IMG/VR virus record: IMGVR_UViG_3300009183_008016
Span: 1-34,756 of that record
Length of the DNA: 34,756 nucleotides
Reading direction: 5' to 3' (one strand)
Source of the DNA: a virus
Positions 1-34,756 of this stretch are shown here, piece by piece (position 1 is the stretch's first letter; the number at the start of each line of letters is the position of its first letter). The notes under the pieces are model-generated. The model was given only the letters and a program-made list of their open reading frames with translations, was not told the DNA's origin and did not search any database. The translations under genes and the position numbers were made by a program.

Positions 1-397
1 TGCCAGTTGGCGATGCAACAACAGTACCATCAACAGTTTGTGTGGCGGGGAAGTTACCAACGGTAACTGTGCCGTCAACAGTATATGTTCCATTCGGAGT
101 GGCAGTAACTGTTCCAGAAACAGGAACTCCAACACCTCCAGAAATACCTTGGATTGTTACAACTCCAGTATCAGCAGTGCCAGCAACGCCAAGACCTGTA
201 ACAGTTTGTGTTCCACCTGATGTTGCTGTAAGATTACCAGTAACGGTATAAGTTCCGGTAGGAGAAGCAACAACAGTACCTGAAACAGGTTGTGTGACGC
301 TTGAGTTGTCAACTTTAAGCGCACTTCCAGCAGTAATTGCGGCTGTATTAGTGTTGTCTGTTAATTTAACTGGAAGTTGTGTTTGGATATCTGCCAT
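1..397 (-). CDS. Repetitive fibre- or decoration-like structural protein (partial, C-terminus beyond window)
   Basis: Read on the minus strand from the ATG at 397, an open frame of 132 codons runs off the left edge. It begins MADIQTQLPVKLTDNTNTAA and is almost entirely Thr, Val, Gly, Ser and Pro. Short beta-strand-like units recur, such as VSGTVVASPTGTYTVTG, VSGTVTATPNGTYTVDG and TVDGTVVASPTG. Repeats of this kind are typical of phage fibre, decoration or adhesin-like proteins. A good Shine-Dalgarno sequence (AGGAGA) lies just before the ATG. It follows the coiled-coil gene at 424-663 with a 26-base gap, so the two are probably co-transcribed. The exact role is unknown; assignment to a virion structural protein is inference from composition. 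Confidence 0.75.
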   Translation of the reverse strand, partial: MADIQTQLPVKLTDNTNTAAITAGSALKVDNSSVTQPVSGTVVASPTGTYTVTGNLTATSGGTQTVTGLGVAGTADTGVVTIQGISGGVGVPVSGTVTATPNGTYTVDGTVTVGNFPATQTVDGTVVASPTG

Positions 398-423
398 TTG
401 TGTCTCCTATTTTTTCTTGGAAA

Positions 424-663
424 TCATCCTGATGAATTTTCTTTCTCTTTTGCTTCTTTTGCTTCTTTGTGAATCCTGATGTTTTTTTCTGCTTCGACAA
501 TTACTTTGTTCTGCGCTTCAATGTCATTGCCACAACGAGCAATCTCTTCTTGCAATTCAATGATTCTAATTTGTTTTGCTTGAATATTAGCCTGAGCAAC
601 AAGTTTAATATGCTCATGGCGCATGATTGTCAAATCCATGTTGCTGCTAAATAAGTCCGCCAT
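424..663 (-). CDS. Small coiled-coil protein, function unknown
   Basis: A 79-residue charged protein. From about residue 15 onward it is predicted by eye to be one long helix with heptad-like Ile/Leu spacing (for example IRIIELQEEIARCGNDIEAQ), ending in a Lys/Glu-rich tail. Such proteins can be trimeric fibre stalks, chaperones or scaffolds, but nothing in the sequence decides between these. The gene starts at ATG 663 with a modest Shine-Dalgarno (AAGGT). An exact T4-late-type box (TATAAATA) sits about 43 bases upstream. It is followed closely by the repetitive structural gene at 1-397, which suggests a late structural operon. Confidence 0.65.
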   Translation of the reverse strand: MADLFSSNMDLTIMRHEHIKLVAQANIQAKQIRIIELQEEIARCGNDIEAQNKVIVEAEKNIRIHKEAKEAKEKENSSG

Positions 664-705
664 AAAAATTACCTTTTTATTTTATTTTCAATGTCAAAAC
701 TAATT

Positions 706-713
706 TATTTATA
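706..713 (-). promoter_or_regulatory. Candidate T4-type late promoter box
   Basis: The minus strand reads TATAAATA here, the exact consensus recognised by T4 gp55-type late sigma factor. It lies in the divergent gap between the minus-strand coiled-coil gene (start 663) and the plus-strand glycosyltransferase gene (start 744). A gp55-like gene is present at 28618-29163. An all-AT octamer is expected several times by chance in AT-rich DNA this long, so position rather than sequence alone is the evidence. Confidence 0.4.
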
Positions 714-743
714 ACAATTTAATCAAAATTTTGGATAACACAC

Positions 744-2102
744 ATGAATTTAGATCGTTTTCTTTCTAATTTCCATTCTGAAACATGGGACATGAGCAAT
801 AATGGCCGTTTTCACGAATCGATTTATATTGCTGAACACCTTACAGTACAATCGCTTAACTGTCTTGGCCTCGTTTATAGCACAAATTACAAATATCACA
901 AAAAAGCACTTGATTGTTTTTATCGTGCTTTGAAAATTGATCCCGGTAATTGGCATTTGTGGTCAAATATTGTTCATGTTTTCAGTTTAACTGGCCAAAA
1001 CGAAAAAGCTGTCATAGCTGCAAATGAGGCAATAAAATTTGCAAGGGGCCAAGCTTTTGATCCTTATTACAACTCTGGTGTTGTGCTGGCGAATCTGGGA
1101 AGACTTGAAGAATCTGAAAAAATGTACAAATTAGCTTTGGAATTAAATCCAAGCCATGCTACGGCTTCATTTAATCTTGCTTTAGTATTATTGCGACAAG
1201 GTAAATATGCTGAAGGATTTAACATGTACGATTGGCGATTTAAGTCGTCAGATATAACGAAAAGATTCAAAGAAAGATTTCTACAAGATCATTGGGACGG
1301 CAGGAAATTTAAGAAAAAGAGTCTTTTAATCTATAGTGAACAAGGTCTTGGAGATTTCATTCTTTTCAGCAGATTTATTGAAAAAGCTAAATCTCTTGGT
1401 GAAAAAGTTATTGTTGAAGTACAAGAACCTCTTGTAAATATTGTTCGTGACAATTTTAATGTAGATGTTGTTTTGCCAAGAGCAAACAATAATGATTGGC
1501 CAAAGGCTCCTGAATCTGATTATTGCATTTCTGTTTGCAGTTTGCCAAAAGTTCTGAAAATCGACAACAAAGAAAAAATACTACATGATCCTTACATCAA
1601 GCCAAAAAACAAAATGAAGTTAAAAAGTGTTGGCAAAAAATTAAAAGTAGGTATTTGTTGGTGTGGCAATCCAGACCACAAGAGAGATCACACGAGATCA
1701 ACATATGTGTCTTCGTTCAAGCCTTTGACAGAAAACAAGAAGATTCAATGCTATGGCTTATTAAAAGGTGTACCGTCAAAAAGAAGTTGGCCAGATGGAA
1801 AAGTAGATTTGAGTACTGGTCTTAGTAATATGAATGTCATTAATTTAGAAGACAAGATACAAAATTTTGATGATTTGGCCTCTGCAATAGATGCGATGGA
1901 TTTGGTTATTACTGTAGATACTGGTCTTGCTCATTTGGCTGGAGCAATGGGAAAACCCACATGGTTACTAATTGGAAGTGAAACTGATTGGCGTTGGATG
2001 GACAATGCCGATACAACTCCTTGGTATCCTTCTATGAAAATTTTCCGTTATAAAACAAGTTGGTCTAATTTAATTAAAGAGGTTGTGGAAGCTCTTCCTT
2101 GA
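744..2102 (+). CDS. TPR-repeat glycosyltransferase (GT-B/heptosyltransferase-like C-terminal domain)
   Basis: A 452-residue protein. Residues about 35-160 carry tetratricopeptide repeats, seen as recurring A-L-x-I-D-P/L-N-P helical units such as ALKIDPGNWHLWSNI and ALELNPSHATASFNLALVLL. A second domain begins near residue 190 with SLLIYSEQGLGDFILFSRFI, the start of a GT-B fold of the ADP-heptose:LPS heptosyltransferase type. Near residues 391-408 it has the nucleotide-sugar-binding segment DTGLAHLAGAMGKPTWLL. The TPR-plus-GT-B layout is shared with bacterial O-GlcNAc-transferase-like proteins. It probably transfers a sugar to a protein or surface glycan; substrate unknown. It converges with the sulfotransferase gene at 2121-2789 with an 18-base gap. 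No clear Shine-Dalgarno precedes the ATG. Confidence 0.8.
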   Translation: MNLDRFLSNFHSETWDMSNNGRFHESIYIAEHLTVQSLNCLGLVYSTNYKYHKKALDCFYRALKIDPGNWHLWSNIVHVFSLTGQNEKAVIAANEAIKFARGQAFDPYYNSGVVLANLGRLEESEKMYKLALELNPSHATASFNLALVLLRQGKYAEGFNMYDWRFKSSDITKRFKERFLQDHWDGRKFKKKSLLIYSEQGLGDFILFSRFIEKAKSLGEKVIVEVQEPLVNIVRDNFNVDVVLPRANNNDWPKAPESDYCISVCSLPKVLKIDNKEKILHDPYIKPKNKMKLKSVGKKLKVGICWCGNPDHKRDHTRSTYVSSFKPLTENKKIQCYGLLKGVPSKRSWPDGKVDLSTGLSNMNVINLEDKIQNFDDLASAIDAMDLVITVDTGLAHLAGAMGKPTWLLIGSETDWRWMDNADTTPWYPSMKIFRYKTSWSNLIKEVVEALP

Positions 2103-2120
2103 TTATAACTAATAAAAATG

Positions 2121-2789
2121 TTAATTTAACTTTTTTTTGCTTAAGTGGGCAATTAAATCATCCCAGTTATTGACCACCTCGGACCATGGATTTTGATTTT
2201 GGCGAAGTTCAGGCTTCAATAAAAGACGAGTTTCTTCTAAATTCTTGATGTGACCGCCAGCAAATTGTAAAGCAGCTTCAACTCTATCCAACCCGTCTTG
2301 TCCAAATATTTGCTCATAAGTCAAATGAAAAGCTCCCACTGCCTTACGCTTATATCTTTCTAATTCTTGGGTCAATTCATCAATATAAGCAGAGATGCGA
2401 TGAGGGCTCAATACAATCTTCGATGAGTATTTCACGCCTATTCCATTCCATACACGAGTCTGTAAAGCTATCCAATAGCTGATAGCGACATCCACAGTAT
2501 TCTCTCTCCACAAGAAAATCGTTGGTACATTGGCTAGTAGAAAATCATTATTCAGGTAATCCAAATGTTGCCAAATATGCTTGAATCCAAGAGCCTCCTG
2601 TTGTATCAAGCGCAAAGATTCTTTAATACCTTTTTCCACAAATATTGGATAATATTTAGCAACCTTAATATCTGAGTTGAACGGTTCGTAAATTGAATTT
2701 AACCCGTTGATAGTGAAGATTTTTTGTAGTTGACTCGAACCGCTTCGTGGATGAGCAAAAATCATGAAGTTTGACAGATGTTTAAGCAT
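2121..2789 (-). CDS. Stf0-like sulfotransferase
   Basis: A 222-residue protein with the two PAPS-binding signatures of sulfotransferases. The 5'-phosphosulfate loop is HPRSGSSQLQ at residues 13-22. The 3'-phosphate segment is LWRENTVDVAISYWIALQT at about residues 93-111. The AISxWxALQTxxW pattern is characteristic of the Stf0 (trehalose sulfotransferase-like) family. It would move a sulfate group from PAPS to a carbohydrate or other acceptor; the acceptor is unknown. It is the last of three minus-strand genes (FkbM methyltransferase, caspase-like protease, sulfotransferase) that look like one operon. Sulfotransferase genes are accessory rather than core in phages, consistent with surface modification. 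Confidence 0.82.
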   Translation of the reverse strand: MLKHLSNFMIFAHPRSGSSQLQKIFTINGLNSIYEPFNSDIKVAKYYPIFVEKGIKESLRLIQQEALGFKHIWQHLDYLNNDFLLANVPTIFLWRENTVDVAISYWIALQTRVWNGIGVKYSSKIVLSPHRISAYIDELTQELERYKRKAVGAFHLTYEQIFGQDGLDRVEAALQFAGGHIKNLEETRLLLKPELRQNQNPWSEVVNNWDDLIAHLSKKKLN

Positions 2790-2824
2790 GATTATTTAGA
2801 GAAAGTTTCAATTTTCAGAATTAT

Positions 2825-3718
2825 TTATTCTGAAGGCAATAAAATATAAGTGCTTGAAATCTTGGTATCAGAGCCAGTTCTGTCTTTTATCATTATTGCA
2901 CGAGCAGGAATATTGTTGAATAATGTTTCATCTAGCATCTTTTCATTTGGTAGGACTTTATAAAGTGGTTTCTGGTAAACATCGTTATGTGATTCTGCAA
3001 ACTTTTTAAGAAATTGTGCTACAGTTATTGTTTTATCACCTTTTACTTTTTGCAAAGTAGATTTCATCTTGGTTGGGAATATTGTTCTTGTTGACAAAGT
3101 ATTGATATTGGTGGAAGCAAGTATAAGACATTCTTTGTAAGCACCAATATCTTGTCCATAGTTTACTTCAATTTGCTCATCATCAAAAAATTTGTTTGGA
3201 TTTGAAACTCTGTAAGCGGTTGGAAGTTCTTCAAGACCTGTTCTAATATTGAGAATCGGCTTTCCGCTTTCTTGGAATCCTTCTTGTATTCCTCCCTCTG
3301 CGTGACATGTGTCAATAAAAATTACAAGTCTCTGAACTTTGTTGCCTTTTGCGATTGCTTGCAGAGCTTTTGTGAACTTGAAATCTCCCCCTAATGCTTC
3401 CATACTGAAATTTTTCCAGCTACCTCCTCCATGACTGTTGACATAAAAAAGAAGAGTTCCTGCTTCTCCGACAGCTTTTGCTCCTTCTGTAAGTTTACTA
3501 TAGATGAGAGGGGAGGAAACATTGTGGTAGCTTTGAGACTTAAAACCAAGGCTTCCGTCCTTGAAAATACTCTCCATAAGTTGAATATTTTCAAGCCTTC
3601 CTTCCTCGTTTGTCATTGTAAAAAGCAAAGCTAAGTTATTCTCGTTTCTGTCAAATGGAAGACCGACAGGAGCGGGATTTTGTGCAAAAATTAAAAATGC
3701 TAAAATTGTTGTAATCAA
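2825..3718 (-). CDS. Caspase-like (clan CD) cysteine protease, possibly exported
   Basis: A 297-residue protein with the catalytic dyad layout of clan CD peptidases (caspase, metacaspase, legumain, gingipain). A beta-strand ends in His96 (LLFYVNSHGGG, residues 89-99), and a second ends in Cys138 (LVIFIDTCHAEGG, 131-143). The first 15 or so residues are hydrophobic (ITTILAFLIFA) and could be a signal or anchor, though no basic residue precedes them. The start is TTG at 3718, overlapping the upstream methyltransferase stop as TTGA. No ATG lies in frame near it, and the next Met is residue 35, inside the domain. The coupling suggests co-expression with the FkbM gene. Substrate and role are unknown; a defence, counter-defence or processing role is only possible. 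Confidence 0.75.
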   Translation of the reverse strand: MITTILAFLIFAQNPAPVGLPFDRNENNLALLFTMTNEEGRLENIQLMESIFKDGSLGFKSQSYHNVSSPLIYSKLTEGAKAVGEAGTLLFYVNSHGGGSWKNFSMEALGGDFKFTKALQAIAKGNKVQRLVIFIDTCHAEGGIQEGFQESGKPILNIRTGLEELPTAYRVSNPNKFFDDEQIEVNYGQDIGAYKECLILASTNINTLSTRTIFPTKMKSTLQKVKGDKTITVAQFLKKFAESHNDVYQKPLYKVLPNEKMLDETLFNNIPARAIMIKDRTGSDTKISSTYILLPSE

Positions 3719-4509
3719 TTTAATTTTTCCATTGCAAACTTTTTGGTATCAATCGGACAAGTAACGCTCTTGTGATGACAAAAAACATTACCAGAAACTA
3801 TCTGTATTCCTTGATCATTTATAAAAACATTTTCTTTTTCGTTGTAGTAGTTATTTGGATTGTAAAGAGGTGCCATGTGTTTGTAAATCACATAATCAAG
3901 TGAAATTATATATTCAAGCAAATCTTTAGATTTATCATCTCTATCATTTTCTACATAAAGCAAAGGCTTGCATTTATTGATCATTTTTTCAGCACCCATA
4001 AGTGCTATTTTTTCCATGCCTTCAATATCCATTTTGATAAAATCACATTTTAAGAAATTACATTCATCTAAAGTAATTAGTGGAACAGGATAGTGAACAC
4101 CGCTAGAATAATCATAATCTAAAGACAAACCGCCAAAGTTAACAGTTCTTTCCAAGTCAAGTTCTGGAACGGCAATTAATCCACTTCCTGATCCTATTGC
4201 CTTTTGGAAGGCATAAACATTTCTTATGTTGTTGATTGAGATGTTGCCGCATAGTGTGGTGAAATTATTTCTTTCAGGCTCATATGCGAAAACAACCCCG
4301 TTTCCTTCAACCAATCGACTTAGAGCTATTGTGTGACAACCAATATTAGCACCAATATCAAGAACTGCGAATCCCGGCTTAATGCAGTCACGAAAAAGTT
4401 GAACTTCTGATTCAGAAAATTCACCATATCTTTCAATTGAACGGCCAATCCATATGTCGCTGTTGTTGTAAATCATAATTCCATAACGACACTTTTTTAT
4501 CAAATTCAT
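3715..4509 (-). CDS. FkbM-family SAM-dependent methyltransferase
   Basis: A 264-residue protein. The SAM-binding motif I is FAVLDIGANIGCHTIALSR at residues 48-65 (Asp51, Gly53). It is followed by an acidic strand end (VVFAYEPE, 72-79). The family signature IKMDIEGMEKIALMGAE lies at about 158-174. FkbM enzymes methylate hydroxyls on sugars or other small groups and are common in surface-polysaccharide loci. The ATG at 4509 has an AGAGG Shine-Dalgarno. It is the first gene of a three-gene minus-strand unit with the caspase-like and sulfotransferase genes. The substrate is not evident. Confidence 0.85.
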   Translation of the reverse strand: MNLIKKCRYGIMIYNNSDIWIGRSIERYGEFSESEVQLFRDCIKPGFAVLDIGANIGCHTIALSRLVEGNGVVFAYEPERNNFTTLCGNISINNIRNVYAFQKAIGSGSGLIAVPELDLERTVNFGGLSLDYDYSSGVHYPVPLITLDECNFLKCDFIKMDIEGMEKIALMGAEKMINKCKPLLYVENDRDDKSKDLLEYIISLDYVIYKHMAPLYNPNNYYNEKENVFINDQGIQIVSGNVFCHHKSVTCPIDTKKFAMEKLN

Positions 4510-4563
4510 GGTTTTGCCTCTGATCTTTTATCAACCTAATAGAGTTGTTCAATATATAAAATT

Positions 4564-5058
4564 ATGCCACTTATTCAATGGATTATGCAAAATTTGCAAC
4601 CTACTAGTCAAGGTGTGGTTGTAGATGGCGCAGCTCTAGTTAAAAAACTCGTAAATCTTGCTGGTTCTGGTGGAGTAGAAATATCAGGCACAGGCGATGT
4701 TATACTAATTAAATCATTGGATGGCGTGATAATTGATGGTTTTTCGCCTTCTCAAAGTGAATTTAATTCATCTTTCACTGGTGGAGTGGAACTAAACGGA
4801 GAAGCATTTGCGGAATTTAATTCCATACTTAGAAACATAATCCCTTACAGTCTTGGTGATACTGTTTATACATCCAATGGTTTGCAATACATGGTTCTTG
4901 GTTTTTTCTGGAATATGGACAAAGAGCTTACTTATGAGATCACCAATTATAATGAAACAATATTTGTTCCAGAATCTTTTGTTTATCTAGATAGAAGCAT
5001 TTACTATCAAACGCAGTTATCAATAATTGATCGAAATATAGCCAACTTGAGTGCATAA
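4564..5058 (+). CDS. Hypothetical protein with SH3-like C-terminal segment
   Basis: A 164-residue protein that I do not recognise. The first half is Gly/Val/Asp-rich (GVVVDGAALVKKLVNLAGSG, GTGDVILIKSLDGVIIDGF). The second half, from residue about 97, reads GDTVYTSNGLQYMVLGFFW and then ITNYNETIFVPESFVYLD. That alternating pattern resembles a small beta-barrel of the SH3/KOW kind, but this is a weak inference. It is followed five bases later by the repeat-containing gene at 5063, and both starts are preceded by the same bases, ATAAAATT, directly before the ATG, with no Shine-Dalgarno. The two are probably expressed together. Confidence 0.6.
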   Translation: MPLIQWIMQNLQPTSQGVVVDGAALVKKLVNLAGSGGVEISGTGDVILIKSLDGVIIDGFSPSQSEFNSSFTGGVELNGEAFAEFNSILRNIIPYSLGDTVYTSNGLQYMVLGFFWNMDKELTYEITNYNETIFVPESFVYLDRSIYYQTQLSIIDRNIANLSA

Positions 5059-5062
5059 AATT

Positions 5063-5926
5063 ATGAATTACACATATTATGGTGGCGGCGAAATAAAAGT
5101 TCTTGGCAGCGCCAAGCAACATGCAAGTTTGTATTTCTACAGGAAGTTTGAGCGTTCTTCTCAAAAAAGATTTGGCAATAAGGAAATTGCTTATTTGAAA
5201 AGTGAAGCATTGAAAGGAAAGCTTCAGAGAATAGTTATTCAAAAAGTCTACATGAAAAACACAACAAAGACTTTTTACAAAACTGTCAACTTTTACGAAG
5301 ATGCCTTGCACAGCCTTTATAGAGAAGATGAACTTTTAACTTTACAGGAAGCTCAAGAGATCATTGGTCTTTTCATGCTAGAAGTTAAAGTTCAAAATGT
5401 CAGAGCAGAAGAAAAAATTGAATTGCCAAAGAAACATGTTGCAAAATATGCAAATAATAGCATGATGTATTCATTCAGTTCGGCAATCAAAGGTCAACTC
5501 GAAAAGGTTATGATTGCTTCAAGTCCTAAACCAAGACTTTATCTAGATAAATTGAATTCAATGTGGAACGAAGAAGACTTAGTAAACGAAAATGAAGCAA
5601 ATCAATTAATTTGGGAATATGAACAAAGAATTGCAACAAGAATACACAAATCAGATGTAAAAATACAATCTTTAGGTCAACAAGTGAATATAATATTGGG
5701 CCAAATATATTATGATAAAATTACAGCAAAAAGAGGAATAATCACACCTGTATTGGTTACAAAAATAATCAACTCAAATATTGTTGAAGACAGATTGAAT
5801 AATTTGTGGGAAATAGTAGACTTGATTGATCTTTCGGAGGCGAAAAGTTTGGCCCTGAATTATTGGACAATTAGAAGAGAACAGCTTGTTGATGTGATTA
5901 ACAAGTCAAATGGAGATATGCCTTAA
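5063..5926 (+). CDS. Uncharacterised protein with three internal repeats
   Basis: A 287-residue protein starting at MNYTYYGGGE. An ATG twelve bases upstream, at 5051, is also in frame but overlaps the previous gene. Three copies of a helical motif are spaced about 81-82 residues apart. They are EDALHSLYREDELLTLQEAQ (79-98), LDKLNSMWNEEDLVNENEAN (161-180) and EDRLNNLWEIVDLIDLSEAK (242-261), each followed by a hydrophobic helix. Each is preceded by a segment beginning GKLQRIVI, GQLEKVMI or GQIYYDKI. The shared pattern is xDxLxxLWxxxDLxxxxEAxxL. It suggests three copies of one small domain. I do not recognise the family. It converges with the minus-strand gene at 5923 with a 4-base overlap. Confidence 0.68.
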   Translation: MNYTYYGGGEIKVLGSAKQHASLYFYRKFERSSQKRFGNKEIAYLKSEALKGKLQRIVIQKVYMKNTTKTFYKTVNFYEDALHSLYREDELLTLQEAQEIIGLFMLEVKVQNVRAEEKIELPKKHVAKYANNSMMYSFSSAIKGQLEKVMIASSPKPRLYLDKLNSMWNEEDLVNENEANQLIWEYEQRIATRIHKSDVKIQSLGQQVNIILGQIYYDKITAKRGIITPVLVTKIINSNIVEDRLNNLWEIVDLIDLSEAKSLALNYWTIRREQLVDVINKSNGDMP

Positions 5927-6303
5927 TCATCGTCAAGAGAAACTTTTTTGTTTCTTGCGGGCATTTTTTGTCTTTTCTTTTTTGATTCAGGTTGAAACCG
6001 AACACGAATTTTTCTTGGAGATTTGATAACTTGCACATGAGACATGTTGTTGGTAATGACAGTAATTAAGTTGTGTTCTTCAATAGAAACAGATTCCAAG
6101 ATGAAAAGCATATCATCGTATATCACATAAAGAGTATTTTTTTGTCTGGGAGTTTTGTATGGTAATGGTTCGTCTTTTTTCAAGACTGTCGCTTTTTTAA
6201 CAATATCGATAATGGTATAGACACGAAGGTATGGGTCGTTGGAAACCCTTTCTTTCCAACGAACGAGAGCATGGTCTGTAACATGAATGATGTGCGCTTT
6301 CAC
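5923..6303 (-). CDS. Hypothetical basic protein
   Basis: A 126-residue protein starting with GTG at 6303. It begins KAHIIHVTDHALVRWKERV, a His-x-x-Arg-x-x-Glu-Arg arrangement seen in several small phage and toxin-like families. A beta-rich middle follows (NTLYVIYDDMLFILESVSIE, NLITVITNN). The C-terminal 30 residues are strongly basic (PRKIRVRF, KKKRQK, ARNKK) before an acidic end. The basic tail could bind nucleic acid. No Shine-Dalgarno is obvious. It lies downstream of the Dda-like helicase gene on the same strand with a 26-base gap, so the two are probably co-transcribed. Function unknown. Confidence 0.6.
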   Translation of the reverse strand: MKAHIIHVTDHALVRWKERVSNDPYLRVYTIIDIVKKATVLKKDEPLPYKTPRQKNTLYVIYDDMLFILESVSIEEHNLITVITNNMSHVQVIKSPRKIRVRFQPESKKKRQKMPARNKKVSLDDD

Positions 6304-6329
6304 CCATGTAATTTACAAAAAAATTAGCT

Positions 6330-7421
6330 TTAAGGCAATAGGTAATGAGGATGGAACTCTGCGGATTTAACCCATATCAATCCGTTGATAGCTCTGCTTG
6401 CAGCAGTATATGACCATCTAACATGGTCCCAATTTTCACATTTTTGCTCATAAACAATTACATTGCCAAATTGATCTCCTTGCGCTTTGTGGCAAGTAAT
6501 TGCATACCCATAATCAAAAGGGTTGGCCTCTTGCTTAAATTCAAATTGGTTTGTTTCTTTTCCGAATTGGTCTGGATCGTATTTGATAAGACCGAAACCA
6601 AGTCCGTCCGATGTGAAGTCTATTCTCTCATTTTTATGTATTTTGGTTACATATCCTTGCATGCCATTGAAAAGACCAAGAGGCCTGTTATTTCTCAAGC
6701 AAATTATTTTTTCTCCTTTGGCAATAAATGTAAAATCAATCTTTTTTTCTTTTCTGACACGATTATTTAATTTCACTCTGGTTTTGTTGAAAGCTACAAT
6801 GATTTGATCAACTGCTGCCAAATGCTTATCTTCAACAACACTATCCTCTACTATTTGAACAGATTTTGTTGTTCCAAATGTTCTGGCAGGATTGCCTTTC
6901 CTTAGATGTTCAGCAAAATGAGCTATCTCGCCAGCGTTCCTGTGAACAGTTTCAAGCCTAAACATTGGCTCTTCCATTAAATTAAACTTGCTTCCAATAG
7001 GCTCAAGTTGTCCATGATCTCCGACATAAATGATTGGTATTCCAAAAGATAAAAGGTCATCGTGGATTTCCTTGGAAACCATGCTGGATTCATCGATTAT
7101 AAAACCATCCATTCTAATTGGCATTTCATAACGATTCATCAAACTCCAAGTAGTTTCTCCTTTTGAATCAGTCATGGGTCGATATATCATGCTATGAATT
7201 GTATTTGCATTCAAACCTTTTTTTCTTAGAACATTAGTTGCTTTGCCAGTATATGCTCCCACAGCAAAATCAAGACCCTTGTTTTTTAATGCTTGGTTCA
7301 ATGTAGAAATGATAGTGCTTTTCCCGGTGCCAGCATAACCACCCATCGTAATGACTTGATTGCTTTCAAAAGACTTCAGGATATTCCTGACAATGTCTTT
7401 CTGTTCGTTAGATAGTTGCAT
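6330..7421 (-). CDS. dda: Dda-like / RecD-like SF1B DNA helicase
   Basis: A 363-residue ATP-dependent 5'-3' DNA helicase of the Dda/RecD group. Visible motifs in order: motif I (Walker A) GGYAGTGKST at 27-36; motif II GFIIDESSMVS at 106-116 with Asp110 and Glu111; motif III YVGDHGQLEPIG at 132-143; motif IV-like LETVHRNAGEIAHFA around 156-170; motif V YGYAITCHKAQGDQF near 308-322; and motif VI YTAASRAING near 340-350. The length is slightly under T4 Dda (439 residues). In T4-like phages Dda acts in replication initiation and in moving proteins off DNA. It sits on the minus strand upstream of the basic hypothetical gene at 5923-6303. Confidence 0.9.
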   Translation of the reverse strand: MQLSNEQKDIVRNILKSFESNQVITMGGYAGTGKSTIISTLNQALKNKGLDFAVGAYTGKATNVLRKKGLNANTIHSMIYRPMTDSKGETTWSLMNRYEMPIRMDGFIIDESSMVSKEIHDDLLSFGIPIIYVGDHGQLEPIGSKFNLMEEPMFRLETVHRNAGEIAHFAEHLRKGNPARTFGTTKSVQIVEDSVVEDKHLAAVDQIIVAFNKTRVKLNNRVRKEKKIDFTFIAKGEKIICLRNNRPLGLFNGMQGYVTKIHKNERIDFTSDGLGFGLIKYDPDQFGKETNQFEFKQEANPFDYGYAITCHKAQGDQFGNVIVYEQKCENWDHVRWSYTAASRAINGLIWVKSAEFHPHYLLP

Positions 7422-7466
7422 GAATATCCTTTGTTATCACCTAATTCAAAAGGTGAACCTCAAGCT

Positions 7467-7838
7467 TCAAAACTTGCTGCAAAGAAAATTTGGTTCTTCT
7501 TGGAATTCAAAAATTTCAAAACCTAAAATAATATTTGGGTTTTGAACAATCTTTCTGGGAAAACTGAAATGTTCAACTCTCCATTTCAAAGAATTGATCG
7601 TTTCAATATCATCGACCGAAAGATATATGCAAGCCTTAAGCCACTCTTTGGGCAAATTTCGTTTGATAAAATCTTTAGCAGTATCTTGAATGCTGAATAT
7701 AGGTAGATATATTTCTGATTCATCTTTATATCTGTATGTCAGTAGTGGTATCCATTTGTGGGATACACATTCCTTCACGATATCATTAATTTTAAGTTGT
7801 CCATCTGAACATAGAATTGCCATCATGGCTTTTTCCAT
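7467..7838 (-). CDS. Hypothetical protein
   Basis: A 123-residue protein I do not recognise. It has an alternating hydrophobic pattern with segments HKWIPLLTYRYKDESEIYLP, DTAKDFIKRNLPKEWLKACI and IILGFEIFEFQEEP, suggesting a small alpha/beta fold. The ATG at 7838 has at most a weak Shine-Dalgarno (AGAAG) and lies five bases after the stop of the tiny membrane-protein gene at 7844-7945. It belongs to the tightly packed minus-strand run 9007 to 7467. No function can be assigned. Confidence 0.55.
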   Translation of the reverse strand: MEKAMMAILCSDGQLKINDIVKECVSHKWIPLLTYRYKDESEIYLPIFSIQDTAKDFIKRNLPKEWLKACIYLSVDDIETINSLKWRVEHFSFPRKIVQNPNIILGFEIFEFQEEPNFLCSKF

Positions 7839-7843
7839 CGCTT

Positions 7844-7945
7844 CTACTGTGTTTTTTTATTACTCAGCAACCACCAGAAAATACATGAAATCATGGCGAC
7901 TGTAAAACAGATTCCGGTAATTGCGCCCCAAACAAAATATTCCAT
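7844..7945 (-). CDS. 33-residue single-span membrane protein
   Basis: A short frame from ATG 7945 to TAG at 7844 encodes MEYFVWGAITGICFTVAMIS followed by CIFWWLLSNKKTQ. Residues 4-27 form one hydrophobic helix long enough to span a membrane. It ends in aromatic and basic residues (WWLLSNKK), as expected at the cytoplasmic face. A Shine-Dalgarno (AAAGGA) lies at suitable spacing before the ATG. It fills the gap between the neighbours at 7950 and 7838 almost exactly (4 and 5 bases), strong positional support for a real gene. Function is unknown; small phage membrane proteins can act in lysis, superinfection exclusion or host membrane control, but nothing here discriminates. Confidence 0.62.
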   Translation of the reverse strand: MEYFVWGAITGICFTVAMISCIFWWLLSNKKTQ

Positions 7946-7949
7946 GGTT

Positions 7950-8561
7950 TTATCCTTTGTCGCCTCTTTCTTTAACGGCGATATAGAATACAAAACTTGT
8001 TTTGTTTTGTCCAGAAGTTATTTTACTTGGCGATTCTGTTTCTCTGTAAGAAACAGCAAGTTTGCTTTGTGGATTCTCGTATGCAAGGAAATCTTTCAAA
8101 TGGCTTATAACAGTTGTTATAAATTGAGGGCTTCCTGTTATTCTGATGCCATCTTCACTATATGTTGAACCTTTGAAGCCATATTTGATTGGTTTAGCAG
8201 TAATGGGTTTGTTTGCATCGATAGTTTTCCAAAAATTCATGATGTCTTTTTTGCTTGCGCTCCATTTCTTTTTAGATTCATCTGGAGATGTGGCAAGAAT
8301 AGGAGTTTGTTGTCCAGCTATCGCTGGAGTTGCGGCGGCAGGAGCCTGAATGCTGGAAGATGGCGTGGATGCTTCTTCTGAAAATTGGCGGGACTTCTTT
8401 TTCTTGTGTTTGTATTCACCAGAACTTATTTTTTTATTTTTTTTATCCGTGTTCAACTGGCTGCAAGCTCCTTGAACCTGATAATTATCAGTATCAATGC
8501 AAGGTCCAATGTAAGGGCCAAAGCCTTCTCGCATTTTGACATATTCAGAAAAAGAATTCAT
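7950..8561 (-). CDS. Hypothetical protein with T4 capsid-targeting-like N-terminus
   Basis: A 203-residue protein. It begins MNSFSEYVKMREG, which lines up residue for residue over the first eight positions with the T4 internal-protein capsid-targeting sequence MKTYQEFI. A Lys-rich stretch (KHKKKKSR, about 52-59) and a Ser/Pro/Ala-rich linker (about 62-92) follow. A folded-looking C-terminal part runs from about residue 95, with DIMNFWKTIDANKPITAKPI and TTVISHLKDFLAYE. The gene overlaps the stop of the upstream gene as ATGA at 8558-8561, and a TATAAATA box lies 37 bases upstream. A virion-internal or prohead role is possible but inferred only from the N-terminus. Confidence 0.6.
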   Translation of the reverse strand: MNSFSEYVKMREGFGPYIGPCIDTDNYQVQGACSQLNTDKKNKKISSGEYKHKKKKSRQFSEEASTPSSSIQAPAAATPAIAGQQTPILATSPDESKKKWSASKKDIMNFWKTIDANKPITAKPIKYGFKGSTYSEDGIRITGSPQFITTVISHLKDFLAYENPQSKLAVSYRETESPSKITSGQNKTSFVFYIAVKERGDKG

Positions 8562-9007
8562 GAATTATTTAGGATTCTCTTTAGGAATTTTGCAATGTAT
8601 TTATATTCTGTTGGATCAGAACCTTCGACAATACAACTTTGGTCGGGAATTATTTCTTTCTCAATGTATTCAAATGTAAGATTCAGACGAGGATAACTAA
8701 TTAATTTTTTGCTTTTGTCAAACCAAATATAACCATCATGCTTGTCGATGGTGATTAAATCGTTGTTTTCATATAAATCTTGAATCTGGATTTCTTCATT
8801 TTCAAGTAATTCCCAATCTGGAAATCCAAACCTGTAAGGAGGCGCTTCTGGATGAGGATTTTTACCAGAAAGAATTCTTCTCAAAAGAGATGAGTTTTCA
8901 ATCGTGGATGAACTAATCTGTTTGCCATTCTTTTGGCAAATATCAAACCAGTTTTTAAGAGACTCGCACACAAACTCGATTTGTTCAATAGATAGACAGT
9001 TTTTCAT
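8558..9007 (-). CDS. Hypothetical protein
   Basis: A 149-residue acidic protein that I do not recognise. It starts with a helical part (SIEQIEFVCESLKNWFDICQ). A middle segment is rich in Pro and aromatics (PHPEAPPYRFGFPDWELLEN), then come beta-like stretches (LITIDKHDGYIWFDKSKKLI, LNLTFEYIEKEIIP). The stop overlaps the start of the next gene (ATGA, 8558-8561), so translation is probably coupled. A TATAAT hexamer lies on the minus strand about 40 bases upstream of the ATG, without a convincing -35. Function unknown. Confidence 0.6.
   Translation of the reverse strand: MKNCLSIEQIEFVCESLKNWFDICQKNGKQISSSTIENSSLLRRILSGKNPHPEAPPYRFGFPDWELLENEEIQIQDLYENNDLITIDKHDGYIWFDKSKKLISYPRLNLTFEYIEKEIIPDQSCIVEGSDPTEYKYIAKFLKRILNNS
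8598..8605 (-). promoter_or_regulatory. Candidate T4-type late promoter box
   Basis: The minus strand reads TATAAATA, the exact late-promoter consensus. It lies inside the 3' end of the gene at 8558-9007, and 37 bases before the ATG of the capsid-targeting-like gene at 7950-8561. The spacing leaves room for a transcription start and leader. Chance matches to an AT-only octamer are expected in this genome, so the call rests mainly on position. Confidence 0.35.
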
Positions 9008-9064
9008 GGTGGTTCGTGACAGGTTTTTGAATTAAATAATTATATCCAGCATCACCAAAAAAAA

Positions 9065-9580
9065 TTATGCCATACCGGGAGAAGCTTGGCCGCTTGGAGC
9101 AGCAGGTGCAGAGCCAACTGGAGAGGCACCCATGCTCGTATCCATGCCTGCTGCTGGCTCCGCCATCCCAAAGGCAGGCCCCGATGAATCAGGAAGCTCT
9201 TTATCTGGCGATTTTTCTCCATCTTGATTAGAATCTTCTTCGCCTTGTTTTTCCTTGTCTTCTGAACCCTCTTCGCCTTCCTTTGAATCGGAATCAAACA
9301 TGTCTTGGAGAACATCCCAAAGGTTGACTGCTTTTAGCTTCTTGGATGGACCCTGACCTCCTGCTCCACCGGGTGCTGGACCAGCGCCGGGAGGACCACC
9401 TCCTCCACCGGGAGGCATAGGCATTGGTGGGGCACCACCGGGAGGAGGACCGCCACCGGGAGGACCACCGGGAGGAGCATCCTGTTCTAACAGGATTTTT
9501 GCATCAAGAAATCTAGAAAAGCTAATCATTGCATTATTTATCATCGAGTTGTTTAATTTTAGCTTACAAATCAGGTTCAT
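9065..9580 (-). CDS. Low-complexity Pro/Gly-rich protein with capsid-targeting-like segment
   Basis: Three in-frame starts compete. ATG 9580 (MNLICKLKLNN) has the best Shine-Dalgarno (AAAGGG) and is used here. ATG 9544 and ATG 9529 lack one. The version from 9529 would begin MISFSRFLDAKILLEQ, similar to the N-terminus of 7950-8561 and of T4 internal proteins, with an LxE prohead-protease-like site (LLE). Next comes a Pro/Gly tract of about 45 residues, a short hydrophobic stretch (LKAVNLWDVLQDMFD), a Glu/Lys/Asp/Ser-rich acidic stretch and an Ala/Gly/Met/Pro-rich tail. The protein must be largely disordered. The GC-rich Pro/Gly tract stands out against the AT-rich surroundings. Function unknown; a head-internal protein is a guess. 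Confidence 0.6.
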   Translation of the reverse strand: MNLICKLKLNNSMINNAMISFSRFLDAKILLEQDAPPGGPPGGGPPPGGAPPMPMPPGGGGGPPGAGPAPGGAGGQGPSKKLKAVNLWDVLQDMFDSDSKEGEEGSEDKEKQGEEDSNQDGEKSPDKELPDSSGPAFGMAEPAAGMDTSMGASPVGSAPAAPSGQASPGMA

Positions 9581-9673
9581 TTGTCCCTTTGTTGGCACAT
9601 TTCTGAGGCAAATGATTATTCGCTATTGCTTTTTCTTTGTTTTTTAGCAGAATACCAAATAAAGGAGAGCCAC

Positions 9674-10729
9674 ATGTCAAAGTTACTGTTGTTTAGCGAT
9701 TTGCATCTCCATCCCCATAAGAGAAGCAATCAAAGACTTGAAGATTGCCTCACGGCATTAAGATGGGTTTTTGATACTGCCATAGAAAAAGGAATTAATT
9801 ATGTTCTATTTGGAGGCGATCTTTTCCATGATCGTCAAAAGATAGAAATTTACACTTACCAAAAAGCATTTGAAATATTTGCAGAATACTCAAAAAAGAA
9901 CAAATTTCATGTTTATTTACTTCTTGGCAATCATGACTTATGGTTTAACGACAAGACAAACATAAGTAGCGTTATGCCTCTCTCTGTTTTGCCAAACATC
10001 ACAGTCATCGGCAAGCCATCAAGAATAGATATCGACGGACACAATTGGGACTTTATTCCTTATACTCATAATCCAATTGAATCTCTTGAACAATTAAAAA
10101 ATCTTCACAGTACGATGAAATATGCTCTTGGACACCTTGCTCTTGATGGCGCAGTATTGCATGGAAATCAACACAGTGATGTCACAATTGAACATGATGG
10201 CGACATGGTAAACATCAGCGCATCACTTTTCGATCACTACAAATACACATTTTTGGGGCACTATCATGCCGAACAAAGGGTTAACAAGAAAGTTGAGTAC
10301 ATAGGATCGCCTTTGCAGTTAAGTTTTGGAGAAGCTTTCCAAACTAAACACATCATTTTGTTTGATCAGGAAAAGTGTGAAAAAGAATACATCGAAAATA
10401 ATTTCAGCCCTAAGCATCTTGTAGTCAATTATGCCGATAAAGACAAATATCAACTTGAAGGAAACTATGTCCAGATTAAAGTTGATAATATAGGTGCTAC
10501 TGATTTGATAAATGTCAAGAAAGAAATAATGGAAAACAAGACTCTTGCGAGCTTGGAAATCAAACAGCAGAAAAAATTAATTGATGAACATATTATTCAA
10601 GACGCAAAAGCTATTCTATATAAAGGCAATGAAATGCTTGCTAAGTATGCGGATCAGGTTGGACACGATGGCCTCGACCTTAAAAAACTTCTCGCAATAG
10701 GCGAAAAAATATGCATCAAAACGGAGTAA
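9674..10729 (+). CDS. 47: gp47/SbcD-like recombination endonuclease subunit
   Basis: A 351-residue metallophosphoesterase nuclease, the SbcD/Mre11 partner of gp46. Motifs: FSDLHLHPH (Asp9, His11), FGGDLFHDR (Asp49), LLGNHDLW (Asn86, His87), ALGHLALDG (His154) and FLGHYHAEQ (His196, His198). These are the metal ligands of the family. In T4 the gp46/gp47 complex resects DNA ends for recombination-dependent replication and host DNA degradation. The start at 9674 is chosen because AAAGGAGAG lies at ideal spacing; an upstream in-frame ATG at 9581 would add 31 unrelated residues. The gp46 gene is at 11550, separated from this one by a glycosyltransferase gene. Confidence 0.93.
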   Translation: MSKLLLFSDLHLHPHKRSNQRLEDCLTALRWVFDTAIEKGINYVLFGGDLFHDRQKIEIYTYQKAFEIFAEYSKKNKFHVYLLLGNHDLWFNDKTNISSVMPLSVLPNITVIGKPSRIDIDGHNWDFIPYTHNPIESLEQLKNLHSTMKYALGHLALDGAVLHGNQHSDVTIEHDGDMVNISASLFDHYKYTFLGHYHAEQRVNKKVEYIGSPLQLSFGEAFQTKHIILFDQEKCEKEYIENNFSPKHLVVNYADKDKYQLEGNYVQIKVDNIGATDLINVKKEIMENKTLASLEIKQQKKLIDEHIIQDAKAILYKGNEMLAKYADQVGHDGLDLKKLLAIGEKICIKTE

Positions 10730-10732
10730 AAC

Positions 10733-11455
10733 TTGAATTTCATCATAACAGGGCTGAATGAAAAATATTGGAATCCTTGGGGTATTTCTTGGCTTGCCTC
10801 ATTGCGTGATTTGGCCCAAACACAAAGCAAACCCGTAATCATAGATTTTGGCTTAAGTTATGCCACAAAAGAAAAAATAAAAAGCTTTGATGCAATCATT
10901 CACGAAGGCAATAAAGATTCAACAATCAGAAATGCTTCTCTTAACACGATTGCTAAATTGGCCAATGAAATTGATGGAAATTTTGTTTATTACGATGCCG
11001 ATGTTTGGTTTCAAAAACCAATTGATGAAGTTTTTGATATGATTGAAGACAATTTGTTGATGACTAAAAACAAAAACCCCGGTTTTGTAGGCGGCAATAG
11101 TATCTCTTGGAAGAAATACGGCACAGTTCACAATATGACAGCCGTCCTAAAAGATCACAACAAAACAGAATGTATGTTGAAATTTTTTGAATCTGAAATA
11201 AGTTTTATAGACAACAAATATAATTTTATAAATTTACCAGACCTCAAAGACAATAAAAATAATTTGATTTTTCACGATATCGAACAGCTTGCAATACATC
11301 CAGCCGGAATACTTAAAAAACTGTGCCAAAACAAGAGCTTGTTGTTTTCCGAAAAACACAAAGAATTGTTTGAAAAATACGCACATAACAAGAAAGTTGG
11401 TGTGTCGAGAAGACTGGTAAAGAATATTAGACTCTCTCAAGAATCTGAAAATTAA
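10733..11455 (+). CDS. Glycosyltransferase-like protein (GT-A fold, DxD motif)
   Basis: A 240-residue protein starting with TTG at 10733. The Shine-Dalgarno GGAG lies in the last codons of gp47, and the two genes are three bases apart. It has the hallmarks of a GT-A nucleotide-sugar transferase. There is an N-terminal strand (MNFIITGLNEKYWNPWGISW), an Arg in STIRNASL (Arg66), and a strand ending in the metal-binding DxD, VYYDADVWFQKP (Asp88, Asp90). A late His occurs in QLAIHPAG. This arrangement resembles GT8-like enzymes. Donor and acceptor are unknown. It is odd that it separates the two subunits of the recombination nuclease; this looks like an inserted accessory gene. Confidence 0.68.
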   Translation: MNFIITGLNEKYWNPWGISWLASLRDLAQTQSKPVIIDFGLSYATKEKIKSFDAIIHEGNKDSTIRNASLNTIAKLANEIDGNFVYYDADVWFQKPIDEVFDMIEDNLLMTKNKNPGFVGGNSISWKKYGTVHNMTAVLKDHNKTECMLKFFESEISFIDNKYNFINLPDLKDNKNNLIFHDIEQLAIHPAGILKKLCQNKSLLFSEKHKELFEKYAHNKKVGVSRRLVKNIRLSQESEN

Positions 11456-11461
11456 TCTTAT

Positions 11462-11490
11462 TTGACTTGGTCCTGAAATCCTGTTAAAGT
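11462..11490 (+). promoter_or_regulatory. Candidate sigma70-type promoter upstream of gp46
   Basis: TTGACT at 11462-11467 and TAAAGT at 11485-11490 are separated by 17 bases. The 94-base gap between the glycosyltransferase gene and gp46 is unusually long for this window. The -35 matches five of six consensus bases and the -10 four of six. It would let gp46 be expressed by the host polymerase early in infection. Confidence 0.5.
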
Positions 11491-11549
11491 AGCTCACATT
11501 AAGCACAAAGTCCGTCTTCCAGATCTACGGTCAATTTCAGGATTACAAC

Positions 11550-13613
11550 ATGAAGAATCTTCGCTTCAAGTTTGCAGCAGCATACAACTTTCTCCCTTTT
11601 GGCCCCGAAGGCATAGAACTGCATTTTGATAAATACAAAAATATAGTTCTTGTTCGTGGCGAAAATAAAGACGCAAAATCGGTTGAATCCAAAAATCTAA
11701 TTGGCGATGCAATCGTTCAATCAGAAGAAATGAAAGTCAGCAGTAATGGTACTGGTAAAAGCAGCATACAAGAAATTATCACTTATGGTCTTTTTGGCAA
11801 AACGGTAAAAAGACCAGAAAAGCTCGGAGCAAATGATGTGGTACACAATAAAGTAGGAAAAGATGCCAAAGTGGAATTGATTTTCGATGATTTTAGAATC
11901 ATTAGAACTAGGAAAGAAGGTGGCAAAGACACCAAAAATTCACTTCGATTGTGGGAAAGCAAAGAGGGAGTTTGGGACAAACAAAATGAAATCACACAGG
12001 GAACAATGTCTCTTACTCAAAAAAAAATCGAAGAAATAATCGGCCTTTCTTACGAAGCATTCATCAATATGTCTGTTTTCACAGATGATCAGAGAGCTTG
12101 TTTTTTAGAATGCGAAAACAAACAGAAAAAAGAAATAGTTGAGAACATGTTGTCTCTTGGAATCTATAGAGAATGGTCTGAAAATGCCAAGAATCTTAGA
12201 AAAGAAATTAAGTCAAAAATTGATATCAAATCTAAAGAATATGCTCTGCTAATCAATAGTAAAGATGATGCAGTTAGAAGGCTGGATTTAACAAAACAAA
12301 AGGAAAACAAATGGAAGGAAGACAAGAAGAATGAACTTGAAATATTGATCAAAAGTAGCCAGAAATTCACAGAAATGCTAGGCCAGTCATACAATGGCGC
12401 AGCATTGTTGGCCTATCAAAAAGCACAAGAAAAAATCAAAGAAATCAACGAAAGCATGCCTGAAAAGGAAAAGTCTAAAAAAGAATCTGAAGAAAAACTT
12501 GCTCTTGCCAGAAACAAAGAAAACGAAATTAAAACAGAGGCCCAGATTGTAGGCGAAGATTATCAAGAAGTATCCAAGAAAGCAAAAAATCTCGTTGCAA
12601 ACAGGCAAATTAAAGAACAAGAGATTAAGAACTTAAAATCAAACATACCGGGAACAAAATGTGATAAGTGCAAAGGCGAAATAAACGAAGAAAATCTCAG
12701 CGAATATATTGAAAAGTTGAACTCTGAAATTGTTCTAATTAATAATGAATTAAAGGAAATTGTCGATAGCGGAAAAGAAGTCCAAAAGAAGGCTGATTCC
12801 ATCAAAGAGAAACAAGAAAAAATAAAAAAGTTTATCGATAATTTTGTTTCAAACATTAGCGCCTTAGATAAAGAACTCAGTTCCTTAAGAAACGAACTTG
12901 TTAAATCATCTCAAGTTCGTGAACCAAAAGTTGACAATAGCGAAGCGTTGCTTCAGGAAAAGATTGAAAATTTCAAAAAGCAAATTGAAGACAAGGCAAA
13001 AGAGATAAAAGGCGACACTCCATTTAAGGAAATACTTGAAAATGACAAGACAGAATTAAACAAGGCGATAGAAAAAGTGTCCGATAAAGAAAAAGAAGTT
13101 AAAGATCTTGAAGCAGAACTTCCTTATTACGATTACTGGATCACAGGCTTTGGCGACAATGGTATTCGCAAGTGGGTTGTTGATGGAGTAATTCCAGAAC
13201 TCAACAATCGTATCAATTACTGGCTTCAGTTTTTGATTGACAATAGAATCACGCTTAAGTTTGACAATGAATTAAATGAAATTATTGAAAGAAATCCTGT
13301 TGATGGCAATCCTTATGTTTATCATGCCATGTCAACAGGACAGAGAAGAAGATTAAACTTAGCTGTCAGCCAAAGCTTCGCTCATATCATGATGCTAAGT
13401 TCAGGATCTATACCATCTATAGTTTTTTTAGATGAAGTAAGCACCAATGTTGACCCGTTGGGAGTTCAAGGCATTTATAATATGATTTGCGAATTGGCAG
13501 AAGAAAGACAAGTGTTTGTTACCACGCACGATCACGATTTAATCAGAATGTTGCAAACCGCTGACACATTGAAACTTATGCACGAAAATGGGTTCACGAA
13601 ATTGGTTGTTTAG
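11550..13613 (+). CDS. 46: gp46/SbcC-like recombination ATPase subunit
   Basis: A 687-residue SMC/Rad50-type ATPase. Walker A is SSNGTGKSS at 64-72. Two long charged coiled-coil arms flank a zinc hook, TKCDKCKGE, with Cys371 and Cys374. The ABC signature is MSTGQRRRLNLA near 592-603, Walker B is SIVFLDEVSTNVD near 621-633, and a switch His follows in VTTHDHDL. With gp47 it forms the end-resection nuclease of T4-type recombination. About 27 residues (DAKSVESKNLIGDA and onward) separate the usual RGEN strand end from the GTGKS loop, an insertion in the P-loop region. The ATG has an upstream AGGA Shine-Dalgarno. Confidence 0.93.
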   Translation: MKNLRFKFAAAYNFLPFGPEGIELHFDKYKNIVLVRGENKDAKSVESKNLIGDAIVQSEEMKVSSNGTGKSSIQEIITYGLFGKTVKRPEKLGANDVVHNKVGKDAKVELIFDDFRIIRTRKEGGKDTKNSLRLWESKEGVWDKQNEITQGTMSLTQKKIEEIIGLSYEAFINMSVFTDDQRACFLECENKQKKEIVENMLSLGIYREWSENAKNLRKEIKSKIDIKSKEYALLINSKDDAVRRLDLTKQKENKWKEDKKNELEILIKSSQKFTEMLGQSYNGAALLAYQKAQEKIKEINESMPEKEKSKKESEEKLALARNKENEIKTEAQIVGEDYQEVSKKAKNLVANRQIKEQEIKNLKSNIPGTKCDKCKGEINEENLSEYIEKLNSEIVLINNELKEIVDSGKEVQKKADSIKEKQEKIKKFIDNFVSNISALDKELSSLRNELVKSSQVREPKVDNSEALLQEKIENFKKQIEDKAKEIKGDTPFKEILENDKTELNKAIEKVSDKEKEVKDLEAELPYYDYWITGFGDNGIRKWVVDGVIPELNNRINYWLQFLIDNRITLKFDNELNEIIERNPVDGNPYVYHAMSTGQRRRLNLAVSQSFAHIMMLSSGSIPSIVFLDEVSTNVDPLGVQGIYNMICELAEERQVFVTTHDHDLIRMLQTADTLKLMHENGFTKLVV

Positions 13614-13645
13614 CAAAATATTTTTCAAAATTTTTCTGATTGCTG

Positions 13646-13674
13646 TTTAGATAACTTCCCGGTATTGTTATAAA
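13646..13674 (+). promoter_or_regulatory. Candidate promoter upstream of nrdB
   Basis: TATAAA at 13669-13674 with a weak -35 (TTTAGA, 13646-13651) at 17-base spacing lies in the 89-base gap before nrdB. The gap ends with a strong Shine-Dalgarno (GAGGAAGG). The -35 match is only four of six, so this is tentative. Confidence 0.35.
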
Positions 13675-13702
13675 CTCATCGTTTGGGTGAGGAAGGAAAA
13701 AA

Positions 13703-14677
13703 ATGAGTATTTTCGACAAAAGAGTGGCATTTAAGCCTTTTGAGTATCCTGAAATTATTGAATATAAGAATGCAATCAATCACAGCTATTGGCTTGTGAG
13801 TGAATGGAACTTCATTTCTGACATTCATGATTTCAATGTTAAATTGAACGATGTTCAAAAAAGTGTTCTTAAGAACGCAATGCTCGCCATCTCGCAGATT
13901 GAAATATCAGTCAAGAAGTTCTGGACCAGACTTGGTGATCGATTTCCCAAGGCCGAATTTGAACAAGTTGGCGTTACATTTGGCGAATCAGAAGTTCGTC
14001 ATGCCGATGCATACTCCCACCTTCTCGAAGTTCTTGGGATGAACAATGAATTCGATCAATTACTCCAGAATCCTGTCATACAAGGTAGAGTTGATTATCT
14101 TACAAAGTATCTGAAAGGCGCTTCAGATAATAGCAACGAAAAATACACTCTTACATTGGCATTGTTCAGTATATTTATCGAGAATGTAAGTTTGTTTTCT
14201 CAGTTTTTGATCATCAAATCTTTCAATAAACACATGAATTGCTTGAAAGATATCGACAATGTTGTGCAAGCTACTCAAAAAGAAGAGGCGATTCATGCTC
14301 TTCTTGGTGTTTATATAATTAAACAAATTAAAAAAGAATATCCAGATTGGTTTAATGATGATTTTTATGCGAAGCTCCAAAGAGCCTGCGCCAAAGCTTA
14401 TGAATCTGAATCAAAAATTGTTGATTGGATTTTTGAAAATGGTGAATTATCATTTCTCGCCAAGGATTCGGTAAAGGAATTCGTCAAGCATCGTTTCAAT
14501 GAAAGCCTTGAAATGATTGGTGCAGAGAAACATTTTGATGTTGATATGAAAAAACTGATCAACCTAAAATGGTTTGAAGACGAAATTCATGCCGAAGTGA
14601 ACACCGATTTCTTTCACAAGAAACCTGTCACTTATTCCAAGTTCACTAAGTCATTTACAGCGGAGGATTTATTCTAA
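13703..14677 (+). CDS. nrdB: Ribonucleotide reductase small subunit (class I, NrdB)
   Basis: A 324-residue R2 protein holding the di-iron centre and tyrosyl radical. By spacing from the E. coli enzyme the ligands are Glu67 (IEISV), Glu97 and His100 (GESEVRHADAY), Glu160 (FIENVSLF), and Glu195 and His198 (KEEAIHALLG). The radical Tyr is Tyr104 (DAYSHLL). The first ligand appears to be Glu rather than the Asp of E. coli. The C-terminal tail FTAEDLF is the type that docks into R1. The stop codon shares its last base with the nrdA start (TAATG at 14675-14679), so the two are translationally coupled. Order is nrdB then nrdA, the reverse of E. coli. Confidence 0.95.
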   Translation: MSIFDKRVAFKPFEYPEIIEYKNAINHSYWLVSEWNFISDIHDFNVKLNDVQKSVLKNAMLAISQIEISVKKFWTRLGDRFPKAEFEQVGVTFGESEVRHADAYSHLLEVLGMNNEFDQLLQNPVIQGRVDYLTKYLKGASDNSNEKYTLTLALFSIFIENVSLFSQFLIIKSFNKHMNCLKDIDNVVQATQKEEAIHALLGVYIIKQIKKEYPDWFNDDFYAKLQRACAKAYESESKIVDWIFENGELSFLAKDSVKEFVKHRFNESLEMIGAEKHFDVDMKKLINLKWFEDEIHAEVNTDFFHKKPVTYSKFTKSFTAEDLF

Positions 14678-16320
14678 TGTCAGATTACAGATGGCTCACC
14701 GACCTTTCCCGTATTTTTCTCGAAAGAGATTATCTCGTCGATGGTCAAAGTGTTGATGATCGTGTTTCAGAGATTTGCAACGCAGCAGAAAAAATATTGA
14801 ACAAACCGGGATTCGCAAAGCGTTTCCAAGACAATTTCAAAAAGGGTTGGTATAGCTTTTCCACTCCGATTTGGACAAACTTCGGCAATGATCGAGGATT
14901 GCCGATTTCTTGTTTCGGGTCTTTTATAAGTGATTCTATGGAATCAATTGCATTCACTTGGTCTGAAGTCGCCATGATGACTAAGCATGGAGGGGGAACA
15001 AGTGGATATTTTGGTAACTTAAGACCCCGTGGCGCTAAAATCAAACAGAACGGCGAAAGTTCTGGTTCTGTACATTTTATGCAAGCTTTTGATAATCTCA
15101 TCAATGTTGTCAGTCAGGGCAAGACTCGCCGTGGCAACTTTGCAGCTTATCTTCCAATTGATCATCCTGACATCATGGAATTTCTTCAATTAAGAACAGA
15201 AGGCTTTCCAATTCAAGACCTTTCTTATGGTGTGTGCGTACCAGATTACTGGATGCAAGAAATGGTCGATGGCGATTCAGAAAAGCGTAAGATTTGGGCT
15301 AAGGTTTTAGAAACCCGTGCTAATCTTGGATATCCATATATCATCTTTACAGACAATGCTAACAATAATACTGCTGATTGTTATAAAGATAAAGGAATGA
15401 AAATAACACATAGCAACTTATGCTGTGAGATTTTTTTGGCAAACAACGAAGAAGAATCTTTTGTTTGCGACCTCAGTAGTATGAATATTCTTTACTATGA
15501 TGAATGGAAAGATACAGATGCTGTTGAGCTATTGGTGTATCTTCTAGATGCTGTGATGACTGAGTTCATTGATAAGGCCAAGAATATCAAGTTCATGGAA
15601 AGACCTGTTCGTTTTGCAGAAAGACATCGTGCTTTGGGAATTGGCTGGCTAGGATGGCACAGTTATTTGCAGAGCAAGATGATTCCTTGGGAAAGCATGG
15701 AAGCCAAATTTGAAAATGTGAAGATTGCTATGAACATCAAAGAGAAGGCTTATGCAGCAAGTGCAAAGTTGGCTCAGGAATATGGTGAGCCAGAAGTTTG
15801 TAAAGGCTATGGTCGTCGCAATACAACTTTGATGGCAATTGCTCCAACCAAGTCGTCTGCATTTATTCTTGGCCAAGTTTCAGAAGGTATTGAGCCTCAT
15901 CGTACAAATTATTACATCAAGGATTTGCAGAAAGGCAAATTCACGATTAAGAATGTTGAACTTGAGAAGTTATTGAAGGAAAAGGGCAAAGACACTGATG
16001 ATGTTTGGAAGAGCATCCTCATGAACGGAGGAAGTGTCCAGCATCTTGATTTCCTTTCAGAAAAGGAAAAGGATGTATTCAAGACTTTTGCCGAAATTAG
16101 TCCAAAAGAAATTATTATTCAGGCTGCACAGAGACAGCAATATATCGATCAGGGTCAGTCTTTGAATTTAATGATTCACCCAAGTGTCCCAACTAAGGAT
16201 GTAAATGCTTTATTGGTAGAGGCTTGGAAACTTGGAATTAAGTCTTTATATTATCAGATGTCTGTAAATGCGGCTCAAGTTTTTGCAAGAAATATTCTTG
16301 AATGTAAGAGTTGCCAGTAA
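14677..16320 (+). CDS. nrdA: Ribonucleotide reductase large subunit (class I, NrdA), short form
   Basis: A 547-residue R1 protein that reduces ribonucleoside diphosphates. Active-site residues: Cys79 (LPISCFGSF), Asn247, Cys249 and Glu251 (HSNLCCEIF), and Cys264 (VCDLSSMN). The radical-relay tyrosines are Tyr525/Tyr526 (LYYQMS). The C-terminal redox pair is Cys543/Cys546 (CKSC). The segment PTKSSAFILGQVSEGIEP is the conserved R1 motif. It is about 200 residues shorter than E. coli or T4 NrdA and begins directly at the core, so no N-terminal ATP-cone is present. Loss of overall allosteric control is a likely consequence. It is coupled to nrdB by a 1-base overlap. Confidence 0.95.
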   Translation: MSDYRWLTDLSRIFLERDYLVDGQSVDDRVSEICNAAEKILNKPGFAKRFQDNFKKGWYSFSTPIWTNFGNDRGLPISCFGSFISDSMESIAFTWSEVAMMTKHGGGTSGYFGNLRPRGAKIKQNGESSGSVHFMQAFDNLINVVSQGKTRRGNFAAYLPIDHPDIMEFLQLRTEGFPIQDLSYGVCVPDYWMQEMVDGDSEKRKIWAKVLETRANLGYPYIIFTDNANNNTADCYKDKGMKITHSNLCCEIFLANNEEESFVCDLSSMNILYYDEWKDTDAVELLVYLLDAVMTEFIDKAKNIKFMERPVRFAERHRALGIGWLGWHSYLQSKMIPWESMEAKFENVKIAMNIKEKAYAASAKLAQEYGEPEVCKGYGRRNTTLMAIAPTKSSAFILGQVSEGIEPHRTNYYIKDLQKGKFTIKNVELEKLLKEKGKDTDDVWKSILMNGGSVQHLDFLSEKEKDVFKTFAEISPKEIIIQAAQRQQYIDQGQSLNLMIHPSVPTKDVNALLVEAWKLGIKSLYYQMSVNAAQVFARNILECKSCQ

Positions 16321-16334
16321 GGAAGGAAATACTT

Positions 16335-16970
16335 ATGGAATTTTCAGATTTTAAGCTCAATCCCTCTTGGGACGAGCAAACTGTTGAAATGTATAAAAAA
16401 TTTCACAAAGAAATATGGGAAGACCAAGAGTATTTCCGTCATGGTCTGAACATAAAAGAAGGAGATGTTGTAGTAGACTGTGGAGCAAGTATTGGAATCT
16501 TCAGTCTACTTGCAGCAAGCAAAAAAGCCAAAAAGATCATAAGTTTTGAGTTTGATCCAAGTGTTTATGAGTATCTTGTCAAAAATTCCAAAAAAATTAA
16601 AAAAATTGTACCTGTAAATGCGCTTGTAAATAATAGAGATATAAAATATTTAAGCGATAATACGCCAAAAGAACAAGTTGATTTGGCAAAAATATTGAAA
16701 AAATACGAGTTAAAAAATATTGATTTTCTTAAATTAGATGTTGAAGGTTTTGAGTTTGCTTTCATTTTGAATGAATCTGATGATAATATCCTGAAAGTAA
16801 AACAATGGGCTATTGAAACACACTCATGCGGATTTTTTGCTGATAGATTACAAGAATGTTATTTTACTCTTGCAATTTTAGACAGATTCAAAAAATTAGG
16901 ATATGAATGTGTACTCGAAAAGCTGCATATAGACACTTGCTGTTACATGATTTACGCAAGATTGAACTGA
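16335..16970 (+). CDS. FkbM-family SAM-dependent methyltransferase (second copy)
   Basis: A 211-residue methyltransferase. SAM motif I is VVVDCGASIGIFSLLAAS (about 45-62, Asp48), followed by IISFEFDPSVYEYL. The FkbM signature FLKLDVEGFEFAFIL is near 132-146. The start at 16335 is chosen because GGAAGGAAA lies at good spacing; an in-frame ATG at 16311 lies inside nrdA. It is only distantly similar to the FkbM protein at 3715-4509, so a recent duplication is unlikely. It sits between nucleotide-metabolism genes (nrdA and pyrG) and probably modifies a sugar or peptide; substrate unknown. Confidence 0.8.
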   Translation: MEFSDFKLNPSWDEQTVEMYKKFHKEIWEDQEYFRHGLNIKEGDVVVDCGASIGIFSLLAASKKAKKIISFEFDPSVYEYLVKNSKKIKKIVPVNALVNNRDIKYLSDNTPKEQVDLAKILKKYELKNIDFLKLDVEGFEFAFILNESDDNILKVKQWAIETHSCGFFADRLQECYFTLAILDRFKKLGYECVLEKLHIDTCCYMIYARLN

Positions 16971-16987
16971 ATTCCATCATTCTTTTC

Positions 16988-17016
16988 TTGTAAAATTCTC
17001 TGATTTTTGCTACGAT
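16988..17016 (+). promoter_or_regulatory. Candidate sigma70-type promoter upstream of pyrG
   Basis: TTGTAA (16988-16993) and TACGAT (17011-17016) are 17 bases apart in the 72-base gap before the CTP synthase gene. A Shine-Dalgarno (AGAGG) follows. Each hexamer matches the consensus at four of six positions. Confidence 0.4.
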
Positions 17017-17042
17017 ACTCTCTTAAGCAAGAGGTAAAGATA

Positions 17043-18683
17043 ATGTCGTGCAAATATATAATTGTCGTTGGCGGTGTAATCAGCGGCACAGGTAAGGGTG
17101 TATCGGCTGCTAGTATTGGTTTGCTGCTCAAATTTCGTGGACACAGAATCGATTTAATCAAGTTTGATCCATATTTGAATACGAATGCTGGTATTCTTGC
17201 TCCAAGGGAACACGGAGAATGCTTCCTTTGTGATGACGGTACTGAAACCGATCTTGATCTTGGCCATTATGAGCGAATTGCCGGTATCAACATGAGTAAA
17301 TCGAACATATGCACAAGCGGCACTTTGTACAAAGAATTAATTGAAGAACAAGAAACAGGCAAATATCTTGGCCAAACAATACAGCTTAGTCCTCACATCA
17401 CCGATAAGGTACACGAAAGACTTCTTGATCTCGGCAAAGAAAAAGATATTGTGATTGCCGAAATAGGAGGCACAGTTGGAGACAGCGAAAGCTACGCCTT
17501 TTTTGAGGCCATGAGACAATTCAAACAGAAATTGAAGGACGATGTCCTTGTTGTAATGGTTGCCCCTATTCTCTGGGTAAATACAATCAAAGAGTTCAAA
17601 TCAAAACCATTGCAGAACGCTGTCAAAGAATTACAGAGACATGGTTTACAGCCAGATGCTATTTTCTGTCGTGTAGATAAACATGTTCCAGAAAAAATTC
17701 TGAATAAGGTAAGCCAACTTACGAATGTAAAAAGAGAATGTATTTTTGAGGCTCCTGATGTTTCAAGCATTTATCAGGTTCCTTTGGAATTTTACAATCG
17801 TCATGTTGATGATTTGTTTGTTGACTTATTTAGACTTAACAGAAGCTCTTGTCGCATTCACAAGTATCGTGATGTTGTAGAGAAATATGTTGGCAATCAT
17901 GAAAAAGCAATTGAAATTGGTGTATTTGGCAAGTATGACAATTGCGATGAAGCTTACATGAGCCTTAAAGAAGCTTTAATTCATGCTGGTGTAGCGAATG
18001 ATGTAAAGGTAAATATTCGTTGGATTAAGGCAGAAGAAATTGAAAAATACAAAGATATATGTAGTCTTCATAAATATTTTGAAGGTTTAGATGGTGTAAT
18101 TATTCCCGGCGGTTTTGATAACAGGGGTACTGAAGGTAAAATAAAAGCAATCCAGTATTGCCGTGAAAGAAAAATTCCATTTTTAGGAATTTGTCTTGGT
18201 CTTCAAATGGCTGTTGTTGAATTTGCTAGAAATGTTTGTGGAATGACAGATGCAAACAGTCTTGAGTTTGATAAAAACACTTCTAATCCAGTTGTTCATT
18301 TTGTTGATGGACAAGAGAAATTGCAAAAGAAATCTGCGAACATGAGATTGGGAGCATATGAATGCGAGCTTAATAAGGATAGTTTAGCTTTTAATCTTTA
18401 TGGCAAAAAGATAATTTATGAAAGACACCGTCATCGTTACGAAGTTAATCCAAATTATATTGAACAATATGCCAAAAAAGGATTTTTTGTTTCTGGAGTA
18501 AGTGTAGGATCGGGGCTGGTAGAGATCATGGAGATGGATAAGTCTATTCATCCTTATTTTATTGGTACTCAGGCACATCCTGAATTTAAGTCTCGTTTGT
18601 TATCAGCTTCGCCTCTTTTTAAGGGATTAGTAGCGGCTGCTATGAAAAATAAAACAAATGTCGCAACTATAGATAAAATATGA
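17043..18683 (+). CDS. pyrG: CTP synthase
   Basis: A 546-residue full-length enzyme (E. coli PyrG is 545) that makes CTP from UTP, ATP and glutamine. The synthetase domain opens with GGVISGTGKGVSAASIG (9-25) and has KFDPYLNTNAG and DGTETDLDLGHYERI. The class I amidotransferase domain has the nucleophile Cys384 in FLGICLGLQM, and His512 and Glu514 in TQAHPEF. The start at 17043 has an AGAGG Shine-Dalgarno; an upstream in-frame TTG at 17007 is less likely. The stop overlaps the next start (ATGA, 18680-18683). With nrdAB nearby, it would raise cytidine supply for dCTP during phage replication. Confidence 0.96.
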   Translation: MSCKYIIVVGGVISGTGKGVSAASIGLLLKFRGHRIDLIKFDPYLNTNAGILAPREHGECFLCDDGTETDLDLGHYERIAGINMSKSNICTSGTLYKELIEEQETGKYLGQTIQLSPHITDKVHERLLDLGKEKDIVIAEIGGTVGDSESYAFFEAMRQFKQKLKDDVLVVMVAPILWVNTIKEFKSKPLQNAVKELQRHGLQPDAIFCRVDKHVPEKILNKVSQLTNVKRECIFEAPDVSSIYQVPLEFYNRHVDDLFVDLFRLNRSSCRIHKYRDVVEKYVGNHEKAIEIGVFGKYDNCDEAYMSLKEALIHAGVANDVKVNIRWIKAEEIEKYKDICSLHKYFEGLDGVIIPGGFDNRGTEGKIKAIQYCRERKIPFLGICLGLQMAVVEFARNVCGMTDANSLEFDKNTSNPVVHFVDGQEKLQKKSANMRLGAYECELNKDSLAFNLYGKKIIYERHRHRYEVNPNYIEQYAKKGFFVSGVSVGSGLVEIMEMDKSIHPYFIGTQAHPEFKSRLLSASPLFKGLVAAAMKNKTNVATIDKI

Positions 18684-19249
18684 GATTCAAAGATTTTTTA
18701 CTTAACGAAAACAGGGTTTATTTGGCCCAAAAAGTAGGCGACATACTCGCCGCTTTACAGGAATTGCGTGATGATGCTCCTAATATGGGCACAAGAGATT
18801 TAACGCAATACTCCATGCGTATTGTCAACCTTATTCGTAGAATTTTGCATAGTAGTTGGCCTAAAGATGAACAGCCAAATCTTTTGACTTTGCAAAAGGC
18901 TGGTGTAGCATTGATGAAAGCTATCGATGAAAAAAGTGATCTTCCCGGTACTGTTTCTGCTGTTGTGGGACTTCTTGAGAAATTAGTTTCGGACTTAGGT
19001 GCGCCAATCAACAAATTAGCTCCAACTGAATCTCCAAAAGACCAGACCAAGGATGCAAAAACAACTGCTGGCACAGAAAACAAGCCCCAGAAAGCCGAAC
19101 CAGCACCTCCTCCTGCTGCGGCAGGAGCCCCAGCCTCTCCTGAAACAATGGAAGCAACTCCGCAAGGAACTCCTCCTACAGGAAGCACGGGACAAGATAT
19201 GGCAGCACCACCACTTGGAGGCAGTTCTGGACCTTTGGATGCGTTTTGA
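18680..19249 (+). CDS. Hypothetical protein, capsid-targeting-like N-terminus, Pro/Ala-rich tail
   Basis: A 189-residue protein coupled to pyrG by an ATGA overlap. The first ten residues are MRFKDFLLNE. As in the T4 capsid-targeting sequence MKTYQEFIAE, an aliphatic-x-Glu triplet ends exactly at residue 10, the type of site cut by T4 prohead protease. Residues 11-110 look helical (KVGDILAALQELRDDAP, TVSAVVGLLEKLVSDL). From about 118 to the end the protein is disordered (PAPPPAAAGAPAS, TPQGTPPTGSTG). Its design resembles the proteins at 9065-9580 and 7950-8561. Function is unknown; a prohead or head-internal role is a hypothesis. Confidence 0.62.
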   Translation: MRFKDFLLNENRVYLAQKVGDILAALQELRDDAPNMGTRDLTQYSMRIVNLIRRILHSSWPKDEQPNLLTLQKAGVALMKAIDEKSDLPGTVSAVVGLLEKLVSDLGAPINKLAPTESPKDQTKDAKTTAGTENKPQKAEPAPPPAAAGAPASPETMEATPQGTPPTGSTGQDMAAPPLGGSSGPLDAF

Positions 19250-19263
19250 TTGAGAGGTGATAT

Positions 19264-20403
19264 ATTTGTGGATTAGCTGGATTTATAGGCCAATCTAAAA
19301 AGCCTATAATTTCTTTTCATATTTTATCTAAAATTTTTGAAAAAAGTGAATCAAGAGGAGTAGACGCAAGCGGTTTTTACGGCACAGAAAAAGGTGCTAA
19401 TGGAGCCGTTTTATTCCACAAAGAACCAACAAGATCAAAAGAATTTGTAAAAAAAGATGTTTGGCGTGATTTGAGCAATTATGAATTCAACATGATTTTG
19501 TGCCACACCAGAGGAGCTTCAAAAGGAGTTGGAGAACCAGCAATAAATGCCAACAATCATCCTTTTATCAGCCAAGACAAGTCATTATGCCTTGTACACA
19601 ATGGCAGAGTTGATGATATTGAATACAATAACCTGAAACAAAAATACGCTGTCAAATCTAACTGTGATTCTGAAATTCTTCTTAGAATACTTGAAAACGC
19701 AAGCATGATTGAAAAATTTGATGACATCATGCCTCAGGAAGTGACTTCTGGAATTAAAGATATTTTTTCATTGATTAATGAAGGACACATGGCTGTAGCT
19801 GTCGGTAAAAGAGGATCAAATGGAGAAAGATGGCTTTGGCTTTTTCGCAATCAACACCGACCACTATGGGTAGTTGATACAAGGGAATCATTAGGTCAAA
19901 TATTTTTCATTTCTGAGCCAGCAATATGGGAAGAAGCAATTAAAGAATGCAATACCATTAAAGGATTTTCTAGATCTCAGAAATTAATTGAAATACCCGA
20001 TGGACAAGTTTGGTGTTTCAAAACCGACTCGGAAAATTTTCATGTCAATTCTGTATTGAAATATGATGTTGTCAAATCTGAGGCTGTTCCTTGGACATTT
20101 GATGGGGTTAGATATGAAATCAAACAATCTGAACATTCTTGTAAATTTATAACTGAACTAGATGAGAACGAAAGATTGAAAAAAGTTGAAAAACCCGCTG
20201 TTGTTGTTTCTTCTAATTTGAGACTCGATCTTCTTGATAGGAAATGCGATCAAATAATTGATATCGTCAATAATATTAGGCAATATGCAGAACAATTGGC
20301 TCAAGAAAATTCAATAGGTTCTTTAGAATTTGAAGAATTGCTAGCCGATCTGGAAAGCAAGAAAAAAGAATTGGAAGAAATGAGCGTAATTATAAATCGT
20401 TGA
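19264..20403 (+). CDS. Class II glutamine amidotransferase, apparent ATT start
   Basis: A 379-residue Ntn-type amidotransferase. Family landmarks run unbroken from the first codons: Cys2 (CGLAGFIG), RGVDASG (31-37), CHTRGAS (His81, Arg83), NNHPF (97-101), VHNGRVDD (Asn113, Gly114) and NCDSEILLR (Asp135). These would release ammonia from glutamine, as in GlmS or asparagine synthetase. The catalytic Cys must be N-terminal, so the initiator is the preceding codon, ATT at 19264. An in-frame TGA lies two codons before it, and GAGAGGTGA provides an excellent Shine-Dalgarno. The first in-frame ATG (19471) would delete the catalytic Cys and the RG.D..G motif. The last 60 residues form a coiled coil (KKKELEEM). 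No synthetase domain is fused, so the amide acceptor is unknown. Confidence 0.82.
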   Translation: MCGLAGFIGQSKKPIISFHILSKIFEKSESRGVDASGFYGTEKGANGAVLFHKEPTRSKEFVKKDVWRDLSNYEFNMILCHTRGASKGVGEPAINANNHPFISQDKSLCLVHNGRVDDIEYNNLKQKYAVKSNCDSEILLRILENASMIEKFDDIMPQEVTSGIKDIFSLINEGHMAVAVGKRGSNGERWLWLFRNQHRPLWVVDTRESLGQIFFISEPAIWEEAIKECNTIKGFSRSQKLIEIPDGQVWCFKTDSENFHVNSVLKYDVVKSEAVPWTFDGVRYEIKQSEHSCKFITELDENERLKKVEKPAVVVSSNLRLDLLDRKCDQIIDIVNNIRQYAEQLAQENSIGSLEFEELLADLESKKKELEEMSVIINR

Positions 20404-20422
20404 TTTTTTACTCATCTATTAC

Positions 20423-21007
20423 ATGACACACGAATTTGAAGATTTCGATGATTTTATATCAGATGATATAGTCAATAAAAAGAAAATTAAGAAAAAAGTA
20501 AATGGTAAAAAGAAAGGAAGCCGAACGGAGCTTGACCTTTCAAAAATTCTTACCGAAAGATTTGGTCAAAGTTTCTCAAGATCAGTTGGATCGGGTAACC
20601 GCTGGTCTCAAGTTGATAATTTGCCAAAACACGCCAGAGAAGTTTTTAGTGGTGATTTAGTTGTTCCCAAGGCATTCAAGTTTGTGATTGAATCCAAAGG
20701 TGGATACGATGGAATTGATATGAATTCCATTTTTGTTCGTGGAAATAGCGAAATAGACGGCTTCCTTGATCAAGCTATGAGCGACAGTAAAAGGTGTGGC
20801 AGAAAACCAATTATGTGTTGGAAAAAGACAAGAAAACCTTGGCTTGCTTTTGTTCTTACTAATGAATTGTCTGATCATGAATTCAAATATTCCATGAAAT
20901 ATGGAAAGTGGACAGCAGTAGCATTAGAGCATCTGCTGAAGTTGGGCGATGATTTCTTCTTCGACAAAGACATATTGATGCAAGAATCAAAGGATAATCA
21001 CTCATAA
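20423..21007 (+). CDS. PD-(D/E)XK nuclease, Holliday-junction-resolvase-like
   Basis: A 194-residue protein. After an acidic then Lys-rich N-terminus (KKKIKKKVNGKKKGS) it has the core layout of small PD-(D/E)XK endonucleases. An early helix Glu is in RTELDLSKILTERFG (Glu36). A strand Asp is in FSGDLVVP (Asp78), and the E-x-K is in FVIESKGGY (Glu90, Lys92). GSRTELDL...FGQSFSRSVGSG is reminiscent of RecU/Hjc-type resolvases. It could resolve or trim recombination or replication intermediates with the nearby gp46/47 and Dda systems. The assignment to resolvase rather than another PDEXK nuclease is inference. It converges with the minus-strand gene at 20998, overlapping by ten bases. Confidence 0.7.
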   Translation: MTHEFEDFDDFISDDIVNKKKIKKKVNGKKKGSRTELDLSKILTERFGQSFSRSVGSGNRWSQVDNLPKHAREVFSGDLVVPKAFKFVIESKGGYDGIDMNSIFVRGNSEIDGFLDQAMSDSKRCGRKPIMCWKKTRKPWLAFVLTNELSDHEFKYSMKYGKWTAVALEHLLKLGDDFFFDKDILMQESKDNHS

Positions 21008-22314
21008 TCCTTGAGTTTGTATTTCAATGATTCTGCTGGAATGAATCGATCATATCCGTCTTCTGTCAAGAACCAATTCCATCTATCTGGATGTTGTGGT
21101 TTAACACCGTCTCCAAAACCATCAGTAATAATCCAAACTGATGATGGGTATTTACAACTTTCTTTCTTGATCACATTTTTGATATGATTCTCAATAATCA
21201 AGAATGATGTTCCTCCACCACCATATACTTTTCTATCTTTCAAATTGGTTTCCTGAACAGTAGTGTCGAAACAGAAAAGCCTTATTGCGAATTGCTCTTC
21301 TGGAAGCGATTCGGCTGCTGCAAAAAATCTATCTTTCAAATTCCAACAGCTACCACTTGTGTCGAGAAAGAACCACACATCAATCTTCTTTAGTTCTTGA
21401 TTCCTATCTTCTGTTTCCATGTCGGAAGGAACTAGCAGGTTTCTTCCAAGCAAGGACATGCGCCTATTAAGCTTGACCCATTGTTCTGTTTCAATATCGT
21501 CGTTTTTAACAGATTTCATAGCCCATTTCTTGATACAAGTCTCCCATTTCTTTTTCTTTTTAGGCCTTTCTCCAGAAATAAAAACCCATTGTCCTCCAGT
21601 ACCAGAACCTGCAATCTTATCGCTTTGTTCATTTGGATCAGATTTTTTTTGGAAATGTTTTTTAATCGTTGACTCGAGTGTTTTCTTTTCTTCATCAGAG
21701 AGTTCATTGCTGAGTTGATCAATAACCTCTTTCCAATCAGAAGATTGGTCTCCAAGACCAGAGTGATCGTCAACAGTTGAAGGATGCTGAGAACTTCCCT
21801 TTTCGCCTTTTTCCGAACCCATACCGTTGTTGCCAAACTCTTGTTCAAAGAGGTTGTAATAATATTCAAAGTTCTCATTATCGGATGGCAAGGGATCATG
21901 TTTCTTGAATACAGTGTCAACCCAACAATAGTCCTCAGAGTTTTCAATAAGCTTCCTTGAAAACCCAAAACCACGGACAAGTGTGTGATTTACAACAATG
22001 TCCATGGCCACATTTGTGGCTTGCTGATTACAACCTGAGTCTTTTGCCCTGATTCCATGATTCAGAACAATGTGAAGAGCCTCATGGCAAATCACAAACA
22101 GTTTGTTGTATAGGTCCAAAGAATTCCAAAAAGAAGGATTGAAACGAAAGACAATAAAATTACCATCCTTGTCAAATTGAACACAGGCTGTGGTAATGCT
22201 TTCATCAAAAACAGGCCTTCCCATCTGCCAAACTTTGTAAAAAACAGCATGGTGTGGTTCCAACTCGTTAGAAATCTCAAGCCATTCTTCGTTGGAAATC
22301 TTGTTATTACTCAT
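20998..22314 (-). CDS. Metallopeptidase/VWA-domain protein (DUF2201-like), MoxR partner
   Basis: A 438-residue protein starting MSNNKISNEEW at ATG 22314. The N-terminal domain has the zinc-peptidase motif CHEALH (His77, Glu78, His81) followed by NVAMDIVVNH. This is the DUF2201-type putative metallopeptidase. A Gly/Ser/Asp-rich linker follows. The C-terminal domain is VWA-like, with a MIDAS set: FFLDTSGS, GGGGTSF and ITDGFGD. Such proteins are encoded next to MoxR AAA+ ATPases, as here, where the ATPase gene (22307-23884) overlaps the start by eight bases. The pair probably remodels or inserts cofactors into a target complex; the phage target is unknown. An in-frame ATG at 22377 lies inside the ATPase gene and is less likely. 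Confidence 0.82.
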   Translation of the reverse strand: MSNNKISNEEWLEISNELEPHHAVFYKVWQMGRPVFDESITTACVQFDKDGNFIVFRFNPSFWNSLDLYNKLFVICHEALHIVLNHGIRAKDSGCNQQATNVAMDIVVNHTLVRGFGFSRKLIENSEDYCWVDTVFKKHDPLPSDNENFEYYYNLFEQEFGNNGMGSEKGEKGSSQHPSTVDDHSGLGDQSSDWKEVIDQLSNELSDEEKKTLESTIKKHFQKKSDPNEQSDKIAGSGTGGQWVFISGERPKKKKKWETCIKKWAMKSVKNDDIETEQWVKLNRRMSLLGRNLLVPSDMETEDRNQELKKIDVWFFLDTSGSCWNLKDRFFAAAESLPEEQFAIRLFCFDTTVQETNLKDRKVYGGGGTSFLIIENHIKNVIKKESCKYPSSVWIITDGFGDGVKPQHPDRWNWFLTEDGYDRFIPAESLKYKLKDYE

Positions 22315-23884
22315 CACGCACCATCTTCCAATCGAGTTCTTGTTGGCGAATCTTGTTAAGCAAAATATTGAATTCATCTACTTGCATTTTGTAGATTTCT
22401 TGGAAGGAAACTTTCTTTTCCTTCTGAATAGAAACCAAACAATGGTTGACTGTCCCAAACATCTTATCAAGTTCAATCAAGTTGTTGTGAAATGGCTCGA
22501 CAGCTTTGCAAATCAATTTCAAAGTTCTCATGGCAGAACCGAAATCTAATTTTTCAGGTATGTTTTTGATTATCTTGTCATAAATGATAATCTTGTCGTG
22601 CGAATTATTTAATGGCATTGATTCCAAACTTGTTAACTCAACACCCCAGTCCAGCTTGTTTTTGTTGAAATGAGGGGCAACTGAGCTTTTAGGCTCCTCA
22701 ATTGAATCCTTGATAAAGGCCTTCTGGATCTTCTCATTTTCGGTCAGAGTTTTTCTGATCTTCTTGACAAGCACGGCATCAAGATTAGCTTTCAGAATTT
22801 CTTTGCAGATTCCATGAAAAACTGGAACAACATCGAGATTTTCTATAACATGTTTACAAAACTTTTCATCAGACGACATCAAGCTTGTAATCTTCTCCTT
22901 TGCCATAGTCGGGGCGAAGAAGTTTGTCATAGTGACAGACTTAAGGATGTGATTGATGGCATCAAAGAAATTATTTTCATTCTGAATAAAATCTTTGGCA
23001 GCTTGCTTATCCTTGTTCTTGAAGATCTCTTCAACCTGATCCGTGATTGGACCATTTTTCAAAGTTGCAATCAACTTATTCACATTGCTGCTTGCTGGCA
23101 AAATATCCCTAGGGTCACCCTTGGCAACAAAGCAGTCCAATGCATATTGGAGCCTGCGTGGGCTCACAACATTTTTAGTCTCTTCGTTCAGATTTTCCCA
23201 CCACATGATTGCAGAATCAGCAAACTTTTGGCCATAGGTGGCACGGAACCAATCCTTGTTTGGTTTGTATGGAATGTTTACCGAAACTTGAAAACGGTCA
23301 GTTTGTGCAGAGTCAAGTGTTTCAACATCATACTTGAGTGCTTCATCATTATCTGGATTGATGGCACACCAAACGATTTTTAGGTTGGAAAATTTCTTGC
23401 CATTAATGCTTTTGAATTGAATTAGTTCCATAACAGCGTTGCGAATCTTCTTGGGGCTACGATTGAATTCATCGAAGAACAAGGCTTCGATTTGGTCATT
23501 AGCAAAATCTTGCGGCCTTACAAGTTCAAGATATGCTGGGCCATTATCACGCATGGCGTGATTGACAAGTTCTTCAGCAGCGTTTTTATCTGTCAACTTC
23601 CAATTTTGCTGAATGTATGAAACCGCTGTGCTGAAATTAACTTCAGCAATTTGGCGAACAAGTTGCATTTGTTCGCACAAGGGATTGTCAATTTTTTCTT
23701 TGGGAACGCCGATGAAGTCGCACCAAGGGTCCATCGTTGATGCAGAAAAGTAACGCCACCTCAATTTGTGGCGATCAAAGGCATCGGTGACCATAGCTGT
23801 TTTACCAACACCATGACGACCAACGAACATTACATTGAAGTTGTTTTTAATCCAGAAGTCAATTTTTGCCTGAGAAACGCTCAT
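22307..23884 (-). CDS. MoxR-family AAA+ ATPase
   Basis: A 525-residue ATPase. Walker A is VGRHGVGKTAM (21-31), Walker B ALFFDEFNRSP (134-144, Asp138 and Glu139), sensor 1 is VWCAINPDND (Asn176), and DRF at 196-198 is a likely arginine-finger region. About 300 further residues form a helical C-terminal region without a recognised domain. MoxR proteins work with VWA-domain partners as chaperones for protein complexes, and the partner gene follows with an eight-base overlap. Shine-Dalgarno AGAGGT precedes the ATG at 23884. The pair forms its own minus-strand unit, bounded upstream by a terminator hairpin at 23956-23991. Confidence 0.88.
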   Translation of the reverse strand: MSVSQAKIDFWIKNNFNVMFVGRHGVGKTAMVTDAFDRHKLRWRYFSASTMDPWCDFIGVPKEKIDNPLCEQMQLVRQIAEVNFSTAVSYIQQNWKLTDKNAAEELVNHAMRDNGPAYLELVRPQDFANDQIEALFFDEFNRSPKKIRNAVMELIQFKSINGKKFSNLKIVWCAINPDNDEALKYDVETLDSAQTDRFQVSVNIPYKPNKDWFRATYGQKFADSAIMWWENLNEETKNVVSPRRLQYALDCFVAKGDPRDILPASSNVNKLIATLKNGPITDQVEEIFKNKDKQAAKDFIQNENNFFDAINHILKSVTMTNFFAPTMAKEKITSLMSSDEKFCKHVIENLDVVPVFHGICKEILKANLDAVLVKKIRKTLTENEKIQKAFIKDSIEEPKSSVAPHFNKNKLDWGVELTSLESMPLNNSHDKIIIYDKIIKNIPEKLDFGSAMRTLKLICKAVEPFHNNLIELDKMFGTVNHCLVSIQKEKKVSFQEIYKMQVDEFNILLNKIRQQELDWKMVRDE

Positions 23885-23955
23885 TGCATTACCTCTATGA
23901 TGGTATTTGACTCAACACAATAAACAGCAATATGATTGAATGTTTATTGAAACGA

Positions 23956-23991
23956 AAAAGCACAGACAGGTAATATCCTGTCTGTGCTTTT
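23956..23991 (-). terminator. Intrinsic terminator hairpin after the virion gene at 24004
   Basis: A perfect 15-bp inverted repeat with a six-base loop (AGCACAGACAGG / CCTGTCTGTGCT plus A:T pairs). On the minus strand it is followed by TTTTTCGTTT. It lies 13 bases after the stop of the gene at 24004-24744 and should end transcription coming from the baseplate operon. It would also fold on the plus strand, but no plus-strand gene leads into it. Confidence 0.85.
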
Positions 23992-24003
23992 AAGTAAAAT
24001 ACA

Positions 24004-24744
24004 TCAAGAGTAAATCTGAAGAGCGTATTTTTCAGAGACGAAAGTGCTTTCCCCAAGAGTTGTTTCAAACCAAACATTATAGATGCCCTCATCAAGTTGA
24101 GTTGTATCTATAAACCAATATGCGTAGCTATCTTGCCTATATTCCACAAGGTGCCGATCTACAACGAGCCTTAGATCGGTTTCTGCGGGTACACATTCTC
24201 CGCAGGCGATTTCCATGGATACCCTAATATCGGAGACTATGGCAATATTTTCATAATAGGATACTAGATCGGCACCTTGTGGAACATTAGGCGTGACTTT
24301 AATGAGGATATACCTCTTGCTTCCTTTTCTAACTCGATTTGGCCTGAACTGAAAATTAAAGTCGTAAAGAATAGGGCTTGGACTGGTAAACCAAAGATCA
24401 GGAGCAATCTTGAATGCGTTTCTTATATCGTCGTTTGCACATGTTCCATTTTCAAAAACTACTGACCAGAAGTCATAGTGTTGACCAACACCATATAAAT
24501 CTGGGTTGATATACAAAGGCAGGATGTATTCACCAGTTTCAGCTAATTGAATCTGACTTCCGTCAATTTCTTCGACCAATCTTAATCCTTCAGGATTTTC
24601 AGCACTTTTCAAAGAATCATCTATGGTAAAGATGCTAACTTTGCTAATACTCGAAACATTAGACCTGTTATTGGAGTTATATGTAAACAATCTCAGGTTT
24701 ACTGTGTCTCCGCATACAGGGCTTTGGTATCTTTCCTTGCTCAT
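24004..24744 (-). CDS. Probable virion structural protein
   Basis: A 246-residue beta-rich protein. It starts SPVCGDTVNLRLFTYNSNNR and has a series of strand-like stretches (GEYILPLYINPDLYGVGQHY, DFWSVVFENG, ILYDFNFQFRPNRVRKGSKR, DLRLVVDRHLVEYRQDSYAY). It ends GIYNVWFETTLGESTFVSEK. The layout suggests two or more Ig-like or jelly-roll domains. Similar proteins occur near tail genes in distant T4-like phages; I recall the pattern but cannot name a T4 counterpart. Its ATG overlaps, as ATGA at 24741-24744, the stop of the -1 reading frame that extends the baseplate gene upstream, which implies coupling to translation of that frame. It is followed by a terminator. Confidence 0.65.
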   Translation of the reverse strand: MSKERYQSPVCGDTVNLRLFTYNSNNRSNVSSISKVSIFTIDDSLKSAENPEGLRLVEEIDGSQIQLAETGEYILPLYINPDLYGVGQHYDFWSVVFENGTCANDDIRNAFKIAPDLWFTSPSPILYDFNFQFRPNRVRKGSKRYILIKVTPNVPQGADLVSYYENIAIVSDIRVSMEIACGECVPAETDLRLVVDRHLVEYRQDSYAYWFIDTTQLDEGIYNVWFETTLGESTFVSEKYALQIYS

Positions 24745-24965
24745 TTAGACCTCTGTCTGCCTTTTCTTTGTTGTGCGTCTGCGGCCTGCTTTTCATTTTC
24801 TTTTTGCTGTATGAATCTTTCAATCAGCCATTTTCTAAGATTGATAGGCAGTCTCATAGACATAGTCATGTCCATCTGCATGTGATACTGAAAGAAGAAT
24901 ATTTCCTCGGCTAATTGCTCCCAAAGACCTATGCTTGGGTCTTGGCCTTCTTTCGCCGAGGGAAG
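24741..24965 (-). CDS. -1 frame extension of the baseplate gene (frameshift product C-terminus)
   Basis: An open frame of 74 codons in the -1 frame relative to the gp26-like gene. It begins LPSAKEGQDPSIGLWEQLAE, continues EIFFFQYHMQMD, then LPINLRKWLIERFIQQKENE, and ends in a Gln/Lys/Arg-rich tail. It has no ATG, GTG or TTG before its 29th codon, although the LWEQLAEEI part looks like conserved protein. The -1 frame opens at a TGA (24978-24980) directly before the slippery run, and its own stop overlaps the next gene's ATG. The likely product is a 430-residue fusion (356 zero-frame residues plus 74) made by -1 ribosomal frameshifting. An independent small gene with an AUA or internal ATG start is the alternative. 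Confidence 0.68.
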   Translation of the reverse strand, partial: LPSAKEGQDPSIGLWEQLAEEIFFFQYHMQMDMTMSMRLPINLRKWLIERFIQQKENEKQAADAQQRKGRQRSK

Positions 24966-24974
24966 AAAAAATTT
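24905..24974 (-). promoter_or_regulatory. Candidate programmed -1 ribosomal frameshift signal
   Basis: On the minus strand the codons GCA AAT TTT TTC contain two overlapping slippery heptamers, A AAT TTT (24974-24968) and T TTT TTC (24971-24965). Three bases later a long hairpin can form. Its outer stem is CCTCGGC (24961-24955) with GCCGAGG (24911-24905), seven perfect pairs. Its inner stem is CCAAGACC (24945-24938) with GGTCTTTGG (24929-24921), eight pairs and one bulge. The zero-frame TAG (24929-24931) lies inside the hairpin. A slippery site followed by structure, with the stop just downstream, is the classical layout, as in the lambda G/GT tail assembly genes. Confidence 0.7.
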
Positions 24975-26032
24975 GCTTCAAGTGGCAGATCGATGTTGAA
25001 TTCGGCCAAGCAGCTTGGACAAACAATATCTACATCTGTGTTTACTCCAAATGGAGGTTCGTTAATCATGTTTCTGATGTAAGAAACATCATTAATTGGC
25101 AAATTCTTTAGAAGGATCTGCAATTCATTCTTATTTACAATCCCATCAATATCATTTAGCAATTGCGCTGTTCTGTAGATCAAAGTGTCATCTACACCAT
25201 TGTCGCCAAAAGCCTTGATTCTTCTGTCACGATGGTCTTGAATTTCTTGCTCGTCCTTTCCACTTGAAAGTCGATAGCTGAATGGCAGCTTGGATGTCGG
25301 AAGGACATCACGAAGTTCTGGGCCGAAATCGTCGGGAGTATATTCCACATACAAACTATTAAGGTCAATACTTGTTGAGAACTTTGTTTCACATTCAGGG
25401 CACTTGATTTCCACATCGTAACTTGGCCCATAACTGATGCCACGAAGATAGATAAGCAAATATGTTCTGTCGATAGTGAGCAGATTTTCCGTGCGGAAGT
25501 TTTCCTTCAAGCACTTTTGAAAAATCATGTTGATGGCTTGACCCTTCTTAACAAATCGAGGAGTAGCCAAAATCTGCTCTTCTTCGCCAGTCATAGGCCT
25601 CAAAGACACAATTCCATTGCTTGGTCCATTTTCGCCATCATAGAACTTACCTTTGGATGGCAATTCAATCTCTTCAAATACGGTTGTTGAGCCACGAAGA
25701 CCTTCAAGAAGCTCCTTGAGGTGGCCAGATGCATTTGAGCCAGAAAGTGTGTTGGACGGCGTTGTGTACGAATTATTTTCGCTAACAGAACTCATATTGT
25801 TTAGGCCACGCTTTGGCTGAGTGGTAGATTTTGCCGCTGCTAACGCAGCAGCAAAAGCGGGAGGAATGTTCCCTGAGATTGGAATTCCAGCAGTCGAAGC
25901 ATCAATGGGGTCTCCCGATTCGGCTGCAACTTGTTGACGAATCTGATTGACTGAATCTAGGGGCGCTGATGATTGTGCGGTATCTTGACTCTGATCGCTT
26001 GGCCTTCTCATGCGGAAACTTTCATCTGCCAT
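24929..26032 (-). CDS. 26: gp26-type baseplate hub protein (zero-frame product)
   Basis: A 367-residue protein starting MADESFRMRRP at ATG 26032, with Shine-Dalgarno AGGAG. The first 110 or so residues are Ser/Ala/Gln-rich and probably disordered. The conserved part contains ELPSKGKFYDG, SLRPMTGEEEQILATPRFVK and KGQAINMIFQKCL, diagnostic of the T4 gp26 baseplate family. Two CxxC pairs (CPEC at 211-214 and CPSC at 338-341) form a likely zinc ribbon. T4 gp26 acts in assembly of the baseplate hub. The end of the gene carries a frameshift signal leading into a 74-residue extension. It is larger than T4 gp26 (about 208 residues). Confidence 0.82.
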   Translation of the reverse strand: MADESFRMRRPSDQSQDTAQSSAPLDSVNQIRQQVAAESGDPIDASTAGIPISGNIPPAFAAALAAAKSTTQPKRGLNNMSSVSENNSYTTPSNTLSGSNASGHLKELLEGLRGSTTVFEEIELPSKGKFYDGENGPSNGIVSLRPMTGEEEQILATPRFVKKGQAINMIFQKCLKENFRTENLLTIDRTYLLIYLRGISYGPSYDVEIKCPECETKFSTSIDLNSLYVEYTPDDFGPELRDVLPTSKLPFSYRLSSGKDEQEIQDHRDRRIKAFGDNGVDDTLIYRTAQLLNDIDGIVNKNELQILLKNLPINDVSYIRNMINEPPFGVNTDVDIVCPSCLAEFNIDLPLEANFFFPRRKKAKTQA

Positions 26033-26079
26033 TTTTTTACTCCTGATTTTTGTTCGCCCGTCCTGCATTTAGTGACGGA

Positions 26080-26106
26080 TTGTCTAGTTTTCGTTACTAT
26101 TATAGT
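26080..26106. promoter_or_regulatory. Candidate divergent promoter region
   Basis: The 102-base gap between the baseplate gene (minus) and the small gene at 26135 (plus) holds a perfect TATAAT on the minus strand (26104-26099) and TATAGT on the plus strand (26101-26106). The plus box is preceded by TTGTCT (26080-26085) at a short 15-base spacing. The minus -35 is poor. Overlapping -10 boxes suggest that only one direction is used at a time. Confidence 0.4.
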
Positions 26107-26134
26107 ATAAGAAATATTTTTTTAAGAGTTGTAC

Positions 26135-26494
26135 ATGGAAATTAACTTTCAGAATATAGAAGAAATGTTTTTTCTTGACAAAAATGTTCGGGAACTATTG
26201 CCTGAGTTCAGAAACGATTTTGATTCATGGAGAATTTCACAAATGTCTCCCGGTCTTAGACAACTGGGACAAAAAAGTTTGATGAATGTTCTGAATGGAT
26301 TGGAAAAAGAACAATTGCAAAGATTAACAGATCATTTTGGAAAACAAGTATTTGTTGGCAGGTTGAATGCCAACATAGTCGAACATTATAATTTTACAAA
26401 TGAACAACACGACGATCTTTGCAAGTATACAGAATTCAAGGACTTCTGTATCACAATGAACAAAGATGGAGTTGTGGCAACATTTTGGAGATGA
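26135..26494 (+). CDS. Hypothetical protein
   Basis: A 119-residue protein starting MEINFQNIEEMFFL at ATG 26135, with AAGAG upstream; a TTG two codons earlier is also in frame. It is helix-rich and amphipathic (MSPGLRQLGQKSLMNVLNGL, EKEQLQRLTDHFGKQVFVGR). No known motif is visible. It is the first of four tightly packed plus-strand genes (26135-27479), and its stop overlaps an ATG at 26491 as ATGA. Function unknown. Confidence 0.6.
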   Translation: MEINFQNIEEMFFLDKNVRELLPEFRNDFDSWRISQMSPGLRQLGQKSLMNVLNGLEKEQLQRLTDHFGKQVFVGRLNANIVEHYNFTNEQHDDLCKYTEFKDFCITMNKDGVVATFWR

Positions 26495-26496
26495 CC

Positions 26497-26841
26497 ATGA
26501 ATTTTGTTGAACTTTTTATGTTTTTAATTAGCACCATTGGAATGTCACATATCATTGTGGACGGATCAATACTTCAATGGTTTCGGGATCTTGTCAAAAG
26601 CATTTCAATCAAAATGCGTGTTCCAAAACTTGGAGGAGTAGTCGATTGCTACTTGTGTTGCGGCACTTGGTGCGGCTTCTTTATGGGCTGGGTTTGGCTT
26701 TCAAATAATCTATTTGAAATATTTGCCTGTGGCTGTGCAGGAGGTTTCATTTCAAACTTCGCAGCAGTCATTATGAACTGGATAGAATCAGCAACTATTG
26801 TCAATCTACCATCTGAAGAGACAAATGAAGGAAAATCCTAA
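26497..26841 (+). CDS. Small membrane protein with CxxC-x-W motif (DUF1360-like)
   Basis: A 114-residue protein starting MNFVELFMFLISTIG at ATG 26497, six bases after GGAG. An in-frame ATG at 26491 overlapping the previous stop is the alternative. It has hydrophobic segments at about 1-20, 53-75 and 76-97. Between the first two lies CYLCCGTWCGFFMGW, matching the C-x-x-C-x-x-W pattern of the DUF1360 family of small phage and bacterial membrane proteins. The family's role is not established. The 3' end overlaps the zinc-ribbon gene at 26825. Confidence 0.6.
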   Translation: MNFVELFMFLISTIGMSHIIVDGSILQWFRDLVKSISIKMRVPKLGGVVDCYLCCGTWCGFFMGWVWLSNNLFEIFACGCAGGFISNFAAVIMNWIESATIVNLPSEETNEGKS

Positions 26842-27106
26842 TCTATATGTTTTGCATTGCAACAAATGCCACTTTAAGCGTTTCTCCAAAGGAAACGACA
26901 TCGATGATTTGTTGCAAATAAAGCAAAGCGACATACCAAGAAACATACCAAAACTTGATATTGTGAAAAAAAAATCTGTTAACGCACCAAATAAAAAAAG
27001 AACAAAAATGTTCAAATGCCCAAATTGCGGCTTCACAGTCAAGGCTTATAAAGTTGAAAATGTAGAAGAGGAAATAGAAGAGGAAATAGAAGAAAAAAAT
27101 GAGTAG
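26825..27106 (+). CDS. Zinc-ribbon protein
   Basis: A 93-residue protein starting MKENPNLYVLHCNKC. It has two CxxC pairs, CNKC at 12-15 and CPNC near 66-69, separated by a Lys-rich linker. They could bind one zinc ion as a split ribbon. The C-terminus is a run of Glu and Ile (EEEIEEEIEE) encoded by a 12-base tandem repeat. Zinc ribbons of this size in phages often contact nucleic acid or RNA polymerase, but no target is evident. It overlaps its neighbours on both sides (17 and 8 bases), typical of a co-translated cluster. Confidence 0.65.
   Translation: MKENPNLYVLHCNKCHFKRFSKGNDIDDLLQIKQSDIPRNIPKLDIVKKKSVNAPNKKRTKMFKCPNCGFTVKAYKVENVEEEIEEEIEEKNE
27065..27088 (+). repeat. Two perfect 12-base tandem repeats
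   Basis: GAAGAGGAAATA occurs twice in a row and is followed by a partial third copy. It encodes the Glu/Ile-rich tail of the zinc-ribbon protein and may vary in copy number by slippage. Confidence 0.9.
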
Positions 27107-27479
27107 ACCAATTGGACTAATGGATGTAAAGCAAGCTCTCCGTGACAGTAGGTTCCGTGAGAGCTTGCCTCCTAGTTTTACATCAGATATTCAAAAATAT
27201 CTGAACAATCCCGGTTGCGCTTGCAATGTTCCAATCTATAAAAAGGTCATGTCTGAGGCCAAGGAGCAATTGCAGCAATACTTTCCAAATCGATCTGTCG
27301 CAAATCTTGACGATGAAGCTAAGAAACTTGCCGAAAACAATTGGCGTGTAATTAATTGCAAAGCCGAAGATTTGGAAAAGGAACTCAAAAAACTTCCAAG
27401 CGGTCGGAAACAAATTGCTATTGCACGATATGAAGACATGGTGACAGTTATTGTTAACGAGCTTGATGTTTTATTCTGA
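27099..27479 (+). CDS. Hypothetical protein
   Basis: A 126-residue protein starting MSRPIGLMDVKQALRDSRF. It has a helical N-terminal half with a conserved-looking segment (SFTSDIQKYLNNPGCACNVP) and a C-terminal half of mixed strands (KQIAIARYEDMVTVIVNEL). The family is not recognised. Its ATG lies inside the end of the zinc-ribbon gene (8-base overlap), and its stop converges with the minus-strand GT2 gene (9-base overlap). Two perfect hairpins occur near its 5' end (27131-27203). Confidence 0.62.
   Translation: MSRPIGLMDVKQALRDSRFRESLPPSFTSDIQKYLNNPGCACNVPIYKKVMSEAKEQLQQYFPNRSVANLDDEAKKLAENNWRVINCKAEDLEKELKKLPSGRKQIAIARYEDMVTVIVNELDVLF
27131..27203 (+). other. Two adjacent perfect hairpins inside a coding region
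   Basis: GCAAGCTCTC (27131-27140) pairs with GAGAGCTTGC (27159-27168) around an 18-base loop. CAGATATT (27184-27191) pairs with AATATCTG (27196-27203) around a CAAA loop. Both lie within the first 105 bases of the gene at 27099. They are seen directly; a role in RNA structure or regulation is inference. Confidence 0.5.
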
Positions 27480-28436
27480 ATTTTTGTAATACAAAGTTGT
27501 ATTTTTCATCATTTTTTTACATGAATCAATCATTTTGGTAGGGTATTGATCATACTTGGATATTTCCATTGGCCAATCGCATGCTGCCAATCTTCTTGAG
27601 CCAAGTATTTTTGCGTTATTATAGAAAGAAAAAGCCTTGTCATATTGTTTAATTGCGTAAAATATATCTGCCAGCATACACCAAAATTCAGCCATTGTAG
27701 GCTTTTTTATAATACAGTTTACTATGTGATTCAAAGAATTTTTATAGTCTTTTTTCATGTAACACAGAACCATTGACATATAGTAATGAGTCATATAGTA
27801 TGATATTGTTGGTTTTTTTTGTTGGTGTAAATATAAATCAGCATAATTTATAAATGAGTCCCAATTTTTATCTAGCAATTCATTGCAAGCCATATAATAG
27901 ACAGGGTCTGGCAACAAAGGTTGTCTTTCATGCCATTTTTTAGTCAATTCTTTAATGTAAGAATAGTTTTGATTATTTGCAGAAGATAAGAAAACATTTA
28001 TAAAATTCGATTCATTTTCGATGGTTTCATACACAGGGTTAGTAAATTTGAGTCCAATTGATTTGTGCCACAATCTGGTTTGTCTTGTTATTATATCACC
28101 CTGCATGACACCAAAGTTATAAGAATAAGCAGGGCCAGCAACAGCATTTTTTATAATTTCTAATCCAGAAAGAAAACTTTCATATGGTTCTAATTGTAGA
28201 ATCCAATCTGTTTTTGTCTGGGAAATTAATTCATTTCGAGCTTTTGCAAAATCTTCGCATCCTGCCAATTTAATTATTTTTGCGCCTTTTTGAGCCAATA
28301 TATCAATTGTTTTGTCTGACGAACCTAAATCGCCAACCAATAAATTGAATTTAATTTCTTTGGTTGAATCAAGAAAATTCTGAATTGTTTCTTGATTGTT
28401 CCTCACTAACATGTTCACCGTCAGAGGACTGTTCAT
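27471..28436 (-). CDS. GT2-type glycosyltransferase-like protein with TPR-like C-terminus, DxD degenerate
   Basis: A 321-residue protein starting MNSPLTVNMLVRNNQETIQN, with GGA upstream at good spacing; a TTG four codons earlier is in frame. The N-terminal domain follows the GT2 pattern: NMLVRNNQETIQNFLDS, LLVGDLGSSDKTIDILAQKG, then EDFAKARNELISQTKTDWIL. The metal-binding DxD normally found after DWIL is replaced by QLEPYE, so catalytic activity is doubtful. The C-terminal part has TPR-like helices (SYYMTHYYMSMVLCYMKKDY, EFWCMLADIFYAIKQYDKAF). It may be a divergent enzyme or a binding protein. The 5' end overlaps the small gene at 28369-28587. Confidence 0.72.
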   Translation of the reverse strand: MNSPLTVNMLVRNNQETIQNFLDSTKEIKFNLLVGDLGSSDKTIDILAQKGAKIIKLAGCEDFAKARNELISQTKTDWILQLEPYESFLSGLEIIKNAVAGPAYSYNFGVMQGDIITRQTRLWHKSIGLKFTNPVYETIENESNFINVFLSSANNQNYSYIKELTKKWHERQPLLPDPVYYMACNELLDKNWDSFINYADLYLHQQKKPTISYYMTHYYMSMVLCYMKKDYKNSLNHIVNCIIKKPTMAEFWCMLADIFYAIKQYDKAFSFYNNAKILGSRRLAACDWPMEISKYDQYPTKMIDSCKKMMKNTTLYYKNSE

Positions 28437-28587
28437 TATTTTTTCCAAATTTGTTCTCTAATAAAAAACCTATGGCTAACGCTTCGTCATTCAAGTTCTT
28501 TTTTTGATAGTACGATTGAAGTTCCCTATAAAATTTGGGAGCATCTGGTTTGTCCAACATGGAAGCAAAAATTTGTGATATTTCCAT
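28369..28587 (-). CDS. Small hypothetical helical protein
   Basis: A 72-residue frame. It begins MEISQIFASMLDKPDAPKFY, has a helical TPR-like stretch (YRELQSYYQKKNLNDEALAI, GFLLENKF) and ends in a polar tail. Its last 68 bases overlap the start of the GT2-like gene in another frame. No Shine-Dalgarno is seen before the ATG. It fills the space between the GT2-like gene and the divergent gp55-like gene, which is otherwise uncovered, and the protein-like composition of the first 50 residues favours a real gene. Function unknown. Confidence 0.5.
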   Translation of the reverse strand: MEISQIFASMLDKPDAPKFYRELQSYYQKKNLNDEALAIGFLLENKFGKNNEQSSDGEHVSEEQSRNNSEFS

Positions 28588-28600
28588 AAAATATTATAAG
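28573..28600 (+). promoter_or_regulatory. Candidate promoter for the gp55-like gene
   Basis: TTGTGA (28573-28578) and TATAAG (28595-28600) are separated by 16 bases. The gp55-like gene follows with a strong Shine-Dalgarno (AAAGGAG) at 28608-28614. Matches to consensus are four and five of six. Confidence 0.45.
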
Positions 28601-28617
28601 CACTATAAAGGAGATAA

Positions 28618-29163
28618 ATGGCGACAGAATATTTGAATAACAAGACATTTGAATCGCTTATCGTCCATTTCCAAAAAACAAAAAAGGAAAGAGTTAAATA
28701 TCAACTTTTCATGGATGATATTATAGAAACGCAAAACAGAGTTGGTAAAAAAGATAAATATAAAAAACCTGAATCTTGGTTATTGACCGAAAAAGAATTT
28801 AAGATTATTTCATCCGAATTTCAAGAATCACAGGACCAACTAGCAATAGCTTTTTATACATTATCTGAAAATATAGTCAGATATGCCAAGTTTAATCTTA
28901 TAGATCAAGATGATGCCGTGCAGGAAGGAGTCATGATCTGTTTTGAAAAGATTGATCGTTTTGATCCAGAAAAAGGCAAAGCTTTTAATTATATGACAAC
29001 ATGTATTCTAAATCATTTCCGTCAACTTTACAGGACTGCAAGAAACTACAATGAACTAAAAAGAAAATATCTTGACTTCATACAAATTCAACTTGATCAA
29101 AAATTACCACCCATTAAAACAAAAAATTTGTATAAAAGACACAATATCGTTAGTGATCCTTGA
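28618..29163 (+). CDS. 55: gp55-like late-transcription sigma factor
   Basis: A 181-residue protein whose core is sigma-70 region 2. The segment DDAVQEGVMICFEKIDRFDP (about 100-119) is followed by EKGKAFNYMTTCILNHFRQL and YRTARNYNELKRKYLDF (about 120-156). These match the -10-binding and core-binding helices of phage late sigma factors. There is no region 4, as in T4 gp55, which directs RNA polymerase to TATAAATA late promoters together with the sliding clamp and gp33. Exact TATAAATA boxes are found at 706-713 and 8598-8605. The small gene at 29224 follows on the same strand. Confidence 0.82.
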   Translation: MATEYLNNKTFESLIVHFQKTKKERVKYQLFMDDIIETQNRVGKKDKYKKPESWLLTEKEFKIISSEFQESQDQLAIAFYTLSENIVRYAKFNLIDQDDAVQEGVMICFEKIDRFDPEKGKAFNYMTTCILNHFRQLYRTARNYNELKRKYLDFIQIQLDQKLPPIKTKNLYKRHNIVSDP

Positions 29164-29223
29164 TATTCGTCATCAATTTTTATAAAATATTTTGTCTCTT
29201 ATTTTTTTGAAAAAGCAGGTTAT

Positions 29224-29484
29224 ATGATAAATCAAGGTAAAAGTCTATTTGATCAGATAGAAAATCAAGAATTGATACAAAAACTGATTGACTCTGGTTA
29301 TGGAAAAATAGTTGATGCATTCCTTCTACATGATGCAAAGGTATACACCAAGAAAGGTCGTCTCAATAAAAGTGGTGCATGTAGGGTTCTAAAGTGCAAA
29401 CCCAAAGAACTTGAAGATTCTCTGAAGGCGTGTCAAGAAATATTGAAATCAGAACTTAAAGTTGAAATTTTAGAAGAAGATTAA
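29224..29484 (+). CDS. Small HTH-like protein downstream of gp55-like gene
   Basis: An 86-residue protein starting MINQGKSLFDQIENQELIQK. The middle part, DAFLLHDAKVYTKKGRLNKS followed by GACRVLKCKPKELEDSLKAC, reads as a basic loop followed by helix-turn-helix-like packing and could contact DNA or RNA polymerase. Its position right after the gp55-like gene invites comparison with T4 gp33, the late co-activator, but there is no recognisable sequence match. The stop overlaps by four bases the convergent tail-tube-like gene at 29481. Confidence 0.6.
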   Translation: MINQGKSLFDQIENQELIQKLIDSGYGKIVDAFLLHDAKVYTKKGRLNKSGACRVLKCKPKELEDSLKACQEILKSELKVEILEED

Positions 29485-29990
29485 ACCAATGAGACGGCCC
29501 TGTCATATCTTAATGTGACATCAACAGTTACAACCTCGCTTGTTCCCATGTCTAGATCACCAAAATTGATGTCTTGTGGCCAAGCGGCCACAAGAAGCCA
29601 AGACTCTAATGTTTCTCCAGTACCATCATACAATTCTAAATAAGCATCTTTTTTGAAACCATCGGCTGATGCATTCCACTGCTCTGTGCCCGTGTCATAA
29701 ATTTGATTAATCCAACCAAGAACTGGGTTGCTATTCTTTTTAAGGTCATAAAGAGTCAATGTAATCGGCTTCCACTCGGGTTTGCCGGGATAATAAATAG
29801 TCTCATTCAAATGCTCCATTGAAAGCTCTTTGAAGGAAACAGATGGCCTAGAAGCCTTTTGAGGAGGCAAAGCATTAATTCCTTGTGCGCTTATGTTATC
29901 GATTTTAAGCAGCCATCTATTTTTTCTTTTGAAACATCCATCAGCTTGCGATAAACCAAAATCGTCAAACCAACCCATTTGTTGAGCCAT
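29481..29990 (-). CDS. gp19-type tail tube protein, second copy (minor tube or tube-initiator candidate)
   Basis: A 169-residue protein of the T4 gp19 tail-tube fold. It shares its layout with the tube protein at 30063-30656. Both have FKRK(N/Y)RW near the start, ASRP.....E followed by a Y(Y/L) strand, PGK..W.(P/S)IT(L/V)T.YD, (L/S)YDGTG.T(L/M)E(S/T)W, and (W)P...NFGDLD...SE...(V/L).LTLR(F/Y). It differs in a distinct N-terminus (MAQQMGWFDDFGLSQADGCF) and lacks the long middle loop. Such second copies can cap or initiate the tube, comparable to T4 gp48/gp54, but that is inference. A terminator sits between the two tube genes, so this copy is likely made in smaller amounts. Confidence 0.8.
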   Translation of the reverse strand: MAQQMGWFDDFGLSQADGCFKRKNRWLLKIDNISAQGINALPPQKASRPSVSFKELSMEHLNETIYYPGKPEWKPITLTLYDLKKNSNPVLGWINQIYDTGTEQWNASADGFKKDAYLELYDGTGETLESWLLVAAWPQDINFGDLDMGTSEVVTVDVTLRYDRAVSLV

Positions 29991-30002
29991 TAAAACCCCA
30001 AT

Positions 30003-30037
30003 AAATAAAAAAGGCCTCGTACTTTATATACGAGGCC
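30003..30037 (-). terminator. Intrinsic terminator after the main tail tube gene
   Basis: On the minus strand a nine-base perfect stem (GGCCTCGTA / TACGAGGCC) with a seven-base loop is followed by a run of six T and then ATTTATT. It lies 26 bases after the tube gene stop and before the second tube gene. It should end, or partly end, transcription of the sheath-tube operon. Confidence 0.9.
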
Positions 30038-30062
30038 CAAAATCGAAATTTTAGTTTTATAT

Positions 30063-30656
30063 TTAGGCGTTGCAACCGATCTTGCTTGGAACTGGTATGT
30101 TGATTCCGCAAGATGGTGTGTATTTAGCTTCGCTAAATCTAAGAGTCAACTCAAGACTTGCTTCTTCGGAGCTACTATAGTCGAGGTCACCAAAGTTAAC
30201 AGCGGTTGGCCACATGTTCTTTAATTCCCATGTTTCCATAGTCGCACCAGTACCATCGTACATACTCAATGTGCCAATAGCAGCCCAACCACCTTCTGCT
30301 CCGTCATTGCCTCTTCGTGATGTCTGCGAAAGGCTATTAGGGTCGGTGAAGTTGTAAACGGATGCAAGCCAGTTCCACAGAGTCTGCATACCACCAGCGC
30401 CAGCACCACCGATATCATAGTAGGTCACGGTGATAGATTCCCAACTACCTTTACCGGGAATCCACATCTTGCCGTGAAGATAGTTAATTTCAGTTTCCTC
30501 AATCGTAAGATTGGGGCGGCTTGCAACTTTCACGAATGCACTGGGAACAATTTGGTTGTTCCATTGAACATCAAATGTCCATCTGTACTTGCGCTTGAAA
30601 ACAATCGCTGGCCCGCCGATTTTATCAAGGCCCATATTTCCACGAATTATAGCCAT
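30063..30656 (-). CDS. 19: Tail tube protein, gp19-like
   Basis: A 197-residue protein of the T4 gp19 family, which stacks as rings inside the contractile sheath. Landmarks are FKRKYRWTFDVQW (21-33), VASRPNLTIEETEINYLHGK, WIPGKGSWESITVTYYDIGG, SMYDGTGATMETWELKNMWP and NFGDLDYSSSEEASLELTLR. A Gly-rich loop (GGAGAGG) and a longer central insertion distinguish it from the paralogue at 29481. It follows the sheath gene by 29 bases with a strong Shine-Dalgarno (AAGGAG), the T4 order gp18 to gp19. The terminator immediately downstream fits high-level expression as the major tube protein. Confidence 0.92.
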   Translation of the reverse strand: MAIIRGNMGLDKIGGPAIVFKRKYRWTFDVQWNNQIVPSAFVKVASRPNLTIEETEINYLHGKMWIPGKGSWESITVTYYDIGGAGAGGMQTLWNWLASVYNFTDPNSLSQTSRRGNDGAEGGWAAIGTLSMYDGTGATMETWELKNMWPTAVNFGDLDYSSSEEASLELTLRFSEAKYTPSCGINIPVPSKIGCNA

Positions 30657-30685
30657 CTTATTCTCCTTGTAAAAATTATTTCAAC

Positions 30686-33046
30686 TTAGAATGTTTCGGC
30701 TCCTGCTACGAAGCTGCCAGTTCTATGGATTGAAAACTCAATAAACATAAATTCAGCGGCACGGGTTGGTTGAATACCAATTCTTGCACGGAATTCATTT
30801 CGGTCAACGACATCCGGCGTGTTCAATTCGGCATCGGCCTTAATGATATAAGCAGTTAGGCCACGACCAACTTGAACATTTTTCAAGATATTTTCGGCCA
30901 AAGACACGAACCTTGAGCGGAAAACTTCATCATTTGGATCAAACAGCAAAGCACGGCTTGCGGTGCGAATTGCCTTCTCGATGTAAAACATGAGACGACG
31001 AACATTCACTCGGTCCAGAGCAGTCGGCATACGCTGCAAAGTCTTCTGTCCGAAGACCACGAAACCATTCACATCAGCGAACTGAACGATTGGGTTCACG
31101 CAGTTGCGATTGCCGTACATAAGGTCACGCTCTTCCAAAGTTGGACGATTGTAGACATCGGTAATATTGGGGACAATACCACGGGTCAAACCGGCTGGGG
31201 CAAACCAAGGAGCGCCAAGAAAATCGCTACGAGCGATAACAGCCATGATGGAGCCACTAGGAGGACACCAAACATCAACCTTGTTGTAGGAGTCATAAAT
31301 CTTAACCCATGGCCAGTAAAGTGCGCCAAAGTCGCTATCAAAGCGAACATTGTTAAGAGGATGTGCGCCGTTCTGCCACGATACAACTTCTTTCACAGTC
31401 AAGCCGAATGGTGCGTCGATAATTGCTAGGCAATCCTGACGATAATCACGGCAGAAAGCGAGAAGTTCCTGAACGACTGCTGTGCTTGAGTGACCGGGAA
31501 CAGCGATAAGGTCGATGTTAACCTGTTCTGGTTCGCTCAAGGTATAGATGCCTGTGAAGCCAACAGGGCTTCCCATCAGGAGAACATCTTGTTGATCTGG
31601 GTCAGCGGGGATACCATCTGATCCACCTGTCAAGGTGTAGGTGCCATCTGCTGGAGCGGCTGCAATTGCAGTGTCGTCCAATACTCTGATATAATCGCTT
31701 ACTAGAGCAAGATAGGTTTCAACATAGAAGCGGCTTGCATCATCCTTGGTAAGGCCTCCCCATGATTCAACTTGCACAGAATTGGTATAAATCTCAACTG
31801 TGAAATTGTTTTCGTAAATATCGTTTTTAATTACAACCTGAGTGTCATTCCCATCGATACCGGGAGAATCAGCGTTGATGGTGAATGTTACATCGCCACC
31901 TGTATTTGCACCGCCAGTTACCAAACCCAAAGTTTCAATATCAATTGCGCCACTTTCGCCGGAAGGAGTTGTTCCTGACTTGGTGGTGGTGCTGAGGCCG
32001 AAAGCAGAAACGCTTGCTGGCTTAATGTAGAGTCGAGAATCGGCACCGTGAGCATTTGTAACAAATCTCAAAGAGAATCCTGAAGCAACTGCTGTCCAAC
32101 CACCGGGTAGTGTACCGCCGTTTTCAGTTTTCTGATCGTTGATATCAGTCACGATGTCACTGATAGTTGAATAGTTTGCGCCAGCAGCGAAAGTGATTGT
32201 CTGAACAACCTGATCAATCAGAATGTTGTCAGTACCGTCAATCACGATCTCGATAACAGGATCTGTGAATCCTGATAGATCGTAGTGTCCAGAAGCGGTA
32301 TAGCCGTTTGCTGGATAACGATCTGCTGATCCGGTCACAGAGGCACGGGTCATACCAGTGCCCAAACCAGTTGGGTTGTCACGAATTGATAAGCCGTCAG
32401 AAACAGCGCCACCGTAGATGGCGTTTTGAATTGACACAAATTCCAAGCTGGCATCTGGACCATAGGCCCAAACGGTTTGAACAGCGATTGTATTGGTGTC
32501 GCTCTCGTAGAATTCAATTCCGTCTAATTGCGTATCAATCTGATTGTTCAACTCGGAAACCAATTCAGTCACAGAGTAAATTCCTGCCAAAACAACAAGA
32601 GTCTTATCTGAGAGAGAACCGTTGAGTTTCCAGCGGAAGAAGCTGTCTTCATCAAAAGTGTATGGGCCAGCAGTGTCAGATATAATTTCGATAATTGTAC
32701 CAGCAGCAGGCACATCAACACTAGCGGTGAGAGCTTGCTCATCGCTTACCGGATCTGTATCAGCAACACGAACCACATAAAGGGTATTGGAAACCAAAAG
32801 ATACTGGTCTGCTGCATAAAGAAGAAATGGATCGCTGGTATCAGGATGAGGATTGCCAAATATAGTGTGCAATTGGCGAGAGGTACTAACAGAAATGGGA
32901 AGGTTGATTGGACCCTTAGAGGCGAAACCAACCAAACCAGCAACATGTGTAGATTGCTCAGGCGCAATGAAGCTCAGGTCTTTTTCTGCAATTCTAACGC
33001 TTGGGCTGATAGTGTTAGATGGTGGAAAACCTTTAAGAATTGCCAT
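30686..33046 (-). CDS. 18: Contractile tail sheath protein, gp18-like
   Basis: A 786-residue sheath protein. The N-terminus (SPSVRIAEKDLSFIAPEQST followed by VAGLVGFASKGPIN) and the C-terminal core (MPTALDRVNVRRLMFYIEKA, then ARIGIQPTRAAEFMFIEFSI) match phage sheaths. The C-terminal domain holds the contraction mesh and the tube-contact regions. It is longer than T4 gp18 (659 residues). The extra length lies in a Thr/Gly/Asp-rich middle part (about residues 130-480) that should form outward-facing domains. The ATG has a GGGAGA Shine-Dalgarno. It lies between the small protein at 33051 and the tube gene, as expected for a tail operon. Confidence 0.95.
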   Translation of the reverse strand: MAILKGFPPSNTISPSVRIAEKDLSFIAPEQSTHVAGLVGFASKGPINLPISVSTSRQLHTIFGNPHPDTSDPFLLYAADQYLLVSNTLYVVRVADTDPVSDEQALTASVDVPAAGTIIEIISDTAGPYTFDEDSFFRWKLNGSLSDKTLVVLAGIYSVTELVSELNNQIDTQLDGIEFYESDTNTIAVQTVWAYGPDASLEFVSIQNAIYGGAVSDGLSIRDNPTGLGTGMTRASVTGSADRYPANGYTASGHYDLSGFTDPVIEIVIDGTDNILIDQVVQTITFAAGANYSTISDIVTDINDQKTENGGTLPGGWTAVASGFSLRFVTNAHGADSRLYIKPASVSAFGLSTTTKSGTTPSGESGAIDIETLGLVTGGANTGGDVTFTINADSPGIDGNDTQVVIKNDIYENNFTVEIYTNSVQVESWGGLTKDDASRFYVETYLALVSDYIRVLDDTAIAAAPADGTYTLTGGSDGIPADPDQQDVLLMGSPVGFTGIYTLSEPEQVNIDLIAVPGHSSTAVVQELLAFCRDYRQDCLAIIDAPFGLTVKEVVSWQNGAHPLNNVRFDSDFGALYWPWVKIYDSYNKVDVWCPPSGSIMAVIARSDFLGAPWFAPAGLTRGIVPNITDVYNRPTLEERDLMYGNRNCVNPIVQFADVNGFVVFGQKTLQRMPTALDRVNVRRLMFYIEKAIRTASRALLFDPNDEVFRSRFVSLAENILKNVQVGRGLTAYIIKADAELNTPDVVDRNEFRARIGIQPTRAAEFMFIEFSIHRTGSFVAGAETF

Positions 33047-33050
33047 AGTC

Positions 33051-33272
33051 TTATTCTCCCTTTCGTAACTTGTTTGTTATATGCCTTATGGAAATCAATC
33101 CATCTTTTTCTGCTCTATCTATATATGGTGTTGATCTTTCATCTTCCAAAACTAAAACATTTTTTCCTGCACCAACGCCGGGAAGGTTTAATGTAGTGAA
33201 AGATTTAATGGCTCTCCTAGACCTAATGATCAATTGCACAGGATGCCTTTTCTTATTCGTTATTTCTAGCAT
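33051..33272 (-). CDS. Small protein upstream of the sheath gene
   Basis: A 73-residue basic protein. It begins MLEITNKKRHPVQLIIRSRR, continues with LPGVGAGKNVLVLEDERSTP, and ends YIDRAEKDGLISIRHITNK plus a Lys-rich tail. Small proteins with this ERST.YI.RAE..GLIS pattern occur in the same place in relatives, to my recollection. The ATG at 33272 overlaps the stop of the gp15-like gene by seven bases and has AAAGGA upstream. Its stop is four bases from the sheath start. It is probably a tail accessory or assembly protein; function unproven. Confidence 0.72.
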   Translation of the reverse strand: MLEITNKKRHPVQLIIRSRRAIKSFTTLNLPGVGAGKNVLVLEDERSTPYIDRAEKDGLISIRHITNKLRKGE

Positions 33273-34252
33273 TCTAATTCCTTTACTGACTGTTCAATTC
33301 TCGCCAAAACTTCTGTTACAGTTTCATCTGTCAATCCGTCAACAAAATCAACTTTAGCACTCAGAACAGCCTTCTTGCGTTCGATTGGTTGTGGTATATA
33401 TGTTTGTGCCGTCATATTAAATTCATATTTTATTACTCTAATTTGCTGATCTCCCGGCTCATTGTTCAGGTTGTTGGCAACAGAGTCTAATTTGACAATC
33501 ACTTCCCATGGTACACCAGTCACTCTTATATATGCGACTTGGCTAAATTTTGTCATTATTTGCTCTACTATTTGGTTCATGTCTTCTCTATACAGTGTCC
33601 AAGCAGTTACGGTGTACCCCATATTGACAGGAATACCCCTCGCAAATCCAAAAATTGTATCTTTTTTGTATCTTTCGCTCTGTGTTATTGACGGTTTTCC
33701 TTCTTCGTCCAAGAAATAATTGAGAGCCTTATGATATGTGTATCTATTAATATCATATTCAATGTTGGTTTGTGTCATTGCCATCATTGGAAGTCTAATA
33801 CGGTTAACAACAAGAGTTTCATCTTTTCTTACATTTTCCTGAATCATAGCAGCAACAGCTTTTTCAGGAGGACCAAGCATTATTGGTACTGGCCAAGCCT
33901 TGCCGTCTTCGTCAATCACAATGACATTCCTGAAAAGGTCCAGCATGGCCTCGTCGCTTCCACGAAGACCTCTTGAATAGCGATAAAGTACAGCACGATT
34001 ATTTGCATCCGGGTCATTGAGTATTTTACCCTTTTGCATTGGATCGCTATTTGCATTTGCCCCGAAACCTGTTTTTTTCATAGTCTGGTCTTTAAGCCAG
34101 TTCATGCTTTCATCATTTACACTTCTCAGATTTGGATTGGAATCGGGATCGCAAAAAGGTGGCGGTTGATCTAGAATGGGATCGGGAACACTTGCAATTT
34201 CATTGCATTGATCGTAAGGTCGTTGTTGATGTGATCCTGAATCTGGTTTCAT
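33266..34252 (-). CDS. gp15-like tail completion / sheath-stabiliser protein
   Basis: A 328-residue protein. After a polar, Pro/Asp/Asn-rich N-terminal 80 residues, it contains YSRGLRGSDEAMLDLFRNVI and VPIMLGPPEKAVAAMIQENV. The core pattern follows: LPMMAMTQTNIEYDINRYTY, then GFARGIPVNMGYTVTAWTLY, then REDMNQIVEQIMTKF. This order, with an 'R-x-P-V-x-x-x-Y ... Y-x-x-D-M-x-Q-I-V-E-Q-I' core, is that of T4 gp15-type proteins, which cap the tail and stabilise the sheath; the match is by pattern, so moderate. The first gene of the tail operon, it has AAGGAGAAAAG before its ATG. Confidence 0.62.
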   Translation of the reverse strand: MKPDSGSHQQRPYDQCNEIASVPDPILDQPPPFCDPDSNPNLRSVNDESMNWLKDQTMKKTGFGANANSDPMQKGKILNDPDANNRAVLYRYSRGLRGSDEAMLDLFRNVIVIDEDGKAWPVPIMLGPPEKAVAAMIQENVRKDETLVVNRIRLPMMAMTQTNIEYDINRYTYHKALNYFLDEEGKPSITQSERYKKDTIFGFARGIPVNMGYTVTAWTLYREDMNQIVEQIMTKFSQVAYIRVTGVPWEVIVKLDSVANNLNNEPGDQQIRVIKYEFNMTAQTYIPQPIERKKAVLSAKVDFVDGLTDETVTEVLARIEQSVKELEC

Positions 34253-34282
34253 CTTTTCTCCTTATTTATGTAGGTTTTATTG

Positions 34283-34756
34283 ATGGAAAAAATGTTGCTT
34301 AAATACAGATCTTGGTATCAGGGTGAGCCACCTAGACCAATTCGTCTCCAGATACCGGGATGGTCTGGAGAACAAAATCAACATAGAAACGGCGATGTTC
34401 CACAACCTTGGCATTGCATACCTTTTGTTGAAGGTTCAACATACGGTCTTGAGCTTTTTTACGCTTTTGACACCGAATGTCATGTCAAAATGGTTGAGGG
34501 TGAAGTGAAATTTTTTGGTGATTTTTCGGAAGAAAGCAAGAAAATACCCAAAAGTGTCACTCCTCCATTTTCTAGCTTTGCTCCCGGTCACTTTGGAATG
34601 ACATCTTGTTTGGACATCGAAGCTCCTGAAGACTACATTCTTCGCATAGAACCTCATCCAAGGTTTTACACAGATGAAACATACACCGTTCCACTAGCCA
34701 TTCCCGGCCATCTCAACACAAGCATGTGGCCCAAAATATTTTTTGTTGTATTCAAA
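34283..34756 (+). CDS. Uncharacterised protein (partial, C-terminus beyond window; DUF6065-like)
   Basis: From ATG 34283 an open frame of 158 codons runs off the right edge. It starts MEKMLLKYRSWYQGEPPRPI and continues through IRLQIPGWSG and PWHCIPFVEGSTYGLELFYA. Later come FAPGHFGMTSCLDIEAPEDY, LRIEPHPRFY and TVPLAIPGHLNTSMWPKIFF. The pattern of Pro and aromatic residues around short strands suggests a beta-barrel. It resembles the uncharacterised DUF6065 family as I remember it, a low-confidence match. It is divergent from the tail operon, with only 30 bases between the two starts. Confidence 0.65.
   Translation, partial: MEKMLLKYRSWYQGEPPRPIRLQIPGWSGEQNQHRNGDVPQPWHCIPFVEGSTYGLELFYAFDTECHVKMVEGEVKFFGDFSEESKKIPKSVTPPFSSFAPGHFGMTSCLDIEAPEDYILRIEPHPRFYTDETYTVPLAIPGHLNTSMWPKIFFVVFK

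Follow-up and report, generated by a model that had tools for sequence, protein, structure and literature searches.

In the window, the whole 34,756-nucleotide stretch of viral DNA analysed here (IMG/VR virus record IMGVR_UViG_3300009183_008016), a gene on the minus strand very probably encodes a tail assembly chaperone of the T4 gp26 type, made like lambda G/GT as a short form and a -1-frameshifted long form. The features of this region and its context are as follows.

24929..26032, minus strand: gp26-type gene, zero frame, short form of 367 aa (PF12322, E=1.3e-20; phrog_150, E=4.7e-24)
26040..26044, minus strand: Shine-Dalgarno sequence AGGAG of the gp26-type gene
24968..24974, minus strand: in-phase slippery heptamer A AAT TTT, overlapping the next
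24965..24971, minus strand: in-phase slippery heptamer T TTT TTC
24905..24961, minus strand: hairpin after the slip site, present in the window but not conserved
24741..24965, minus strand: extension in the -1 frame (74 codons and a TGA), encoding the C-terminal domain of the long form (430 aa)
24004..24744, minus strand: next gene, 246 aa, whose ATG overlaps the TGA of the extension
30063..30656, minus strand: tail tube protein (phrog_4542, E=8e-25), upstream on the same strand
30686..33046, minus strand: tail sheath protein (phrog_23, E=6.5e-78)

The PF12322 match of the short form exceeds the curated cut-off. Its start is most likely the ATG at 26032, because AGGAG lies 7 nt upstream, and counting from there reproduced the lengths given in a preliminary description of this DNA, 367 residues for the short form and 430 for the fusion (442 if counted from an ATG at 26068). 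The zero frame reads GAA GCA AAT TTT TTC TTC CCT ... GCA TAG, with the stop at 24929-24931. The overlapping heptamers, previously placed 35-45 bases before the TAG, start 43 nt (A AAT TTT) and 40 nt (T TTT TTC) before it, and a slip on either would give the identical 430-aa fusion. The layout described for the -1 frame was likewise found in the sequence: it opens at a TGA directly upstream of the slip site, runs for 74 codons and ends at the TGA at 24741-24743, overlapping the ATG of the next gene. Its first start codon comes about 30 codons in, consistent with the long start-less stretch that had been reported. A search for a family match to the 246-aa next gene found none, and none of the window's genes was recognised as a tape measure gene. 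A glycosyltransferase gene and a late-sigma-like gene (plus strand) are found at 27471-30000, between the tail tube and gp26-type genes.

The motif alone is too weak as proof of frameshifting, as a loose motif criterion picked out 3 of the 59 window ORFs of at least 80 aa, the gp26-type gene and two others. A 153-aa ORF on the plus strand (32735-33196), antisense to the tail sheath gene, also has TTTTTTC in phase close to its end, with the -1 frame open for 53 codons, and this occurrence is probably due to chance.

A scan of IMG/VR gave 57 loci that were 49-78% identical to the window protein, except for two identical copies and the distant locus L058 (25%). The comparison set consisted of the 43 distinct sequences reaching the stop, the window and LR756511 included. 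In-phase T TTT TTC together with an open -1 frame was found in all 43, and the overlapping A AAT TTT in most but not all relatives. One locus (L053) that seemed to be a counter-example proved to be a start-offset artefact, the slip site being present once the right start was used; L058, read separately, has a +1 extension. Codon usage at the slip site was fixed across the 43 loci, the first Phe codon being TTT in 43 and TTC in none and the second TTT in none and TTC in 43. Eight other conserved Phe columns were mixed, with TTT/TTC counts of 29/11, 18/25, 11/32, 18/25, 11/30, 26/16, 25/18 and 20/23. The Phe codon directly after the slip site was nearly fixed (1/41), which can be because two frames overlap there. 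Since every distinct locus keeps both the phased heptamer and the open frame, the frameshift signal in the gp26-type gene is, on this conservation, far more than chance, and it looks both genuine and ancient.

The extension evolves as a protein. It is about 70-77 codons long across the family, conserved and helical, with the pattern LP...EE-FFF-Y...LPI-LRKW-I-RFI-QKE-E. Behind the zero-frame stop, the median dN/dS in the -1 frame was 0.18 (67 pairs) and the same bases read in the two other frames gave 1.3 and 1.7, values that are descriptive as the pairs share ancestry. Beyond the zero-frame stop, protein-type evolution is thus seen in the -1 frame only, showing selection at the protein level on the extension. 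Structures were modelled from the window and locus sequences. The AF2 model of the extension has three helices (pLDDT 88), and a fold search of the PDB with it gave no match. The short-form model was good for the C-terminal two thirds and matched other predicted baseplate hub proteins (SP-15, E=1.7e-21); against solved tail chaperones, the match of the fold to HK97 2OB9 was not significant (E=2.5).

Downstream RNA stimulators are common in programmed -1 frameshifting but not universal. The nested hairpin of the preliminary description does fold as stated, starting 3 nt past the slip site, with z-scores of -1.7 over 96 nt and -2.7 over 75 nt. It was not conserved, however: across 27 aligned relatives, 52% of cells were paired versus 51% in shuffles, with no excess covariation, and the consensus fold of these relatives lacked the window hairpin. 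Pairing at shuffle level and absence from the consensus rule the hairpin out as a conserved stimulator, and it is therefore a local stimulator at most. Among the aligned relatives no downstream RNA stimulator common to the family was found; each phage may have a stimulator of its own or none.

The -1 site extends to distant gp26 homologues. When the loci were read singly, the stop in PA5oct, Atu_ph07 and 121Q was preceded by TTTTTTC at a distance of 10-16 nt, with the -1 frame open into an extension; in XacN1 the run is TTTTTTT, 37 nt before the stop. The stretch in question contains no annotated gene in PA5oct and only a short hypothetical ORF in Atu_ph07. A scan with the gp26 of S-CAM7 gave 80 loci comprising 60 distinct fusions of the T4-like cyanophage type, and in 60 of 60 TTTTTTC precedes the gp26 stop by exactly 10 nt. 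As in the window, the heptamer is in phase and the -1 frame is open into an extension; unlike in the window, the site is 10 rather than 40 nt before the stop, an ATG usually follows the stop, and the region is annotated as two genes. The -1 frame enters the small ORF that is named gp51 in S-CAM7. This ORF (baseplate hub assembly catalyst; L065:3855-4034, loci L071-L150) resembles the -1 extension of gp26, and the cyanophage "gp51" looks like that extension rather than a separate gene. Cyanophage gp51 was reported to reach only some 20% of its usual length, the first ~200 residues being absent (Sullivan et al., PMC3037559), which a frameshift would explain.

In other relatives the extension lies in the +1 frame. 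This was found after a conserved Pro codon in the 58 distinct loci related to Flavobacterium immuto, and likewise in SP-15-like and many other metagenomic loci. The +1 sites read TTT TTT TGG CCT or TTT CTT TGG CCT in one part and CGT CCT or CGT CCC in another; those of SP-15 and LIS04 read GCC CGA and ACC CGA. Near the gp26 stop of loci L151-L230 and L246-L325, TTT TTT TGG CCT or TTT CTT TGG CCT before the +1 extension is almost invariant. A shift of -2 instead of +1 in the Flavobacterium-type loci was rejected by reasoning from the sequence, as TTT CTT TGG lacks good re-pairing two bases back and the Pro is conserved. Immuto-type and window fusions aligned over both domains (99.5%, E=3e-22), as did the extensions alone (81%, E=1e-5). 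Both the immuto and SP-15 types share a homologous short form with the window, and the immuto type a homologous extension too, while differing from it in the +1 frame after the conserved Pro codon. A quick tree of the short form placed the +1 rows together, so that one change between -1 and +1 is needed, with low support for the +1 branch (14).

T4 itself has the two forms as separate genes. Its gp26 ends in ...KEFFELL without an extension, and beside this short gene lies a separate, divergent gp51 (PF12322 match, E=3.9e-52). Within the 282 positions of phrog_150, gp51 covers 13-280 and gp26 14-235. In profile comparisons the cyanophage fusion aligned with T4 gp51 (98.3%, E=2e-14) and the cyanophage extension with the gp51 C-terminus (96%, E=4e-9). 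Because of these alignments and spans, T4 gp51 is, as judged from profiles, the in-frame long form, a gp26-like domain plus extension, and gp26 corresponds to the short form. When the profile of the window fusion or extension was compared with T4 gp51 directly, no match resulted. The window extension is linked to gp51 through the +1 and cyanophage families, in a chain from window to immuto (81%, as above), from immuto to cyanophage (33.6%, E=4e-4) and from cyanophage to gp51 (96%, as above), of which the +1-to-cyanophage step is weak. The window and the T4-like pair have a homologous short form in common (PF12322, phrog_150), and each has a short and a long form with a C-terminal extension. 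They differ in that T4 uses separate genes whereas the window has one gene with a -1 slip site, and in that the window clade is uncultivated. We consider it likely that this is one chaperone family in which a short and a long output were kept while the route to them changed, namely a -1 shift on U UUU UUC, a +1 shift at a Pro codon or two paralogous genes in T4, and in which the shift has switched direction on at least one occasion while the extension was retained. A change of shift direction inside one family may be new.

Such chaperones in T4-like phages are already in print, and the window adds a further member. The conserved frameshift was described by Xu, Hendrix and Duda (2004), and a 2016 review singled out T4 as the one long-tailed phage exempt from the G/GT type of shift (PMC5009743). 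For T4-like phages, the tail chaperones were identified by Vladimirov, Gautam and Davidson in 2022, as cited in PMC10885494 and PMC12846349. Where it cites that work, the PRFect paper mentions phages in which a short gene is accompanied by a longer fusion gene (PMC10885494), and the Adele paper poly-T -1 signals in the TAC-N genes of T4-like phages (PMC12846349). The preliminary description had spoken of a baseplate gene; rather than a newly frameshifted baseplate protein, the product is best seen as the pair of T4-type tail assembly chaperones, gp26/gp51, that those citing passages date to 2022. Its further suggestion of a frameshifted assembly factor gains support from the slip site and extension, which are kept without a shared start codon in the alignment of homologues that it had proposed, as well as in distant gp26 families.

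We infer that the shift occurs, that its rate is low and that the products act as chaperones. Most ribosomes would stop at the TAG and yield the short form of 367 residues, the counterpart of lambda gpG and T4 gp26. At T TTT TTC a minority would move back by one base, where both Phe tRNAs could re-pair on UUU UUU, and would yield the long form of 430 residues, the counterpart of lambda gpGT and T4 gp51, with its three-helix C-terminal domain of 74 residues. If the products act as in lambda, many copies of the short form would coat the tape measure protein, the three-helix domain of the rarer long form would recruit tail tube subunits, and both forms would leave before the virion is complete. 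The slippery heptamer of lambda gpG/gpGT differs from that of the window, and no significant sequence or fold similarity between the two systems was found. The two are alike in that a tail gene undergoes a low-level -1 shift close to its end, yielding a short and a long form (PMC5009743). In Bacillus phage 0305phi8-36, gp143/gp144 form a G/GT-like chaperone made from two genes without a frameshift, as in T4 (PMC2147016), a likeness of layout.

Lambda G/GT usually lies between the tail tube and tape measure genes. By annotation this is also the position of the gp26-type gene in SP-15, LIS04 and immuto, and the chaperone reading is supported by this position, by the short/long design and by the absence of gp51 from the T4 particle, for which gp51 is nevertheless required (PMC3004832). 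The same three points make it distinctly unlikely that the protein is an ordinary structural baseplate hub component, with the long form as a minor variant of that virion component. That reading would account for the baseplate hub names in PHROG and GenBank and for some T4 genetics that puts gp26 in the hub (PMC3004832), but not for the identification in print of T4-like tail chaperones (as cited in PMC10885494 and PMC12846349). T4 gp26 and gp51 are themselves listed as hub assembly chaperones, and gp51 was described in 2010 as an essential protein whose function was unknown (PMC3004832). With the tail assembly chaperone reading, the window and its relatives present the T4-type pair as one gene, gp26 being the short and gp51 the long product. 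This offers a concrete model for gp51 and predicts mis-annotated genes in cyanophages and jumbo phages. The natural series of -1 shift, +1 shift and two genes bears on why tail assembly needs a fixed short-to-long ratio.

The same fusion could also arise if RNA polymerase slipped on the T run and added a base to some transcripts, as a T6 run is present and one extra U leads into the -1 frame. Six T are short for efficient polymerase slippage in bacteria. The run moreover stays TTTTTTC, never longer, and in X XXY YYZ phase at every window-family and cyanophage locus, as ribosomal slippage predicts, and TTTTTTT occurred only in XacN1 among the family loci read, so that polymerase slippage is very improbable. 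Least credible is a separate small gene ("gp51") in the -1 frame with its own start or re-initiation after the gp26 stop: the cyanophage ATG, used by annotators, usually lies a few bases past that stop, but L143 lacks it and L125 has TTG in its place, 26 of 42 window-family loci have no ATG, GTG or TTG between slip site and conserved core, the others have mostly TTG codons at no shared position (one, in L054, with a Shine-Dalgarno-like match), the fixed T TTT TTC codons and a -1 frame open through the stop would be left unexplained, and T4 gp51 exists as a fused form.

Searching a genome collection with the window protein gave no match, and searching it with the SP-15 alignment gave two MAG contigs. 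Loci of the gp26 type are present on a Deltaproteobacteria MAG contig (L242) and an Erysipelotrichaceae MAG contig (L241), with a -1 extension in one and a +1 extension in the other; each may be prophage or mis-binned phage.
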